From Actinomarinicola tropica (lineage in GTDB: Bacteria; Actinomycetota; Acidimicrobiia; Acidimicrobiales; SKKL01), in the NCBI RefSeq assembly GCF_009650215.1, contig NZ_CP045851.1, forward strand, positions 2,817,001 to 2,881,000: a stretch of 64,000 bases of DNA, read 5' to 3'. Numbering within the stretch: position 1 is the stretch's first letter; every line of letters begins with the position of its first letter. Positions 1-64,000 of the stretch are shown here, piece after piece. Below the pieces are notes generated by a model. The model saw only the letters and a program-made list of their open reading frames with translations, searched no databases and was not told where the DNA came from. The translations under genes and the position numbers were made by a program.

Positions 1-643
<643 letters not shown>

Positions 644-650
644 CGGGCCC

Positions 651-656
651 AGCGTA
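651..656 (-). promoter_or_regulatory. -10 element of moaA (leaderless)
   Basis: Reads TACGCT on the minus strand, 7 nt before the moaA ATG at 643. It sits between the moeA stop and the moaA start, so moaA can be expressed independently of the upstream genes. Confidence 0.5.
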
Positions 657-660
657 GGGG

Positions 661-1875
661 TCAGCCGAGCAGGATCGCCTCGACGGTGCCGCCGGGTGCC
701 ACGCCGTCGCCGTCGGGCAGCACCGCGAGCGCCGACGCCGCCGCCATCGCCGAGAGCTGGTGGGACCCCTGGCCCCCGGCGGAGCGCACGTGGAAGCGCC
801 CGTCCTCGCCGTAGGCGGCCTGGACCCGCAGGAAGTGCGTCTTGCCGTCGGGGCGGCGGGCGAGCCCGTCGACCGCCACCGCGTCGACGATGAGCCGACC
901 GGGGCCCTCGTGACCCATCATCCGGCGGAGCCCGGGGCGGGCGAACAGCTCGAAGCTCACCATCGAGGACACCGGGTTACCCGGGAGGCCGAACACCGGC
1001 GTGCCGTCGACCGTGCCGAAGGCCAGCGGCTTCGCCGGCTTGATGGCGACCTGCATCCAGTCCATGTCGCCGAGGCGGTCGAGCACGACCTTGACGTAGT
1101 CGAAGTCGCCCATGCTGACGCCGCCGGACGTGACGAGGGCGTCGCAGCGCTCGACGCCGTCACGGATCGCCGCGGTGATGGCCGCCTCGTCGTCGGGGAC
1201 GATCCCGAGGTCGACCGACTCGCAGCCCAGCTCGTCGAGGAGCGCGAGCAGCGTGTGGCGGTTGGCGTCGCGGATCTGGCCCGGCTCGAGCGGTCCGGGG
1301 CCCTCGACCAGCTCGTCGCCGGTCGACATCACCCCGACGCGCGGCCTGCGGTGGACCTCGACCGTGCGTCGCCCGATGCCGGCGAGCACCCCGAGGTGCC
1401 CGGCGGTCAGCTCGACACCGGCGGCGACGACCGGATCGCCGGCGCGGAGGTCGTCGCCCGCCGGTCGGACGTGGTTGCCCGGTGCGACCTCGACGGTGAC
1501 CTCGACGCTCGATCCGTCGTCCGACGGCCGGCAGCGCTCGACCATGACGACGGCGTCGGCACCGGGCGGGATCGGGGCACCGGTCATGATCCGGGCCGCC
1601 GACCCCGACCGGACCTGCACCTCGCCGGACGAGCCGGCGGCGACGGTGCCGACGACGTCGAGGCGGACGGGACGCTCGTCGGTGGCGCCGACCGTGTCGG
1701 CGGCGACGACGGCGAACCCGTCCATCGCCGTGTTGGCGAACGGCGGGACGTCCTCGTCGGTGCGCACCTCGAGGGCGGTGACGAGGCCGCGCGCTGCGGC
1801 GAGGGGGACCTCCACCACGGGCAGCAGGTGGCAGTCCCGGAGGACCCGGGCGCGCGCCTCGCCGAGAGGGATCAC
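661..1875 (-). CDS. moeA: Molybdopterin molybdenumtransferase MoeA
   Basis: Inserts molybdate into adenylylated molybdopterin, the last common step of molybdenum cofactor synthesis. The 404-residue protein has the usual MoeA length and motifs: an N-terminal stretch with EDVPPFANTAMDGFAV, then TGAPIPPGADAVVMVE, the MogA-like domain with STGDELVEG and SGGVSMGDFDYV, and GLPGNPVSSMVSFE. The GTG start overlaps the galU stop by 4 bp (GTGA), so translation is probably coupled to galU. moaA lies directly downstream, which gives two cofactor genes side by side. Confidence 0.93.
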   Translation of the reverse strand: MIPLGEARARVLRDCHLLPVVEVPLAAARGLVTALEVRTDEDVPPFANTAMDGFAVVAADTVGATDERPVRLDVVGTVAAGSSGEVQVRSGSAARIMTGAPIPPGADAVVMVERCRPSDDGSSVEVTVEVAPGNHVRPAGDDLRAGDPVVAAGVELTAGHLGVLAGIGRRTVEVHRRPRVGVMSTGDELVEGPGPLEPGQIRDANRHTLLALLDELGCESVDLGIVPDDEAAITAAIRDGVERCDALVTSGGVSMGDFDYVKVVLDRLGDMDWMQVAIKPAKPLAFGTVDGTPVFGLPGNPVSSMVSFELFARPGLRRMMGHEGPGRLIVDAVAVDGLARRPDGKTHFLRVQAAYGEDGRFHVRSAGGQGSHQLSAMAAASALAVLPDGDGVAPGGTVEAILLG

Positions 1876-2771
1876 GACGGGTCGCCGATGCCCTCGCGCG
1901 CCGCGACGTCGCGGATCAGCGAGAGCAGGTCGGCTCGCAGGTCCTCCCTCTCGAGGCCGAGCTCGAGGACCGTGCGCAGGTAGTCGACCTTGTCGCCGAC
2001 GTCGAAGCGGCCCCCCTCGAAGACGAGCCCGTTGACCCCCGACCCCGCGGCGAGGGTGGCCATGGCGTCGGTGAGCTGGATCTCGCCGCCCTTGCCGGGG
2101 GCGGTGCGCTCGATGTGGTCGAAGATCTCCGGGGTGAAGACGTACCGGCCGATGACGGCGAGGTCCGACGGCGCCTCCTCCGGCGGCGGCTTCTCGACGA
2201 GCCCCCTCACCGCGACCAGGTCGTCGCGACCCTCGATCGGTTCGACCGCCGCCGAGCCGTACTTCGACACATCCTCCTTCGGCACCCGCATCAGGGCGAT
2301 CGTCGAGGTGCCGCGCTCCTCGGTGGCGGCGATCATCTCCCGCAGGAGCGGTGACCGTGGGTGCATCATGTCGTCCCCGAGGAGGACGGCGAAGGGCTCG
2401 TCGCCGACGTGCCGGCGGGCGACGCCCACGGCGTGGCCGAGGCCGAGCGCCTCCCCCTGGCGCACGAAGTGCACCTGGGCGAGGTCGGCCAGGGCGCGGA
2501 TCTGCTCGAGCTCGGCGGTCTTCCCGCCCGCCTCGAGGACTGCCTCGAGCTCGCGGGTGCGGTCGAAGTGGTCCTCGACCGCCTTCTTGTAGGGGCTGGT
2601 GACGATGAGGATGTCCTCGATGCCCGCGGCCACCGCCTCCTCGACGATGTACTGGATCGCCGGGCGGTCGATGATCGGCAGCACCTCCTTCGGCACCGAC
2701 TTGGTGAAGGGGAGGAAGCGGGTGCCCCAGCCGGCGGCGGGGATCACGGCCTTGCGGACCTTCGACATCAT
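1872..2771 (-). CDS. galU: UTP-glucose-1-phosphate uridylyltransferase
   Basis: Makes UDP-glucose from UTP and glucose 1-phosphate for cell-surface sugars. The 299-residue protein opens with the nucleotidyltransferase signature AAGWGTRFLPFTKSVPKE, followed by PIIDRPAIQYIVEEA, and is of normal GalU length. Two consecutive ATGs are possible (2771 and 2768). The GGAG at 2777-2774 lies inside the end of plsY and fits the second slightly better. The plsY stop and the first ATG share one base (TGATG). moeA overlaps the 3' end. Confidence 0.93.
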   Translation of the reverse strand: MMSKVRKAVIPAAGWGTRFLPFTKSVPKEVLPIIDRPAIQYIVEEAVAAGIEDILIVTSPYKKAVEDHFDRTRELEAVLEAGGKTAELEQIRALADLAQVHFVRQGEALGLGHAVGVARRHVGDEPFAVLLGDDMMHPRSPLLREMIAATEERGTSTIALMRVPKEDVSKYGSAAVEPIEGRDDLVAVRGLVEKPPPEEAPSDLAVIGRYVFTPEIFDHIERTAPGKGGEIQLTDAMATLAAGSGVNGLVFEGGRFDVGDKVDYLRTVLELGLEREDLRADLLSLIRDVAAREGIGDPS

Positions 2772-3394
2772 CACTCCAGTGTGCGGGGGGCGGGGTCGGG
2801 ACGTCGGGTGCGCTGCTCCTCGCCACGGAGCAGGCGACGGATGTTGCCGGCGTGGCGCAGCACGACGAGCAGCGCCAGCGCGGCGGCGGCCAGCACCTCC
2901 CCCAGGGGTCGGCCGGTCAACCCGACGCCGACCGGCAGGCCGACGGCCATGACGAGCGACCCGACCGACGCGATGCCGACCAGGCGACCGGCGAGCAGGA
3001 AGGCCGCGACGAGGACGACCGAGACGAGGGGCCACAGGACCAGCGCGACGCCACCGGCGGTGGCGACGCCCTTGCCGCCCCGGAAGCGCCGCTGGATCGG
3101 GGCGACGTGACCGACCACCGCGGCGAGGCCGCAGGCCAGGGCGAGCGGCCGCCCGATGAGCACCAGCGCGGCGAGGGCCGGGAGGAGGCCCTTCAGGAGG
3201 TCCACGACGAGCACCGCGACACCGGCGCGCCGCCCCATGAGCCGGTAGACGTTGCTCGCACCCGGGTTGCCCGAGCCCGCGGTGGTCGGGTCGACGCCGC
3301 GGCGCGTGCCGACGAGGACCGCGGTCGGGAGGGTGCCCAGGGCGTAGGACGCCAGCACCGCGCCCACCATCACGATCCCTGGCGCCCCGAACAC
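2771..3394 (-). CDS. plsY: Acyl-phosphate:glycerol-3-phosphate acyltransferase PlsY
   Basis: Membrane enzyme that transfers an acyl group from acyl phosphate to glycerol 3-phosphate, the first acylation in phospholipid synthesis. It has several hydrophobic segments and the three conserved PlsY loops: SGNPGASNVYR, the glycine-rich RFRGGKGVAT, and LRHAGNIRRLL near the C-terminus. The chosen GTG (3394) lies 7 nt after TAGGCT (3407-3402). Starting at ATG 3370 instead would give 199 residues. First gene of the plsY-galU-moeA run. Its -35 region is overlapped by the CIRCE-like palindrome at 3421-3447. Confidence 0.9.
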   Translation of the reverse strand: MFGAPGIVMVGAVLASYALGTLPTAVLVGTRRGVDPTTAGSGNPGASNVYRLMGRRAGVAVLVVDLLKGLLPALAALVLIGRPLALACGLAAVVGHVAPIQRRFRGGKGVATAGGVALVLWPLVSVVLVAAFLLAGRLVGIASVGSLVMAVGLPVGVGLTGRPLGEVLAAAALALLVVLRHAGNIRRLLRGEEQRTRRPDPAPRTLE

Positions 3395-3401
3395 GTCGCG
3401 G

Positions 3402-3421
3402 AGCCTAACGGGCGGTAGGCT
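3402..3421. promoter_or_regulatory. Head-to-head -10 elements of plsY and the fmdB-like gene
   Basis: AGCCTA (3402-3407) reads TAGGCT on the minus strand, 7 nt before the plsY GTG. TAGGCT (3416-3421) points the other way toward the zinc-ribbon gene. Only 8 bp separate them, so the two promoters must share space and probably regulators. Confidence 0.5.
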
Positions 3422-3447
3422 TGGCACTCGCAAGGCACGAGTGCCAA
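3421..3447. promoter_or_regulatory. CIRCE-like operator (HrcA site)
   Basis: TTGGCACTC, nine spacer bases, then GAGTGCCAA: a perfect 9-bp inverted repeat with the N9 spacing of CIRCE (consensus TTAGCACTC-N9-GAGTGCTAA). It covers the expected +1 region of the rightward promoter and the -35 region of plsY. CIRCE normally sits before groESL/dnaK, which are not in this window. Confidence 0.8.
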
Positions 3448-3490
3448 TCTGTTCCCCGCTCGTCCGATCCGCACGGAGGCCGGCCACCCG

Positions 3491-3802
3491 ATGCCCACCT
3501 ACCAGTACCGCTGCCGCGACTGCGGCGAGGACCTCGAGGTCGTCCAGTCCTTCACCGACGACGCCCTCACCACGTGCCCCAGCTGCGACGGTTCGCTGAA
3601 GAAGGTCTTCTCGGCGGTCGGCATCAGCTTCAAGGGCTCGGGCTTCTACAAGACCGACAGCCGGGGCGGCTCGTCGAGCTCCTCGTCGACCTCGAGCACC
3701 GAGAGCTCGTCGAGCAGCAGCTCGAGCAGCAGCTCGAGCAGCAGCTCCGACTCGTCCTCGAGCTCGTCGACCTCGTCGAGCACCTCGGCCGCCGCCTCCT
3801 GA
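3491..3802 (+). CDS. FmdB-family zinc-ribbon protein with long serine tail
   Basis: A 103-residue protein. The N-terminal 55 residues are a classic FmdB-type zinc ribbon: MPTYQYRCRDCGEDLE, then TTCPSCDG and KKVFSAVGISFKGSGFYKTD. The paired CX2C motifs should hold one zinc. The rest is an almost pure serine tail (about 38 Ser with a few Thr, Glu and Asp) encoded partly by three perfect 12-bp repeats. The family has no settled function; one member was linked to formamidase expression. GGAGG at 3475-3479 precedes the ATG by 11 nt. A CIRCE-like operator upstream suggests heat-shock control. Confidence 0.85.
   Translation: MPTYQYRCRDCGEDLEVVQSFTDDALTTCPSCDGSLKKVFSAVGISFKGSGFYKTDSRGGSSSSSSTSSTESSSSSSSSSSSSSSSDSSSSSSTSSSTSAAAS
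3712..3747 (+). repeat. Three perfect 12-bp tandem repeats in the serine tail
   Basis: The 12-mer GAGCAGCAGCTC occurs at 3712-3723, 3724-3735 and 3736-3747. The unit is a multiple of three, so slippage would change the number of serines without breaking the frame. Confidence 0.85.
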
Positions 3803-3814
3803 ACCTGCCCGTCG

Positions 3815-3835
3815 ACCGCCGCCGCTGCGGGCGGT
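3815..3835. terminator. Possible hairpin after the fmdB-like gene
   Basis: ACCGCC (3815-3820) pairs with GGCGGT (3830-3835) across a 9-nt loop, 12 bp after the stop codon. There is no T-run, so a terminator role is tentative. Its right edge merges with a TAGCGT hexamer that may serve the next gene. Confidence 0.25.
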
Positions 3836-3885
3836 AGCGTCGGCGTCGCTTCCCCCTCCTGCACCGCCTGGAACAGGAGGTCCCC

Positions 3886-4551
3886 GTGGCCCCGAGCCCG
3901 CTCCCCTCTCGCGCCACCCTGGCGCGCCGCCCTCGCCGACGCCTCGTGGTCGCCCTCCGTCGCCAGCCCGTCGTCTTCTGGGCGCTGGCCGCGCTGGCCG
4001 GCATCGCCACCTACGCCACCGTCGCCGGTGCGCTGCAGCGGGCGACCGCCGGGGCCGAGGCCTACGGCGACCTCGTGCCCGTCCTCGTCGCCCGAGAGGA
4101 CCTCGCGGCCGGCGCGACACTCGATGCCGGCCAGGTCGAGGTGCGACGTCTCCCGGCGTCGCTGGTCCCCACCGACGCCCTCGCGTCACTGCCGGAGGGG
4201 CGATCGGTGCGGAGCCCCGTGCTGGCCGGGGAGGCGGTGGCGGCGTCGCGCCTCGCCCCCGACGGCGCGATCGGCGTCGCCGGCCAGCTGGCTCCCACCG
4301 AGCGGGCTGTCGCCGTGCCCACGGACCACCACCGGCCACCGCTCGCCGTCGGCCAGCGCGTCGACGTCCTGGCCACCGTCGATCCGACGCTCGCCACCGG
4401 CCGTGGGCCCACGACCCCTGTCGCCACCTCCGCGCGGGTCCTCGTCGTGGAGGACGCCGGGATCACCGTCGCGGTGGGGTCCGACGACGCCGCCCGCCTC
4501 GCGACCGCGATGGCCACGAGCGTCGTCACCGTCGTGATCTCGCCGGGCTGA
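3886..4551 (+). CDS. SAF/RcpC-CpaB-like domain membrane protein
   Basis: A 221-residue protein with an arginine-rich N-terminus, one membrane segment (about residues 28-46, VVFWALAALAGIATYATVAG) and an exported SAF domain starting near VPVLVAREDLAAGATLDAGQVEVRRLP. This is the CpaB/RcpC and flagellar FlgA type of fold, usually part of pilus or flagellar base assembly. No other pilus genes are nearby, so its partner is unknown. The GTG start is backed by a strong AGGAGG at 3875-3880. Confidence 0.7.
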   Translation: MAPSPLPSRATLARRPRRRLVVALRRQPVVFWALAALAGIATYATVAGALQRATAGAEAYGDLVPVLVAREDLAAGATLDAGQVEVRRLPASLVPTDALASLPEGRSVRSPVLAGEAVAASRLAPDGAIGVAGQLAPTERAVAVPTDHHRPPLAVGQRVDVLATVDPTLATGRGPTTPVATSARVLVVEDAGITVAVGSDDAARLATAMATSVVTVVISPG

Positions 4552-4563
4552 GCCGACCGGAGG

Positions 4564-5286
4564 TCAGCCGGACGACGTCGAGGGGATGATCCGGGGCGTC
4601 CAGGGACGGGCCCGGTCGAAGTGGTGGCCGACGACCTCGCCCTCGGGCAGCTTGGCGAGGAAGTCCGCCGGCCCGTCGAAGTCCGGCATCTCGACGTAGA
4701 CGGCACCGAGCGCCGCGGGCACGTGGGCGTCGCTCCCGGCACCGGCGAGCAGCCCGTGGGCGGCGGCGTACTCCGCGGCCTCCCGGTTGAGGTGCTCGAG
4801 GCTGGTCTTGCCGTTGCGCACCTCCATCACGTCGACGAGGCCCGCCGCCACCAGCTCGTCGATGCTCTCGGCCCGGAGGTTCGCCCGCATCGGGTCGAAC
4901 GGGTGGGGCACGTAGACCACGCCGCCCTGGGCCCGGATCCGCTCGGCCGCCTCGCGCGGCCCCACGCCGAAGGGGATCCGCTCGGTGAGGAACAGCCCGA
5001 TGATCTCGCCGAGCTGGGTCCGCAGCTCCTCCCCGACGACGACGCGGCACGGCAGGCGCGCCGCCAGCTCCTCGGCACCGGCGATGGCGTTGTGGTCGGT
5101 GATGCACAGCACGTCGATGCCGCTGTCGACGACGGCCTCCTCGACCTCGTCGGGGGTCGTCGTCGAGTCACCCGACCACATCGTGTGCGAGTGCATGTCG
5201 ACCCGGACCCACCCCGGTCGGAGCGGGCGTGCCAGGTGCGGGTGGCGGTCGACCGCCGTCTCGGGCGGCCCGTCGGTCGAGGTCAC
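4564..5286 (-). CDS. PHP-domain metal-dependent phosphoesterase
   Basis: A 240-residue PHP-fold protein. The metal-ligand motifs are in order: DMHSHTMWSGDS, CITDHNAI, VVGEEL, YVPHPFDP and GSDAH. This matches stand-alone PHP phosphatases related to the 3',5'-nucleoside bisphosphate phosphatase TrpH/YciV type. Substrate cannot be read from the sequence. GTG at 5286 follows TAGGCT (5300-5295) by 8 nt with no Shine-Dalgarno, indicating a leaderless mRNA. The gene converges with the SAF-domain gene, 12 bp away. Confidence 0.82.
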   Translation of the reverse strand: MTSTDGPPETAVDRHPHLARPLRPGWVRVDMHSHTMWSGDSTTTPDEVEEAVVDSGIDVLCITDHNAIAGAEELAARLPCRVVVGEELRTQLGEIIGLFLTERIPFGVGPREAAERIRAQGGVVYVPHPFDPMRANLRAESIDELVAAGLVDVMEVRNGKTSLEHLNREAAEYAAAHGLLAGAGSDAHVPAALGAVYVEMPDFDGPADFLAKLPEGEVVGHHFDRARPWTPRIIPSTSSG

Positions 5287-5315
5287 GGGGGCCGAGCCTA
5301 CCCGTGACCTCCCGT

Positions 5316-5666
5316 TCACCCGGCCGGCGCCACGTAGGCGTAGAGGAGGCGGCACGGCCGGTCGGTGGCGGCCTCCATGTCGTGCTCGACCCCGGCGGGG
5401 ATGTGCACGTACGAGCCGGGTCCGAGCTCCCGACCGAGGATCCGAGCCACGCCGTCGAGCACCCCGACGTGGTGGTGGTTGGCGCGGTGCGCGTGGGCGC
5501 CGAGGTGGTGGCCGCCCTCGATGGTCAGGATCCCCTGCATCGACGTGGCGTCCCGCCAGAGCACCTGGTTCCCCACGCCGGGGATGTGGCCGAGCGCCTC
5601 GACGGGCAGCCGCTCGATCTCCTCCGGCGTCAGGACGGTCGACCGTCGGACCTGGGTCGCATCCAT
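5316..5666 (-). CDS. Small cupin-domain protein
   Basis: A 116-residue single-domain cupin. The first cupin motif is visible as GGHHLGAHAHRANHHHVGVLDG and the second as GSYVHIPAGVEHDMEA, giving several histidines suitable for a metal site. It resembles small sensor or isomerase-like cupins, and no substrate can be assigned. The start is well supported by GGAGGTGAGCG directly before ATG. It lies alone between the PHP gene and the divergent MFS gene. Confidence 0.78.
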   Translation of the reverse strand: MDATQVRRSTVLTPEEIERLPVEALGHIPGVGNQVLWRDATSMQGILTIEGGHHLGAHAHRANHHHVGVLDGVARILGRELGPGSYVHIPAGVEHDMEAATDRPCRLLYAYVAPAG

Positions 5667-5753
5667 CGCTCACCTCCACGGGACTCGCTCACCTGCAGTC
5701 TCCCCCGTCGGGCCCGCCCACCCAAGGGGCGAAGGTCACCGAGGCGACGGCCG

Positions 5754-5759
5754 TACGCT
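5754..5759 (+). promoter_or_regulatory. -10 element of the MFS gene (leaderless)
   Basis: TACGCT ends 7 nt before GTG 5767. The GGAGG that overlaps the start is too close to act as a Shine-Dalgarno sequence. Confidence 0.5.
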
Positions 5760-5766
5760 CACGGAG

Positions 5767-7236
5767 GTGGCGACCGGATCGACCGACGAGGGAGGCACGG
5801 CGGGCGGACCGTCGGTGCGCGTCGACGAGGCGGCAGGGCGATGGGTGCTGGTCGCCACGATCCTCGGCTCGGGCATGACGATGCTCGACAGCACCGTCGT
5901 CAACGTCGCGCTCCCCCGCCTGGGCGACGACCTCGGCAGCGACTTCGCCGGCCTCCAGTGGGTCGTCAACGGGTACATGCTCGCCCTCGCCTCGTTGATC
6001 CTCCTCGGGGGCTCACTCGGCGACCGCCTCGGGCGACGACGGGTGTTCACCGCCGGTGCCGTGGCGTTCACCGCGGCCTCGCTCCTCTGCGCCGTCGCGC
6101 CCTCGGTGGAGGCGCTCGTGGCGGCGCGGGTCCTCCAGGGCGTGGGCGGCGCCCTTCTCACCCCCGGCAGCCTGGCGATCATCCACGCCACGATCCACCC
6201 CGACGACCGGGGCCGCGCCATCGGCACGTGGTCGGGGCTCGGCGGCATCACGACGGCCATCGGCCCGTTCCTCGGCGGATGGATCGTCGACGTCGCGTCC
6301 TGGCGCTGGATCTTCCTCATCAACCTGCCGCTCGGCGCGCTCGTCACCTACGTGGCCGTGACCCGCCTCCCCGAGACCCGGGACGCCGAGGCGTCGACGC
6401 ACCTGGACCTCGCCGGCGCGGCGCTCGGCGCGGGCGGGCTCGCCGTCCTCACGTGGGGGCTCATCGAGGCCCGGACCGCCGGGGTGGCCGCGGGCCTCGT
6501 GCTGCTCGCCCTCTTCGTGGCCGTCGAGCGGCGCACGACCGACCCCATGCTCGTCGTGTCGATCTTCAGGTCCCGGGCGTTCTCGGCGACGAACGGGGCG
6601 ACGCTGTTCATCTACGGCGCGCTCGGGGCGTCGATGTTCATGATCGCCCTGGTCCTGCAGCGGGCGATGGGCTACTCGCCGCTCGAAGCCGGAGCGGCGA
6701 CGGTGCCGGTGACCCTCGTCCTCCTCGTGGCGTCGCCCTGGGCCGGGGCGCTGGCCCAGCGCATCGGGCCGCGGCTGCCGATGACCGTCGGGCCGCTCGG
6801 CATCGCCGCAGGTCTGGTCCTCATGCGCCGCATCGCACCGGGCGCGGGCTACGCCGAGGCGGTGCTGCCCGCCGTGCTCGGGCTGGCCGCCGGACTCGCC
6901 CTCACGGTGGCGCCGCTGACGGCGACGGCTCTCGCCACCGCCCCGGATCGCCACGCCGGTCTGGCCTCGGGGGTGAACAACGCCGTCGCCCGCACCGGCC
7001 AGCTCCTCGCCGTCGCGGTCATCCCCCTCGTCGCCGGCTTCGCGCCCGGCGTGGAGGTGGCGCCCGACGAGCTGGTCGTCGGCTTCCACACGGTCTCGAC
7101 GGTCGTCGCCGCCGGTGTGGTCGTCGCCGCGGCGTTCGCCTGGGCGTTCGTCCCGGTCGACGCGCTCGATCCGGGACGACCGACCGGTCCCTCGGGGTCA
7201 GCGGCCGCCGAGCGACACGTCGTCGATGACGAGTGA
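5767..7236 (+). CDS. MFS drug-resistance type exporter (DHA2, EmrB/QacA family)
   Basis: A 489-residue inner-membrane protein of 14-segment DHA2 type. Early motifs are MTMLDSTVVNVALPRLGDDL (motif D1-like), the loop GSLGDRLGRRRVF (motif A) and LQGVGGALLTPGSLAIIHATIHPDDRGRAIGTWSG (motif C region). It should export small hydrophobic compounds using the proton gradient; the real substrate is unknown. Its 3' end overlaps the convergent tldE-like gene by 39 bp. Confidence 0.88.
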   Translation: MATGSTDEGGTAGGPSVRVDEAAGRWVLVATILGSGMTMLDSTVVNVALPRLGDDLGSDFAGLQWVVNGYMLALASLILLGGSLGDRLGRRRVFTAGAVAFTAASLLCAVAPSVEALVAARVLQGVGGALLTPGSLAIIHATIHPDDRGRAIGTWSGLGGITTAIGPFLGGWIVDVASWRWIFLINLPLGALVTYVAVTRLPETRDAEASTHLDLAGAALGAGGLAVLTWGLIEARTAGVAAGLVLLALFVAVERRTTDPMLVVSIFRSRAFSATNGATLFIYGALGASMFMIALVLQRAMGYSPLEAGAATVPVTLVLLVASPWAGALAQRIGPRLPMTVGPLGIAAGLVLMRRIAPGAGYAEAVLPAVLGLAAGLALTVAPLTATALATAPDRHAGLASGVNNAVARTGQLLAVAVIPLVAGFAPGVEVAPDELVVGFHTVSTVVAAGVVVAAAFAWAFVPVDALDPGRPTGPSGSAAAERHVVDDE

Positions 7237-8550
7237 GGCCATGCCCGCGCCGCTCGGGAGCCACTCGATGTCGGCGCCGACCTCGCGGAGGTCGAGCAGC
7301 ATCCTCTGGAGGGACCCGGCGACGGTGACCTCCCGCACCGGCTCGGCCAGCGCCCCGCCGCGGATCATGCGGCCCTCGGCGCCGACGCTGAAGTCGCCGG
7401 ACACCGGGTTGACGCCCGAGTGGAGGCCGTTGAAGGACCGGACCGCGAACCCCAGCTCGACGTCGGCGAGGAGCTCGTCGGCCGAGCGTGCGCCGGGCTC
7501 GACGACGAGCACCTGCACGCCGGGGCTCGGCAGGCTCCGGGAGCCCCGGACGGCGGAGGCGGTGGAGGCCGTGCCGGCTCGCCGGCCCGTGGTGCCGTCG
7601 TAGAGGAAGCCGCGGAGGACCCCGTCGTCGACGAGGACGTTGCGCCGGGTCGCGAGCCCCTCGCCGTCGTGGCTGTCGGCGCCGAGCGAGCGCAGGTCGG
7701 TCGGGTCGTCGACCAGTCGGAGCACCGGCGACGCGATGGCGTCGCCGCGGCGGTCGGCGAAGGGCGACCGCCCCTTCAGCACGGCGTCGCCGGTCAGCGT
7801 GCCCGCGACGATGCCGAGCAACATCGCGGCCAGGCGGGGCTCGACGACCAGGGTGAGGCGCTGGGACGCCACCGGTCGCCCGCCGAGGAGCTCGGTGGCC
7901 CGGTGGACGGCGTCGGCCACCACCGCGTCGTCGTCGAGGTCGCCCGGGGCGCGTGCGGCGTCCACCCCGGCACCGGTGGCGGTGTCGTCGCCCTCCCCCG
8001 CGATGGCGCTCACCGACAGCGAGCAGGAGGTGCCGCGCGTGGCCAGCGCGAGACCGGCGGTCGAGGCGAGGGCGACCCGCGACGCCCCGTCGGACCAGAT
8101 GGCGGTGCGCACCGAGCGCACGCGCGGGTCGCCCGCACGCACGCGGCGCTCGAGGTCCACGGCTCGGGCGATCTTGTCGGGCTCGGCCATGGCCAGCGAC
8201 TCGTCGCGCCAGTGGTCGACCTCGATCGCCACCACGCCGTCCGGCTCGACCAGTCCCACGTGCTCGTCGGGCGTGGCGAAGGCCGCGTTGTCGCGTGCCT
8301 CGGCCAGCGTGTCGTCGAGGACCTCGGGATCGAGCGAGCCGGCGTGGGCGAACCCCTCCCGACCATCGCGGATCACGCGGATGCCCGCGCCGTGGGAGGT
8401 CGCCGACGTGAACGACTCGACCTCGCCGCCGTGGACCCGGACGGTCGTTCGCCGGGACTCGCCGATGGTGACCTCGAGCTGCTCGCCCGCGTCGGCGCGC
8501 TCGACGAGCCCCCGGGCGAGCCGGAGGAGGGAGTCGTCCGGGTCGCTCAC
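7198..8550 (-). CDS. tldE: TldE/PmbA-type metallopeptidase subunit
   Basis: A 450-residue member of the TldD/PmbA family that lacks the HEXXXH metal site found in TldD, as expected for the TldE/PmbA half of the heterodimer. Typical segments are TTVRVHGGEVESFTSATSHGAGIRVI and, near the end, GVNPVSGDFSVGAEGRMIRGG. TldD/TldE proteases mature peptide natural products or degrade antitoxin peptides; no precursor peptide is obvious here. The GTG start overlaps the tldD stop by 4 bp. Confidence 0.87.
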   Translation of the reverse strand: MSDPDDSLLRLARGLVERADAGEQLEVTIGESRRTTVRVHGGEVESFTSATSHGAGIRVIRDGREGFAHAGSLDPEVLDDTLAEARDNAAFATPDEHVGLVEPDGVVAIEVDHWRDESLAMAEPDKIARAVDLERRVRAGDPRVRSVRTAIWSDGASRVALASTAGLALATRGTSCSLSVSAIAGEGDDTATGAGVDAARAPGDLDDDAVVADAVHRATELLGGRPVASQRLTLVVEPRLAAMLLGIVAGTLTGDAVLKGRSPFADRRGDAIASPVLRLVDDPTDLRSLGADSHDGEGLATRRNVLVDDGVLRGFLYDGTTGRRAGTASTASAVRGSRSLPSPGVQVLVVEPGARSADELLADVELGFAVRSFNGLHSGVNPVSGDFSVGAEGRMIRGGALAEPVREVTVAGSLQRMLLDLREVGADIEWLPSGAGMASLVIDDVSLGGR

Positions 8551-9935
8551 GCCGCGGTGCCCCCGACGGTGAGGCGGGCGACCCGGAGGGTCGGCGTGCC
8601 GTCGCCCACCGGGACGCCCTGGCCGTCCTTCCCGCAGGTGCCGGGTCCGCCCATCTCGAAGTCGTCGCCGAGCATGTCGATGTCGCGGAGCACCTCAGGG
8701 CCGTTGCCGATGAGGTTGCCGTCGCGGATCGGGGCGGTGATCCGGCCGTCCTCGATGAGGTAGGCCTCGGTCATCCCGAACACGAAGTCGCCGGTGGCGG
8801 TGTTCACCTGCCCGCCGCCGAGCTGGGCGACGAAGACGCCGCGGTCGGTGGCCGCGACGATGTCGTCGGGTGCGTCGGTGCCGTTGCCGATGTAGGTGTT
8901 GGTCATGCGGACCATCGGCAGGTGCTGGTAGCTCTGGCGGCGCCCGTTGCCCGACGACGCACGCCCCTCCTTGCGGGACCGCAGGTGGTCCCACATGTAG
9001 TCGGTGAGGACGCCGTGCTCGATCAGGACGTTGCGCTGCGCGGGACGCCCCTCGTCGTCGATGGCGATGGCGCCCCACTCCTCCGACATCGTGCCGTCGT
9101 CGACGAGGGTGACGAGCGGGCTGGCGACGAGCTCGCCGCGACGCCCGGCGAAGACCGAGGCGTCCTTCGCGACGAGGTCGGCCTCGAGCCCGTGGCCGCA
9201 CGCCTCGTGGAAGAGCACGCCGCCACCGCCCTTGCCGATCACCACCGGCATCGACCCGGAGGGAGCGGGGACGGCGCCGAGCTTCGTCAGCGCCCGGCGT
9301 GCGGCGCGGCGGGCGAGGTCCTCGACGTCGTAGGCGTCGAACAGCTCGAAGCCCACCGTGCGTCCGATCGACTCGCGGCCGGTCTGGAGGCCGGTGTCGC
9401 CGTCGGCGACGCACGACACCGAGAACAGCGTGCGCACCTGGTCGTCCTCGGCCAGCAGGCCGTCGGTGTTGGCCACGAGGATCCGGCGCCGGGTGTCGCC
9501 GTAGCGCGCCATCACCTGGGTGATCTCGCCGCCGGCGGCCCGCGCCGCCTCGTCGGCCCGACCGAGCAGCTCGACCTTGGCCGCCTTGGCGACCTCCTCG
9601 GGCAGCGTGCGCACCCCGTGCGGGCGGGCGGCCTGCCGGGTGAGATCGACCGCCCTCGTGCCGCCGTCACCGCGGGAGGCGGCGGCCGCCGCGGCCTCGG
9701 CGGCGAGGCGCAGGCCCTGCTCGCTGAGGTCGGAGGTGTGGGCGAAGCCGGTCGTCTCGCCGCGCACGACCCGGATGCCCGCGCCCCTGTCCCGGCCCGA
9801 CGACATGTCCTCGATCCGGCCGTCGTCGAGCACGGCCCCCGTGTGGCGACGGTCCTCGACGAACACCTCGGCCCACTCGCCACCGGTGGCCAGGGCCGCG
9901 CCCAACGTCCGCTGCAGGGTCTGCTCGTCGATCAC
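8547..9935 (-). CDS. tldD: TldD metalloprotease
   Basis: The catalytic half of the TldD/TldE peptidase, 462 residues. The zinc motif HEACGH (HEXXXH) sits in GGVLFHEACGHGLEADLV, roughly residue 230, and the C-terminus has TATGDFVFGMTEAYLIEDGRI. The GTG start at 9935 is supported by GAGGAG five to six bases upstream. A possible minus-strand -10, TACCCT (10000-9995), uses the same seven bases as the -10 of the divergent thioesterase gene. tldE follows with a 4-bp overlap. Confidence 0.9.
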   Translation of the reverse strand: MIDEQTLQRTLGAALATGGEWAEVFVEDRRHTGAVLDDGRIEDMSSGRDRGAGIRVVRGETTGFAHTSDLSEQGLRLAAEAAAAAASRGDGGTRAVDLTRQAARPHGVRTLPEEVAKAAKVELLGRADEAARAAGGEITQVMARYGDTRRRILVANTDGLLAEDDQVRTLFSVSCVADGDTGLQTGRESIGRTVGFELFDAYDVEDLARRAARRALTKLGAVPAPSGSMPVVIGKGGGGVLFHEACGHGLEADLVAKDASVFAGRRGELVASPLVTLVDDGTMSEEWGAIAIDDEGRPAQRNVLIEHGVLTDYMWDHLRSRKEGRASSGNGRRQSYQHLPMVRMTNTYIGNGTDAPDDIVAATDRGVFVAQLGGGQVNTATGDFVFGMTEAYLIEDGRITAPIRDGNLIGNGPEVLRDIDMLGDDFEMGGPGTCGKDGQGVPVGDGTPTLRVARLTVGGTAA

Positions 9936-9993
9936 CGGCGCTCCTCGTCGTCGTGCACCTCGACCCCCGTGCCGCCCCGGTCGAGATGTGCCG

Positions 9994-10000
9994 TAGGGTA
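9994..10000. promoter_or_regulatory. Overlapping bidirectional -10 (TAGGGTA)
   Basis: The plus strand reads TAGGGT (9994-9999), 7 nt before the thioesterase ATG. The minus strand reads TACCCT (10000-9995), about 60 nt before the tldD start. One element could fire in both directions. Confidence 0.45.
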
Positions 10001-10006
10001 CCGGCG

Positions 10007-10384
10007 ATGCCCATCCGTCACGGGTCGTCGGCCGCGGTGGACCTGGTGGTCGCCGACGACGACACCGCCATCGCGATCCGGTCCGGCGACGTGCCCGTCC
10101 TCGCCACGCCACGCCTCGTCGCGCTCTTCGAGGAGGCCGCGGTGGCGGCGGTCGCCGGTCAGCTGGACGAGGGGATGACCACGGTGGGCATGCGCGTCCA
10201 GGTCGATCACCTGGCGCCGACGGCCGTGGGGTCGACCGTGACCGCGGAGGCCACGCTCGAGCGCATCGACGGGCGCCGCCTGGTGTTCACCGTTGCGGCG
10301 CGCGACAGCCGCGGACTGGTCGGGGCGGGCAAGGTGACCCGCGTCGTGGTCGACACCGACCGCTTCCTCGACAAGCTGTCGTAG
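10007..10384 (+). CDS. Hotdog-fold acyl-CoA thioesterase-like protein
   Basis: A 125-residue single hotdog domain. The core is TPRLVALFEEAAVAAVAGQLDEGMTTVGMRVQVDHLAPTAVGSTVTAEATLERIDGRRLVFTV, which resembles fluoroacetyl-CoA thioesterase-like and dehydratase-like hotdog proteins with a Glu in the helix and a basic VDHLAP strand. The substrate is unknown. ATG lies 7 nt after TAGGGT and has no Shine-Dalgarno, so it is probably leaderless. The gene converges with the small basic-peptide ORF, 5 bp away. Confidence 0.78.
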   Translation: MPIRHGSSAAVDLVVADDDTAIAIRSGDVPVLATPRLVALFEEAAVAAVAGQLDEGMTTVGMRVQVDHLAPTAVGSTVTAEATLERIDGRRLVFTVAARDSRGLVGAGKVTRVVVDTDRFLDKLS

Positions 10385-10389
10385 CGCCG

Positions 10390-10515
10390 TCACACCAGGC
10401 GCGGGAAGTGCCCCGGCGGGACCGTCGACGACGGCCGGTTCGTGCGGCGCGTGCGACGGGCGTCGACGGGCGGGGTCGGGCGACGGGTCCAGCGGGTGTT
10501 GCGTCGACGGGTCAT
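10390..10515 (-). CDS. 41-residue arginine-rich peptide, divergent to an ArsR-type regulator
   Basis: A short ORF encoding MTRRRNTRWTRRPTPPVD and onward, 41 residues with 12 arginines and six prolines. I do not recognise a family. It is supported as a gene by a strong GAGGAGGAGCC before ATG and by a plausible promoter: TTGCAA (10594-10589), 18 bp, then TACTCT (10570-10565). That promoter is covered by the two palindromic operators of the divergent regulator, so the peptide is probably the regulated target. It could alternatively be a chance ORF. Confidence 0.5.
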   Translation of the reverse strand: MTRRRNTRWTRRPTPPVDARRTRRTNRPSSTVPPGHFPRLV

Positions 10516-10548
10516 GGCTCCTCCTCGGGTGACCGCTAGGCTGCGATC

Positions 10549-10564
10549 GCAAAGAACTCTTTGC
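10549..10564. promoter_or_regulatory. Operator palindrome 1 of the ArsR-type regulator
   Basis: GCAAAGA-AC-TCTTTGC, a perfect 7-bp inverted repeat. It covers the expected transcription start of the leftward promoter for the 41-residue peptide. Confidence 0.7.
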
Positions 10565-10574
10565 AGAGTACCCA

Positions 10575-10594
10575 TTGCAAAGGACTCTTTGCAA
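10575..10594. promoter_or_regulatory. Operator palindrome 2 of the ArsR-type regulator
   Basis: TTGCAAAG-GACT-CTTTGCAA, a perfect 8-bp inverted repeat sharing the GCAAAG/CTTTGC core with operator 1. The centres are 28 bp apart. Its left-reading end forms the TTGCAA -35 of the divergent peptide gene. Confidence 0.7.
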
Positions 10595-10618
10595 ACACTT
10601 CTTTGGGAAGGACGCACC

Positions 10619-11305
10619 GTGCCCGACGAGACGCCGGACCAGACGCCCCGCACCGCCGACCCCCTCCCCGCCGACGAGTGCCGGGTCCTCGACGCCGCTG
10701 CGCTCAAGGCCCTCGCCCACCCGTTGCGGTTCCGCCTGCTGGAGCGGCTGATGGAGCGGGGTCCGAGCACCGCGAGCGAGCTGGCGCGCGAAGTGGGCGA
10801 GAGCAGCGGCTCGACGAGCTACCACCTGCGCCAGCTGGCCGCCCACGAGCTGATCGTCGAGGCTCCCGACATCGGCACAGGACGCGACCGCTGGTGGCGG
10901 GCCCGGCCCGGCGGCTGGACGCTCGAGGGCTTCGAGATGCAGCAGAACCAGCCCGAGACCGCCCACGACGTCGACGTCGTCCTCGACGAGGTCCGCCGCA
11001 CCCAGACCGAGCGCCTCCACCGCTGGCACCGCGAAGCCCACCTGTGGGGCTCCGAGTGGGTCGACGGCAGCATCGACATGATCTCGCGGCCGATCCTGAC
11101 CCGCGGCGAGATGCGCCAGATGCGCGACGAGCTGCTCGCGGTGGTCGACCGCTGGCGGAGCGCCGTCGGCGAGCGCAGCGCCGGCCGCGCCCCCGTGCCC
11201 GACGGGGCGGTGCCCGTGACCCTCGTCCTCGACGTCTTCCCGAGCGGCGACCCGCCGGGCCGCGACGCCGACGGAGATCAGGCCGGGACGGCCACCTCGC
11301 CGTAG
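10619..11305 (+). CDS. ArsR-type winged-helix transcriptional regulator
   Basis: A 228-residue DNA-binding protein with an HTH_20/ArsR-like domain at about residues 20-90: LKALAHPLRFRLLERLMERGPSTASELAREVGESSGSTSYHLRQLAAHELI. The C-terminal half is a helical sensor region typical of larger members often found beside MFS transporters. No metal-binding cysteine cluster is visible. GTG follows GAAGGA with good spacing. Two matching palindromes in the 5' region argue for autoregulation together with the divergent 41-residue peptide. The 3' end overlaps fbiC by 28 bp. Confidence 0.85.
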   Translation: MPDETPDQTPRTADPLPADECRVLDAAALKALAHPLRFRLLERLMERGPSTASELAREVGESSGSTSYHLRQLAAHELIVEAPDIGTGRDRWWRARPGGWTLEGFEMQQNQPETAHDVDVVLDEVRRTQTERLHRWHREAHLWGSEWVDGSIDMISRPILTRGEMRQMRDELLAVVDRWRSAVGERSAGRAPVPDGAVPVTLVLDVFPSGDPPGRDADGDQAGTATSP

Positions 11306-13617
11306 AGGGTGGTGCGCTGGCGCAGCGGACGACCGAGCGGGGCGACGATCGCCGCGAAGTCGTCGGGCGTCAGCTGCTGGCCGTGCTCGGCGCCGGCGGC
11401 CCGCGAGATGTTCTCGTCCATCAGCGTGCCCCCGAGGTCGTTGCAGCCGGCCTGGAGCATCTGGCGGACCCCGGACACCCCGATCTTCACCCAGCTCGCC
11501 TGCACGTTGTCGATGAGGCCCCGGTAGGCGATGCGCGCCACGGCGTGCACGAGGAGGGTCTCGCGGAACGTGGGCCCGCGTCGGGCCTTCCGCTGGAGGT
11601 AGATGGGCGACGCCATGTGGACGAACGGGAGCCCGACGAACTCGGTGAACCCCCCGGTGTCGCGCTGGAGGTCGCGGGTGACGAGCAGGTGGCGCACCCA
11701 GCTCTCCGGCTGCTCGACCGCACCGAACATCATCGTGACGTTCGAGCGCAGGCCGACCTCGTGCGCGGTGCGGTGGGCGAACAGCCACTCGTCGGTGGTG
11801 ATCTTGTCGGGGCAGAGGACCTCGCGCACCGGGTCGTCCAGGATCTCCGCCGCCGTGCCGGGCAGGGTCCGCAGTCCCGCGTCCATCAGCCGGCGGAGGT
11901 AGTCGGCGAGCGGCTCGCCGAGCCGGCGCGCCCCCTCGGTCACCTCGAGCGCCGTGAAGCCGTGGATGTGGATGCCGGGCGCGGCCTCGGCGACCGCCCG
12001 GGTGACGTCGACGTAGTAGTCGCCGTCGAAGTCCGGGTGGATGCCGCCCTGGAGGCAGACCTCGGTGGCGCCGACCTCGACCGCCTCGCGCACCCGCTCG
12101 GCGATGTCGTCGAGCGTGAGGAGGTACGGGGTGCCCCGCAGGTTGAGCGACAGCGGCCCCTTGCTGAAGCCGCAGAACCGGCACTTGAACGTGCAGACGT
12201 TCGTGTAGTTGATGTTGCGGTTCCGCACGTAGGTGACGTCGTCGCCGACCGCCTCCCGCCGCAGCTCGTCGGCCAGGGCGGCCACCGCCGCGACCTCGTG
12301 GCCCCGGGCGCGCAGGAGCGTGAGCAGCTCGTCGCCGCCGGGTTCGTGTCCCATCCGGACGCCCTCGAGGACGTCGACGACGGGCCCCGAGGTGGCCGCC
12401 GGCGCCGGCACCAACGCGGGGGCAGGCGCCGAGGCCCCGGAGTACCAGGCGGTCGAGCGGTTCTCGACGTCGACGTCGGCGCCGGAGCCCACGTGGCGGG
12501 CGTCGCGGATCCGCTCCGGCAGGTGGGACCCCTCGTCGTCGCGCGCCAGACCGTCGGCGTCGGCGCGGTCGAGCACGGCGAAGCGCAGCGACTCGTCGAA
12601 CCAGCGGTCGGGGTCGAGCACGTGCTCGCGGTGGGCCGTGAGGCGGGGGGCGAGCACGAAGCCGTGGGCCTCGGTGGCGGAGCGGAGCGCCTCGAGCGCG
12701 GGCCAGGGGCGCTCGGGGTTCACGTGGTCGGCGGTGACCGGGGAGACGCCGCCCCAGTCGTCGATGCCGGCGTCGATGAGCGCCCCGAGGTCGGCCGCGA
12801 GGTTCGGCGGGGCCTGCACGTGCACCTCGGGCGGGAGCGCGAGGCGGGCCAGGGCGACGGCCCGCAGGTGGGCCTCCTCCGGGCAGGGCTCGTGTCGCCA
12901 CATCGCCGTACCCGGCTTGGGCAGGAAGTTCTGGACGATGACCTCCTGCACGTGGCCGTGGCGGCGGTGGGCGGCGGCGATGGCCGAGAGCGCCTCGAGC
13001 CGATCGGCCTCCGTCTCGCCGATGCCGACGAGGATGCCGGTGGTGAACGGGATCCGCAGCTCGCCGGCGGCCTCGAGCGTGGCGAGCCGGCGCTCGGGTG
13101 CCTTGTCGGGTGCACCGCGGTGGGCGGGCAGGTCGGCACGCAGGGTCTCGACCATCATCCCCTGCGAGGGGCTGACCGCCCGGAGGGCCGCGAGGTCGTC
13201 GCGCCCGAGGGCGCCGGCGTTGGCGTGGGGCAGGAGCCCGGTCTCGTCGAGCACGAGGCGGGCCATCGCGACCAGGTGGTCGATCGTCGACGTGCGACCG
13301 TGGGCGGCCAACCACTCGGCGGCGACCGGGTACCGGGCCTCGGGCTGCTCGCCCAGGGTGAAGAGGGCCTCGTGGCAGCCGACCCTGGCACCGGCCCACG
13401 CGATCTCGAGCACCGCGTCGGCGTCGAGGTAGGGGCGGTCGAGCCGGGCCGGCGGCCGGGCGAAGGTGCAGTAGCCGCAGTTGTCCCGGCACAGCATCGT
13501 GAGGGGGATGAAGACCTTGGGCGAGTAGGTGATGCGGTGGCCGTGCCGCGCGTCGCGCACGGCACGTGCCGCCGCGAGCAGCTCGTCGGTCGGCAGGTGG
13601 AGGAGGTCCTGGTTCAC
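11278..13617 (-). CDS. fbiC: Bifunctional FO synthase FbiC (CofG-CofH fusion)
   Basis: Makes FO, the deazaflavin chromophore of coenzyme F420, from tyrosine and 5-amino-6-ribitylamino-uracil. The 779-residue protein fuses two radical SAM modules. The N-terminal CofG part has CRDNCGYC in YSPKVFIPLTMLCRDNCGYC, and the C-terminal CofH part has CTFKCRFC after YTNV. It is somewhat shorter than the mycobacterial protein (about 856 residues), mainly at the N-terminus. The GTG start is fixed by a 4-bp overlap (GTGA) with the hxlR stop, plus a CGGAG upstream. It forms a two-gene operon with the regulator. Confidence 0.94.
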   Translation of the reverse strand: MNQDLLHLPTDELLAAARAVRDARHGHRITYSPKVFIPLTMLCRDNCGYCTFARPPARLDRPYLDADAVLEIAWAGARVGCHEALFTLGEQPEARYPVAAEWLAAHGRTSTIDHLVAMARLVLDETGLLPHANAGALGRDDLAALRAVSPSQGMMVETLRADLPAHRGAPDKAPERRLATLEAAGELRIPFTTGILVGIGETEADRLEALSAIAAAHRRHGHVQEVIVQNFLPKPGTAMWRHEPCPEEAHLRAVALARLALPPEVHVQAPPNLAADLGALIDAGIDDWGGVSPVTADHVNPERPWPALEALRSATEAHGFVLAPRLTAHREHVLDPDRWFDESLRFAVLDRADADGLARDDEGSHLPERIRDARHVGSGADVDVENRSTAWYSGASAPAPALVPAPAATSGPVVDVLEGVRMGHEPGGDELLTLLRARGHEVAAVAALADELRREAVGDDVTYVRNRNINYTNVCTFKCRFCGFSKGPLSLNLRGTPYLLTLDDIAERVREAVEVGATEVCLQGGIHPDFDGDYYVDVTRAVAEAAPGIHIHGFTALEVTEGARRLGEPLADYLRRLMDAGLRTLPGTAAEILDDPVREVLCPDKITTDEWLFAHRTAHEVGLRSNVTMMFGAVEQPESWVRHLLVTRDLQRDTGGFTEFVGLPFVHMASPIYLQRKARRGPTFRETLLVHAVARIAYRGLIDNVQASWVKIGVSGVRQMLQAGCNDLGGTLMDENISRAAGAEHGQQLTPDDFAAIVAPLGRPLRQRTTLYGEVAVPA

Positions 13618-14102
13618 GAGGCTCCGTGCAGGTCGGCGGGGGCCGGGACGGCCTCCGGTCGGGCGGGGGCGCCGGGCCCGGGACGGCTCCGGATGTGGTG
13701 CGGCGCCGCGGCGACGTCGCAGGAGGGGCAACGAGGCTGCCGCTCGATCGGCGTGCCGCAGGCGTCGTGGAGCAGCTCGACGGGCGGGCCGGCGTCGGCG
13801 TACCAGCGGTCGCCCCAGGCCATGAGCGCGATGAGCGCGGGCGAGAGGTCCGCCCCCTTGCGGGTGAGGCGGTACTCGCAGCGCAGCGGGCGCTGCTGGT
13901 ACGGGACCTTCTCGACCAGTCCGTGCTCGAGCAGCCGGTGCAGGCGGTCGGTGAGGAGGTTGCGGGCGATGCCGAGGTCGGCGTGCATCTCGCTGAACCG
14001 GCGCACCCCCCGGAACAGGTCCCGGAGGATGAGCAGGGTCCAGCGGTCGCCGACCACGTCGAGCGTCGCCGCGATCGAGCAGGGAGGTTCGGTCGGTCCC
14101 AT
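13614..14102 (-). CDS. HxlR-family transcriptional regulator
   Basis: A 162-residue winged-helix regulator with the HxlR pattern CSIAATLDVVGDRWTLLILRDLFRGVRRFSEM and RNLLTDRLHRLLEHGLVE. It ends with CGTPIERQPRCPSC, a cysteine pair that could sense redox state or bind metal. The ATG is 9 nt after TAGCGT (14117-14112), with TTGCAG 17 bp further up. A 7-bp inverted repeat lies inside this promoter. Translational overlap with fbiC implies that it controls F420 chromophore synthesis. Confidence 0.88.
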   Translation of the reverse strand: MGPTEPPCSIAATLDVVGDRWTLLILRDLFRGVRRFSEMHADLGIARNLLTDRLHRLLEHGLVEKVPYQQRPLRCEYRLTRKGADLSPALIALMAWGDRWYADAGPPVELLHDACGTPIERQPRCPSCDVAAAPHHIRSRPGPGAPARPEAVPAPADLHGAS

Positions 14103-14111
14103 CGGGCGGGC

Positions 14112-14145
14112 ACGCTAAGCCAGTCGGTTTCGATCTGCAACCGAC
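14112..14145 (-). promoter_or_regulatory. hxlR-fbiC promoter with embedded operator
   Basis: Minus-strand promoter with -35 TTGCAG (14140-14135), 17-bp spacer and -10 TAGCGT (14117-14112). GTCGGTT (14123-14129) and AACCGAC (14139-14145) form a perfect 7-bp inverted repeat with a 9-nt spacer that overlaps the -35. This is the expected place for autorepression. Confidence 0.6.
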
Positions 14146-14151
14146 CTGCCG

Positions 14152-15069
14152 TCAGCCTTCCGTGGCCGGGATGACGTCCGCGGGCGGTGCGATCACGAGG
14201 GGCTCGTCGAGCTCGGACAGCTGGAGACGCCACCGGAGCGCGGCACCGGCCGGAGGTGCCTCCCCGACCGCCTCGGCCGCGGCGGCGAGATCGAGCTCGA
14301 CCTCCACGCTGTCGATGCGGCCGTCCCGGTCCATCGACGTGCGGTAGGTGATGAGGCGATCGGCGGCATCGGGCGGCAGCACGTCGGCCAGGTGGGCGAA
14401 GGCCGCCAACGAGCCACCCGCCCCGGCGAGCGCCCGGACGTCGACGTGCCCGGAGTAGACGCCCCCCGTGTGGGCCCGGATGCGCTCGTGGGCGTGGTCG
14501 AGCAGGTCGAGCACCTGGTCGACGCCCGGGACGATCCCGCCGAGCGGGTTCCCGCCCGGCGGCAGCGACGTCCACGGCGCGTCCTCGCCGACGCGCATCC
14601 AGGACGCACCGGCCACCGTGCGCACCTCGACGGCCCGACCACGCAGCTCGGCGGGAAGGTGCGCGGCGAGCTCGGGCGCCCCGGCGAAGGTCTCGTCGAG
14701 GTCCATCGACGCCGTGACCGCGTCGGCCCCGCGGTCGAAGGCGCCCTGGACGTGGGTGTCGATCGAGGGGGCGGCCTCGACGCCGGGGCTGATCTCGACG
14801 CCGAGCACGTAGCGACCCGTGCGGACCTCCCGCGTCCGGGCCAGCGCGTCGGCGAGGTCCTCCGGCCGGAGGAAGACCCCGCCCTCCGCCCAGACGTCGT
14901 GGCTGGCGTCCTCGTCCGGGCCGTCGTCGCTGGCCGGCCCGACGGGGGACGGCGACGAGGCGTCGGCGGGATCGGGACCCGATCCGCTGCACGCGCCGGC
15001 CAGGAGGAGCAGCGGCAGCAGCGCCCACCGGACGGCGTGGACGGTACGGGTGGGGACGGCTCGTGACAT
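14152..15069 (-). CDS. Lipoprotein resembling the LppX/LprG-type fold
   Basis: A 305-residue exported protein. The N-terminal signal RWALLPLLLLAGACSG has a lipobox with Cys at about residue 26, followed by a disordered Pro/Ser/Asp linker. The mature part has the look of LppX_LprAFG-type carriers: paired statements of variable change around the internal repeat VQGAFDRGADAVTASMDL and TSMDRDGRIDSVEVELDL. These bind lipids at the cell envelope, but this assignment rests on general resemblance only. ATG is preceded by AAGGAG at 8 nt. Confidence 0.6.
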   Translation of the reverse strand: MSRAVPTRTVHAVRWALLPLLLLAGACSGSGPDPADASSPSPVGPASDDGPDEDASHDVWAEGGVFLRPEDLADALARTREVRTGRYVLGVEISPGVEAAPSIDTHVQGAFDRGADAVTASMDLDETFAGAPELAAHLPAELRGRAVEVRTVAGASWMRVGEDAPWTSLPPGGNPLGGIVPGVDQVLDLLDHAHERIRAHTGGVYSGHVDVRALAGAGGSLAAFAHLADVLPPDAADRLITYRTSMDRDGRIDSVEVELDLAAAAEAVGEAPPAGAALRWRLQLSELDEPLVIAPPADVIPATEG

Positions 15070-15210
15070 GTCGGGAGCTCCTTCGACCGGAGGGTGCGAG
15101 GTCGGGCTCAACCGACGAGGCGCATGTCCGTCGTGGGACGGCGGCGCAGCTGCCAGCATGACCCATCACGGCCGGTGGCACAATGGCCGCCCCACATCAC
15201 GGAGAGCTGG

Positions 15211-16209
15211 ATGGAGACCACGACCACCGACCGCAAGCGCAAGGCGCTGCTCGTGCTGCGGATCGTGGTCAGCCTGGCGATGCTCGGGGTCCTCTTCCTC
15301 CAGGTCGACGACGTGGCGTTCTCCGAGGTCATCCCGCCGTGGTCCGCCGGGAACGGCCTCTGGCTCCTCGGCGCCGCGACGCTCACCTTCGTCGGGATCG
15401 GCGTGTCCGCCGCCCGGTGGCACCAGGTGCTGGCGGCGCTCGGGGTCCACGCGCGCTGGCGGCACCTGTTCTCGCACTACCTCGCGGGCCAGTTCGTCTC
15501 GAACGTCCTGCCCACCACGATCGGCGGCGACGTCCTCCGGGTCTCGCGCCTCTCGCGCGAGACGGGGCTCGGGCCGAGCACCTTCGCGTCGGTGGTCCTC
15601 GAGCGGCTGAGCGGGTGGATCGTCCTTCCCCTCATCACCTTCTCCGGCCTCGCCCTGAACCCGGGGCTCCGTGGGCTCGGCCGGGCCTCGACGGTCGCCA
15701 CGGCCATCGCCCTCGTCACCCTCGTCGGCCTCATGGGGGTCGTGATCTTCGTCGCGGACAAGCGCCTCCTCGGGCGCTTCACGAGCTCCGAGGGCTGGCA
15801 GCGCTTCGTCGGGGCGGTGCACCTGGGGGTCGACGGCATGCGACGTCGCCCCACCGATGCGATGGCCGTGCTCGCCGTCGGCATCGGGTACCAGTTGGTC
15901 CTCGTCCTCGCCGCGCTGATGGCGGCCCAGGCGCTCCACATCCCCCAGGTCGGCCTCACCGCGCTCCTCGTGTTCATGCCCGCGGTGCTCATCATCCAGG
16001 TGCTGCCGATCGGGATCTCCGGCCTCGGGCTCCGCGAAGGTGCGTTCGTCCTGTTCCTGAAGCCGCTCGGCGTCCCCGCCGAGAAGGCCATCGCCCTCGG
16101 CCTGCTGCTCTACCTGCTCAACCTCGTCACGTCGCTGCCCGGTGCCGGCGCCTTCGCCCTCGGCAACCGCCGGCGGGCCGGCGCTCCGGGCGGGCAGGTG
16201 CCCCGATGA
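15211..16209 (+). CDS. Flippase-like integral membrane protein (LPG_synthase_TM/UPF0104)
   Basis: A 332-residue polytopic membrane protein of the lysylphosphatidylglycerol synthase TM-region/AglD-like family. The signature LAGQFVSNVLPTTIGGDVLRVSRL and the later LPIGISGLGLREGAFVLFLKPLGVPAEKA are typical. The cytosolic aminoacyl transferase domain is absent, so this is a stand-alone membrane unit, thought to move lipid-linked molecules across the membrane. GGAGA ten bases before ATG sets the start. It overlaps the next gene by 4 bp (ATGA), so the two are coupled. Confidence 0.83.
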   Translation: METTTTDRKRKALLVLRIVVSLAMLGVLFLQVDDVAFSEVIPPWSAGNGLWLLGAATLTFVGIGVSAARWHQVLAALGVHARWRHLFSHYLAGQFVSNVLPTTIGGDVLRVSRLSRETGLGPSTFASVVLERLSGWIVLPLITFSGLALNPGLRGLGRASTVATAIALVTLVGLMGVVIFVADKRLLGRFTSSEGWQRFVGAVHLGVDGMRRRPTDAMAVLAVGIGYQLVLVLAALMAAQALHIPQVGLTALLVFMPAVLIIQVLPIGISGLGLREGAFVLFLKPLGVPAEKAIALGLLLYLLNLVTSLPGAGAFALGNRRRAGAPGGQVPR

Positions 16210-17081
16210 CGGTCGACTCCGCCGACGAGCCCGTGGCCGGCGTCGAATCCGGTCCCACGCAGGAGGAGGGCCGCGTCGAGCACGCGTCGCGCCTGCGCTG
16301 CTGGCGGGAGGTCGTCTACATCGCGGTCTTCTACGCCATCTACACCTACATCCGGAACCAGTTCGGGTCGGCCTCGGTCGACAGCTCCGTCGCCCACGAC
16401 AACGCCCTCACCGTCATCCGCATCGAGGAGGCGCTCGGGCTGTTCCACGAGGAGACGATCCAGGAGCTGTTCCTCGACTGGCGCCCGTTCATCCAGTTCT
16501 GGAACGTCTTCTACGGCACGTTCCACTTCGCGGTCACCATCGGCGTGCTCGTCTGGCTGTTCTTCCGGTGGCGCGACCAGTACCCGGCCTGGCGCAACAC
16601 CCTGGCCTTCACGACCGGCCTCGCCCTGCTCGGGTTCACGCTGTTCCCGCTGATGCCACCCCGGCTCCTGTCGGCCGACGACGAGTTCGGGGCCGGGCAC
16701 AACAACCCGTACTTCATCGACGACTACGGCTTCGTCGACACCCTCGCCGAGTACGGAGGGCTCTGGTCGTTCAACGAGGGCGCCATGGCGAAGGTCTCCA
16801 ACCAGTACGCGGCGATGCCGAGCCTCCACTTCGCCTGGGCCACCTGGTGCGCGCTCGCCATCGCCGGACGGACCCGGCAGTGGTGGGCCAAGGTCCTGGC
16901 CGGTGCGTACCCACCGGCGACGCTGTTCGCCATCGTCGTCACGGGCAACCACTTCTGGCTCGACGCCGTCGGCGGGGCGATCGTGCTCGCGGTGGGATGG
17001 ATGCTCGGCTCGCGCCTCGCGGCGTGGAACGACCGCCGCCTGGCCGCTGTGTCCCACGGAGCCGAGGGCGGTACCGTTTGA
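16206..17081 (+). CDS. PAP2-superfamily membrane protein (PAP2_3/Aur1-like)
   Basis: A 291-residue polytopic membrane protein with the PAP2_3 pattern: PPRLL in the second loop, AMPSLHFAWATWCALAIAG and GNHFWLDAVGGAIVLAVG, which supply the two catalytic histidines. Relatives include inositol-phosphorylceramide synthase-like and lipid phosphate phosphatases. In actinobacteria these may transfer or remove phosphoinositol or polyprenyl phosphates. The start is fixed by the ATGA overlap with the flippase-like gene. Confidence 0.8.
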   Translation: MTVDSADEPVAGVESGPTQEEGRVEHASRLRCWREVVYIAVFYAIYTYIRNQFGSASVDSSVAHDNALTVIRIEEALGLFHEETIQELFLDWRPFIQFWNVFYGTFHFAVTIGVLVWLFFRWRDQYPAWRNTLAFTTGLALLGFTLFPLMPPRLLSADDEFGAGHNNPYFIDDYGFVDTLAEYGGLWSFNEGAMAKVSNQYAAMPSLHFAWATWCALAIAGRTRQWWAKVLAGAYPPATLFAIVVTGNHFWLDAVGGAIVLAVGWMLGSRLAAWNDRRLAAVSHGAEGGTV

Positions 17082-17092
17082 CGCTGGCGTCA
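17072..17092 (+). promoter_or_regulatory. dxs promoter with palindrome at +1
   Basis: TACCGT (17072-17077) is a -10-like hexamer at the end of the PAP2 gene. TGACGC-TG-GCGTCA (17079-17092) immediately follows, a perfect 6-bp inverted repeat at the likely transcription start. It could be an operator for dxs. Confidence 0.4.
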
Positions 17093-17124
17093 GCGCAGCC
17101 GTCGACGGAAGGACCCGGAGCCGC

Positions 17125-18969
17125 ATGCTCCTCGAACGCATCAACTCCCCCGAGGACCTCCGGTCGCTCACCCACGCCGAGCTGGACGACCTCGCCACCG
17201 AGATCCGGGAGTTCATCGTCGACGCCGTGAACGCCTGCGGCAGCGGGCACCTCGGCTCCAACCTCGGGGCCGTCGAGCTCACCATCGCCCTGCACCGGGT
17301 GTTCGAGTCGCCCCGCGACATCCTGCTCTGGGACACCGGCCACCAGGCGTACGTGCACAAGATCCTCACCGGTCGCCGCGACAGCTTCACCACGCTCCGC
17401 CAGGAGGGCGGCCTGTCGGGCTACCCGAGCCGGTCCGAGTCGCCCCACGACTGGATCGAGAACAGCCACGCCTCCACCGTCCTCAGCTACGCCCACGGCC
17501 TGGCCACGGCCCAGCAGAGCGAGCACGGTGACGGCCGGCGGGTCGTCGCGGTCATCGGCGACGGCTCTATGACCGGCGGCATGGCCTACGAGGGCCTCAA
17601 CAACCTCGGCCACAGCGGCCGCGACTGCATCATCGTCCTCAACGACAACGGGCGGTCCTACGCCCCGACCGTGTCGCGCCTCGGCGAGTCGCTCAACAAG
17701 GTGCGGTCCAACCCCACCTACGTCCGCGAGACCACCCGCATGGAGCGCTTCCTGCGTCGGGTCCCGCTCGTCGGCCGGTTCCTCAACCGGGGGTTCAACG
17801 CCACCCGCACGGCGGCGCGCGAGTTCTGGACCGAGCCGGTCACGTTCTTCGAGCAGCTGGGGCTCTTCTACAGCGGGCCGTTCGACGGCCACGACGTCCG
17901 CGAGCTCGAGCGGGCCTTCCGCAACGCCTCGGAGATCGGCGGCCCCCAGGTGGTGCACGTCGTCACCCAGAAGGGCCGGGGCTACGCGCCGGCCGAGAAC
18001 GACTCGGTCAAGCACCTCCACGACGTCGGCGGCGTGAAGCCGGGCAGCTACACCGCGGCCTTCACCGAGGCCCTCATCAAGGCCGGCGAGAACCACCCCG
18101 AGCTGGTGGCGATCACCGCCGCGATGCCCGACTCCACCGGCCTGCTCCCCTTCGCCGAGCGCTTCCCCGACCGCATGATCGACGTCGGCATCGCCGAGCA
18201 GCACGCGGTCACGTCGGCGGCGGGCATGGCGATGGGTGGGTTGCTCCCGGTGTTCGCCGTCTACTCGACGTTCCTCACCCGGGCGATCGACCAGGTCAAC
18301 CTCGACGTGGCCCTCCACGGCCAGAAGGTGATCTTCTGCCTCGACCGCGCCGGCATCACCGGCGACGACGGCGCCTCGCACCACGGCGTGCTCGACATGG
18401 TCCTGCTGTCCAAGGTGCCGGGCATGACCGTCCTCGCGCCGTCGTCGTACCAGGAGCTGCAGGCCATGCTCCACGACGCCGTCGAGCTGGCCGACGGTCC
18501 GGTCGCCATCCGCTGGCCGAAGACCGCGGCGCGCAACGTCCACGCCGACGAGGTCGGCGTGGGCTTCCGGGCCCGCCGCTGGCGCGAGGGCGACGACGTC
18601 TGCATCCTCGCCGTCGGGAAGATGCTCGAAGCTGCTCTGGCCGCCGCCGACGAGCTGGCCGCCGAGGGGCGCTCGGTCACCGTGTGGGACGCCCGTGCCG
18701 TCACGCCGGTCGACCTGGACATGATCGCCGACGCCGCTCGGCACCGGCTCGTCCTCACCGTCGAGGACGGCTACCGCGACGGCGGGGCGGGCGCGCTGTT
18801 CGCCGAGCACGTCGCCGCCCACGTCGACGAGGCGGACGTGCCGATGCCGTCGGTGTCGGTCCTCGGCGTGCCCACCCGGTTCATCGCCCAGGCCAAGCCC
18901 GATGCGATCCTGGCCGAGCTCGGCCTCGACGCCACGGGCATCGCCGCCGAGGTGCGCCGCCGCAGCTGA
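17125..18969 (+). CDS. dxs: 1-deoxy-D-xylulose-5-phosphate synthase
   Basis: First enzyme of the MEP isoprenoid pathway: it condenses pyruvate and glyceraldehyde 3-phosphate using thiamine diphosphate. The 614-residue protein has the N-terminal HLGSNLGAVELTIALHRVF, the ThDP motif VIGDGSMTGGMAYEGLNN, then FIAEQH-type GIAEQHAVTSAAGMA and the C-terminal transketolase domain. Length is normal. Start set by GGAG four bases before ATG. It follows the PAP2 gene by 43 bp, and the grouping with flippase-like and PAP2 proteins hints at polyprenyl-phosphate use. Confidence 0.95.
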   Translation: MLLERINSPEDLRSLTHAELDDLATEIREFIVDAVNACGSGHLGSNLGAVELTIALHRVFESPRDILLWDTGHQAYVHKILTGRRDSFTTLRQEGGLSGYPSRSESPHDWIENSHASTVLSYAHGLATAQQSEHGDGRRVVAVIGDGSMTGGMAYEGLNNLGHSGRDCIIVLNDNGRSYAPTVSRLGESLNKVRSNPTYVRETTRMERFLRRVPLVGRFLNRGFNATRTAAREFWTEPVTFFEQLGLFYSGPFDGHDVRELERAFRNASEIGGPQVVHVVTQKGRGYAPAENDSVKHLHDVGGVKPGSYTAAFTEALIKAGENHPELVAITAAMPDSTGLLPFAERFPDRMIDVGIAEQHAVTSAAGMAMGGLLPVFAVYSTFLTRAIDQVNLDVALHGQKVIFCLDRAGITGDDGASHHGVLDMVLLSKVPGMTVLAPSSYQELQAMLHDAVELADGPVAIRWPKTAARNVHADEVGVGFRARRWREGDDVCILAVGKMLEAALAAADELAAEGRSVTVWDARAVTPVDLDMIADAARHRLVLTVEDGYRDGGAGALFAEHVAAHVDEADVPMPSVSVLGVPTRFIAQAKPDAILAELGLDATGIAAEVRRRS

Positions 18970-18992
18970 CCGCCGGAGCGGGGCCGGTCCGG

Positions 18993-19628
18993 CTACTCGC
19001 TGTAGTAGGGGTTCTCGCCGGCGTCGTGATCGGTGACGTCGATGATCTCGGTCACCTCGGGGATCGCGGCGCGGATCTGCGTCTCGATGCCCTCACGCAG
19101 CGTCATGGCGCTGACCGCGCAGCCCTGGCAGCCCCCACCCATCGACAGGAACACCTTGGTGTCCTCGACGCCGACGAGGCTGGCGAAGCCGCCGTGTGCA
19201 GCGAGCATCGGGTTGACGGCCTGGTCGAGCAGCTGACGCACCTTGTCGGCGATGTCGCCGTGGAGGTCGAGCTCGACCCCGGCCAGCGGGTCGGGCCGGT
19301 TCGGGTTGCGGATGACCAGCCCGCCCTGGTTGGCGTTCGCCGGCAGGTCGAGGGTGGCGCCGCGCAGCTTGTCGACGCTGTCGGCGGGGACGATGACGGG
19401 CAGCCCGTCGGTGGTGACCACCGAGTCGCCCTCGGCGGCCTCGGTGAGCGCCTCGAAGGCCAGGTCGTAGGCGTACTCCACGCCGCTCGCACCGACGACC
19501 TCGATGCGCAGGCCGAGGGACTCGGGTTCGGGCTCGTTGCCGCGGATCTCGAGCACCTTGGCGCGGGCCTGGTCGGTGACGGTGACGATCGTGTCGGTGG
19601 CGACCGTGGTGTCGGTGTCGGGGGCCAT
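18993..19628 (-). CDS. nfuA: NfuA-type Fe-S cluster carrier
   Basis: A 211-residue protein with an N-terminal A-type-like domain (VTVTDQARAKVLEIRGN, LGLRIEVVGASGVEYAYDLAF) that lacks the A-type cysteines, and a C-terminal NifU domain with GGGCQGCAVSAMTLREGIE. The CX2C binds the cluster passed to client proteins. This is the classic NfuA arrangement. ATG at 19628 lies 7 nt after TAGAGT (19641-19636), another leaderless start. It converges with dxs, whose product pathway includes Fe-S enzymes (IspG, IspH). Confidence 0.88.
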   Translation of the reverse strand: MAPDTDTTVATDTIVTVTDQARAKVLEIRGNEPEPESLGLRIEVVGASGVEYAYDLAFEALTEAAEGDSVVTTDGLPVIVPADSVDKLRGATLDLPANANQGGLVIRNPNRPDPLAGVELDLHGDIADKVRQLLDQAVNPMLAAHGGFASLVGVEDTKVFLSMGGGCQGCAVSAMTLREGIETQIRAAIPEVTEIIDVTDHDAGENPYYSE

Positions 19629-19635
19629 GTGGCGG

Positions 19636-19679
19636 ACTCTACAGGGGGTCCCCCACCGCTCCACCGACGGGCATACGAT
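19636..19679. promoter_or_regulatory. Divergent leaderless promoters of nfuA and the enoyl-CoA hydratase gene
   Basis: ACTCTA (19636-19641) is TAGAGT on the minus strand, 7 nt before the nfuA ATG. TACGAT (19674-19679) lies 7 nt before the hydratase ATG at 19687. The two promoters share a 58-bp intergenic region. Confidence 0.5.
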
Positions 19680-19686
19680 CGCCCCC

Positions 19687-20520
19687 ATGACCGACGCGCC
19701 GAGCGAGACCACGTCGTCCACCGCCGAGGACGAGGTCCTCTACGCCGTCGACGACCACGTCGCCACCATCACCCTCAACCGGCCCCACCGGATGAACGCC
19801 ATCTCGGGCCGGATGCTCACCCAGCTCGCCGAGCGCCTGGCCGAGGCCGATCGGGACCGGCAGGTGCGCGCGATCGTGCTCACCGGCGCCGGCCGGGCGT
19901 TCTGCGCCGGGCTCGACATCAAGGACGCGGTCGCGGGCACCGGCATCGGCGGTCAGGGCGGGTCCTCGGGGAGCGGCACGCACCTCTCCACCCGCGACCA
20001 CCCCACCACCGTGATGTTCGAGATGGACACGCCGGTCATCGGTGCGATCAACGGCGCCGCGGCCGGCTTCGGGCTCGACATCGCCCTCGGGTGCGACATC
20101 CGCCTCGTCGCCGAGGACGCCAAGATCGTCACCGGCTTCGCCAAGCGGGGCGTCGTGCCCGAGAGCGGGGGCACCTGGTACATGCCGCGGCTGCTCGGGT
20201 GGGCGAAGGCCGCCGAGATCGGCTTCCTCGGCCGGGACCTCACCGGCGCCGAGGCGGCCGAGATGGGGCTGGCCAACCGGGCCCTGCCCGGCGACGAGCT
20301 GATGGCGACCGCCTACGGGTGGGCCGCGGAGATCGCGGCCAACGCGCCGCTCGCGGTGCAGTCGATGAAGCGCCTCTTCCGCCACGGGCTCACCGAGGAC
20401 TTCCCGAGCCACGTGCACCACGTGCTGCTCCAGACGATGCTGCTGTTCCAGAGCGCCGACTTCCGCGAGGGCATCACGAGCTTCGCCGAGGGGCGGCCCC
20501 CGGAGTTCGAGGGACGCTGA
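19687..20520 (+). CDS. Enoyl-CoA hydratase/isomerase family protein
   Basis: A 277-residue crotonase-fold protein, cytosolic. Oxyanion-hole segments are GAGRAFCAGLDIKDAV and INGAAAGFGLDIALGCDIRL; the first catalytic Glu region reads KRGVVPESGGTWYMPRLLGWAKAAE. The long Gly/Ser-rich insert after DIKDAV is longer than in typical short-chain hydratases. It may act in fatty-acid or xenobiotic acyl-CoA degradation; the substrate is not readable. Leaderless start 7 nt after TACGAT. Confidence 0.85.
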   Translation: MTDAPSETTSSTAEDEVLYAVDDHVATITLNRPHRMNAISGRMLTQLAERLAEADRDRQVRAIVLTGAGRAFCAGLDIKDAVAGTGIGGQGGSSGSGTHLSTRDHPTTVMFEMDTPVIGAINGAAAGFGLDIALGCDIRLVAEDAKIVTGFAKRGVVPESGGTWYMPRLLGWAKAAEIGFLGRDLTGAEAAEMGLANRALPGDELMATAYGWAAEIAANAPLAVQSMKRLFRHGLTEDFPSHVHHVLLQTMLLFQSADFREGITSFAEGRPPEFEGR

Positions 20521-20559
20521 CCTGCCTGCCGTGACGCGCCGCCCGGTCGGGGGCGGCTG

Positions 20560-21987
20560 ATGCTCTTCCCCACCGTCGCGTTCGCGATCTTCTTCGTGGT
20601 CGTCTTCACCGCGAACTGGCTGCTGCGCCCCCACCACACGGCGTGGCGCCTGTTCATGCTCGGGGCGAGCCTCTACTTCTACGCGTACTGGAACGCTCGC
20701 CTCGTCCTCCTCATCGGCGCGTCGATCGTCGTGAACTACCTCTTCGGCCACGCCGTCGCCGCAGCGCGCGGGCCGGACCGGGAGAAGACCCCCGCGTCGC
20801 GGGCCCTCGTCGCCGCCTCGGTCGCCGTCAACCTCGGGATCCTCGGGTTCTTCAAGTACTACGGGTTCTTCGTCACCTCGCTCATCGCGCTGGGCGAGGA
20901 CGTCGGCGTCGACCTCAACCCGCCGCTCATCGAGGTGATCCTGCCGGTCGGCATCTCGTTCTTCACGTTCCAGGCGATGAGCTACGTCATCGACATCGGG
21001 CGCGGCGACCAGCACGTGATGTCGCTCCTCGACTTCGCCCTGTACCTGTCGTTCTTCCCCCAGCTCGTCGCCGGACCCATCGTCCGGGCGTCGGAGTTCG
21101 CCCCCCAGATGGCCCACCGACCCGACCCCCGCCACGTGCGGATGCCCGAGGCGTTCCGCCTCATCTTCCAGGGCCTGTTCAAGAAGGTCGTCGTCTCGAG
21201 CTTCCTCGCCACCGAGCTCGTCGACCCGGTGTTCGCCCAGCCCGACGCGTTCTCCGCCCTGGAGAACCTGCTCGCGGTGTACGGCTACGCCATCCAGATC
21301 TACGCCGACTTCTCGGGCTACACGGACATCGCGATCGGCTGCGCGCTGCTGCTCGGCTTCCGGTTCCCGCAGAACTTCGACGCGCCCTACCGCTCGCTGT
21401 CGATCCAGGAGTTCTGGCGCCGCTGGCACATGACCCTGTCCCGCTGGCTGCGCGACTACCTCTACATCCCGCTCGGCGGCAACCGCGGGTCGACCGGCTT
21501 CGTCTACCGGAACCTGTTCCTCACCATGCTCCTCGGCGGGCTGTGGCACGGCGCGGCGTGGACCTTCGTCGTCTGGGGCGCGCTGCACGGGGGCTACCTG
21601 GTGGCCGAGCGGGTGGTGAAGGCCCGCTGGGAGCCTCGCGGCGTGCGGCCCGAGCTCGTGAAGGTGGGCCAGTGGCTGCTCACCTTCCACCTCGTCTGCT
21701 TCGCGTGGATCTTCTTCCGGGCCGAGACGTTCACCGACGCGCTCGACGTCATCGGCCAGATCCTCCTCGGCGGCGGCACCGGCCCGCTCGTCACCGTCCT
21801 CGCGGCGTTCACGATCGCCGCCATGCTCGCCTCGCAGTTCGTGCCGACGCGAGCGGTGCGACGGGTCGAGGAGGCGTTCGCGGCGACGCCGCTGGCGCTG
21901 CACGCGGTCGCCCTCGCCGGCGGGCTCCTCGTCGTCGACGCCCTCGGCCCGGAAGGCGTCGCGCCGTTCATCTACTTCCAGTTCTGA
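20560..21987 (+). CDS. MBOAT-family O-acyltransferase (AlgI-like)
   Basis: A 475-residue polytopic membrane acyltransferase. It matches the AlgI/DltB-type pattern: LFPTVAFAIFFVVVF at the start, FFKYYGF, SFFTFQAMSYVIDI, FFPQLVAGPIVR, the conserved SIQEFWRRWHMTLSRWLRDYLYIPLGGN and the catalytic histidine in GLWHGAAWTFVVWGALHGG. Such proteins pass acyl groups across the membrane to polysaccharides. The SGNH protein encoded convergently just downstream is the likely extracellular partner. A weak GGGCGG precedes ATG. Confidence 0.9.
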   Translation: MLFPTVAFAIFFVVVFTANWLLRPHHTAWRLFMLGASLYFYAYWNARLVLLIGASIVVNYLFGHAVAAARGPDREKTPASRALVAASVAVNLGILGFFKYYGFFVTSLIALGEDVGVDLNPPLIEVILPVGISFFTFQAMSYVIDIGRGDQHVMSLLDFALYLSFFPQLVAGPIVRASEFAPQMAHRPDPRHVRMPEAFRLIFQGLFKKVVVSSFLATELVDPVFAQPDAFSALENLLAVYGYAIQIYADFSGYTDIAIGCALLLGFRFPQNFDAPYRSLSIQEFWRRWHMTLSRWLRDYLYIPLGGNRGSTGFVYRNLFLTMLLGGLWHGAAWTFVVWGALHGGYLVAERVVKARWEPRGVRPELVKVGQWLLTFHLVCFAWIFFRAETFTDALDVIGQILLGGGTGPLVTVLAAFTIAAMLASQFVPTRAVRRVEEAFAATPLALHAVALAGGLLVVDALGPEGVAPFIYFQF

Positions 21988-22004
21988 GCAGGTCCTGGCC
22001 GGCC

Positions 22005-23063
22005 TCAGTCGAGGTCGGCGTCGGCCTCGACGACGTCGAGGACCGTGCGGGCGAGCAGGTCGCCGCCGGCACGCGACAGGTGGATGCCGTCGCCCTGGCG
22101 GAGGTCCTGGACCGTGCCGTCGACGCCAGGGAGGAACGCCTCGTAGGCACCGCCGTCGTTGGCGAACAGGTCGTAGCTGTCGACGAACCGCACCCACGGC
22201 CGCAGCTCCGCCTCGGAGCGGAAGATCTCGTTGAGCTGGGCCATGCGGTCGGAGAAGCCGGGGTCGCGCATGATCGGCTGACCGACCCAGTACACGACCC
22301 GACCCTCGGACCGCAGCAGGTCCATGGTGCCGGCGACACGACGCCGGTACTCCTCCTGCCACGGCGGGCTCAGCCGCTCGTACACCTGGCCGTCGACCTC
22401 CATGCCCTGGGCGTCGTTGGCTCCGAACATGATGACGACCGCCTCGGGGTCGAGCCGCTCCATCTCGGCGTCGAGGTGGGCGGGCCAGTTGAAGTAGTCG
22501 GGCCGGGTCAGGCCGGTGGAGATGCGGTAGTCGAGGGTGCTCTCCATCACGCCGGTCGCGTCGGTCATCGCCACGAGCGACTGGCCGAACACCTGCGACA
22601 TCGAGTCGCCACCGACCCAGACCCGCAACGGCTCCTCGGCGGTGGGCGTGCGCAGCTCCGGCTCGGGCGGCGCCGTCGTGGTCGTGGTGGCCGGCGCCTC
22701 GCCGTCGGGATCACCGGAGGGCGTCGTCGTCGTGCTGCTCGGCGAGGCGACCTCGACGTCCGGGGGAGGGAACTCGAAGTCCTCGTCGGCGTCGCCATCG
22801 CCCCGTCCCAGGGCCGAGTCGACGGCGTCGCGGACGACGTTGATGCGGGTCAGCTCGCTGAGGTCCTGGACGGGCTCCCAGACCGCGAGCGAGACGTCGC
22901 GGGGCCAGCCGAACGGCTTGCGCTCGGCCTGCTCGACGAGGCTGTCGGCGTTGACCAGGGCAGCGAGCACGAAGCCGACGAGGATGACGGCGAGCACGCG
23001 GCCGGCCGGCACCGTGGCGCCGCGATGGCCGCCCTCGTCCCCGCTCCGTTCCTCTCCGGACAT
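22005..23063 (-). CDS. Membrane-anchored SGNH/GDSL hydrolase-like protein (DUF459-like)
   Basis: A 352-residue protein with one N-terminal membrane segment (VLAVILVGFVLAALVNA), a Thr/Pro-rich linker containing two TTTT-type runs, and a C-terminal SGNH domain. Block I is VWVGGDSMSQVFG (Ser), block III FGANDAQG, and block V DGIHLSRAG (Asp and His). This resembles AlgJ/PatB-like or DUF459 O-acetylation partners of MBOAT proteins. ATG is 7 nt after TAGCCT (23076-23071). It is convergent with the MBOAT gene. Confidence 0.83.
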   Translation of the reverse strand: MSGEERSGDEGGHRGATVPAGRVLAVILVGFVLAALVNADSLVEQAERKPFGWPRDVSLAVWEPVQDLSELTRINVVRDAVDSALGRGDGDADEDFEFPPPDVEVASPSSTTTTPSGDPDGEAPATTTTTAPPEPELRTPTAEEPLRVWVGGDSMSQVFGQSLVAMTDATGVMESTLDYRISTGLTRPDYFNWPAHLDAEMERLDPEAVVIMFGANDAQGMEVDGQVYERLSPPWQEEYRRRVAGTMDLLRSEGRVVYWVGQPIMRDPGFSDRMAQLNEIFRSEAELRPWVRFVDSYDLFANDGGAYEAFLPGVDGTVQDLRQGDGIHLSRAGGDLLARTVLDVVEADADLD

Positions 23064-23114
23064 CGACGCCAGGCTACCGGCGCCCGGCCCTGGCGCAGGG
23101 GCGCCGGGGCGAGG

Positions 23115-23687
23115 TCAGGCGGTGCGGCCCATGAACGCCAGGAGCCGCGTCTGGGCGTCGGCGTCGTCGTCGACCTCGACCCGGGGGCCGTAGTGCCCGC
23201 TGCGGCGCATGGCCTCGTCGACCTCCGGCGGCAGGGCCTCGACGGCGGCGACCTGACGGCGGACCTCGTCGGGATCGAGGCGCTCGTCGAGCCCGGTCGC
23301 GCGCGCCAGGTCCCACGTGTGGACGAGCACGTCGGGCGTGCACGTCATGTCGACGGCCGCCTCGAGCGACATCCGGCCGGGAGGACCGCAGTCGGCGACC
23401 CGCGCCGCCACCTCCGGGTCGTCGAGGGCCCGCTGGACGGCGTCGCGCACGACCGCCCACGCCGCCGCCGGGTCGTCCTCGACCGAGGGGATCGGCCCGG
23501 TCTCGACGTCGAAGGTCCCGAGGAGGAACCCGGGACCCGGCAGCCAGTCGACGAGGTGGCGGACGACGTCGCGACCCGTCCAACCCTCGCAGGGGGCGGG
23601 TCGCTCCCACGCACCGTCGGGGACGGCCTCGACCGTCGCCGTGAACCCTCGTGCCACCCGCTCGAACCGCTCGGAGATCTCGCTCAT
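23115..23687 (-). CDS. DinB-fold protein, mycothiol-dependent isomerase-like (TIGR03086 type)
   Basis: A 190-residue protein with the actinobacterial DinB/MDMPI pattern: PCEGWTGRDVVRHLVDW near the N-terminus and VDMTCTPDVLVHTWDLARATGL later, which supply metal-binding histidines. These proteins are thiol-linked (mycothiol) transferases or isomerases of unknown substrate. The start is uncertain: 23687 gives the usual N-terminus, but an upstream ATG at 23720, 7 nt after the aldehyde dehydrogenase stop, is also in frame. Neither has a clear Shine-Dalgarno sequence. Confidence 0.75.
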   Translation of the reverse strand: MSEISERFERVARGFTATVEAVPDGAWERPAPCEGWTGRDVVRHLVDWLPGPGFLLGTFDVETGPIPSVEDDPAAAWAVVRDAVQRALDDPEVAARVADCGPPGRMSLEAAVDMTCTPDVLVHTWDLARATGLDERLDPDEVRRQVAAVEALPPEVDEAMRRSGHYGPRVEVDDDADAQTRLLAFMGRTA

Positions 23688-23727
23688 GCACGGCTGACGA
23701 GGCGCGGCGGTGGGACTCATCGCACGT

Positions 23728-25107
23728 TCAGAGCGGGCGGTCGATCACCACGAGCCTGCGCTCGGTCATGTCCTCGACCGCGTAGGCCGGCCCCTCGCGT
23801 GTGTTGCCGGAGTCGCGGACCCCGCCGTAGGGCATCTGGTCGGTGCGGAACGTGGGCACCTCGTTGACGACCACCGCGCCGAAGTCCAGGGTGCGGGCGG
23901 CACGGAGGGCGACGTCGAGGTCGGGGGTGAAGATGCCCGCCTGGAGCCCGTAGACCGTGTCGTTGGCTCGGGCCATCGCCTCCTCGAGGTCGGTGTAGGT
24001 GGCCACGCCGACGACGGGCCCGAACACCTCGCGTGCCGACACCTTCATCGCAGGGGTGATGCCCGAGAGCACGGTGGGCCGCAGCACCGCGCCGTCGCGC
24101 GACGCCCCCGTGCACACGGTCGCGCCGGCCTGCGCGGCCTCGTCGACCCAGCCGGCGACGCGCTCCGCCTCGCCCTCGTCGATCAGCGCGCTGACCTGCG
24201 TCGCGTCGTCGGACGGGTCCCCGACGACCAGTGCGTCGACCTCGCGCACGAGCGCGTCGGTCAGCCGGTCCGCCACCTCGGCGTGGGCGTAGATGCGCTG
24301 CACCGAGATGCACGACTGGCCCGCGAAGCCGTTGCCGGCCACGGCGAGCGCCGCAGCCACGGCGTCGACGTCGACGCCCGGCTCCACGATCACCGGCGTG
24401 TTGTTGCCGAGCTCGAGACCCACCTCCTTGCGGGGCACGCGCTCGCGGATCGCCCACCCGACGTCGGGCGAGCCGGTGAACGTGATCATCGCGACGTCGG
24501 GGTGCTCGACGAGCCGGTTCGTGTCGCTGCCCCGGACGGTCAGCACCTGGAGCCAGCCCTCCGGGAGCCCGCACTCCCCGAGGAGCCGGGCCAGCTCGAG
24601 GGCCGTCAGCGGGGTCGCCGTCGCCGGCTTGAGGATGATCGGGCACCCCGCAGCGATGGCGGGCGCCACCTTGTGGGCGACGAGGTTGAGCGGGAAGTTG
24701 AACGGAGAGATGCCGACGACCACCCCTCGCGGCACCCGCATCACCAGGCCGAGCTTCCCCTCGCCCGCGCTGCTGGCGTCCATGGGGACGAGCTCGCCGG
24801 CGACTGTGCGCGCCGCAGCGGCCGAGAAGCGGAACGTGTCGATCGCCCTGGCCACCTCGGTGCGTGCGGTGGAGATCGGCTTGGCCGCCTCGTCGCAGAT
24901 GATCCGGGCGAAGCGGTCCGGGTCGCCCTCGATGGCCGCCGCGGCTCGGTCGAGGACGGCCGCCCGCTCGTGCGCCGGCAGCGCGCCCCGCCGGTGGAGC
25001 TGGGCCGCTCGGTCGACGGCGCGGTCGATGTCGTCGTCACCGTGCCGGGGGACCTCCCCCACCTGCCGGCCGTCGTAGGGGGATGTCACGGAGATCGTCT
25101 CGGTCAT
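23728..25107 (-). CDS. NAD(P)-dependent aldehyde dehydrogenase
   Basis: A 459-residue member of the aldehyde dehydrogenase superfamily. The cofactor region includes SPFNFPLNLVAHKVAPAIAAGCP and FTGSPDVGWAIRERV; the general base Glu lies in LELGNNTPVIV and the catalytic Cys in FAGQSCISVQR. The LGNNTP variant of the usual LGGKSP places it near the phenylacetaldehyde/lactaldehyde or GapN-like branch, but the substrate cannot be fixed. It may form an operon with the downstream DinB-fold gene. Confidence 0.9.
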   Translation of the reverse strand: MTETISVTSPYDGRQVGEVPRHGDDDIDRAVDRAAQLHRRGALPAHERAAVLDRAAAAIEGDPDRFARIICDEAAKPISTARTEVARAIDTFRFSAAAARTVAGELVPMDASSAGEGKLGLVMRVPRGVVVGISPFNFPLNLVAHKVAPAIAAGCPIILKPATATPLTALELARLLGECGLPEGWLQVLTVRGSDTNRLVEHPDVAMITFTGSPDVGWAIRERVPRKEVGLELGNNTPVIVEPGVDVDAVAAALAVAGNGFAGQSCISVQRIYAHAEVADRLTDALVREVDALVVGDPSDDATQVSALIDEGEAERVAGWVDEAAQAGATVCTGASRDGAVLRPTVLSGITPAMKVSAREVFGPVVGVATYTDLEEAMARANDTVYGLQAGIFTPDLDVALRAARTLDFGAVVVNEVPTFRTDQMPYGGVRDSGNTREGPAYAVEDMTERRLVVIDRPL

Positions 25108-25127
25108 GGGGGCCCCTTACCCCGCGA

Positions 25128-25475
25128 TCAGCCGCCCTCGTCGTCGAGGGCGCGCAGGGCGTCCCCGAGCTCGTCGACCTCGATCTCCTGGTTGAGCTCG
25201 GTGCCCGACCGGTAGGCCGCCCGCACGACCATGTGCACGCCCGTCGGGAACGTGATGAGGAGCAGGGCGAGCGCCACCACCATCTTGAACGTCGAGTCGA
25301 GCTCGGCGATCTGCAGGGAGGCGGCGACGGCGACGAAGGTCGCGCCGAGCGGCGCCGCCTTCCCGGCCGCGTGCGAGCGAGCGATGGCGTCGCGGAAGCG
25401 GTGGAGGCCGACCGCCGACAGGAGGGCCAGCAGCCCTCCGGTGACCAGGAGCACCGAGCTCACGACCTCGGTCAC
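25128..25475 (-). CDS. mrpG: Mrp antiporter subunit G
   Basis: Last gene of a complete Mrp Na+(K+)/H+ antiporter operon. The 115-residue protein has three hydrophobic segments and the PhaG/MnhG signature SAVGLHRFRDAIARSHAAGKAAPLG, followed by VALALLLITFPTGVHMVVRAAY. An acidic C-terminal tail (EIEVDELGDALRALDDEGG) extends into the cytoplasm. The GTG start overlaps the mrpF stop by 4 bp. Confidence 0.9.
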   Translation of the reverse strand: MTEVVSSVLLVTGGLLALLSAVGLHRFRDAIARSHAAGKAAPLGATFVAVAASLQIAELDSTFKMVVALALLLITFPTGVHMVVRAAYRSGTELNQEIEVDELGDALRALDDEGG

Positions 25476-25738
25476 CGCGACCCCCTCCTCTCGATGAACC
25501 GCGCGACGGCCACGGTGGCCAGGAAGCCGATGAGCGACGTGACGACGAGCACGTCGAGGAACACGTCGCCGTCGCGCCGCGTGGCGTCACCTGCGATGCC
25601 CATCAGCGAGATGACGACGAGCAGGTCGAGGCCGAGGATCCGGTCGGGGATCGACTCCGCCACGACGATGCGCGCGATGGCGAGCGTCGCGGCCACGGCG
25701 AGGGTCGCGAAGTAGATCGTCAGCGCCACCTCGAACAT
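25472..25738 (-). CDS. mrpF: Mrp antiporter subunit F
   Basis: An 88-residue membrane protein of PhaF/MnhF type with three hydrophobic helices and the conserved IVVAESIPDRILGLDLL loop after helix 1. It is part of the Mrp complex that exchanges cations for protons. ATG shares one base with the mrpE stop (TGATG), and the 3' end overlaps mrpG. Confidence 0.9.
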   Translation of the reverse strand: MFEVALTIYFATLAVAATLAIARIVVAESIPDRILGLDLLVVISLMGIAGDATRRDGDVFLDVLVVTSLIGFLATVAVARFIERRGSR

Positions 25739-26270
25739 CAGGCGACCTCCTCGTGCCGGCGGCGGAGCAGCCCGGCCATCTCCTCGCACGCGGCGTCCGA
25801 CCCGAAGGCCCGGACGGCGCGCCGCTCCAGCTCGAGCAGCTCGTCGCGCGAGCGCTCGCGGTCGTCGAGGTGCAGCACGTGGACGTAGAGGACGCACGGG
25901 TCCTCGGCGATGTCGACCACGACCGTGCCGGGCGTGAGGCCGATCGAGTTCACGATGAGGGTGAGCACCGTGGGCGACACCGAGGGCGGGTACGGGACGG
26001 CGATGATGCCCTCGTTGTCGCGGTTGTGCGGCGTGACGACCTCCCACGCCACGACGGCGTTGGCGACGAGCAGCTGGCGCACGTAGTAGCCGGCGTACCC
26101 GAGCGCCGGGAGCGGCCGCAGGGCGCCACGGATCGGTGGGTGGTCGATCGGCGTGATGGCGAGGGCCACGAGCGAGACGACGATGCCGGACAGCACGTTC
26201 GCGACGCTCACGTCGCCCCACAGGCCGACCCAGATGAACGTCATGAGGCCGACGACGGCCAGACGACGGA

Positions 26271-26274
<4 letters not shown>
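25738..26274 (-). CDS. mrpE: Mrp antiporter subunit E
   Basis: A 178-residue PhaE/MnhE subunit. Two hydrophobic segments lead into the family core PALGYAGYYVRQLLVANAVVAWEVVTP and the soluble part LTLIVNSIGLTPGTVVVDIAEDPCVLYVHVLHLD. The C-terminal acidic and basic helix is longer than in many relatives. The GTG start overlaps the mrpD stop by 4 bp. Confidence 0.9.
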
Positions 26275-27739
<1,465 letters not shown>

Positions 27740-27743
<4 letters not shown>

Positions 27744-28222
27744 GGCAGCTCCTCGCCGGGGTCGGGCTCGGTGTCGAGCGTGGTGCCGATGCCCGGGTCG
27801 TCGGGGCCGAACTCGGTGAGGTCCTCCTGCTCGGCGGCCTCCCGCGCTGCGGCGCGCGCCAGGTCCGACTCGACCCGCCGGGCGACCAGACGGTCCTCGA
27901 GGTCGTCCTGCACCTGGTCGTCGTGGGTCAGGGCCCAGGAGCGGTAGGCGAGGGCGAGCAGGAAGGCGGTGATGCCGAAGGTGATGACGATCGCCGTCAG
28001 GGCGAGTGCGTGCGGCAGCGGATCGACGACCGCGCTGCCGTCGGTCTCGGGTCCGACGATCGGCGGCTCCCCCGCCCGACCGCCGGCGACCTGCAGCAGG
28101 ACGACCGTGCCGTGGCCGAGCAGCACGATGCCGAGCACGACCCGGGTGAGGGTGCGCTGGAGGAGCAGGTAGCACCCCGCCGTGAAGAGCAGGGCGGCGG
28201 TCGCGGCGAGGACGACGCTCAT
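27740..28222 (-). CDS. mrpC: Mrp antiporter subunit C
   Basis: A 160-residue NuoK-like subunit. Helix sequences TAALLFTAGCYLLLQRTLTRVVLGIVLLGHGTVVLLQ and DPLPHALALTAIVITFGITAFLLALAYR match MrpC/MnhC. A charged C-terminal extension of about 55 residues, rich in Asp and Glu, is longer than in many homologues. ATG overlaps the mrpB stop by 4 bp. Confidence 0.92.
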
Positions 28223-28710
28223 CGCTCCACCTCGTCGGGCTCGACGACCGGCGCCAGGTCCTCGTCGGCCTCGCGGCCGAGCGACGCCACGACGGCCACG
28301 GCGAGCCCGAGCACGACCAGGTACACGCCGATGTCGAACGGCAGCGTGGCGGTGAACTTGACCGTGCCGAGGACGGGCAGGTCCTCCTCGAAGGTCCAGG
28401 CCTCGAGGAAGCCGTCGCCGGCGACGAGGGATGCCACGCCGGTCAGCGCGCTCAGCAGGACGCCGGCCCCGAGCAGCACCTCGAAGGGCACCCGGGTGAC
28501 GCCGCCGTGGGCGGTGGCACCGGCCGAGATGTACCGGAGGAACACCGCCGAGCCGGCGACGAGCCCACCGATGAAGCCGCCGCCCGGCGCGTTGTGGCCC
28601 GCGAAGAGGAGGAAGACGGAGGCGATGAGGACGATCGGGACGGCGACGCGGACCGTCTCGTCGAGCACGCCCGACGGATCGCCGCCGAGGGGGCGGCCGA
28701 GGTCGCTCAC
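28219..28710 (-). CDS. mrpB: Mrp antiporter subunit B
   Basis: A 163-residue MnhB-domain protein encoded separately from MrpA. Signature: VLIASVFLLFAGHNAPGGGFIGGLVAGSAVFLRYI, with FDIGVYLVVLGLAVAVV near the end. The GTG start overlaps the mrpA stop (GTGA). Confidence 0.92.
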   Translation of the reverse strand: MSDLGRPLGGDPSGVLDETVRVAVPIVLIASVFLLFAGHNAPGGGFIGGLVAGSAVFLRYISAGATAHGGVTRVPFEVLLGAGVLLSALTGVASLVAGDGFLEAWTFEEDLPVLGTVKFTATLPFDIGVYLVVLGLAVAVVASLGREADEDLAPVVEPDEVER

Positions 28711-31079
28711 GTGCGGACCTCCTCGTCCGCGGGGTCGAGCGCAGCGCCCGTCCGCTCCTCCTCCACGCCGACGTCCTCCTGGCGTCGCGGCGGGCGGCCC
28801 GCCCGCACCAGCGCCGCGGTGCCGATCGCGGCCACGGTGATGACCACGATCTCGCCCAGGGTGTCGAAGGCCCTGATGTCGGCGAGGATGACGTTCACGG
28901 CGTTGGCGCCGCCGCCCTCCGGGTAGGCGACCTCGCTCATCTCCTCGCCGATCGGCCGGTCGGTGCGTGCCGCGAGCGAGGTCAGCGCCAACCCGAACAC
29001 CGCGGCGCCCACGGCGAGCGACAGGCCGAGGTGGGCGACGCGGAGGGACCGGGTCCGACGGCGCGCGAAGCGGTCCGGCAGGCGGCGCAGCACCATCAGG
29101 AACAGCACGAGCGACACGGTCTCGATGAGGAACTGCGTCAGCGCGAGGTCGGGCGCACCCTGGACGACGAACAGCAGCGCCACGCCGTAGCCGACGGTGC
29201 CGAGGGCGAGCACCGCGGCGAACCGCCGCCGGGTGAGGACGGTGCCGATGGCGCCGACGAGGACCAGTACGGCGATGACCGCCTGCAGCGGTGATTCGGC
29301 CCAGACCCACCCGTCGGGCACCTCGAGGTGGCGGACGAGCACGACGCCGGGGACGACCGCGAAGGTGATGAGGACCATCGAGACGTAGAAGCTCAAGGAG
29401 CCGGGCTGGACGATCCTCGTGACCTGGGCCGCGCCCCTGATGAGTGCGGCGTAGCCGGCGTGGAACGCGACGTCGGCACCGCCGCCGACCGCCAGGCCCG
29501 ACTGGAGGTGCGCCACCGGGCGCCGGGCCAGGAAGAGCAGCACGCCACCGGCCAGCGCCACACCCGACAGCAGCAGCGGGAGCGTGAAGCCGGGCCACAG
29601 GTGCAGGTGGTACTCCCCCGCCGGCTCGTAGAGCGCGGCCGCCGCCGGGCGGACGAGCTCGTCGGCCAGGGCGGTGACGAGCCCGCCGACGAGCGACAGT
29701 GCGGCGAGGAGCGCGGCAGGCACCACGAAGGCCGCCGGCGGCCGGGGCACCTCGGCGCCGATCGGGTCCTCGACCTGGGGCTTCGCAGCGAACGCACCCC
29801 AGAGGAAGCGCGCGGTGTAGGCGGTGGTGAGCACGGATCCGGCGACGAGCCCGGCGAGCACCCAGTTGGAGCCGGTGCCGCTGGCGTCGAGGTACCCCAG
29901 GAAGCCCGCCTCCTTGCTGACGAACCCGAGGAGCGGCGGCACCCCGGCCATCGACAGGGCCGCGAGCGTCGCCACCGCGGCGGTGAGCGGCAGCCGGCGA
30001 CCGAGCCCGCTCAGGCGGCGCAGGTCGCGGCTGTGCGCCTGGTGGTCGACGACGCCGACGACCATGAACAGCGCGGCCTTGAACAGGGCGTGGGCGAGGA
30101 GCATCGCCGTCCCGGCGAACACGAGCTTCGAGTCGCCCCAGCCGAGGAGCGCGACGAGGAAGCCGAGCTGGCTGATCGTGCCGAAGGCGAGGACGAGCTT
30201 CAGGTCGTACTGCCGCAGCGCCCGGTAGGCGCCCCAGAGCATCGTCGCCACGCCGACGCCGGCGGTGAGCGGCCGCCACAGCCCGACGTCGGCGAACGCC
30301 GGCGACATGCGGGCGATCAGGTAGACGCCGGCCTTCACCATGGTCGCCGAGTGCAGGTAGGCGCTCACGGGGGTCGGCGCCGCCATGGCCCCGGGCAGCC
30401 ACATGTGGAACGGCACCTGGGCCGACTTGGTGAACGCGCCCGCGAGGACCAGGACCACGGCCCAGGCGACGACCGCACCCTCGGTCGGCGGGTCGGCGAG
30501 GATCTCCGACAGCGACCACGTGGCCGAGCTCGACGCCTGGCCGAGCAGCACGAGCCCGCCGAGCATCGCCAGCCCGCCCGCCCCGGTGATGAGGATCGCC
30601 TGGAGGGCGGCCTTGCGCGAGCTCTCCTTCGTGTCGTCGAAGCCGATGAGCAGGTAGCTCGTGACCGAGGTCAGCTCCCAGAACACGAAGATCAGCAGCA
30701 GGTTGTCGGCGAGGACGAGCCCGAGCATGGCGCCGGAGAAGGCGCACAGGTACATGGCGAAGCGGCCGAGGTCCGGCCGGTCGGGGAAGTACTCGACCGA
30801 GTACGCCATGACGAGGGCGCCGATCCCGGAGACCAGCAGGACCATGAGGGCCCCGAAGGTGTCGAGCCGGAAGGCGAGCTCGAGCTGGAGGCCCGGCACC
30901 CACTCGTGGGCCTCCTCGATCGCCCCGCCGTCGAGCACGGTGCCGAGGTGACCCGCGAGCCACACGAGGGTCGCCGCCGGGGCGAGGAGCGTCCACAGGA
31001 ACACCCGCCGACCGAGGGGACGTGCCGCGGCCGGAGCGAGGAGCGCGACCACCGCGTGGACGACGACGAGAAGCGTCAC
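28707..31079 (-). CDS. mrpA: Mrp antiporter subunit A
   Basis: A 790-residue giant membrane subunit homologous to NuoL plus a C-terminal MbhD-like part. Motifs include FVFWELTSVTSYLLIGFDDTKESSRKAALQAI with the membrane Glu, FTKSAQVPFHMWLPGAMAAPTPVSAYLHSATMVKAGVYLI, and GVPPLLGFVSKEAGFLG. The complex exports Na+ or K+ in exchange for protons for pH and salt balance. GTG at 31079 has no Shine-Dalgarno and lies 32 nt from the nearest -10. Instead it overlaps the stop of a nine-codon mini-ORF, so initiation is probably coupled to that leader peptide. Confidence 0.92.
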   Translation of the reverse strand: MTLLVVVHAVVALLAPAAARPLGRRVFLWTLLAPAATLVWLAGHLGTVLDGGAIEEAHEWVPGLQLELAFRLDTFGALMVLLVSGIGALVMAYSVEYFPDRPDLGRFAMYLCAFSGAMLGLVLADNLLLIFVFWELTSVTSYLLIGFDDTKESSRKAALQAILITGAGGLAMLGGLVLLGQASSSATWSLSEILADPPTEGAVVAWAVVLVLAGAFTKSAQVPFHMWLPGAMAAPTPVSAYLHSATMVKAGVYLIARMSPAFADVGLWRPLTAGVGVATMLWGAYRALRQYDLKLVLAFGTISQLGFLVALLGWGDSKLVFAGTAMLLAHALFKAALFMVVGVVDHQAHSRDLRRLSGLGRRLPLTAAVATLAALSMAGVPPLLGFVSKEAGFLGYLDASGTGSNWVLAGLVAGSVLTTAYTARFLWGAFAAKPQVEDPIGAEVPRPPAAFVVPAALLAALSLVGGLVTALADELVRPAAAALYEPAGEYHLHLWPGFTLPLLLSGVALAGGVLLFLARRPVAHLQSGLAVGGGADVAFHAGYAALIRGAAQVTRIVQPGSLSFYVSMVLITFAVVPGVVLVRHLEVPDGWVWAESPLQAVIAVLVLVGAIGTVLTRRRFAAVLALGTVGYGVALLFVVQGAPDLALTQFLIETVSLVLFLMVLRRLPDRFARRRTRSLRVAHLGLSLAVGAAVFGLALTSLAARTDRPIGEEMSEVAYPEGGGANAVNVILADIRAFDTLGEIVVITVAAIGTAALVRAGRPPRRQEDVGVEEERTGAALDPADEEVRT

Positions 31080-31105
31080 GTCGTCGGTGCGGGGGCCGGC
31101 GGCAT
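31076..31105 (-). CDS. Leader mini-ORF of mrpA (MPPAPAPTT)
   Basis: Nine codons, ATG CCG CCG GCC CCC GCA CCG ACG ACG, then TGA. The TGA overlaps the GTG of mrpA (GTGA). The ATG lies 6 nt after TACCCT (31117-31112), so the mini-ORF would be translated from a leaderless mRNA. Four of nine codons are proline, with an early PP pair. It could load ribosomes onto mrpA or act as a stalling sensor. There is no direct proof of translation. Confidence 0.5.
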   Translation of the reverse strand: MPPAPAPTT

Positions 31106-31111
31106 GTCGAC

Positions 31112-31117
31112 AGGGTA
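31112..31117 (-). promoter_or_regulatory. -10 element of the mrp operon
   Basis: TACCCT on the minus strand, 26 bp beyond the stop of the upstream ABC-F gene and 6 nt before the leader mini-ORF. It is the only good hexamer in the gap before mrpA. Confidence 0.5.
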
Positions 31118-31143
31118 GAGGGCGGGAGGGGGTGTCCTGACCG

Positions 31144-32889
31144 TCACCCCTGCGATTCGAGCTCCTCGCCCAGCTCCAGCCACCGCTCCTCGACCTGCCG
31201 CCGCTCCTCGTCGACCGCCGAGAGCTCGGCGCCGAGACGGGCCAGCTCCACGTGGTCGCTGCCCACCTCGGCGACCGCCGCGGTGAGCTCGGCGTGCCGC
31301 CGCTCGAGCCGCGCGAGCTCCTTCTCGGTCGACTTCATCTGGTTGCGCAGCGAGCTCTTCGACGCCCGCCGCTCCGCCTGGGCCGACGGTCGCGCCGGGG
31401 TCGCGGCGCGACCCTTGGGTGCGGCCTTCGGCCCGCTGCGAGCGGTGCGGCGCTCCTCCTCCCACGCCGCGTAGCCGCCGGGGCGCCGACCGGCCCGCCC
31501 GCTGCCGTCGAGGACGACGACGTCGGTGACGGTGCGCTCGAGGAACGCCCGGTCGTGGCTGACCACGAGCAGGGCGCCGGGCCACTCGTCGAGGAAGTCC
31601 TCGAGGACGCGCAACGTGTCGACGTCCAGGTCGTTGGTCGGCTCGTCGAGCAGCAGGACGTTCGGCTTCGCCGCCAGGACGGTGAGCAGCTGGAGGCGAC
31701 GTCGCTCCCCGCCGGAGAGCAGCTCGACCGGGGCGAACTGCGCATCGGCGTCGAACCAGAAGCTCTCGAGGAGGCGGGCGTCGGTCCAGTCCGGGTCGCG
31801 GTGCGGGCCGGCGACGACCTCTCGGACGCGCGCCTGGGGATCGAGCTCGCGCGTCATCTGGTCGTAGTAGCCGAGCGCGACGGTGGTGCCGGTGTCCACG
31901 GCCCCCTCGGCGGGGATCGTGCGACCGGCGACGATGTCGAGCAGCGTCGACTTGCCGGTGCCGTTGACGCCGACGATGCCGAGCCGCTCGCGCCGGTCGA
32001 GCGCCAGGTCGACGCCCCGGAACAGCCACGGGCCGTCGCCGAACCGGTGCCCGACCCCGTGGAGGTCGACGACCTTGTCGCCGAGCCGTGGCGTGCCGAG
32101 GTGGAGGTCGAGAGCGCCCGCGCGCGCCGCGACCTCCGGGCGGCCCTCGACGAGGGCGGTGGCGGCCTCGATCCGCGCCTTGGGCTTGCGGGTCCGGGCT
32201 GGCGCGCCGCGGCGGAGCCAGGCCAGCTCGGAGCGGGCGAGGTTGCGACGGACCGACTCGGCCTGGGCGGCGCGCTCCTCCCGCTCGGCCCGCGCCTCGA
32301 GGTAGCTGGCGTAGCCGCCCTCGTGCACGTGCGATCGACCCCGGTCGAGCTCGAGGATCCGTGTCGTCGCCCGGTCGAGCAGGTGCCGGTCGTGGGTGAC
32401 GAGCACCAGCCCGCCGGTGAAGGCGGCGAGACGGTCCTCGAGCCAGGCGATGCCGTCGATGTCGAGGTGGTTCGTCGGCTCGTCGAGCACGAGCAGGTCG
32501 CACTCCGCCACCAGGGTCCGGGCCAGCGCGACGCGCTTGCGCTGCCCACCCGAGAGCACGGCGATGTCCCGGTCGGCGTGCGGGCCCATCCCCAGCCGGT
32601 CGAGGACCGCCGCCGCCTCCCACGACTCCCCCACGGCCTCCAGCGCGGTGCCGTCGGGCAGCGCGGCCTCCTGGTCCAGCATCGCCACGCGCACGCCACG
32701 TCCCCGCCGCACGACACCCGACTCGGGCTCGGTCGCACCGGCGAGGACCCGCAGCAGCGTCGACTTGCCCGTCCCGTTCAGACCGACGATGCCGAGCCGA
32801 TCACCTTCGGCGACCGTGACCGACACGTCCTCGAAGAGGGCACGGCCGGGACGGCTCATCGAGACGCGGTCGCAGTCCACGAGGATCAC
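31144..32889 (-). CDS. ABC-F family ATP-binding protein
   Basis: A 581-residue soluble protein with two ABC ATPase domains and no membrane segments. Each domain has a Walker A (GLNGTGKST, GVNGTGKST), a signature (LSGGQRKRVALA, LSGGERRRLQLL) and a Walker B with DEPTNHLDI or DEPTNDLDV. The linker between them is charged, and the C-terminus is a coiled coil (about 505-581). ABC-F proteins act on ribosomes, as translation factors or in antibiotic protection. GTG follows TACCCT by 7 nt, hence leaderless. Confidence 0.9.
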   Translation of the reverse strand: MILVDCDRVSMSRPGRALFEDVSVTVAEGDRLGIVGLNGTGKSTLLRVLAGATEPESGVVRRGRGVRVAMLDQEAALPDGTALEAVGESWEAAAVLDRLGMGPHADRDIAVLSGGQRKRVALARTLVAECDLLVLDEPTNHLDIDGIAWLEDRLAAFTGGLVLVTHDRHLLDRATTRILELDRGRSHVHEGGYASYLEARAEREERAAQAESVRRNLARSELAWLRRGAPARTRKPKARIEAATALVEGRPEVAARAGALDLHLGTPRLGDKVVDLHGVGHRFGDGPWLFRGVDLALDRRERLGIVGVNGTGKSTLLDIVAGRTIPAEGAVDTGTTVALGYYDQMTRELDPQARVREVVAGPHRDPDWTDARLLESFWFDADAQFAPVELLSGGERRRLQLLTVLAAKPNVLLLDEPTNDLDVDTLRVLEDFLDEWPGALLVVSHDRAFLERTVTDVVVLDGSGRAGRRPGGYAAWEEERRTARSGPKAAPKGRAATPARPSAQAERRASKSSLRNQMKSTEKELARLERRHAELTAAVAEVGSDHVELARLGAELSAVDEERRQVEERWLELGEELESQG

Positions 32890-32896
32890 GCACGGG

Positions 32897-32956
32897 AGGG
32901 TACGCACCTGCGGAGCCCGTCCGGTCCACGGCAGCTCCACGTCACCTCGGTACGCT
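32897..32956. promoter_or_regulatory. Divergent leaderless promoters of the ABC-F gene and the DUF3097 gene
   Basis: AGGGTA (32897-32902) is TACCCT on the minus strand, 7 nt before the ABC-F GTG. TACGCT (32951-32956) is 9 nt before the DUF3097 ATG at 32966. Confidence 0.5.
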
Positions 32957-32965
32957 CGCTCGGCC

Positions 32966-33790
32966 ATGGATCGTCCCCGCCGGCTGGCGCCGGAGCCCCT
33001 CGACGTCGACGGACCGCGCCGTCGCCCACGCACGTTCCCCACCCTGTCGGTGCGTCCGGGGATGGTCGTCGAGCACCGCCCGAGCGGCGTGACGGGTGCC
33101 GTCGTGTCCCTCGCCCACGGCGGGTTGACCCTGCGGGACCGGCACGGGCGCGACCACCTCGTGCGCATGGCCCCGGGCGCCTTCCTCGTCGACGGGCGGC
33201 CCGTGACCCTGGTCGTCGAGCGCGCTGCGCCCGCCGATCGGACGGCCGCCGTCACGGCGTCGGGCTCGATCGCCGTCGAGGGCGCGCCCGCCCGCATCGC
33301 GCGGGCGTCGCGCATCCTCGTCGAGGGGATCCACGACGCCGAGCTCGTCGAGAAGGTGTGGGGCGACGACCTGCGCATCGAGGGGGTCGTCGTCGAGCGC
33401 CTCGACGGGATGGACGACCTGATGGCGGTCGTGCGGACGTTCGGCCCCCGCCCGGGTCGGCGCCTCGGCGTCCTGCTCGACCACCTGGTGCCCGGCTCGA
33501 AGGAGCAGCGCGCGGCCGACGCCGTCGACCACCCCGACGTGCTCGTCACCGGGCACCCCTACGTCGACGTGTGGCAGGCCGTGCGCCCCTCGGTCGTCGG
33601 GATCGACGCGTGGCCGGATGTGCCGAAGGGCGAGGTCTGGAAGGACGGCGTCTGCCGCCGGCTCGGGGTCGGCGACCCGAGCACGTTCTGGCGCCGGATC
33701 CTCGGATCCGTGAGCTCCTACCGCGACCTCGAGGCGCCGCTCGTCGGCGCGGTCGAGCAGCTCATCGACTTCGTCACCGCCGAGGCCTGA
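32966..33790 (+). CDS. DUF3097 family protein
   Basis: A 274-residue protein of an actinobacterial family without known function. An N-terminal small beta domain (PGMVVEHRPSGVTGAVVSLAHGGLTLRDRHGR) is followed by ASRILVEGIHDAELVEKVWGDDLRIEGVVVERLDG, which looks like a Toprim-type motif (hydrophobic strand, EG, HDA) as in RNase M5 and related enzymes, and later by GVLLDHLVPGSKE with an acidic pair. A nuclease or nucleotide-handling role is possible but is inference. Leaderless start after TACGCT. Confidence 0.75.
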   Translation: MDRPRRLAPEPLDVDGPRRRPRTFPTLSVRPGMVVEHRPSGVTGAVVSLAHGGLTLRDRHGRDHLVRMAPGAFLVDGRPVTLVVERAAPADRTAAVTASGSIAVEGAPARIARASRILVEGIHDAELVEKVWGDDLRIEGVVVERLDGMDDLMAVVRTFGPRPGRRLGVLLDHLVPGSKEQRAADAVDHPDVLVTGHPYVDVWQAVRPSVVGIDAWPDVPKGEVWKDGVCRRLGVGDPSTFWRRILGSVSSYRDLEAPLVGAVEQLIDFVTAEA

Positions 33791-33796
33791 CGGGCC

Positions 33797-35350
33797 TCAG
33801 CAGGTGGGCGGCTCGTCGGGGACCTCGAGGTCGATCAGGTAGCTGTCGACGAGCTCGTTCACGCAGGAGTTGCCCGAGCCGTAGGCGGTGTGGCTGTCGC
33901 CCTCGACCGTGACGAGCACGGATGTCTCGAGCTCATCGGCCAGCTGCACGCCCCAGGTGTAGGGGGTCGCGGGGTCACCGGTGGTCGCGACGACGAGGAG
34001 CGGCGGGGCGTCCGGGGCGGAGAACGGCCCGGTCGGCGCGTCCTCCCGCTCGACGGGCCAGTGGGCGCACGGGCTCGGCAGCTCGACGAAGAGCGGGCCG
34101 ATGCGCGGCGCCACCTCGAGCACGGCCTCCGAGAGCGCCTCCTCCTCCGCCCCGTCGAGCGGAGGGTCGTCCATGCAGTTGTAGGCGACGAACGCGAAGG
34201 TGGAGTTGGAGTACTCGCCGTCGAGCCCGCGGTCGTTGTACTGGTCGGCCAGGCCGAGGAGCGCGGAGCCGTCCTCCGCGTCGTCCGCCTCGACGAGGGC
34301 GGCGTCGAGCGACGGCCACAGCGCGGGGCTGTACATGGCCATGATGACCGCGGTCCACGCCAGGCCGACGGTGAGCTCCCGGCCGTCGTCGGTGGGCAGG
34401 GGGCGCTCGTCGATGGCGTCGAGGATCGCGAGCAGGCGCTCCCCCGGCGCGCCATCCGCCGCGAGGTCGCAGCGCTCGGGCTCGCACCAGGCGAGGAAGG
34501 CGTCGATCGACCGCTCGAAGCCGGTGGCCTGGCCCACCGCCATCTCCTCGGGGGTGAGGCTGCGCGAGTACGCACCGTCGAGGACGGCGGCGCGCACGCG
34601 CTCGGGGAACAGCTCGATGTAGGTGGCGCCGAGGAAGGTGCCGTAGGAGAAGCCGAGGTAGTTGATCTGCTCCTCGCCGAGCGCCTCGCGGATGAGGTCC
34701 ATGTCGCGGGCGACCGCCTCGGTGTGGATGTGGGCGAGCAGGTCGCCCGACTCGCGCTCGCACCCCTCGGCGAACTCCTCGATGAGCGCCTCCGCCTCCT
34801 CGCGCTCCTCGGGCGAGTCGGGGACGGGATCGAACGCCGTGTACTCGTCGAGGAACTCGTCGTCGCCGCAGACGACGGGGCTCGACTCGGCCACGCCCCG
34901 AGGATCGAAGCCGACGATGTCGAACCGGTCGAGCACCTCGGTGGGGAACAGGTACGTCGCGATCAGCGCCAGCTCGTTGCCCGAGGCGCCGGGGCCGCCG
35001 GGGTTCATCAGGAGCGGGCCGATGCGGGCATCGGGGTCGTCCGCGGGGCGACGGACGAGCGCCAGCTCGATCGTCTCCCCGTCGGGGTCGTCGTGGTCGA
35101 GCGGGACCTCCAGCGTTCCCGACTGCCACCCCCGGCCGGCGTCGCGCCACTCGATCGTGCCCCCACCGACGTCCTCGGGCGGGCCCTCGGCGTCGTCCGT
35201 GTCGTCGTCGGCGGCCGTGGTCGTCGAGGTGCCCTGGCCGTCGACGAGGTCGGCCAGGTCGCGTCGTTCCGGATCGGCGGTGCCGCACGCCGACGCGACG
35301 AGGAGCAGCGCGAGGAGGAGGGACGACAGCCGCCGGAGGGAGTGGGACAT
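33797..35350 (-). CDS. Secreted alpha/beta hydrolase, TAP-like tripeptidyl aminopeptidase
   Basis: A 517-residue lipoprotein hydrolase. Signal peptide LSSLLLALLLVASACG ends in a lipobox Cys; then a Thr/Asp-rich linker. The hydrolase has an oxyanion motif NPGGPGASG, the nucleophile elbow GFSYGTFLG (Ser), the late Asp in ATTGDPATPY and the His in GDSHTAYG. The C-terminal TAP-like domain is typical of Streptomyces tripeptidyl aminopeptidases such as SlpD/SlpE. ATG is 7 nt after TAACCT (35363-35358). Confidence 0.88.
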   Translation of the reverse strand: MSHSLRRLSSLLLALLLVASACGTADPERRDLADLVDGQGTSTTTAADDDTDDAEGPPEDVGGGTIEWRDAGRGWQSGTLEVPLDHDDPDGETIELALVRRPADDPDARIGPLLMNPGGPGASGNELALIATYLFPTEVLDRFDIVGFDPRGVAESSPVVCGDDEFLDEYTAFDPVPDSPEEREEAEALIEEFAEGCERESGDLLAHIHTEAVARDMDLIREALGEEQINYLGFSYGTFLGATYIELFPERVRAAVLDGAYSRSLTPEEMAVGQATGFERSIDAFLAWCEPERCDLAADGAPGERLLAILDAIDERPLPTDDGRELTVGLAWTAVIMAMYSPALWPSLDAALVEADDAEDGSALLGLADQYNDRGLDGEYSNSTFAFVAYNCMDDPPLDGAEEEALSEAVLEVAPRIGPLFVELPSPCAHWPVEREDAPTGPFSAPDAPPLLVVATTGDPATPYTWGVQLADELETSVLVTVEGDSHTAYGSGNSCVNELVDSYLIDLEVPDEPPTC

Positions 35351-35400
35351 CCGACGGAGGTTAGGCCCCCTCCCCACGTAGCCTGGGGGCAGGAGGTCCC

Positions 35401-36570
35401 GTGGACCGCAGCAGCGTTCGACTCGGCAACATCGCAGGGGTTCCCGTCGGCGTCTCGTGGACGCTGCTCGTGCTCGCGGCGGTCTTCTCCGTCGGCCTGG
35501 CCGAGGGGCGGCTGCCGGCCTCCGACCCGGGCTACTCCCCCACCACCTACTGGCTCGCGGCGCTCGTCACCGTCGCCGGGTTCGTCGCGTCGATCCTGGC
35601 CCACGAGCTCGGCCACGCGATCGTCGCCCGCCGCCAGGGGTTCGAGGTCGAGGGCGTCACGCTGTGGATGCTCGGCGGGGTCGCCCGCTACAGGGGCGAG
35701 ACCGACCGGCCCCAGGCCGAGCTCGGCGTCGCCGCCGTCGGCCCCCTGACGAGCCTCCTCGTCGGCGCCGTCTTCGGTGGTGCGGCGTGGCTCGTCGACC
35801 TGCTCGGCATCGACCCGCTGGCGAGCTCGGTCCTCCGCTGGCTGGCGGTCGTGAACGTCGTGCTCGCCGTGTTCAACGCCCTCCCCGCCGCGCCGCTCGA
35901 CGGCGGCCACGTGCTCGCGGCGCTCATCTGGTGGCGCACCGGGGACCGCCACAAGGGGCACCTGCGGGCCGCGGCCGCCGGCCGCTACCTCGGCTTCGCC
36001 CTCATCGCCGCCGGGGCGTGGCAGCTGCTGTCGGTCGGCACCGACCTCGGCCTCTGGACGCTCTTCATCGGGTGGTACGTGCTCCAGTCCGCCCAGGCCG
36101 AGGCGCAGGGGGCGCGGGCCCGCGCCGCCCTCGCCGGCATCCCCGTGGTCGAGGCGGCCCGGCCCGACCCGCCCATCGTCGACGAGTGGCTGACCGTCGA
36201 CGGCCTCGTCGCCGTGCTGGGGGACGGCGGCGACCACACGGCGTTCGTCGTGAGGGAGTCCGACGGCGTGCTGCGCAGCGTCGTGACGCTCGACGACATC
36301 CGACGCGTCCCGCCGGCACGCCGCGGCGAGGTCGCCCTCGGCGACATCGCGGTCCCCATCGCCGAGCTCACCACCGCGTGGTCGACCGAGTCGCTGCTCG
36401 ACGTCCTCCAGCGCGTCGACCCCGACGGCCGCCCCGAGATCGTCGTCTACGACTCGCGCATGTGCCTCGTCGGCGTCGTCAGCCGCACGGACCTCAGCCG
36501 GCTGGCCCGCCGAGGCGGGCAGAGCCCGCCGCCCCCTCCCCCGCCGCGACGCTCGTCGCCGGCCCGGTAG
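35401..36570 (+). CDS. M50-family intramembrane metalloprotease with CBS domains
   Basis: A 389-residue site-2-protease-like enzyme. The zinc motif HELGH lies in SILAHELGHAIVARRQGFEVEGV, and the third ligand in NALPAAPLDGGHVLAALIWW. The membrane part ends near residue 235 and is followed by a degenerate CBS pair (VDGLVAVLG onward; SRMCLVGVVSRTDLSRL) that may sense adenine nucleotides. The tail is proline-rich. The GTG start has an AGGAGG seven bases upstream, and a TAGCCT hexamer at 35379-35384 can be its -10. Confidence 0.88.
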   Translation: MDRSSVRLGNIAGVPVGVSWTLLVLAAVFSVGLAEGRLPASDPGYSPTTYWLAALVTVAGFVASILAHELGHAIVARRQGFEVEGVTLWMLGGVARYRGETDRPQAELGVAAVGPLTSLLVGAVFGGAAWLVDLLGIDPLASSVLRWLAVVNVVLAVFNALPAAPLDGGHVLAALIWWRTGDRHKGHLRAAAAGRYLGFALIAAGAWQLLSVGTDLGLWTLFIGWYVLQSAQAEAQGARARAALAGIPVVEAARPDPPIVDEWLTVDGLVAVLGDGGDHTAFVVRESDGVLRSVVTLDDIRRVPPARRGEVALGDIAVPIAELTTAWSTESLLDVLQRVDPDGRPEIVVYDSRMCLVGVVSRTDLSRLARRGGQSPPPPPPPRRSSPAR

Positions 36571-36581
36571 CGTCGCCGGCC

Positions 36582-37307
36582 ATGAGCTCCGACGCTGCAC
36601 CGACCAACGCCCCCGTCTCGGTCGTCATCGACGACGGCGTCGCCGTCGTCCGGCTCGACGACGGCAAGGCCAACGCGGTCAGCCACGAGGCCATCGACCT
36701 CGTCCACGCCGCTCTCGATCGGTCGCTCGAGGACGCACGCGCCGTCGTCATCGCCGGCCGCCCCGGGCGGTTCTCGGCCGGGTTCGACCTGAAGGTGATG
36801 GGAGCCGGCGACCAGCCGATGCAGGAGCTCGTGCTGGCGGGTGCCGGGCTCTTCCTGCGGCTCTACGGCCATCCCCAGCCAGTCGTCGCGGCGTGCACCG
36901 GCCACGCGCTGGCCGGCGGCGCGATCCTCCTGCTCGCCGCCGACACCCGCATCGGCGCCGCCGGGGACTTCAAGGTGGGCCTCAACGAGGTCGGCATCGG
37001 CATGACGCTGCCCGCGTTCGCGGTCGAGATGGCCCGGGACCGGCTGCGGACCCACCTCCTCACCTCGGCGACGGTGCTCGGCCAGGTGTTCGATCCGGAC
37101 GGCGCGGTCGACGCCGGCTACCTCGACCGGGTCGTCGCGGGCGACGCGGTCGTCGACGAAGCCGTGGCGGAGGCCCGGCGGCTGGCCGAGCTGCGGTCGG
37201 GAGCCGTGGCGGGCACCAAGCGCCGCCTGCGTGCCGCCACGCTCCAGCGCTGCCGCGCCACCCTCGAGGACGACGTGGCGGAGCTCACGGCACCCCCGGC
37301 CGGCTGA
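36582..37307 (+). CDS. Enoyl-CoA hydratase/isomerase family protein
   Basis: A 241-residue crotonase-fold protein. Oxyanion segments: GRPGRFSAGFDLKVMG and CTGHALAGGAILLLAADTRIGA; the active-site Glu region is FKVGLNEVGIGMTLP. This GFDLKVM variant is common in actinobacterial crotonase-like proteins of unknown substrate. The start lies 8 nt after TAGCGT (36568-36573), a hexamer that includes the TAG stop of the protease gene. It converges with the aldolase gene. Confidence 0.85.
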   Translation: MSSDAAPTNAPVSVVIDDGVAVVRLDDGKANAVSHEAIDLVHAALDRSLEDARAVVIAGRPGRFSAGFDLKVMGAGDQPMQELVLAGAGLFLRLYGHPQPVVAACTGHALAGGAILLLAADTRIGAAGDFKVGLNEVGIGMTLPAFAVEMARDRLRTHLLTSATVLGQVFDPDGAVDAGYLDRVVAGDAVVDEAVAEARRLAELRSGAVAGTKRRLRAATLQRCRATLEDDVAELTAPPAG

Positions 37308-37324
37308 CGCCGACCGGGGGCGTC
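37306..37324. terminator. Hairpin between convergent hydratase and aldolase genes
   Basis: GACGCC (37306-37311) pairs with GGCGTC (37319-37324) over a 7-nt loop in the 28-bp convergent gap. It lacks a T-run, so efficiency as a terminator is doubtful. Confidence 0.3.
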
Positions 37325-37335
37325 CGCGCACGACC

Positions 37336-38223
37336 TCAGGTGGTCGACGCCTCGTAGATCGAACCGATCGCGGCGTCGAGCGTGGCGTTGAACTCGTCGT
37401 CGCTCTGCTGCGCGGTGAGGCCCTCGGTGAGCGCGCGGGAGAAGCTGGCGATCACGCCGGGGTTGCGCGCCAGACGGGCGTTGGCGTCCTCGCGGGAGTA
37501 CCCGCCGGACAGCGCGACGACGCGGAGCACCCGCGGGTGGTCGACGAGCTCCTGGTAGAAGCCGTCCTCCTCGGGCAGCGTCAGCTTCAGCATCACGTAG
37601 GCGTCGTCGGGCACCGACGACAGGTGCGACAGGATCGAGGCACGGAGGAGCTCCTCCGCCTTGGCCTTCTCGGGGCTGTGGATGTCGACCTCGGGCTCGA
37701 TGATCGGCACCAGTCCGGCGGCGATCACCTGGGCACCGAGCTCGAACTGCTGCGCGACCACGGCCTCGATGCCCGACTCGTTCGCCAGCTTGATGACCGA
37801 CCTCTCCTTCGTGCCGAACACGCCGTGCTCGTTGGCGCGGGCGAGGAGGTCGTCGAGCCCGGGGATCGGCTTCATCAGCTGCACGCCGTCGGCTTCGTCG
37901 GCGAGGCCCTTGTCGATCTTGAGGAACGGGACGACGCCCTTGTCCTCCCAGAGGAACTCGGCGCTGCCCTTGCCGCCGATCTCGCGGTCCATCGTCATCT
38001 CGAAGAGGATGGCGCCGAGCACCCGCTCGCCGGTGAAGGCGGGGCTGGTGATGATGCGGGTGCGCATCTCGTGGACGAGGTCGAACATCTCCTCGTCGCC
38101 GGAGTAGGCGTCCTCCTCGATGCCGTAGAGCTTCAGCGCCTTCGGGGTGCTCCCGCCGCTCTGGTCGAGGGCGGCGATGAAGCCGGCGTCGTTCGTGACC
38201 TTCTGGAGCATCTTCTCGTTCAT
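37336..38223 (-). CDS. fda: Class I fructose-bisphosphate aldolase
   Basis: A 295-residue Schiff-base aldolase of the short staphylococcal Fda type, acting in glycolysis and gluconeogenesis. The N-terminus [20 protein letters not shown] and following [15 protein letters not shown] are diagnostic, with FLKIDKGL and [13 protein letters not shown] holding active-site residues, and [17 protein letters not shown] near the end. ATG has GGGAAG seven bases upstream. Confidence 0.92.
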
Positions 38224-38307
38224 CTGGTCTTCCCGGGAGTCAGCGTGAGAGGGGTCGGCTCAGTCTGGCCCAGCCCGCCCGTCCCCGGCGACACCCGCGG
38301 GCGCCGC

Positions 38308-38991
38308 TCAGCTGACCGGGTTGGCCACCGTCCGCCAGTCGCGCGAGCGGAGGTAGGGGTCGAAGCTCTCGGCGATGTGGCGGCGGTCGTCCTGGGTCTT
38401 CGGGTGCGTCAGCTCGAAGAGGTGGGGGAAGTCCGCCCATCCCCGGACGAGGTCCCAGAGCCGGACCGCCTCGTCCCCCGTCGGTGCCGGCGTGATCACG
38501 GGCCCGAACACCGCGTGGTCGCCGGGCAGGACGATCGTGGGCACCCCGTAGGCGGCGTAGGTGCCGACCGCCCGGTCGTGGTCGGCCCGGACCTCGTCGT
38601 GGGTCGACACGTCGGCGAGCGCCCGGTCGAGCACCTCGGGGTCGTGGCCGAGCTCGGCCAGCAGCTCGCGGTGCACGTCCGGGGTGTGCGTCTTGCGCCC
38701 CTGGAGGTGGAAGGCACGACCGAGCGCCTCGTACCAGCGGTCGACGACGTCGTGGCCATCGCGACGCAGGAGCGCGCCGATGCGCATCTGCGACCAGCCG
38801 AAGGACCACTCGCGCTCCCACGGGTGCTTCTTGCCCTCGACGCGGTTGATCTCCTCCAGGCTGAAGAAGCGCCACGAGATCTCGAGCCCGGTGCGGTCCC
38901 GCACCTCCCGGATCCACAACGACGTCTGGAACGCCCACGGGCACATCGGGTCGAAGTAGAAGTCGATCTGCTCGTGCGGCCCGGCCGTCAT
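38308..38991 (-). CDS. DsbA-fold (mycothiol-dependent reductase-like) protein
   Basis: A 227-residue thioredoxin-fold protein of DsbA/2-hydroxychromene-2-carboxylate isomerase type. It starts with DFYFDPMCPWAFQTSLWIREV, where the usual CXXC is reduced to a single Cys (MCPW), and later GVPTIVL provides the cis-Pro loop. Relatives in actinobacteria are annotated as mycothiol-dependent nitroreductases. GGGAGG five bases before ATG sets the start. It is divergent from a DinB-fold, mycothiol-type gene. Confidence 0.8.
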   Translation of the reverse strand: MTAGPHEQIDFYFDPMCPWAFQTSLWIREVRDRTGLEISWRFFSLEEINRVEGKKHPWEREWSFGWSQMRIGALLRRDGHDVVDRWYEALGRAFHLQGRKTHTPDVHRELLAELGHDPEVLDRALADVSTHDEVRADHDRAVGTYAAYGVPTIVLPGDHAVFGPVITPAPTGDEAVRLWDLVRGWADFPHLFELTHPKTQDDRRHIAESFDPYLRSRDWRTVANPVS

Positions 38992-39052
38992 GTCACCCTC
39001 CCGAGGTAGCGTCGGCTCGACCGTACCGGCGGCCGACCTCAGGGGGACGAAC

Positions 39053-39859
39053 GTGAGCGAACCGGTGATCGCCCAGCTGGCGACCGAGTGGGCGACGATC
39101 GACGAGCTGTGCACGTCGCTCGCGCCCACTGACTGGGACCGTCCGACCGACTGCCCGGGATGGACCGTGCGCGACCTCGTCAGCCACATGATCGGCACCG
39201 AGCGCATGCTGCTCGGCGACGCCGCGCCGCCGGCGCCCGGTGCGGTCGGCGAGCACGTCCGGAACCCCATCGGCGAGGCCAACGAGGCATGGGTCGACGC
39301 CCGCCGGGGGCTGTCGGGCGACGAGGTCCTCGCCGAGTTCAGGGAGGTGACGAACCGCCGGCTGGAGGAGCTGAACGCCCTGACCCCGGAGGACTTCGAC
39401 CGCGTCGGCTTCACGCCGGAGGGCGAGGGCCCCTACCGCCGATTCATGGAGATCCGCCTGTTCGACTGCTGGGAGCACGAGCAGGACATCCGGCGTGCCG
39501 TCGCCCGACCGGGTCACCTCGACGGCCCCATCGCCGCGGCGGCCGTGCAGAAGGTCGCCGCCGCCGCGGGCTACGTGGTCGGGAAGAAGGCCGGCGCGCC
39601 CGACGGCAGCACGGTCGTGTTCGAGGTCCACGGGCCGGTCGAGCTCACCGTCCCGGTGGCCGTCGAGGGCCGGGCCCGCGTGCTCGAGGACGCGCCAGCG
39701 GATCCGACGGCCACGATCCGCCTCGACACCGAGGTGTACAACGCGCTCGGGTGCGGCCGCTGGAGCGGCGAGCAGGCGATGGCGAGCGGGCGCGTCGAGC
39801 TCGCCGGCGACACCGAGCTGGCGCGACGCGTCGTCGACAACATGGCGTTCACCATCTGA
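39053..39859 (+). CDS. Maleylpyruvate isomerase family (MDMPI, DinB-fold) protein
   Basis: A 268-residue protein with an N-terminal mycothiol-dependent MDMPI domain (PTDCPGWTVRDLVSHMIGTERML, LFDCWEHEQDIRRAVARPGHLDG) and a C-terminal SCP2-like MDMPI_C region (VPVAVEGRARVLED through LAGDTELARRVVDNMAFTI). Metal-binding histidines are in place. The substrate is unknown. GTG follows AGGGGG by eight bases. A TAGCGT hexamer at 39007-39012 could be its -10. Confidence 0.85.
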   Translation: MSEPVIAQLATEWATIDELCTSLAPTDWDRPTDCPGWTVRDLVSHMIGTERMLLGDAAPPAPGAVGEHVRNPIGEANEAWVDARRGLSGDEVLAEFREVTNRRLEELNALTPEDFDRVGFTPEGEGPYRRFMEIRLFDCWEHEQDIRRAVARPGHLDGPIAAAAVQKVAAAAGYVVGKKAGAPDGSTVVFEVHGPVELTVPVAVEGRARVLEDAPADPTATIRLDTEVYNALGCGRWSGEQAMASGRVELAGDTELARRVVDNMAFTI

Positions 39860-39887
39860 GAGCCGCCACGGCGTACCGTCGGCGCCG

Positions 39888-39899
39888 GTGACGCCATGA
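39888..39899 (+). CDS. Possible three-codon leader ORF of the AI-2E permease gene
   Basis: GTG ACG CCA TGA starts 8 nt after TACCGT (39874-39879) and its TGA overlaps the permease ATG (ATGA). The permease itself has no Shine-Dalgarno sequence and is 16 nt from that -10. Very short, so chance cannot be excluded. Confidence 0.3.
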   Translation: MTP

Positions 39900-41041
39900 C
39901 CGAGCCCGACGCGGGCGCGACGACGATGCCCCGGTACCGACGCGAGCCCATGCCGTCGTGGGTGCCGCGGGCGATCGTGATGTTCCTCGTCGGGGTGGCG
40001 GCTCTCGGCGTCCTCCGGTGGCTGGTCGGCCGCCTGCAGGACCTGCTGGTCATCCTGCTCGTCTCCCTCTTCCTCTCCTTCGCCATCGAGCCGGCGGTCA
40101 ACTGGCTCGAGGCCCGCGGCATCCGGCGGGGACTCGGCACGTTCCTCACCTTCGTCGGCCTCGCCGTCGCGATGGGCGTGTTCTCGTTCTTCATGGGACG
40201 GTTGCTCGTCGAGCAGGTCGCCGACCTCATCGACCGGATGCCCGAGTACATCGAGCAGGTCCAGGACTGGGCGAACCGCACCTTCGAGCTGGAGCTGGAG
40301 GCCGACGAGCTCATCGCCGAGTTCCAGGAGGGCGGTCGGGCCCAGGAGATCGCCACGCAGATGGCGGGGAACATCTTCGAGATCAGCTCCCGGATCCTCG
40401 GCACCGTCTTCAACCTGCTCACGATCCTGCTGTTCACCTTCTACCTCGTGGCCGACGGCCCCCGCCTCCGCCGGGCGCTGTGCTCGGCGCTGCGGCCCGA
40501 CCTCCAGCGCGAGGTGCTGAAGGTCTGGGAGATCGCCATCGCCAAGACCGGCGGCTACATCTACTCCCGCGCTCTCCTCGCCACGATCTCTGCGCTCTTC
40601 CACTGGGCGGCGTTCGAGATCGCCGAGGTGCCGTACTCGCTGCCGCTCGCCCTCTGGGTCGGTGTGATGAGCCAGTTCATCCCCGTCGTCGGCACGTACC
40701 TGGCCGGCGCCCTGCCGTTGGTCATCGGCCTCCTGCACGACCCGCTCACCGCGGTCTGGGTGGTCGGCATCGTCGTCGTGTACCAGCAGATCGAGAACTA
40801 CCTGCTGCTCCCCCGCGTCAGCGCGCACACCATGCAGCTGCACGCCGCCGTGGCGTTCGGGGCGGTCATCGCCGGCTCGGCGATCCTCGGCGTCGTCGGG
40901 GCGCTGCTGGCCCTCCCGGTGGCCGCGACGGTGCAGGCGTTCGTGTCGACGTACCTGTCCCGTCACGACGTCGTCGAGTCGGCCCTCACCCAGCAGGCCG
41001 CCGCCCGCCCGGGCCTCCTCGAACGCTTCCGCCGGACCTGA
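39896..41041 (+). CDS. AI-2E family transporter (TqsA/PerM-like permease)
   Basis: A 381-residue membrane protein of the AI-2E/PerM family with the usual eight helices in two groups. Family segments: LVILLVSLFLSFAIEPAVNWLEARGIRRGLGTF, an amphipathic middle (VEQVADLIDRMPEYIEQVQDWANRTFELELE), and VGVMSQFIPVVGTYLAGALPLVIGLLHDPLTAVWVVGIVVVYQQIENYLLLPRVSAHTMQLH. Substrates of the family vary (signal export, Na+/H+ exchange in some). The start may be coupled to a tiny leader ORF. Confidence 0.87.
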   Translation: MTEPDAGATTMPRYRREPMPSWVPRAIVMFLVGVAALGVLRWLVGRLQDLLVILLVSLFLSFAIEPAVNWLEARGIRRGLGTFLTFVGLAVAMGVFSFFMGRLLVEQVADLIDRMPEYIEQVQDWANRTFELELEADELIAEFQEGGRAQEIATQMAGNIFEISSRILGTVFNLLTILLFTFYLVADGPRLRRALCSALRPDLQREVLKVWEIAIAKTGGYIYSRALLATISALFHWAAFEIAEVPYSLPLALWVGVMSQFIPVVGTYLAGALPLVIGLLHDPLTAVWVVGIVVVYQQIENYLLLPRVSAHTMQLHAAVAFGAVIAGSAILGVVGALLALPVAATVQAFVSTYLSRHDVVESALTQQAAARPGLLERFRRT

Positions 41042-41071
41042 CCCCACCTCGTCGTCGCCGGTCCGACTCCT

Positions 41072-41124
41072 CCGATCTTGGTACGGATGGCGACACCAGA
41101 GGTCGCAACCCGTACCGAGATCGG
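41072..41124. repeat. 53-nt imperfect palindrome between convergent genes
   Basis: Two 23-nt arms (41072-41094 and 41102-41124) pair at 20 Watson-Crick and one G-T position around a 7-nt loop ACCAGAG. The outer 15 nt, CCGATCTTGGTACGG, match the other arm in 14 positions. It lies between the permease stop and a convergent methyltransferase stop. It could be a bidirectional terminator or a REP-like mobile palindrome. There is no T-run. Confidence 0.75.
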
Positions 41125-41141
41125 CGCTCGCTCCCGAGGGC

Positions 41142-41948
41142 TCACACCGCGGTGCAGACCAGGAGCGACAGGGCGGTGCGCCCCTCGGCCAGGTTGCGCA
41201 GGTACATCGGCCCCTTCGTCTCGATGTCGTCGATGAACGTCGCCGTCGTGAGCCCGTTGGTCGGCGGTTCGGACAGCATCGCCCGCATGGCGGGGAGGAG
41301 CTCGTCAGCCGGGTCCTCCTCGACGTCCACGCGGAAGCCGGCCCCGGTGACGAGGCGGCGCTGCTCGTCGCGCGTCACGAGGTGGCTCTGGTGCGGCTCC
41401 GTGGCCCACGGCACGGGGAGGAGCAGCTCGCCGCCTCCCCCGTCGATCACGTCGAACGTCGCGAATCGGCCGCCCGGTCGCAGCACCCGGCGGATCTCGG
41501 CGTAGAAGCCGGCGCGGTCGGCGATGTTCATGGCCACGTGCTGGGTCCACGCGTGGTCGACCGAGGCGTCGGACAGGTCGAGCGCGGTGACGTCGCCGAC
41601 CCGCAGGTCGACGAGCTCGTCCAGCCCGGTCCGCCGGTTCAGGAGCCGGCCGACCTCGACGAACATCGGCGTCAGGTCGACACCGACGATCCGGCAGCCG
41701 AACCTGTCGGCGAGGTGGCGCGCCGGGCCGCCGAGGCCGCACCCCGCGTCGAGCACCACGTCCGACGCCGTCGGGGACAGCAGCGCGGCCATCCGCTCGG
41801 TGGCGACCGCCCCCGCGGTGTGGAAGTGGTCGAAGCCCGCGAGCTCGTCGAGCGTGAGCTGCCGCCCGTCGGGAGCGATGTCGTCGAGCGCCGCGGTGAC
41901 CAGCTCGAGGGCGTTCGAGCGCCGATAGTGGTCGGCGACGGAGGTCAT
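41142..41948 (-). CDS. SAM-dependent methyltransferase (class I)
   Basis: A 268-residue Rossmann-type methyltransferase. Motif I is VVLDAGCGLGGPARHLADRFG, followed by IVGVDLTPMFVEVGRLLNRR, DVTALDLSDASVDHAWTQHVAMNI and VLRPGGRFATFDVI. It resembles small-molecule methyltransferases related to UbiE and sarcosine/dimethylglycine enzymes; the substrate is unknown. ATG at 41948 has no Shine-Dalgarno. Instead it overlaps the stop of a 12-codon ORF that has a strong ribosome site. Confidence 0.87.
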   Translation of the reverse strand: MTSVADHYRRSNALELVTAALDDIAPDGRQLTLDELAGFDHFHTAGAVATERMAALLSPTASDVVLDAGCGLGGPARHLADRFGCRIVGVDLTPMFVEVGRLLNRRTGLDELVDLRVGDVTALDLSDASVDHAWTQHVAMNIADRAGFYAEIRRVLRPGGRFATFDVIDGGGGELLLPVPWATEPHQSHLVTRDEQRRLVTGAGFRVDVEEDPADELLPAMRAMLSEPPTNGLTTATFIDDIETKGPMYLRNLAEGRTALSLLVCTAV

Positions 41949-41983
41949 GTCCGACCGCCGGGAGAACGGTGGTGAGCTCTCAT
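41945..41983 (-). CDS. Leader mini-ORF of the methyltransferase gene (MRAHHRSPGGRT)
   Basis: Twelve codons with a strong AAGGAGG (41994-41988) four bases before ATG. The TGA overlaps the methyltransferase ATG (ATGA), so ribosomes ending here can restart on the methyltransferase. A TAGCGT hexamer (42026-42021) upstream could be the promoter. The peptide has three arginines and two adjacent histidines. Real translation is unproven. Confidence 0.5.
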   Translation of the reverse strand: MRAHHRSPGGRT

Positions 41984-42020
41984 GGAGCCTCCTTACGCAC
42001 CTCGTCCACCTGCGCCGGAC

Positions 42021-42026
42021 ACGCTA
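42021..42026 (-). promoter_or_regulatory. -10-like element of the methyltransferase transcript
   Basis: TAGCGT on the minus strand, about 38 nt before the leader ORF. It faces away from the parC promoter, with the repeat block between them. Confidence 0.4.
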
Positions 42027-42030
42027 CGCC

Positions 42031-42190
42031 CCATGCGTGTCGCCGCGCCCCCATGGGGAGCCGCAGCACGCCAGGAGGTGCTGCGCCTCCCCGTGGGGCG
42101 CCCTTGGGGCGCCGGGACACGCCCGGGGGTGGTGTGGCTCCCCAAGGGCACGGGAGCAGCGTGTGGGGATGCCCGGCGAACGGGCGTTCG
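42031..42190. repeat. GC-rich repeat and hairpin block in the 301-bp gap before parC
   Basis: Two 44-bp direct copies (about 42050-42093 and 42101-42144), 51 bp apart and roughly 77% identical, begin CCCATGGGG and CCCTTGGGG. A third, weaker unit starts CCCAAGGG at 42141. CGCAGCAC (42062-42069) and GTGCTGCG (42078-42085) form a perfect stem that extends imperfectly outward into a hairpin of over 50 nt. I see no convincing gene in it. It separates the divergent methyltransferase and parC promoters. Confidence 0.65.
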
Positions 42191-42195
42191 GTCGA

Positions 42196-42201
42196 TAGGC
42201 T
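42196..42201 (+). promoter_or_regulatory. -10-like element of parC-parE
   Basis: TAGGCT, 48 nt before the parC ATG, leaving an untranslated leader of about 40 nt with a weak CGGAG near 42235. Confidence 0.4.
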
Positions 42202-42249
42202 CGGACAGCCCCACGTCCTGCCCGCCCACCCCCTCGGAGCACCAGCCGC

Positions 42250-44657
42250 ATGGCCCACCAGGGTGAGCTCGTCCCCTTCGCTCGGGAGGTCGTCGACGTC
42301 CCGGTCGCGGAGGAGATGAGCGAGTCGTTCCTCGCCTACTCGATGTCGGTCATCACGTCGCGCGCCCTGCCCGACGTGCGTGACGGCCTCAAGCCCGTCC
42401 AGCGCCGGATCCTCCACGCCATGCACTCGATGGGGATCCGGGACGACACCCCCACCCGCAAGAGCGCCCGCGTCGTGGGCGAGACGATGGGCAAGTACCA
42501 CCCCCACGGCGACGGCGCGATCTACGACGCCCTCACCCGCCTGGGCCAAGACTTCGGCCGCAACGTCACGCTCGTCCACCCCCAGGGCAACTTCGGCTCG
42601 CTCGACGACCCGCCGGCGGCCGCCCGCTACACCGAGTGCCGGCTCACCACCGCGGCGATGGACATGATCGGCGAGATCGGCGAGGACACCGTCGACTTCC
42701 GCTCCACCTACGACGGCGAGAGCTCCGAGCCGATCACCCTGCCGGCGCTGCTCCCGAACCTGCTCGTGAACGGCGTCAGCGGCATCGCCGTGGGCATGGC
42801 CACCAACATGGCGCCCCACAACCTCGGCGAGGTGCACGAGGCCATCAAGCTCGCGATGACCAAGCGCCGGCCGAAGCCCACGATCGACGAGCTGATGGCC
42901 GTCCTCCCCGGACCGGACTTCCCGTCCGGCGGCATCGTCATCGACGACGGCCTGCGCGACGCCTACGAGACCGGGCGGGGCAGCATCCGCGTCCGGGCCC
43001 GCGCCGAGGTCGGCCAGGTCACCGCCCGCAAGCAGGGCATCGAGATCACCGAGCTGCCCTACCTCGTCGGCCCGGAGCGGGTGATCTCCAAGATCAAGGA
43101 GCTCATGCTCGCCGGTCGCCTCAACGGCATCGCCGACGTCAAGAACCTGACCGACCGCCACCACGGCCTGCGCATCCAGATCGAGTGCAAGACCGGCGTG
43201 AACCCCCACGCCGTGCTCACCGACCTCTACCGCCTCACGCCGCTCGAGGAGAGCTTCGGCATCAACAACGTGGTGCTCGTCGACGGCGAGCCCCGCACGC
43301 TCGGCCTCTACGACCTGTGCCAGGCCTTCGTCGACCACCGCCTCGACGTCGTCGTGCGCCGCAGCCGCTTCCGCCTCGGCAAGGCCCGGGACCGCCTGCA
43401 CATCGTCGAGGGCTTCCTCATCGCCCTCGATGCCATCGACGAGGTCGTCCGGATCATCCGCGGCTCCCAGGACACCGCCGAGGCCCGCGCCGGGCTGATG
43501 GGTCGCTTCTCCCTCTCGGAGATCCAGGCCAACGCCATCCTCGACATGCCGCTGCGCCGACTCACCGCCCTCGAGAAGCTGAAGCTCGAGGAGGAGCGCG
43601 ACGAGCTTGTCGCCACCATCGCCGACCTCGAGGCCATCCTCGGCAGCGAGCAGCGCCAGCGGACGCTCGTGCTGAAGGAGCTCGGGAAGCTGGTCGAGCG
43701 CCACGGCTGGGAGCGCCGCTCGACGGTGATCTCCGCCGACCAGGTGCGCGACGCGCAGCCGGCCGAGCCGGTGCCGCTCGAGATCACCGACGACCCGTGC
43801 ATCGTCACCCTCACCACCAGCGGGCTGCTCGGGCGTGAGCCGGGCGAGGGCACCCCGAAGCCGAGCCTCGGGCGCCACGACGTCCTCGTCGCGTCGGTGG
43901 CCACCACCAACCACCAGCCGGTGTTCGCGATCACCGACACGGGTCGGGCGCTCACGGTCACCGCCATGGAGGTGCCGGAGGTCGCGGGACGCAACCGTGG
44001 CGCCGCGGCCAGCGAGGTCGTCGACCTGAAGCACGGCGAGTCGGTCGTCACCATCACCACGCCGGGCGAGCACCCGCTGCTGCTGGTCACCCGCAAGGGC
44101 GTCGCCAAGCGCGTCGCGCCCGACGAGCTCGCCGGCACGAAGTCCGGTCAGAACGTGATCGGCCTCAAGCCCGACGACAAGGTCGTCGCGGTGCTGGAGG
44201 CGGCGGACGACGACGAGGTGGTCATCATCGCCTCCGACGCGCAGACGCTGCGCACCGTCGTCGACCAGGTCAGCATCCAGGGCCGGGCCGCCGGTGGCGT
44301 CGCGGGCATGAAGCTGAAGGGCGACGCCACCGTGGTCGGCGCGGGCCTCGCCGTCCCCGGTGCGATGGTGCTGAGCGTCACCGACACCGGCACCGCCAAG
44401 CTCACCGACGTGGCGGAGATCCCCACCAAGGGTCGGGCCACCGGCGGCGTCCGCCTCACCCGCTTCAAGAGCGAGAAGCGGCTCGCCTGGGCCCACGTCG
44501 CACCGGTCGAGGACCTCGTCGCCGTCGTCGGCAAGGAGGACAACCCGACCCGGCCCGACAGCACGCCGGTCGTCCTCCCCCTCTCCCCCACCCGTCGCGA
44601 CACGCTGAGCACCGCCACCGAGGAGCGGCTGCTCGCGGTCGGCACCCGGAGGTTCTG

Positions 44658-44658
<1 letters not shown>
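42250..44658 (+). CDS. parC: Type IIA topoisomerase subunit A (ParC-like)
   Basis: DNA-breaking subunit of a type II topoisomerase, 802 residues. The N-terminus has SVITSRALPDVRDGLKPVQRRIL, the quinolone-region segment YHPHGDGAIYDALTRLGQDF and the catalytic Tyr in AAARYTECRL. The C-terminal beta-pinwheel (from about residue 510) is complete but has no GyrA box (QRRGGKG-like); that position reads GREPGEGTPKPSLGRHD. Missing box and the linked ParE-type gene favour topoisomerase IV, which separates daughter chromosomes, over gyrase. parE follows with a 1-bp overlap. Confidence 0.85.
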
Positions 44659-46712
<2,054 letters not shown>

Positions 46713-46730
46713 CCGACCGCTCGTCGGACG

Positions 46731-47585
46731 TCAGCGCTTGGTGGCCCCGAGTGTGAAGGTCATCGGGACGCGCTCGCGACCGTCGGGCAGCGCCCACTCG
46801 TTCGACTCCGTCTCGACCATCTGCGGAAGCGCCTGCCAGGGGCAGGTGTCGTGCTCGACGAACGCGTCGATGGTCATCCCGTGGTCGAGGACGGCGGTGA
46901 GCATCTCGCCGATGCCGTGGTTGAACGAGACCTCCTCCGGCGACGAGAGGGTCCCCTCGTGGTCGACGTAGGTCACCTCGGACTCGAAGCGCTCGCCACC
47001 CGGTGACTCGAAGTAGTGGAACCGCACGCAGAGCAGGTCGTCGTCCCGGCTCTCGTCGAGGGTGAACAGCATGGGATGCATGTCGCGGATGAACAGCCGA
47101 CCACCGGGCCGCAGCAGCCCAGCGACCACCTCGGCCCATCGGTCGATGCTCGGCAGCCACGAGATCGCTCCCACCCCCGTGTAGACGAGATCGAACCGTT
47201 CGGACCCCAGCGCGACGACGGCGTCGTCCACGGTGGACTCGACGAACTCGCCGGGCGTCTCGCACGTGGCGAACAGGTCCCGTGCCACCTCGAGCGCGGA
47301 CCCGGAGAAGTCGAGGCCGGTGACCGATGCGCCGAGGCGGGCCAGCGACAGGGTGTCGGTGCCGATGTGGCACTGGAGGTGGACGACGTCGAGACCGTCG
47401 ACGTCCCCGAGCCGGGGCAGATCGAACCGCACGACGTCGGAGAGCCGCTCGGGCTCGGCTGCGTACCGATCGAGCCCGTAGTCGCGCGAGGCCGCGTGCA
47501 ACGGCACCCGCGCCTCCCAGTTGGCGTGGTTGGTCACCAGGTAGCCGCCGTCGCTGCGGACGTCGTCGTCGGGTTCGTCGAGCAC
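46731..47585 (-). CDS. SAM-dependent methyltransferase (class I)
   Basis: A 284-residue methyltransferase. VVHLQCHIGTDTLSLARLGASVTGLDFSGSALEVAR holds motif I (CHIGTDT replaces the usual GxGxG) and the ribose-binding acid; FDLVYTGVGAISWLPSIDRWAEVVAGLLRPGGRLFIRDMHPML follows. This CHIGTDT class is common in actinobacteria and has no fixed substrate. GTG is 6 nt after TAGCCT (47597-47592), a leaderless start. Convergent with parE. Confidence 0.86.
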   Translation of the reverse strand: MLDEPDDDVRSDGGYLVTNHANWEARVPLHAASRDYGLDRYAAEPERLSDVVRFDLPRLGDVDGLDVVHLQCHIGTDTLSLARLGASVTGLDFSGSALEVARDLFATCETPGEFVESTVDDAVVALGSERFDLVYTGVGAISWLPSIDRWAEVVAGLLRPGGRLFIRDMHPMLFTLDESRDDDLLCVRFHYFESPGGERFESEVTYVDHEGTLSSPEEVSFNHGIGEMLTAVLDHGMTIDAFVEHDTCPWQALPQMVETESNEWALPDGRERVPMTFTLGATKR

Positions 47586-47667
47586 GGCGACAGGCTACGA
47601 GTGGCGCGACCGTGGTGCCCTCGGAGCTCAGGGCGCATCGCCGCGTTGCCTGCCAGCGCCCGGACGC

Positions 47668-49044
47668 TCAGACCGGAGGGGTGATGGGGGTGCCGTCCGG
47701 GCGGAGGAGCTGCCACGTGTCGTCGGGTCCGCGCACAGGTCGGTAGCCGGACTCCTTGAGGCGGTTGTGGTGGCCGCACAACAACGAGCTGTTGGCGACG
47801 TCGGTGCAGCCTCCGCGGGTCCACTGCTCGGTGTGATCGACCTGGAGCGCCTGGGGCGGTGAGTGACACCCCGACCACAGGCACGCGAGGCCACCGCGTC
47901 GGTCGAGCACCGCCTGCAGTACCGCGGCCTCGCGGGCTCCACCGGTGAAGAGGCGGCGCCGCCGGCCGAGGTCGATGACCCGGCCGTCGTCGTCGATCAC
48001 GACGCGTCGCACGTGCCCGATCAGCGACACCGCGACCGCATCGGAGGGGGTGACCCGGTGCCCCGTGGTCGTCGCGCAGATCCGGCCCTGGAGGTCGACC
48101 CGGTCGCCGCCCCGACCGTCGGCCCCGACAGCCGCACCAGGGCCGCGTCGCGCGCCCGCCAGTCGGGCGAGGCCGTCGTCGTAGGAGCGCTGGTCGATCA
48201 CGATGCTCACCAACGGCTCGGCCCGGCGGCCCTCGGCGCCGGAGGTCGCGGCCAGGGCGGCCATCGCCACGAGTGCATCGGCGCGCCGTTGCGACGCAGA
48301 GCGCGCGTGGTCCGCCGCGGTCGCATCCGTACCCGCTCGGGTCACGGCAGCCTCGTGGTCAGCCAACCGCTCCGCCGACTCGAACCCGGACAGCACGTCA
48401 GCCAAGGCCGCGCCCTGCACCGGGCCGAACTGGCCCCTCAGGAGCCACGACCCGTCAGCCTGGTTCTGCACCAACGTGACCCGCCGATGACGGTGCGCCG
48501 CGTCGCCGGGCTGCTCGGCGCCGTCGGCATCGGCCAACCGCTCCCACTCCCCCAGCCAGGCCACGAACGGCTCGTGCTGCTCCTCGACGGCCTGCTCGGC
48601 GAAGATCGGGTCGGCGCCGTCGAGGAACGCCTGCACCCGCGGGTTCGACGTGGCCCGCCCGATGGCCTGGGCCATCTCCAGCGGGATCCGCCCGGCGGCG
48701 AACGCGCCGGCGACGTCCGGCAGTCGACGCAGCGCACGCGCCGTACGGACCCGCCGATGCGCCTCGGGACCGGACACGCGACAGAGGTGCACCAACGCAG
48801 CCTTCGCCGTGCGATGGCCGTCGACACCGTGCGCACCGGAACGGTCGATCGCACCGGCGAGAGCCACCCGCAGGGCGTCGATCAGCCGCCCCGCCTGCTC
48901 CACGGCACCCGTCACCTCGAGGAGGTCCGTCGCATCGAGCAGCTCGAGATCGGCATCGAGACCACGCTCCGGCGCCAGGACCGATGCCAGCTCCCGGCCC
49001 ACTTGGGCGACCACGTCGCTCACGCCCCGCTCTATCGCGTCCAT
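47668..49044 (-). CDS. DUF222 - HNH endonuclease (13E12-repeat family)
   Basis: A 458-residue protein with an N-terminal helical DUF222 domain and a C-terminal HNH nuclease: CLWSGCHSPPQALQVDHTEQWTRGG, then CTDVANSSLLCGHHNRLKES, with the zinc cysteines, the DH pair and the HN of the active site in place. This family is found in many copies in actinobacterial genomes and is associated with mobile REP13E12-type elements; the cellular role is unknown. ATG is 6 nt after TATCAT (49056-49051), in an unusually AT-rich promoter for this window. Confidence 0.88.
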   Translation of the reverse strand: MDAIERGVSDVVAQVGRELASVLAPERGLDADLELLDATDLLEVTGAVEQAGRLIDALRVALAGAIDRSGAHGVDGHRTAKAALVHLCRVSGPEAHRRVRTARALRRLPDVAGAFAAGRIPLEMAQAIGRATSNPRVQAFLDGADPIFAEQAVEEQHEPFVAWLGEWERLADADGAEQPGDAAHRHRRVTLVQNQADGSWLLRGQFGPVQGAALADVLSGFESAERLADHEAAVTRAGTDATAADHARSASQRRADALVAMAALAATSGAEGRRAEPLVSIVIDQRSYDDGLARLAGARRGPGAAVGADGRGGDRVDLQGRICATTTGHRVTPSDAVAVSLIGHVRRVVIDDDGRVIDLGRRRRLFTGGAREAAVLQAVLDRRGGLACLWSGCHSPPQALQVDHTEQWTRGGCTDVANSSLLCGHHNRLKESGYRPVRGPDDTWQLLRPDGTPITPPV

Positions 49045-49050
49045 GCACCA

Positions 49051-49122
49051 ATGATACGAAGGAGCTGTGACACTCACGGAAAGTATGTGTACAGGCGCGA
49101 GAAGTGGCGCACCGGTAGGTTG
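49051..49122. promoter_or_regulatory. Divergent leaderless promoters of the HNH and GNAT genes
   Basis: ATGATA (49051-49056) is TATCAT on the minus strand, 6 nt before the HNH ATG. TAGGTT (49117-49122) is 8 nt before the GNAT ATG at 49131. The stretch between is relatively AT-rich. Confidence 0.5.
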
Positions 49123-49130
49123 GCGGTCCA

Positions 49131-49600
49131 TGGCCCACTCCCCGCCGCGGCCGCGCCTCGCCACCGCCGACGACGCCGAGGTCGTCGCCGAGCTCCTCCA
49201 CGACTTCAACACCGAGTTCGACACGCCGAGCCCCGGCGCCGAGGTGCTGGCCCCGCGCCTGCGGGCGCTGCTCGCCGGCGACAGCACCTTCGCCGTGCTC
49301 GCGGGCGAGCCGGCCGTCGCCGTCGCGCTCGTCACGCTCCGACCCAACGTCTGGTGGGACGGGCCGGTCGCCCTCCTCGACGAGCTCTACGTCCGTCCCG
49401 ACCTGCGCAGCCAGGGCATCGGCGGCCGCGTGATGGAGCTCGTGATCGCCAACTGCCGCGAGCGCGGCGTCGAGCTGGTCGAGATCAACGTCGACGAGGC
49501 GGACGTGGACACCCAGCGCTTCTACGAGCGCCAGGGCTTCTCGTGGATCGAGCCCGACACCGGCGAGCGGGCGTTCTACTTCTCCCGCGAGCTCGGCTGA
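49131..49600 (+). CDS. GNAT-family N-acetyltransferase
   Basis: A 156-residue acetyltransferase. The acetyl-CoA binding motif A is visible as LLDELYVRPDLRSQGIGGRVMELVIANCRERG, followed by VEINVDEADVDTQRFYERQGF. No substrate can be read; relatives act on small molecules or protein N-termini. Leaderless start 8 nt after TAGGTT. It converges with the glycosyltransferase fusion, 10 bp away. Confidence 0.87.
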
Positions 49601-49610
49601 CCCGCCGCCG

Positions 49611-51065
49611 TCAGCTGGTCGGCCGCTCGCCCACCGCGAGGACCGACTGGCCCACCGGGACGCTCCGTCCGGCCTCCATGCGGCGGACGAGGGGCACCGC
49701 GAGGCGGTCGTAGAGGCCCGCCGAGAGAGGTCGGGTCGGCACCTGCCGGAGCAGCCGGGCGTAGACGAACCACGCCACGGCGCCGAGCGCGTTGACGTAG
49801 CGCGCGTCGACGACGTCGAAGCCGGCCTGGCGGAGGCGGCGTCGCAACCCGCCGAGCCGGTAGCGACGGTGGTGGCCGACCTTGGCGTCGAACTCGCTGT
49901 AGAGGGCGTCGAACGCCGGGGCGAACACCACGACGCGACCGCCGGGCCGCAGCGCGGCGCGCAGCGTCCGCAGGGCGGCCACGTCGTCGGGGATGTGCTC
50001 GAGGACGTTGGAGAGGACCACGGTGTCGCAGCAGCCGGGCGGCAGGCTGGCGGCGTCGCCCTCGACGACGGTGATCCGGTCGTCGCCGGCGAAGCGCTCG
50101 CGCATCCGGGCCACGCCGCGGGGCGACGGTTCGACCGCCGTGACCGGCCCGAAGGCCGCCAGGCGCTGGGTGAGGGTGCCGTGACCGGCTCCCAGCTCGA
50201 CGATGTCGCCCCGGAGGTGCGGCGCCAGCATGTCGACGAGCCACCCGACGTAGTTGTCGGCGCCGTCGAGCGAGTGCAGCGTCTCGGCGAGCTCCTCGTC
50301 GGCCTCGCTGAACGCCGCCGGGGTCCGCTCCCGCTCCGCCTCACCACCGGCCAGGCGGCGGCCCAGTGGGGAGTAGCGAGCGATGCAGTACATGGCCCGC
50401 ACGCCGTCGCGCCACCCGATCTTCTTGCCCTCGGCGTAGGTCCGTCCGTCGTAGGAGATCCCGACCTCGTACACCCGCCAACGCCCGGCGGCGATCTTCG
50501 CGGTGACCTCGGGTTCGAACCCGAAGCGGTCCTCCTCGATGTCGATGCCCTGGATGACCTCGCGGCGGAACGCCTTGTAGCAGGTCTCCATGTCCGACAG
50601 GTTGAGGTTCGTGACGGCGTTCGACGCCATGGTGAGGAAACGGTTGCCCACCGAGTGCCAGTAGTACAGGACCCGGTGCGGGCGGCTGGTGTGGAAGCGC
50701 GACCCGTAGGACACGTCGGCCCGACCGTCGAGGAGCGGCTCGAGGAGCACGCCGTAGTCGGTCGGGTCGTACTCGAGGTCGGCGTCCTGGATGATGACGA
50801 AGTCCGCCGTCGCCGCCTGGATCCCCCGGCGCAGCGCCGCGCCCTTGCCCTGGTTGAAGGGCTGGAGGAGCACGCGGACCCGCGGGTCGTCGATGGTGGC
50901 GAGCAGGTCCCGTGTGCCGTCGGTCGAGCCGTCGTCGACGATGATGAGCTCGGCCGTGAACGGCGACGCGAGGACCGATGCCACGACCTCGAGGACGGTC
51001 TTCTGCTCGTTGAAGCACGGCATGACCACCGAGAGGCATGCCCGTTCGTCTCGCTCGCTCACCAC
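49611..51065 (-). CDS. Fused family-2 glycosyltransferase and SAM methyltransferase
   Basis: A 484-residue two-domain protein. Residues 1 to about 240 are a GT2 transferase of dolichyl-phosphate-mannose-synthase type: VVMPCFNEQKTVLEVVASV, IVDDGSTDGT, FVIIQDADLEYDP (DXD) and DMETCYKAFRREVIQGI. From about 265 a class I methyltransferase follows: DIVELGAGHGTLTQRLAAFGPVTAVEPS and VVLSNVLEHIPDDVAALRTLRAALRPGG. It probably acts on lipid-linked sugars at the membrane. GTG 51065 lies 7 nt after TACCCT (51078-51073). Confidence 0.85.
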   Translation of the reverse strand: MVSERDERACLSVVMPCFNEQKTVLEVVASVLASPFTAELIIVDDGSTDGTRDLLATIDDPRVRVLLQPFNQGKGAALRRGIQAATADFVIIQDADLEYDPTDYGVLLEPLLDGRADVSYGSRFHTSRPHRVLYYWHSVGNRFLTMASNAVTNLNLSDMETCYKAFRREVIQGIDIEEDRFGFEPEVTAKIAAGRWRVYEVGISYDGRTYAEGKKIGWRDGVRAMYCIARYSPLGRRLAGGEAERERTPAAFSEADEELAETLHSLDGADNYVGWLVDMLAPHLRGDIVELGAGHGTLTQRLAAFGPVTAVEPSPRGVARMRERFAGDDRITVVEGDAASLPPGCCDTVVLSNVLEHIPDDVAALRTLRAALRPGGRVVVFAPAFDALYSEFDAKVGHHRRYRLGGLRRRLRQAGFDVVDARYVNALGAVAWFVYARLLRQVPTRPLSAGLYDRLAVPLVRRMEAGRSVPVGQSVLAVGERPTS

Positions 51066-51084
51066 CGACACCAGGGTACGCGCC

Positions 51085-52215
51085 TCAGGTTCCGTCGACG
51101 GACCAGTGCCACGGCTCGCTCGCCAGGTTGTGGAACCCGAACAGGTGGGCGTTGGCCGCGAGCCACTGGAACGCCGGGCTGTCCTGGGAGGAGATCGTCC
51201 GGCCGTCGTAGGTGAAGTCGATGGCCAGGCCGAGCTCGTGGAGCGACGAGCCGGGGCGGGCGGTGGGCGGGGAGCACTCGCCCGCGGGCCGCTCCCACAC
51301 CGAGTACGGGTCGTCGCCGCCGCAGTGGGCGATCCGCAGGCGGATCTGCTCCTCGTTCGTGCGGTGGGAGCCGCCACCGAGGTGGATCCCGTCGGCTTCG
51401 GCCGCGGCGAGGAGGCCCTCGACCTGCGGCGCGATCGAGCGGTGGACGCGGAACCCACGCACGTCGACGAGCGGCACGTCCCCGGTCGCGCGCGTCCCGT
51501 CGACGAGGCCGCGGTTCACCTGGGCCAGCTGCAGCGCCACCAGCCCCGTCTCGTGCGACGCCTCGCCGATGCGGTGCTGCACCGCGGCGTGCAGGTCGGC
51601 CTGCTCCTGGCGCGCGCCGACCAGGTCGGCGAGCTCCTGCACGGCGCGCTCCTGGGCGGTCTCGGCACGCCGTTCGGCGTCCTCGGCGTCGCGACGCTGG
51701 TCGCCGAGCCGGCCGCGTGCCTCGCGCAGCTGGCGGACGATGTCGGTGTCCCGCCGGTTCTGGACGTCGAGGTACACCTCGAGCGAGACGGCGTCGCTCG
51801 GCGCGGCGGCGTGCAGCATGGTCTCCATGCGGTCGGCCTGCGGGGGCGCCACGTAGGCGGCGACCGCCATCGCCGCCATCTGCTCCTCGAGCTGCGCGAC
51901 CTCGGCCTGGGTGGCGGCCTCCTCGCGACGCGCGGCCTCGGCGGTGACGTACGCCTGGGCGTAGACGTCCTGCGCCTCCGCGACCTCCGCCGTCTTCAGC
52001 GCCACGTAGTCGTCGAGCACCGCGATCGCCGAACGGAGCTCGGCGTCGGATGCCTCCAGGAAGTCCAGCTCGGCGACGAGGGCACGCTGGCGCTCCGCGA
52101 GGGCCTGGCGGTCGTCGTCGGCACGATCCGCGCCGGCGACGGCCGGAGCGAGCGCTGCGACGAGGAGGGTGCCGCTGAGGATCAGCCGCCAGCGACGGGT
52201 GCGAACCGATGACAC
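51085..52215 (-). CDS. Exported coiled-coil protein with VanY-type D-Ala-D-Ala carboxypeptidase domain
   Basis: A 376-residue exported protein. Signal peptide RLILSGTLLVAALAPAVAGA, a long coiled coil (about 30-200, rich in Ala, Glu and Gln), then an M15/VanY domain with GGGSHRTNEEQIRLR, SLHELGLAIDFTYDG (His and Asp zinc ligands) and SEPWHWSVDGT (final His). It should trim peptidoglycan stem peptides, with the coiled coil acting as regulator or partner contact. GTG 52215 has GAGG six bases upstream. An in-frame ATG at 52266 is less likely. Confidence 0.83.
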   Translation of the reverse strand: MSSVRTRRWRLILSGTLLVAALAPAVAGADRADDDRQALAERQRALVAELDFLEASDAELRSAIAVLDDYVALKTAEVAEAQDVYAQAYVTAEAARREEAATQAEVAQLEEQMAAMAVAAYVAPPQADRMETMLHAAAPSDAVSLEVYLDVQNRRDTDIVRQLREARGRLGDQRRDAEDAERRAETAQERAVQELADLVGARQEQADLHAAVQHRIGEASHETGLVALQLAQVNRGLVDGTRATGDVPLVDVRGFRVHRSIAPQVEGLLAAAEADGIHLGGGSHRTNEEQIRLRIAHCGGDDPYSVWERPAGECSPPTARPGSSLHELGLAIDFTYDGRTISSQDSPAFQWLAANAHLFGFHNLASEPWHWSVDGT

Positions 52216-52321
52216 GTGGAACCTCGGGAGGACGGTGCACGGCAGCAGGCCGTGCGGCCGTGTCATCCATCGGCCGACTTCCGGCCGCTCTTGAGGAACC
52301 TCGCCCCCGACGGGGCAGGCG
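52216..52321 (-). promoter_or_regulatory. Leader with three hairpins before the VanY-like gene
   Basis: On the minus strand, three stems lie in a row: TGCCCCGTCGGGGGC, CGGCCG-GAAGT-CGGCCG and GCACGGC-CTGCT-GCCGTGC. The first is 6 bp or so after the aapP stop and may end that operon. The last is close to the start region. I do not recognise a known riboswitch. Confidence 0.35.
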
Positions 52322-53098
52322 TCACAGGATCTGGGAGATGAAGAGCTTCGTCCGCTCCTCCCGCGGATCCTCGAAGAAGTGCTCGGGGGACCCCACCTCG
52401 ACGACCTCGCCGTCGGCCATGAAGACGACCCGGTCGGCGACCTCACGAGCGAAGCCCATCTCGTGGGTGACGACGATCATCGTCATGCCGCTGCGGGCCA
52501 GCTCCTTCATGGCGTCGAGGACCTCGGCGACCATCTCGGGGTCGAGGGCCGACGTCGGTTCGTCGAAGAGCATCACCTTGGGGCGCATGGCCAGTGCCCG
52601 GGCGATGGCCACGCGCTGCTGCTGACCGCCCGAGAGCTGCCCGGGGTACTTGTGGGCCTGCTCGGGGATCTTCACCCGTTCGAGCAGCTCCATGGCGGTC
52701 GCCTCGGCCTCCTTGGCCGCCTGCCGCCGCACCTGCCGCGGGGCCAGGGTGACGTTCTCGAGCACCGTCATGTGCGGGAACAGGTTGAAGGACTGGAAGA
52801 CCATCCCGGTCTCCCGCCGCACGGTCTGGACGTTGCGCACGTCGTCGTTGACCTCGACCCCGTCGACCAGGATCCGGCCGGCGTCGTGCGCCTCCAGCCG
52901 GTTGATGCAGCGGATCAGGGTCGACTTGCCCGAGCCCGACGGCCCGCAGACGACCACGACCTCCTGGCGCCCGACGACGAGGTCGATGTCGCGCAGGGCC
53001 TGGAAGTCCCCGAAGAGCTTCTGCACCCCCTCGAGCACGATCATCGGCTCGCCGGTGCCGCCGGGCACCGTCGCCCCGGAGCTCAACGTGTCGGTCAT
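52322..53098 (-). CDS. aapP: Polar amino-acid ABC transporter, ATP-binding protein
   Basis: A 258-residue GlnQ/AapP-type ATPase. Walker [20 protein letters not shown]-loop [18 protein letters not shown], signature [17 protein letters not shown], Walker [17 protein letters not shown] and the switch His in [16 protein letters not shown]. Powers import of acidic or other polar amino acids. ATG overlaps the aapM stop by 4 bp. Confidence 0.93.
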
Positions 53099-54324
53099 CT
53101 CACACCCACCCCCAGTCGGGTCTCGAGCCGTCGGCTCTCCCTGGACATCGAGTACGACACCGCCCAGAACAAGAAGGCGACGAACGGCAGCGTCACCGCC
53201 TGCAACCCACGTCCCACGAAGTCGTCCTGGCTCGTGGCGGAGTCGGCCACGGCGAGGACCTCGGTCAGGGTGATCGCGAAGAGCAGCGTGGTGTCCTGGA
53301 AGAGGCTGATGAACTGGCCGACCATCGCCGGGATCACCGCCCGCAGGGCCTGGGGCAGCACGATCCGCCGCATGACCGCGAAGGTGGAGAGCCCCACCGC
53401 CTGACCGGCCTCGATCTGCCCGCGCGGCACGCTCTGGAGACCGCCCCGGACGATCTCGGCGATGTAGGCGGACTCGAAGATCACGATGGCGACGAGCGCG
53501 CGGACGACCAGGCTCGGTGGCGACATCGACGGCGGCAGGAAGAAGCCGATCATCAGCTGCGCCATGATCAGCAGGGCGATGAGCGGGACCCCCCGGAAGA
53601 ACTCGATGTAGGCGACCGAGACGATGCGCACCGCCGGCAGGCGCGACCGCCGCCCGAGGGCCAGGAGCAGACCGAGGGGGAAGGCCAGGATGATGCCGGC
53701 GAAGGTGACGAAGAGGTTGAGGTGCAGGCCGCTCCAGCCGTCCCACCCGACGCCTCCCGCAGCGGTGAGGACGAGCACCGACACCACGAAGCCGGCGACG
53801 AACACCAGGACGCCGTAGCGGCGGAACCCGGCGGGGGCCCGACGCCCTGCGACCACGCCGGCGGCGCCGAGGGCGAGGACGCCGATCGTCAGCAACGTCG
53901 GCGCGATGGTGCGGGTGAAGGACAGGACGACGACGACCATCAGCATCAGCGGCCAGAAGCGCCGCAGCGCGCTGGCCGCGGTCAGGTGCTCCACGCTGCG
54001 GCCGCGACGCTCGGCGTCGGCGGCTGCGGCCGATGCCAACATCCCCGCTGTCAGCCCGAGCGACAGCGCCAGCACCGCCCCGGCCGCCCACGGGCGCCAC
54101 AGCTGGGAGCGATCGAAGCGGCCGACCATGAACAGCGTGAGGTTGCGGCGGACGATCTCCCAGTCCGCGTTGACGAACACGAACGCCAGCAGCCGGTAGG
54201 CCGCCCACCCGAGGAACCCCCCGAACACCACGGTCAGCACGGAGTTCAGCGTGCTGTTGAACAGGTTGCTGCGGACCCACGGGAGCGGACCGGTGGCCCC
54301 TCGGACGCGCGTGGCCGTCGTCAT
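53095..54324 (-). CDS. aapM: Polar amino-acid ABC transporter, permease 2
   Basis: A 409-residue membrane permease. The C-terminal HisM-type domain includes [37 protein letters not shown] and the EAA loop [39 protein letters not shown]. An extended N-terminal set of helices is typical of the Aap/Bzt type. ATG overlaps the aapQ stop by 4 bp. Confidence 0.9.
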
Positions 54325-55493
54325 CGCGACACCAGGTGGAGGCGGCGGTTCACGAGGTTGGTGACGGCGGCGATCGTGAGCGACAGCGCGAGGTAGGTCA
54401 GCATCATCAGGCCGATCGACTGGGGCGCCGGGTTGCCGTTGCCGATGACGGTGAGCGTCGTCTGGGTCAGCTCGAAGAAGCCGATCGCCAGGGCGAGCGA
54501 CGAGTTCTTGGTCAGGTTGAGGTACTGGTTGGCCATGGGCGGCACGGCGATGCGGAACGCCTGGGGCAGCACGACGAAGCGCAGCCGCTGGAAGCCGGAC
54601 AGGGCCAGGGCATCCGATGCCTCGACCTGGCCCTTCGGCACCGCCTGGATGCTGCCCCGGACGATCTCGGCGATGTAGCTGGCCGTGTACACCACGAGCG
54701 CGAGGAGGAGCGCCGCGTAGTTCGCGCTCATCGCCCACCCGTCCTCGACCTGGACGCCGACGATCTGCGGTCGGTCGAGCACGAGGGGGCCGCCCAGGGC
54801 GAACCAACCGACGCCGCCGACGACGAGCACCACGGCGGCGGACAGCGCGACACGGTGGTGCGGCTCGCCGGTCGCGACGTTGCGCCGCGTGCGCCAGATC
54901 CACACCGCGGCGGCGCCGACGAGCGCGACGAGCAGGACCACCTGGTAGGTGCCCGCGCGGGGCCCTTCGAAGGCGGGCGCGACGATGCCGATCGTCCGGT
55001 TGCTGACGATGACGAGGCCGAACCAGTCGGCGGCCTCCTGGATGCGGGGCAGGCGGAGGATCACCGCCGAGAACGTGAAGACGATGACGATGAGCGGCGG
55101 CAGGTTCCGCAGGGTCTCGACGTAGAGCGTCGCCGCCTTGCGCACCAGCCAGTTGGTGGAGAGGCTGGCGACCCCGACGGCGACGCCGAGGATCGTGGCG
55201 AGCACGATGCCGATCGCCGCCACCGAGATGGTGTTGGCCAGGCCGACGAGCAGGGCCTCGCGCACCGTCTGGCTGGCCCTGAAGTCCGAGCCGAGGATCT
55301 GGAAGCCGGCCGGTTGGTCGAGGAAGCTGAGGTCGGTGCTCAGCCCGGCACGGTCGAGGTTCCCGATGAGGTTGCCGAACAGCCAGCGGAGCAGCAGGAC
55401 CACGCCGACCAGGAAGACCACCTGCAGCGCGCCGCGCAGCACGCGCGCGTCACGCCACGGGGGTGGCCTCCTGGTCGAGGTGGTCGCCGTCAC
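54321..55493 (-). CDS. aapQ: Polar amino-acid ABC transporter, permease 1
   Basis: A 390-residue HisM-type permease with the conserved [19 protein letters not shown] and the EAA loop [39 protein letters not shown]. The central insert between helix groups (about 170-240) matches the AapQ/BztB style. GTG start lies 12 nt after the binding-protein stop. Confidence 0.9.
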
Positions 55494-55505
55494 GCCGGCG
55501 TGCGG

Positions 55506-56633
55506 CTACCGGTACGGCGGCGGGTAGAGGAGTCCGCCCTCGGTGTAGAGGTCGTTGAGGCCCCGCTCGAGCCCGAGCGCGGTGTCGGGACCGACGTGGC
55601 GCTCGTAGATCTCGCCGTAGTTCCCCACCTGGGAGATCACCTCGTAGGCGAAGTCCTCCGACAGGCCGAGACCCGGATCGAGGACGGCGTTGTCCTCGCC
55701 GGCCGGTTGACCGAGGAAGCGGAGGATCTCCGGGTCCTCGCTGTCGAGGAAGTCGTCGACGTTCTCGCTCGTGATGCCCCACTCCTCGGCCTGGATCGTG
55801 GAGATCACCGCCCAGTTGACGGCGTCGTACCACTGCGGGTCGCCGTCGCGCACCGCCGGGCCGAGTGGCTCCTTCGAGAACGTCTCGTCGAGGATCGTCA
55901 GCGCCTCGGGTCCGCCGTCGGCGTCGGGGTAGGCGGAGCGGACCGCGGCGAGCTGCGACTTGTCGGACGTCCACCCGTCGCACTGGCCGCTGATGAACGC
56001 CTCACGCAACAGGTCGTTGTCCTCGAACGACAGCGGTTCGTAGGTGAGGCCGGCGGCGTTGAACCGACTGGCGAGGTTGAGCTCGGTCGTCGTGCCCGAC
56101 AGCACACAGATCGAGGTGCCGTCCATGTCGTCGATCGACGAGTACTCGCCGCTGCGGACCATCATCCCCTGGCCGTCGTAGAACGTCGTCATGGCGAAGG
56201 CGGCGCCCTCACCGCCGTCGCGGGTGGCGGTCCACGTCGTGTTGCGCACGAGGACGTCGATCTCGCCGGACTGCAGCGCCGTGAAGCGGTCGGCCGCGGC
56301 GAGCGGCCGGTACTCCACGGCATCGGCGTCGCCGAGCACGGCGGCGGCGATCACCCGGCAGTAGTCGATGTCGAAGCCCGAGAAGTTGCCCTCCTCGTCG
56401 ATCACGCCGAAGCCGGGCACGGCGTCGTTGACGCCGCACACGAGGGTGCCAGCCTCCTGCACCGAGGCGAGCAGGCTCTCACCGTCCTGGGCCGGCTGGA
56501 ACTCGACGGTCTCCTGCGTGGTGTCGCTGCCGTCGTCGGATGCATCGTCGTCGGCGTCGTCGCCGCTGCACGCGCCGAGGAGCATCGCTCCCACCGCCAG
56601 CACCGCCGCCCATCGCCACCTTCTCTGGTTCAT
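55506..56633 (-). CDS. aapJ: Polar amino-acid ABC transporter, lipoprotein substrate-binding protein
   Basis: A 375-residue binding lipoprotein. Signal and lipobox MLLGACSGDD, then an acidic linker, then the SBP_bac_3 fold: AGTLVCGVNDAVPGFGVIDEEGNFSGFDIDYCRVIAAAV and LQSGEIDVLVRNTTWTATRD, the hallmark of the general L-amino-acid (AapJ/BztA) family. GGGGAG eight bases before ATG sets the start. First gene of aapJQMP. Confidence 0.92.
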   Translation of the reverse strand: MNQRRWRWAAVLAVGAMLLGACSGDDADDDASDDGSDTTQETVEFQPAQDGESLLASVQEAGTLVCGVNDAVPGFGVIDEEGNFSGFDIDYCRVIAAAVLGDADAVEYRPLAAADRFTALQSGEIDVLVRNTTWTATRDGGEGAAFAMTTFYDGQGMMVRSGEYSSIDDMDGTSICVLSGTTTELNLASRFNAAGLTYEPLSFEDNDLLREAFISGQCDGWTSDKSQLAAVRSAYPDADGGPEALTILDETFSKEPLGPAVRDGDPQWYDAVNWAVISTIQAEEWGITSENVDDFLDSEDPEILRFLGQPAGEDNAVLDPGLGLSEDFAYEVISQVGNYGEIYERHVGPDTALGLERGLNDLYTEGGLLYPPPYR

Positions 56634-56665
56634 GTCGGACACTCCCCTTCGTTCGTGGTGGCCAG

Positions 56666-56696
56666 ACGGTAGGTCATGGCCACCGACGCGCGTCGG
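56666..56696 (-). promoter_or_regulatory. aap operon promoter with a perfect 14-bp palindrome
   Basis: TACCGT (56671-56666 on the minus strand) is a -10-like hexamer giving a leader of about 30 nt. CCGACGCGCGTCGG (56683-56696), a perfect palindrome, covers the -35 position. It looks like an operator for an unknown regulator. Confidence 0.5.
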
Positions 56697-56714
56697 GAAA
56701 GTCAGGAAGGTGTC

Positions 56715-56732
56715 GCCGTGCGTTCACACGGC
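56715..56732 (-). terminator. Hairpin after the CBS-domain gene
   Basis: GCCGTG (56715-56720) and CACGGC (56727-56732) form a 6-bp stem with a 6-nt loop, 29 bp past the CBS gene stop and before the aap promoter. No strong T-run follows. Confidence 0.4.
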
Positions 56733-56760
56733 AGGCGCGACGCCCGCGCCCACGTCCGGC

Positions 56761-57144
56761 TCAGGCGGAGTCGGCGGCGAGCAGGTCGCGGATGGAGACG
56801 ATGCCGACGGGCACGCCGTCCTCGACGACCGGCAGGTGGCGGATCCCGCCGTCGACCATGCGCCGACCCACCTCGGCGAGGCTCTCGTCGGGCGCCACCG
56901 TGACCACCTCGAAGGTCATCACGTCCTCGGCCCGCTCCTCGTCCGGGTCGGCCCCCTCGGCGAGGGCGCGGACGACGTCGCGCTCGGAGACGATGCCGGC
57001 GATCGGCTGGGCACCCTTGACGACGACGGCACCGACCTCCTCGCGGGTGAGCACCTCGGAGATCTCACGCAACGTCGAACCGAGCCGCACGGTGACCGTG
57101 GTGCGGCGCATGACCGTGGCGATGGGGTTGGCGGTGCTGAGCAT
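56761..57144 (-). CDS. CBS-domain pair protein
   Basis: A 127-residue protein made of two CBS motifs: PIATVMRRTTVTVRLGSTLREISEVLTREEVGAVVVKGAQPIAGIVSERDVVRAL and VMTFEVVTVAPDESLAEVGRRMVDGGIRHLPVVEDGVPVGIVSIRDLL. Stand-alone CBS pairs bind adenosine nucleotides and regulate partners. CCGGAGACCCCG before ATG gives a ribosome site. It follows the UbiB-like gene by 43 bp on the same strand. Confidence 0.87.
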   Translation of the reverse strand: MLSTANPIATVMRRTTVTVRLGSTLREISEVLTREEVGAVVVKGAQPIAGIVSERDVVRALAEGADPDEERAEDVMTFEVVTVAPDESLAEVGRRMVDGGIRHLPVVEDGVPVGIVSIRDLLAADSA

Positions 57145-57187
57145 CGGGGTCTCCGGGGTCTCGAGCCGGCGGTTCCGGCTGCTGACC

Positions 57188-58699
57188 TCAATCTCCCGCG
57201 ACGCTCCGATCCTCGACAGGGCCGAAGGTCCCCAGCGCCGTGGGCCCACGGCGCCGTTCCCACTCTGCGATCGCCTCCCCCATCGGCGTCGACGGGGGGC
57301 CGTCGGTGAAGCGCCACAGCTCCTCGGCGATGCGCCGCCAGTTCGCCGTCGCGCCGATCTGCCCGAAGATCGCGTAGAGCCCGAGGTTGATGCGCTGGAT
57401 GACGACGAACGACGGCGGCACGTTGATGGCCCGCATCACGTGCCCGTAGGGGCCTGTGGCGTCGAACATGTGCCGCACGATGAGCGACGCGTAGGCGTCG
57501 TCGATCGTCGAGGGGCCGTCGAGTCGCACGAACTCGTAGAAGTGGGTGAAGTACTCGAAGACGTCGGCGTCGGAGATCGGCGCGGCGGCCGGCACGATCC
57601 CCAGGCGGTCGACGACGGCACGGAAGCGCCCCGGGTCGGGGTCGACGACGACCGCCTGGATCAGCTGCTCGAAGCCGTCGAGGTCCGACTCCGTGAACCG
57701 CTTGACCAGGCCGTAGTCGAGGAACGTGACGCGACCACCCGGCGCGAACAGGTAGTTGCCGGGGTGCGGGTCGCCGTTGAACACGCCCAGCCGGTAGATG
57801 CTCCCGAACGCGTAGCGGTAGATCGTCTCGGCCGCGAGGTTCCGCTCCTCGGTCGACCACGAGAGCATCTCGTCGAAGCGCACCCCGTCGGACAGCTCGC
57901 TCGTCAGCACCCGGCCTGTGCTCAGCTCCGGCAGCACGTCGGGGACGTGGATCGTCGGGTGCCCGCGGTAGTGGTCGGCGAAGCGTTGCTGGTGCGCGGC
58001 CTCCATGCGGTAGTCGAGCTCCTCCTCGATGCGCTCCCGCAGCTCACGGACGATCGGCTCGGGATCGAGGCCCGGGTAGAGCAGCGTCATCGCGCCGAAG
58101 ACGGCGTCGGCGTTGGCGAGGTCGTTGCGGATCGCGTCGTCGACGCCCGGGTACTGGACCTTCACCGCCACCGGCCGGCCGTCCCGGGTGATGGCGCGGT
58201 GCACCTGGCCGATCGACGCTGCGGCGATCGGCGTCGGATCCCACTCGGCGAACAGCTCCGCCGGACCGGCCCCGAGCTCCGCCCGCAGGGCCGACTCGAC
58301 CAGCTCCTCGCTCATCGGCGGCGCGTCGGCCTGGAGCTGGGCGAGCGCTGTCCGGACGTGCTCGGGCAGCCCCTGGTCGAGGTAGCTGGCGATCTGGCCG
58401 ACCTTCATCAGGGCGCCCTTCAGGTTCCCCAGGGTGGCCACGACCTGCTCGGCGGTCCGGAGCTCGAAGCTGCGGTCGAGCTCCTCGCGGCGCTCGGCCG
58501 CGGCGAACACCCGGCGAGCGCGGTGGGCCGCGTAGCCGGCGGCGGTCGTGCCGCCGACCCGGGCGAGCGAGGCGTTGCGCGCCAGTCGCGTGCGACGGTG
58601 GACCGCGGCGTCGCGGGACCGCACGCGCCACACGGCGACCGCCGCGACCAGTGCCGCGACGACCGCTGCCGGCCCGAGAGCTGCTCGACGTCGACCCAC
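57188..58699 (-). CDS. ABC1/UbiB-family atypical kinase
   Basis: A 503-residue protein with an N-terminal membrane segment (AAVVAALVAAVAVWRV) and an ABC1 kinase-like domain. Signature parts: LKGALMKVGQIASYLDQGLP (KxGQ), AAASIGQVHRA, VAVKVQYPGVD (lysine), FNGDPHPGNYLF and VTFLDYGLVKRF (metal-binding Asp). Family members are ATPases or kinases that support quinone or lipid metabolism; the actinobacterial role is unclear. GTG follows a weak TAGACC by 6 nt. Confidence 0.88.
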   Translation of the reverse strand: MGRRRAALGPAAVVAALVAAVAVWRVRSRDAAVHRRTRLARNASLARVGGTTAAGYAAHRARRVFAAAERREELDRSFELRTAEQVVATLGNLKGALMKVGQIASYLDQGLPEHVRTALAQLQADAPPMSEELVESALRAELGAGPAELFAEWDPTPIAAASIGQVHRAITRDGRPVAVKVQYPGVDDAIRNDLANADAVFGAMTLLYPGLDPEPIVRELRERIEEELDYRMEAAHQQRFADHYRGHPTIHVPDVLPELSTGRVLTSELSDGVRFDEMLSWSTEERNLAAETIYRYAFGSIYRLGVFNGDPHPGNYLFAPGGRVTFLDYGLVKRFTESDLDGFEQLIQAVVVDPDPGRFRAVVDRLGIVPAAAPISDADVFEYFTHFYEFVRLDGPSTIDDAYASLIVRHMFDATGPYGHVMRAINVPPSFVVIQRINLGLYAIFGQIGATANWRRIAEELWRFTDGPPSTPMGEAIAEWERRRGPTALGTFGPVEDRSVAGD

Positions 58700-58765
58700 G
58701 TCGAGGGTCTAGCGGGCGCTGCGGGCGTTTCGCACGGCGGGACCTCGGGGGCCAGAATCCTCGAC

Positions 58766-59674
58766 GTGAAGATCGAGAAGCTGAACGAGACCAACGCGTT
58801 CGTCGCCATCGACCTCGAGGGTGCGCCGTGCTCCACCGGCGTCGTTCGGGCTGCGGGGAAGGTGCTCCAGGGCGGCGCCAAGGCCATGGCGCGCACGACG
58901 ACCTACACCTTCGCCCTGCGCGAGCTGCAGGTCGGCGGCGCGTCGGCGGGCATCAGCGCCGACGACGACGCTCGCGAGGCGGCGATCGCCGCCTTCGTCG
59001 AGGAGCTCGCGCCCCGCGCCGCCAGCGGGGAGCTCGTGCTCGATGCGGGCAAGGGCGTCGACCCTGCGGCGCTCCAGCCGCTGCGCGAGGGCGATCCGCG
59101 TGCTGCGCTGCGCGACGAGGCGGTCGACGGCCATCCGCTGCCCGCCCACCTGCACGCGCTCGGCGTGGTCGTGGCCGCCGAGGCCGCGCTGGGCTCGCTC
59201 GACGGCGTCACCGCCGCCGTCGAACCGGGACCCGACGCCGAGCGGATCGGTGCGCTCCTCGAGGCGCGTGGCGCCGCCTCGGTCACGCCGGACCTGACCG
59301 CCGAGGCCGACGTGCTGCTGTGCGGCTCCCGCCAGGGCATGGTCGACGGGGCGATGGCCGCGGCGATCCGCTCGAAGGTCGTCGTGCCCACGGGGCCCCA
59401 CGCCCTGTCGGCGAAGGGGCTCGCCGTGCTCAACGGCCGCGACGTCGTCGCGCTGCCCGACTTCCTGACCCTCGCCGGGCCGACCTTCGCGGGTTGGCCG
59501 GCCGACGCCGACACGCCCGACGCTGCCGTCGCCGCCGCCGAAGCGTGGGTCGCGGCCACGGTGCGCGAGGTCATGTCGCACGACGAGGGCCCGGTGCTCG
59601 GGGCGTGCTACGCGGCGGAGGCCTTCCTGTCGACGTGGCGGGACGAGCTGCCCTTCGGCCGGCCCCTGGCCTGA
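58766..59674 (+). CDS. Divergent Glu/Leu/Phe/Val dehydrogenase-like protein
   Basis: A 302-residue protein. The N-terminal region GAPCSTGVVRAAGKVLQGGAKAMARTTTYTFALRELQVGGASAGISADD parallels the ELFV dehydrogenase dimerisation domain (GG-R, D-A-LA--MTYK-A---P-GGAKGG), but the catalytic lysines are missing: TTTYTFAL replaces MTYKNAL and GGASAGI replaces GGAKGGI. A Rossmann-like half follows (LHALGVVVAAEAAL). Probably an enzyme relic or a new function. GTG is 7 nt after CAGAAT (58753-58758). Confidence 0.6.
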   Translation: MKIEKLNETNAFVAIDLEGAPCSTGVVRAAGKVLQGGAKAMARTTTYTFALRELQVGGASAGISADDDAREAAIAAFVEELAPRAASGELVLDAGKGVDPAALQPLREGDPRAALRDEAVDGHPLPAHLHALGVVVAAEAALGSLDGVTAAVEPGPDAERIGALLEARGAASVTPDLTAEADVLLCGSRQGMVDGAMAAAIRSKVVVPTGPHALSAKGLAVLNGRDVVALPDFLTLAGPTFAGWPADADTPDAAVAAAEAWVAATVREVMSHDEGPVLGACYAAEAFLSTWRDELPFGRPLA

Positions 59675-59687
59675 GGCCGGCGACAGC

Positions 59688-59981
59688 TCAGCGGCGGGAG
59701 CGCCGCACCAACCAGACGAGGACCGCGAGCAGGGCGACGCCGAGCAGGGGAGCCAGCTGGGCGAGCGCCGACGGGCGGACCTCCATCGACTGGATGCCGG
59801 CGGCCGGCGGGAGGTCGGCCGCCGCCACCGGCGGGGGTTCGGTCGACGGGGCGGTGGTCGCGAGCGGATCCGGCTCGGCGGGGCTCGGGTCCGGCCCGAG
59901 GAGCACGTCGATCGGCGCCGACTCCTCGTCGGGTGTGACCTTCGGCGTGGGGCGCGAACGGCGCGGGTCGTAGCTGGACAT
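59688..59981 (-). CDS. Proline-rich single-pass membrane protein next to ParA-like ATPase
   Basis: A 97-residue protein of unknown family. A polar N-terminus (MSSYDPRRSRPTPKV) leads to a Pro/Ala/Asp/Thr-rich middle, and a C-terminal membrane helix (LAQLAPLLGVALLAVLVWLV) followed by RRSRR, which suggests a tail-anchored protein with a basic end. ATG is 2 bp after the ParA-like gene stop, so the two are co-transcribed and likely work together. Confidence 0.6.
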   Translation of the reverse strand: MSSYDPRRSRPTPKVTPDEESAPIDVLLGPDPSPAEPDPLATTAPSTEPPPVAAADLPPAAGIQSMEVRPSALAQLAPLLGVALLAVLVWLVRRSRR

Positions 59982-59983
59982 CG

Positions 59984-60787
59984 TCACTCCGGCGTGGCGG
60001 CCATCTGCGGTTCTGCGGCCCCGGCGAGGACGGCACGGAGCAGCGCCGCGAACTCGTCGGCTGCCTCGCCCGCCCCGGCGCGACCACCCAGCGCGTGGAC
60101 CGGCAGGGACTGCGCCCCCGCCTCGGCGATGGCGGCCCGCTGCCGCACCGACGGCAGGATCAGGTCGGCGTGGTCGGACCGCAGCTGCTCGTGCCAGTAG
60201 GCGGCGTCGCGGGTCCGTCCCACGTTGTTCACCACGATGCCGGCCACGGGCAGGCCGCCCGGACGGCGGCGACCGACCCGGTCGATGGTGGTGAGCACCT
60301 GGGCCACGCCGTCGGACGCCCACGCCGACGGCGCGGTGACGACCAGCGCCCGATCGGCGGCGAAGAGGCCGTTGACGGTCAGGAGGCCGAGCGACGGCGG
60401 GCAGTCGATGAGGACCAGGTCGTGATCGGAGCCGCTCAGCGCCACGTGGAGGCGGTCCTGGGCGCCGACCGGGTCGGTGGCGAGCTGGGGTTCGCGGTTG
60501 GCGAGCGACGGTGAGCTCGGGGCCACGTCGGGCGCGGTGCCCACCGGCGCCGGCCAGCCCGAGGGCACGACGATGTCGGCGATGCTGCCCGGGCGCTCGT
60601 CGGCGAGGACGTGGTCGACCGTGTGCGCCGGGTCGAAGACGCCGAGGCCGGTGGTGGCGTTGGCCTGGGGGTCGAGGTCGACGACGAGCACACGGCGACC
60701 GGTCAGCGACGCCGCGGCCGCCAGGCCGAGCGCGACGGTGGTCTTGCCGACCCCGCCCTTCTGGTTGACCACCGCGAGCGCGAACAT
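59984..60787 (-). CDS. ParA/MinD-family ATPase
   Basis: A 267-residue ATPase with a deviant Walker A KGGVGKTT at residues 10-17, DLDPQANATTGLG and IDCPPSLGLLTVNGLF. It is in the ParA/Soj class used to position DNA or protein cargo. No parB gene or parS site is nearby, so an orphan cargo-positioning role is plausible. ATG follows TACCGT (60801-60796) by 8 nt, leaderless. Confidence 0.85.
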   Translation of the reverse strand: MFALAVVNQKGGVGKTTVALGLAAAASLTGRRVLVVDLDPQANATTGLGVFDPAHTVDHVLADERPGSIADIVVPSGWPAPVGTAPDVAPSSPSLANREPQLATDPVGAQDRLHVALSGSDHDLVLIDCPPSLGLLTVNGLFAADRALVVTAPSAWASDGVAQVLTTIDRVGRRRPGGLPVAGIVVNNVGRTRDAAYWHEQLRSDHADLILPSVRQRAAIAEAGAQSLPVHALGGRAGAGEAADEFAALLRAVLAGAAEPQMAATPE

Positions 60788-60824
60788 CCCCGTGAACGGT
60801 ACCCAACGGGAGCCGCCCCGTCGG

Positions 60825-62435
60825 TCACAGTCGCTCGGCGAGCTCCTCGGGTGGCAGCGGCGGTGCGAACAGGAAGCCCTGGGCGGCGTCGCAGCCGATG
60901 CGCCGCAGGACGTCGCGCTGCGACTCCCGCTCGACGCCGACCGCGACGGTCGTGAAGCCCAGCTGGCGGGCGAGCCCGATCGCGGACTCGCCGATCACCT
61001 CGTCGGTGCCGTCGCTGTCGATGTCGGCGACGATCGCCCGGTCGAGCTTCACGAAGTCGATCGGGAAGCGACGGAGGCCGCCGAACGACGATCGGTCGGC
61101 ACCGAAGTCGTCGAGGCCGAAGCTGACGCCGAGCTCGACGAGCCGGGACACCGCGGCGTCGACGTCGGGATCCGGGTCGAGGAAGATGCTCTCGGTCAGC
61201 TCCAGCGAGAGCCGGCCCGGGTCGAGGTCGGCGGACCGCAGGGCCTCGGCCACCCAGGTGGTGAACGCCGGCGTGGCGATCTGGACCGGGCTGACGTTCA
61301 CCGACACCCGGAAGCGCCGGTTGGGTGCCAGGAGCGGCTCCCACGTCGCGATCTGCGCGGCGGTCCGCTCGAGCACGAAGCGTCCGAGCCGATCGACGAT
61401 GCCGAGGTCCTCCGCGGCGTCGATCAGCCGCGCCGGGCGCACGAGCTGGTGGCCCTCGCCCTGGCCGTGGATGCGGAGAAGGGCCTCCGCCCCGACGATG
61501 ACCCCGGTGTCGAGCGACACGATCGGCTGGTAGTGCAGCTCCAGCGCGTCGTCGTCGAGGGCCCGGCGGAGGGTCTGGGTGCTCTCGATCCTCCGGTCGG
61601 TGCGCTGCGACATCTCGTCGTCGAAGACCTCCGTCCGGTCGCGGCCGTGGTCCTTGCCCTCGAACACCGCGGTGTCGGCGTCGCGCAAGAGGCGTTCCGG
61701 CGGCGTGCCGGGTCCGCCGATCGCCACGCCGATGGTGGCGGTGAGCACCAGCTCGGCCCCGTGCACCGCGAGCGGTCGGGAGATCGCGAGGCGGAGCTTC
61801 TCGGCCACCTCGCGCGCCCGGGCGAGGTCGGCCACGCCGTCGAGGACGACCAGGTACTCGTCGCTGCCGATCGACGACGAGAACGCACGGCCGACGGTCT
61901 CGGCGATGCGACCGCCCACCGCCCGCAGGATCTCGTCGCCCGCCTCCTCCCCGAGGGCGTCGTTGTGGCGCTTGAAGCGGTCGAGGTCGACGAGCAGGAC
62001 GGCGACGCCGGTGGCGGCGTTGCGCTCGATCGCCTCCCGGAGCTCGGCGAGGACCCTGCCGCGGTCGAGGGGCGACGCCCCGTCGGCGTCGGTGCGACGG
62101 CGGCGGTGGGGCTGCGCGCCGGCCGGGCGCAGCACCGGGCCCATCAGCTCCGCCACGATCTCGAACTCGCGCTGGACCCAGTCCGCGCCCTCCCGCACGA
62201 GCAGCGGCAGCTGGACGCGCATCGACGGGCGGCGGGCGGCGATGTCGAGGAGGCTCCTGATCGTCGCCACCTCGTCGGGGTGGATCGAACCGGCGACGTC
62301 CCGATCGAGGCCGGCCATCGGGTCGCGGCCGTGCGCCGCGTCGACCTGACCGGGGCGCGCGACGCCCTGGGCGACCGCGTCGTCCGCGGCGCCGACACGG
62401 GCTGCGAGCTGCAGCCGGCGCTCCCACCGATCCAT
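60825..62435 (-). CDS. Degenerate GGDEF - EAL protein
   Basis: A 536-residue cytosolic protein. An N-terminal region without a clear sensor leads to a GGDEF domain whose active site reads SIGSDEY instead of GGDEF, and to an EAL domain with GAEALLRIHG, NVSPVQI, ELTES, LDDFGADRSSF, KLDRAIV and GCDAAQGF. AVGVE stands where AEGVE is usual. It may bind or slowly hydrolyse cyclic di-GMP. ATG 62435 is backed by GGAGG; an upstream ATG at 62471 is possible. Confidence 0.85.
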   Translation of the reverse strand: MDRWERRLQLAARVGAADDAVAQGVARPGQVDAAHGRDPMAGLDRDVAGSIHPDEVATIRSLLDIAARRPSMRVQLPLLVREGADWVQREFEIVAELMGPVLRPAGAQPHRRRRTDADGASPLDRGRVLAELREAIERNAATGVAVLLVDLDRFKRHNDALGEEAGDEILRAVGGRIAETVGRAFSSSIGSDEYLVVLDGVADLARAREVAEKLRLAISRPLAVHGAELVLTATIGVAIGGPGTPPERLLRDADTAVFEGKDHGRDRTEVFDDEMSQRTDRRIESTQTLRRALDDDALELHYQPIVSLDTGVIVGAEALLRIHGQGEGHQLVRPARLIDAAEDLGIVDRLGRFVLERTAAQIATWEPLLAPNRRFRVSVNVSPVQIATPAFTTWVAEALRSADLDPGRLSLELTESIFLDPDPDVDAAVSRLVELGVSFGLDDFGADRSSFGGLRRFPIDFVKLDRAIVADIDSDGTDEVIGESAIGLARQLGFTTVAVGVERESQRDVLRRIGCDAAQGFLFAPPLPPEELAERL

Positions 62436-62521
62436 CCAGCCTCCATCCACGTCCGGGTGACCATCACCCATCGACCAGAACGCAGTGGCCGTGAGCCGTG
62501 AGGACGTGTGAACCTCCGCCG

Positions 62522-63424
62522 GTGCCCCACCACGTGCTGCTCGATGTTTTCACCGATCGACCCTTCACCGGCAACCCGCTCGCCGTCTTCGTCGATCCCG
62601 GCGACCTCTCCACGGCCGCCATGCAGGCCCTGGCGCGCGAGCTCAACCTCTCCGAGTCCGTCTTCCTCCGGCCGCCGGCCGACGCGGGCGGCCCCTGGGC
62701 CACCCGCATCTTCACCCCTGCCGGCGAGCTGCCCTTCGCCGGCCACCCGACCGTCGGCGCGGCCTGGGCGCTCGCCGCCGGTGGCCACCTCGCGGCCGAT
62801 CCGACGGGCACGACCACCGTCGTGCTCCGCGAGGGCGTCGGCGACGTGCCGGTCGAGGTCGCCTGGGACGGCGACCGTCCCGCCACCTGCACGGTGTCCG
62901 TTCCGGTCCTACCCGTCGGTGGGCCCCCACCGGCGGACCCGGTCCAGATCGCGTCCGCCGTCGGCCTGGAGGTCGAGGCGCTCCACCCCGCGCTGCCGCT
63001 CGGGCGGTGGAGCGCCGGGGTCCCGTTCGTCGTCGTGCCGGTGCGCGACCTCGACGCGCTGGCGTCGGCACGACCGCTCGACGGCACGCACGGCGAGATC
63101 TACGCCGTCACCCCCATCGGGGACCCGGAGGGCGCGGTGCGCTGGCGGGCGCGCATGTTCGCTCCCGGGTTCGGCATCCCGGAGGACCCGGCGACGGGCG
63201 CCGCCGCTGCCGCCTTCGCCGGCTACCTGGCGGAGGTCGCCGACGGCGCGGGGTCGAGCCCACAACGCCGGTGGACGATCGAGCAGGGCGTGGAGATGGG
63301 GCGGCCCAGCCGGATCGAGGTCGTCGTCGAGCGCGACGCGACCGGCAGCCTGGCGGCCGTGCGGATCGCCGGCACGGCGGTCGCCGTCGGCGAGGGTCGC
63401 CTCGACCTGCCACCCGACACCTGA
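62522..63424 (+). CDS. PhzF-family isomerase/epimerase-like protein
   Basis: A 300-residue PhzF-fold protein. N-terminal HHVLLDVFTDRPFTGNPLAVFVD, the catalytic Glu in NLSESVFL, RIFTPAGELPFAGHPTVGAAW and the C-terminal FAPGFGIPEDPATGAAAAAFAGYL are diagnostic. The family isomerises or epimerises small acids; no phenazine genes are nearby. The GTG at 62522 matches the usual N-terminus; a GTG at 62498 is also open. Neither has a good ribosome site. Confidence 0.85.
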   Translation: MPHHVLLDVFTDRPFTGNPLAVFVDPGDLSTAAMQALARELNLSESVFLRPPADAGGPWATRIFTPAGELPFAGHPTVGAAWALAAGGHLAADPTGTTTVVLREGVGDVPVEVAWDGDRPATCTVSVPVLPVGGPPPADPVQIASAVGLEVEALHPALPLGRWSAGVPFVVVPVRDLDALASARPLDGTHGEIYAVTPIGDPEGAVRWRARMFAPGFGIPEDPATGAAAAAFAGYLAEVADGAGSSPQRRWTIEQGVEMGRPSRIEVVVERDATGSLAAVRIAGTAVAVGEGRLDLPPDT

Positions 63425-63442
63425 TCCTCGCCCGTGCCGCCG

Positions 63443-63471
63443 TTGCATCTGTACCAACGGCTTGGTACAAA
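63443..63471 (+). promoter_or_regulatory. Repressible promoter with operator in the spacer
   Basis: -35 TTGCAT (63443-63448), 17-bp spacer and -10 TACAAA (63466-63471). TGTACCAA-CGGC-TTGGTACA (63450-63469), a perfect 8-bp inverted repeat, fills the spacer and overlaps the -10. The shape fits a GntR (YtrA)-type repressor. Confidence 0.7.
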
Positions 63472-63477
63472 AGCCGG

Positions 63478-64000
63478 GTGATCGACGGGTACGACACGGC
63501 GGCGTTGCTCACCGGCATCGCGATCTCCTTCGGCGGGGCGGCCGCGATCTGGGCGTGGGCGTGGTGGGCGCCCATCGACGGGCGCGTCCGGCGCTGGGCC
63601 GCGGCACGGGCTGTCCCGCTCACCGAGGCGACCCGCCCCTACGTCACCACCCGCATGCGTGCGGCCCGCCGGTGGCGGAGCGCCGGCGTCGGGCTCGCGT
63701 GGACCGCACCGCTCCTCTGGGAGCTCGTGCACAGAAGCGCCTACGCCGACCTCGATGCGTGGGTCGTGCCGAGCCTCGCGCTGGCCCTCTACCTCTCGGG
63801 CGCCGTCGCCGCCGAGGTCGTCGCCGCCCGCCGACTGCCGCCGGGACGGGCGGCCATGGACGCCCGCGAGGTGGCGGCCTACGTCCCCTCGGCCCTGCTG
63901 CGCTGGCCGCCGCGCCTCGCGGTCGCGAGCGTCGTCGTGGCCGGGTGGGCCTGGTCGATCGGCGCGGTCGACGACTCCCGAGCGCATCCTGCGGCCCTCC
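63478..64000 (+). CDS. Integral membrane protein, partial (C-terminus outside window)
   Basis: The first 174 residues of an open frame that runs off the window. It starts with GTG, 6 nt after TACAAA, with no Shine-Dalgarno. Hydrophobic segments: LLTGIAISFGGAAAIWAWAWWAP, GLAWTAPLLWELVH, VVPSLALALYLSGAVAAEVVAA and LAVASVVVAGWAWSIGAV. I do not recognise a family. The GntR-like operator suggests that a regulator gene follows. Confidence 0.7.
   Translation, partial: MIDGYDTAALLTGIAISFGGAAAIWAWAWWAPIDGRVRRWAAARAVPLTEATRPYVTTRMRAARRWRSAGVGLAWTAPLLWELVHRSAYADLDAWVVPSLALALYLSGAVAAEVVAARRLPPGRAAMDAREVAAYVPSALLRWPPRLAVASVVVAGWAWSIGAVDDSRAHPAAL

Follow-up and report, generated by a model that had tools for sequence, protein, structure and literature searches.

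How a ribosome finds a gene whose start codon carries no recognisable loading signal is a question raised by a methyltransferase gene of Actinomarinicola tropica, which lies on the minus strand at positions 41142–41948 of the window, that is, the whole stretch of 64,000 nucleotides analysed here (GC 72.8%), taken from a source genome of one contig of 3.715 Mb (G000). The gene encodes a SAM-dependent class I methyltransferase of 268 aa (Pfam Methyltransf_11, 2.8e-22); as to its specificity, none of the NCBIfam models shown scored above its cutoff. Its start codon, the ATG at 41948-41946, is supported as the right one by three orthologs (L009, L017 and L018; 70-71% identity), which align with it from residue 1. 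TANNNT at -15 to -12 is the mark of leaderless genes, and such a box is absent before this ATG, which hence does not qualify as leaderless; nor does a Shine-Dalgarno (SD) sequence stand directly before it. The ATG is overlapped by the TGA of a mini-ORF of 12 codons (41945-41983, minus strand; MRAHHRSPGGRT followed by TGA; codons ATG AGA GCT CAC CAC CGT TCT CCC GGC GGT CGG ACA TGA), and the overlap takes the ATGA form (-4 nt). The mini-ORF itself is led by the SD AAGGAGG (41988-41994, minus strand), which ends 4 nt (CTCC) before its ATG. Both the absence of a ribosome site at the gene and this arrangement from 41994 to 41945 had been described by a sequence-only reading of the window, and both were confirmed. 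A possible -10 box, TAGCGT (42021-42026, minus strand), picked out by consensus only, lies 43 nt before the mini-ORF ATG and could possibly give the mini-ORF transcript a 5' UTR of about 30 nt; no good -35 element was seen to pair with it. With the box at that distance and an SD present, the mini-ORF start codon is not predicted to lie at the 5' end of its transcript.

Coupling is the best reading of this sequence, and we consider it reasonably likely that the methyltransferase is translated by termination-reinitiation via the SD-led mini-ORF. Stop and start overlap, as is typical of this process, in which the two overlap or lie within a few nucleotides. Ribosomes would load at AAGGAGG and read through 12 codons that do not matter as such; having stopped at the TGA within ATGA, they would reinitiate on the overlapping methyltransferase ATG. 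A gene that has no SD and starts away from the 5' end would need such a carrier, and the mini-ORF would bring the ribosome to RTGA; we infer both the translation of the mini-ORF and the dependence of the methyltransferase on it. Of 1198 sampled starts, as many as 807 showed neither an SD nor a leaderless signal, and the lack of an SD is therefore by itself no proof of dependence on a mini-ORF.

The same reading had counted three arrangements of this kind in 64 kb, adding those at mrpA and at an AI-2E transporter gene. The overlap of a small-ORF TGA with the next start as RTGA does occur in all three; loading by an SD is confined to the methyltransferase. The AI-2E mini-ORF of 3 codons (GTG ACG CCA TGA; 39888-39899, plus strand) overlaps the transporter ATG at 39896 as ATGA, and its GTG at 39888 lies 8 nt after a -10 box, TACCGT (39874-39879, plus strand), that is conserved in a genome of the same genus (G001). 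The mini-ORF before mrpA has 9 codons (MPPAPAPTT and TGA; 31076-31105, minus strand), begins with an ATG at 31105, 6 nt after the -10 box TACCCT (31112-31117, minus strand), and overlaps the mrpA GTG at 31079 as GTGA. Neither of these two has an SD before it, and the spacing from the -10 box is consistent with leaderless mini-ORFs whose start codon lies at the 5' end. On leaderless mRNAs, ribosomes load at a 5'-terminal RTG (PMC4633059); at AI-2E and mrpA, the ribosome would load in this manner at the start codon on the mRNA 5' end, and the handover would be the same. In G001, the AI-2E mini-ORF reads GTG ATC ACA TGA, with length and overlap kept and different codons, while the mrpA mini-ORF (ATG GCG CCG GTC TCG CTT CCG ACC CCA TGA, MAPVSLPTP) keeps its place, length and overlap. 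The three cases are thus two different things, which have the RTGA overlap in common but not the loading signal.

The frequency of such mini-ORFs was determined in 1.264 Mb of the source genome and 0.844 Mb of G001, with genes called by codon usage; more than 30 in-frame upstream leaderless starts in this sample indicate that some gene starts were called too far downstream. Positional profiles revealed two types of start, one with SD motifs peaking at -16 to -9 and the other with TANNNT at -15 to -12. A match to the usual 3' end of 16S rRNA (GGCTGGATCACCTCCTTTCT, with as many as 2 mismatches allowed) was obtained in the source genome only at a non-rRNA site, so the SD peak was taken as grounds for assuming the anti-SD; this genome may have a divergent or masked 16S gene, or lack one. 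Among the 807 starts lacking a signal of their own and at least 20 nt from the upstream gene, leaderless-led upstream RTGs numbered 18 in the RTGA-compatible frame, 10 of them ending in RTGA, versus 3 in the other frame. When TANNNT was placed at wrong spacings, the RTGA count fell from 10 to 0, 2 and 1. These 10 sites, two of them nested starts of a single gene, represent 9 genes versus 0.85 in dinucleotide shuffles (4 versus 0.45 in the source genome, 5 versus 0.40 in G001), and 5 genes are still left against 0.85 when the two genes of the window and their G001 orthologs are set aside. Leaderless RTGA mini-ORFs are therefore above chance but rare, at about 1% of genes. A relaxed -10 box ([CG]ANNNT) gave no excess over wrong spacing, and the counts are accordingly based on strict TANNNT; TRATG (-1) overlaps were not enriched in the sampled DNA either. 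SD-led mini-ORFs before genes without their own signal were found 3 times versus 1.7 in shuffles (source genome) and once versus 1.2 (G001), their frames were balanced in the 807-start sample, and the 4 SD-led RTGA mini-ORFs seen compare with 2.9-3.8 expected, the upper figure being a second estimate, based on the fraction of genes in which A follows the start codon. In the sampled DNA, SD-led RTGA mini-ORFs are no commoner than expected by chance. Treating SD-led and leaderless-led mini-ORFs as one class was rejected, as enrichment is limited to the latter. A general habit of recruiting ribosomes through mini-ORFs, which had been proposed from the three cases, thus survives for the leaderless form; in its SD form, it is refuted by the comparison with shuffled upstream sequences, the test that the reading itself had named.

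The leaderless form can also be followed across relatives. The scan of G001 turned up a gene for a sugar-nucleotide epimerase, which was traced across the order in 30 genomes; in 15 of them the TANNNT box stands directly before the gene, and in 10, bearing seven family codes, it stands before a leaderless mini-ORF. These mini-ORFs vary in length (8, 8, 16, 17, 12, 8, 14, 11, 20 and 10 codons), yet all 10 end in RTGA on the gene start, and none among the 30 genomes enters the gene in the wrong frame. The tree of the epimerase calls for 7 changes between the direct-leaderless and mini-ORF states, with many of its branches weak. The fourth base is A in 10 of 10 genes with mini-ORFs versus 4 of 15 direct ones, an association that is suggestive but comes down to 3 independent pairs on well-supported branches and is not significant by that test. 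At mrpA, AI-2E and the epimerase, the linkage is kept though the peptide is not, and the predicted leaderless mini-ORFs are, judged by this comparison of sequences, a real class conserved across the order and the Acidimicrobiia. A nucleotidyltransferase gene, whose upstream regions (L212-L215) were compared by eye, has a leaderless mini-ORF ending in RTGA of 8 codons in the source genome and of 16 codons in G001; in G002 and G003, a leaderless ATG lies in frame and gives an N-terminal extension. This gene would be a case of an evolutionary switch between N-terminal extension and mini-ORF.

With the SD-led class not enriched, the mini-ORF may have come to lie beside the methyltransferase by chance. 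By this explanation, the ribosome finds the methyltransferase ATG directly, needing neither an SD nor coupling, and the mini-ORF, whether or not it is translated, is a bystander or a mild inhibitor. The chance level of SD-led RTGA mini-ORFs in the sample, the many genes of the genome without SD and leaderless signals, and the lack of conservation of this mini-ORF, described below, all speak for it. Against it stands the quality of the match. In 20,000 dinucleotide shuffles of the 100 nt that precede this gene, coupling by a mini-ORF arose in 2.4% with a 5-mer SD, in 0.3% with a 6-mer, and in 0.025% with AAGGAGG, so that a 7/7 SD on an ATG whose frame ends exactly at ATGA corresponds to 1 in 4000, by a criterion chosen post hoc. 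In 1.264 Mb of the source genome, AAGGAGG-N4..8-ATG occurs 13 times and, the present case apart, mostly marks real starts: 9 times it stands at the start of a called gene or an alternative to that start, twice internally in frame, once antisense, and once in intergenic DNA, and this only intergenic occurrence is the mini-ORF of the methyltransferase, which is also the sole AAGGAGG-led coupled case in the sampled DNA. We regard a chance neighbour as rather unlikely.

Coupling of the methyltransferase, favoured here by its sequence, is not borne out by conservation. No mini-ORF is found at the orthologs of 70-71% identity. These come from Acidimicrobiia bacterium EGI L10123 and UBA9382, and two of them (L017 and L018) have GATGAT-CCCGCGC-ATG at the gene (7 nt), a leaderless-type start, with ATGG in place of ATGA. 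In G001, the methyltransferase is absent between the AI-2E gene and gyrA, and the mini-ORF would be lineage-specific as far as the compared genomes show. The slot in G001 (L114, C7) holds an ORF on the opposite strand, NUDIX-like by its sequence pattern, which points to gene replacement. Between the methyltransferase and gyrA, positions 42050-42148 of the window form an imperfect palindrome with 48-nt arms. Another 16 sites of the genome, on either strand, match it in part at 71-84% identity, which makes it a dispersed element of REP- or MITE-like kind.

If there were a frameshift, whether genuine or due to an assembly indel, the SD-led ATG would be the true methyltransferase start, with a 12-residue N-terminal extension split off from the gene and no mini-ORF in the normal allele. 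Such switches do happen, as the nucleotidyltransferase has an in-frame leaderless extension in G002 and G003 versus mini-ORFs in G000 and G001; however, the internal ATG is where the orthologs of the methyltransferase begin, with a leaderless-type box immediately upstream and no extension, and there is no long homopolymer at the junction of mini-ORF and gene, which makes this explanation improbable. A regulatory leader peptide, acting as an attenuator or by stalling, is what the position of a short, SD-led ORF immediately upstream of a gene of biosynthetic type might suggest, and the label 'leader peptide' had been given to it, but this is the least credible explanation and the label is overstated, since MRAHHRSPGGRT has no regulatory codon run and shows no sign of function, folding at the 5' end is ordinary (z -1.2), the search of the leader found no supported terminator and no Rfam family that would indicate an attenuator or riboswitch, and the element is not conserved.

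Arrangements of this kind are already known. Shell et al. (2015; PMC4633059) described 'coupled' small ORFs on leaderless mycobacterial transcripts, which are overrepresented (p < 0.0003) and in which the coupling is conserved and the peptide is not. The mini-ORFs at AI-2E, mrpA, the epimerase and the nucleotidyltransferase are alike in being short ORFs whose TGA forms RTGA with the next start and whose linkage is kept; they differ in belonging to the Acidimicrobiia, another actinobacterial class, and in being predicted from -10 spacing rather than from mapped 5' ends. By this analogy, the leaderless mini-ORFs of the Acidimicrobiia would be the equivalent of the mycobacterial ones and extend them, while that of the methyltransferase differs in being SD-led, not leaderless. 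The methyltransferase pair resembles overlapping genes with termination-reinitiation (PMC6728339; PMC12548453) in its -4 nt ATGA overlap and in that the downstream gene itself lacks a strong signal, although the upstream partner here is a 12-codon ORF without evident product, not a gene. A review of 2025 mentions that short ORFs have been proposed to deliver ribosomes, and that this may be widespread (PMC12548453). In bicistronic designs, such as that for C. glutamicum (PMC10367133), a short translated fore-cistron, SD-led or leaderless, likewise drives the next gene, and that paper reports an SD motif to be needed for full strength along with fore-cistron translation; such systems are engineered, and the SD of the second start is weak or absent in the present genes. 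On leaderless starts in Acidimicrobiia, the literature searched yielded one paper, which by its title and abstract deals with SD variation, and the comparative evidence in this class appears to be new within that literature.

Because ORFs of 3-20 codons are skipped by gene callers, a class of genes seemingly devoid of a translation start signal is left unexplained. Through comparison across an order, and not through ribosome profiling of one species, the handover (5'-end start, frame and RTGA) is seen to be kept while length and peptide vary, which supports a role in ribosome delivery that has been proposed but little tested; concrete genes are now at hand for testing reinitiation. As for its origin, the methyltransferase, leaderless-type in its nearest relatives, would have arrived between the AI-2E gene and gyrA, either as an addition or as a replacement; its new promoter, SD and start codon would stand at some distance from it, a gap that the overlap bridges. 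More broadly, and tentatively, since we hold this to be somewhat short of an even chance, genes of the Acidimicrobiia may switch repeatedly in evolution between a directly leaderless start and access by way of a leaderless mini-ORF, the length of which would be free so long as the 5'-end start, the open frame and RTGA are kept, and the methyltransferase would show that loading by an SD can take the place of leaderless loading. If this is true, mini-ORFs would serve generally to mend the link between a promoter and a gene start that have moved away from each other.
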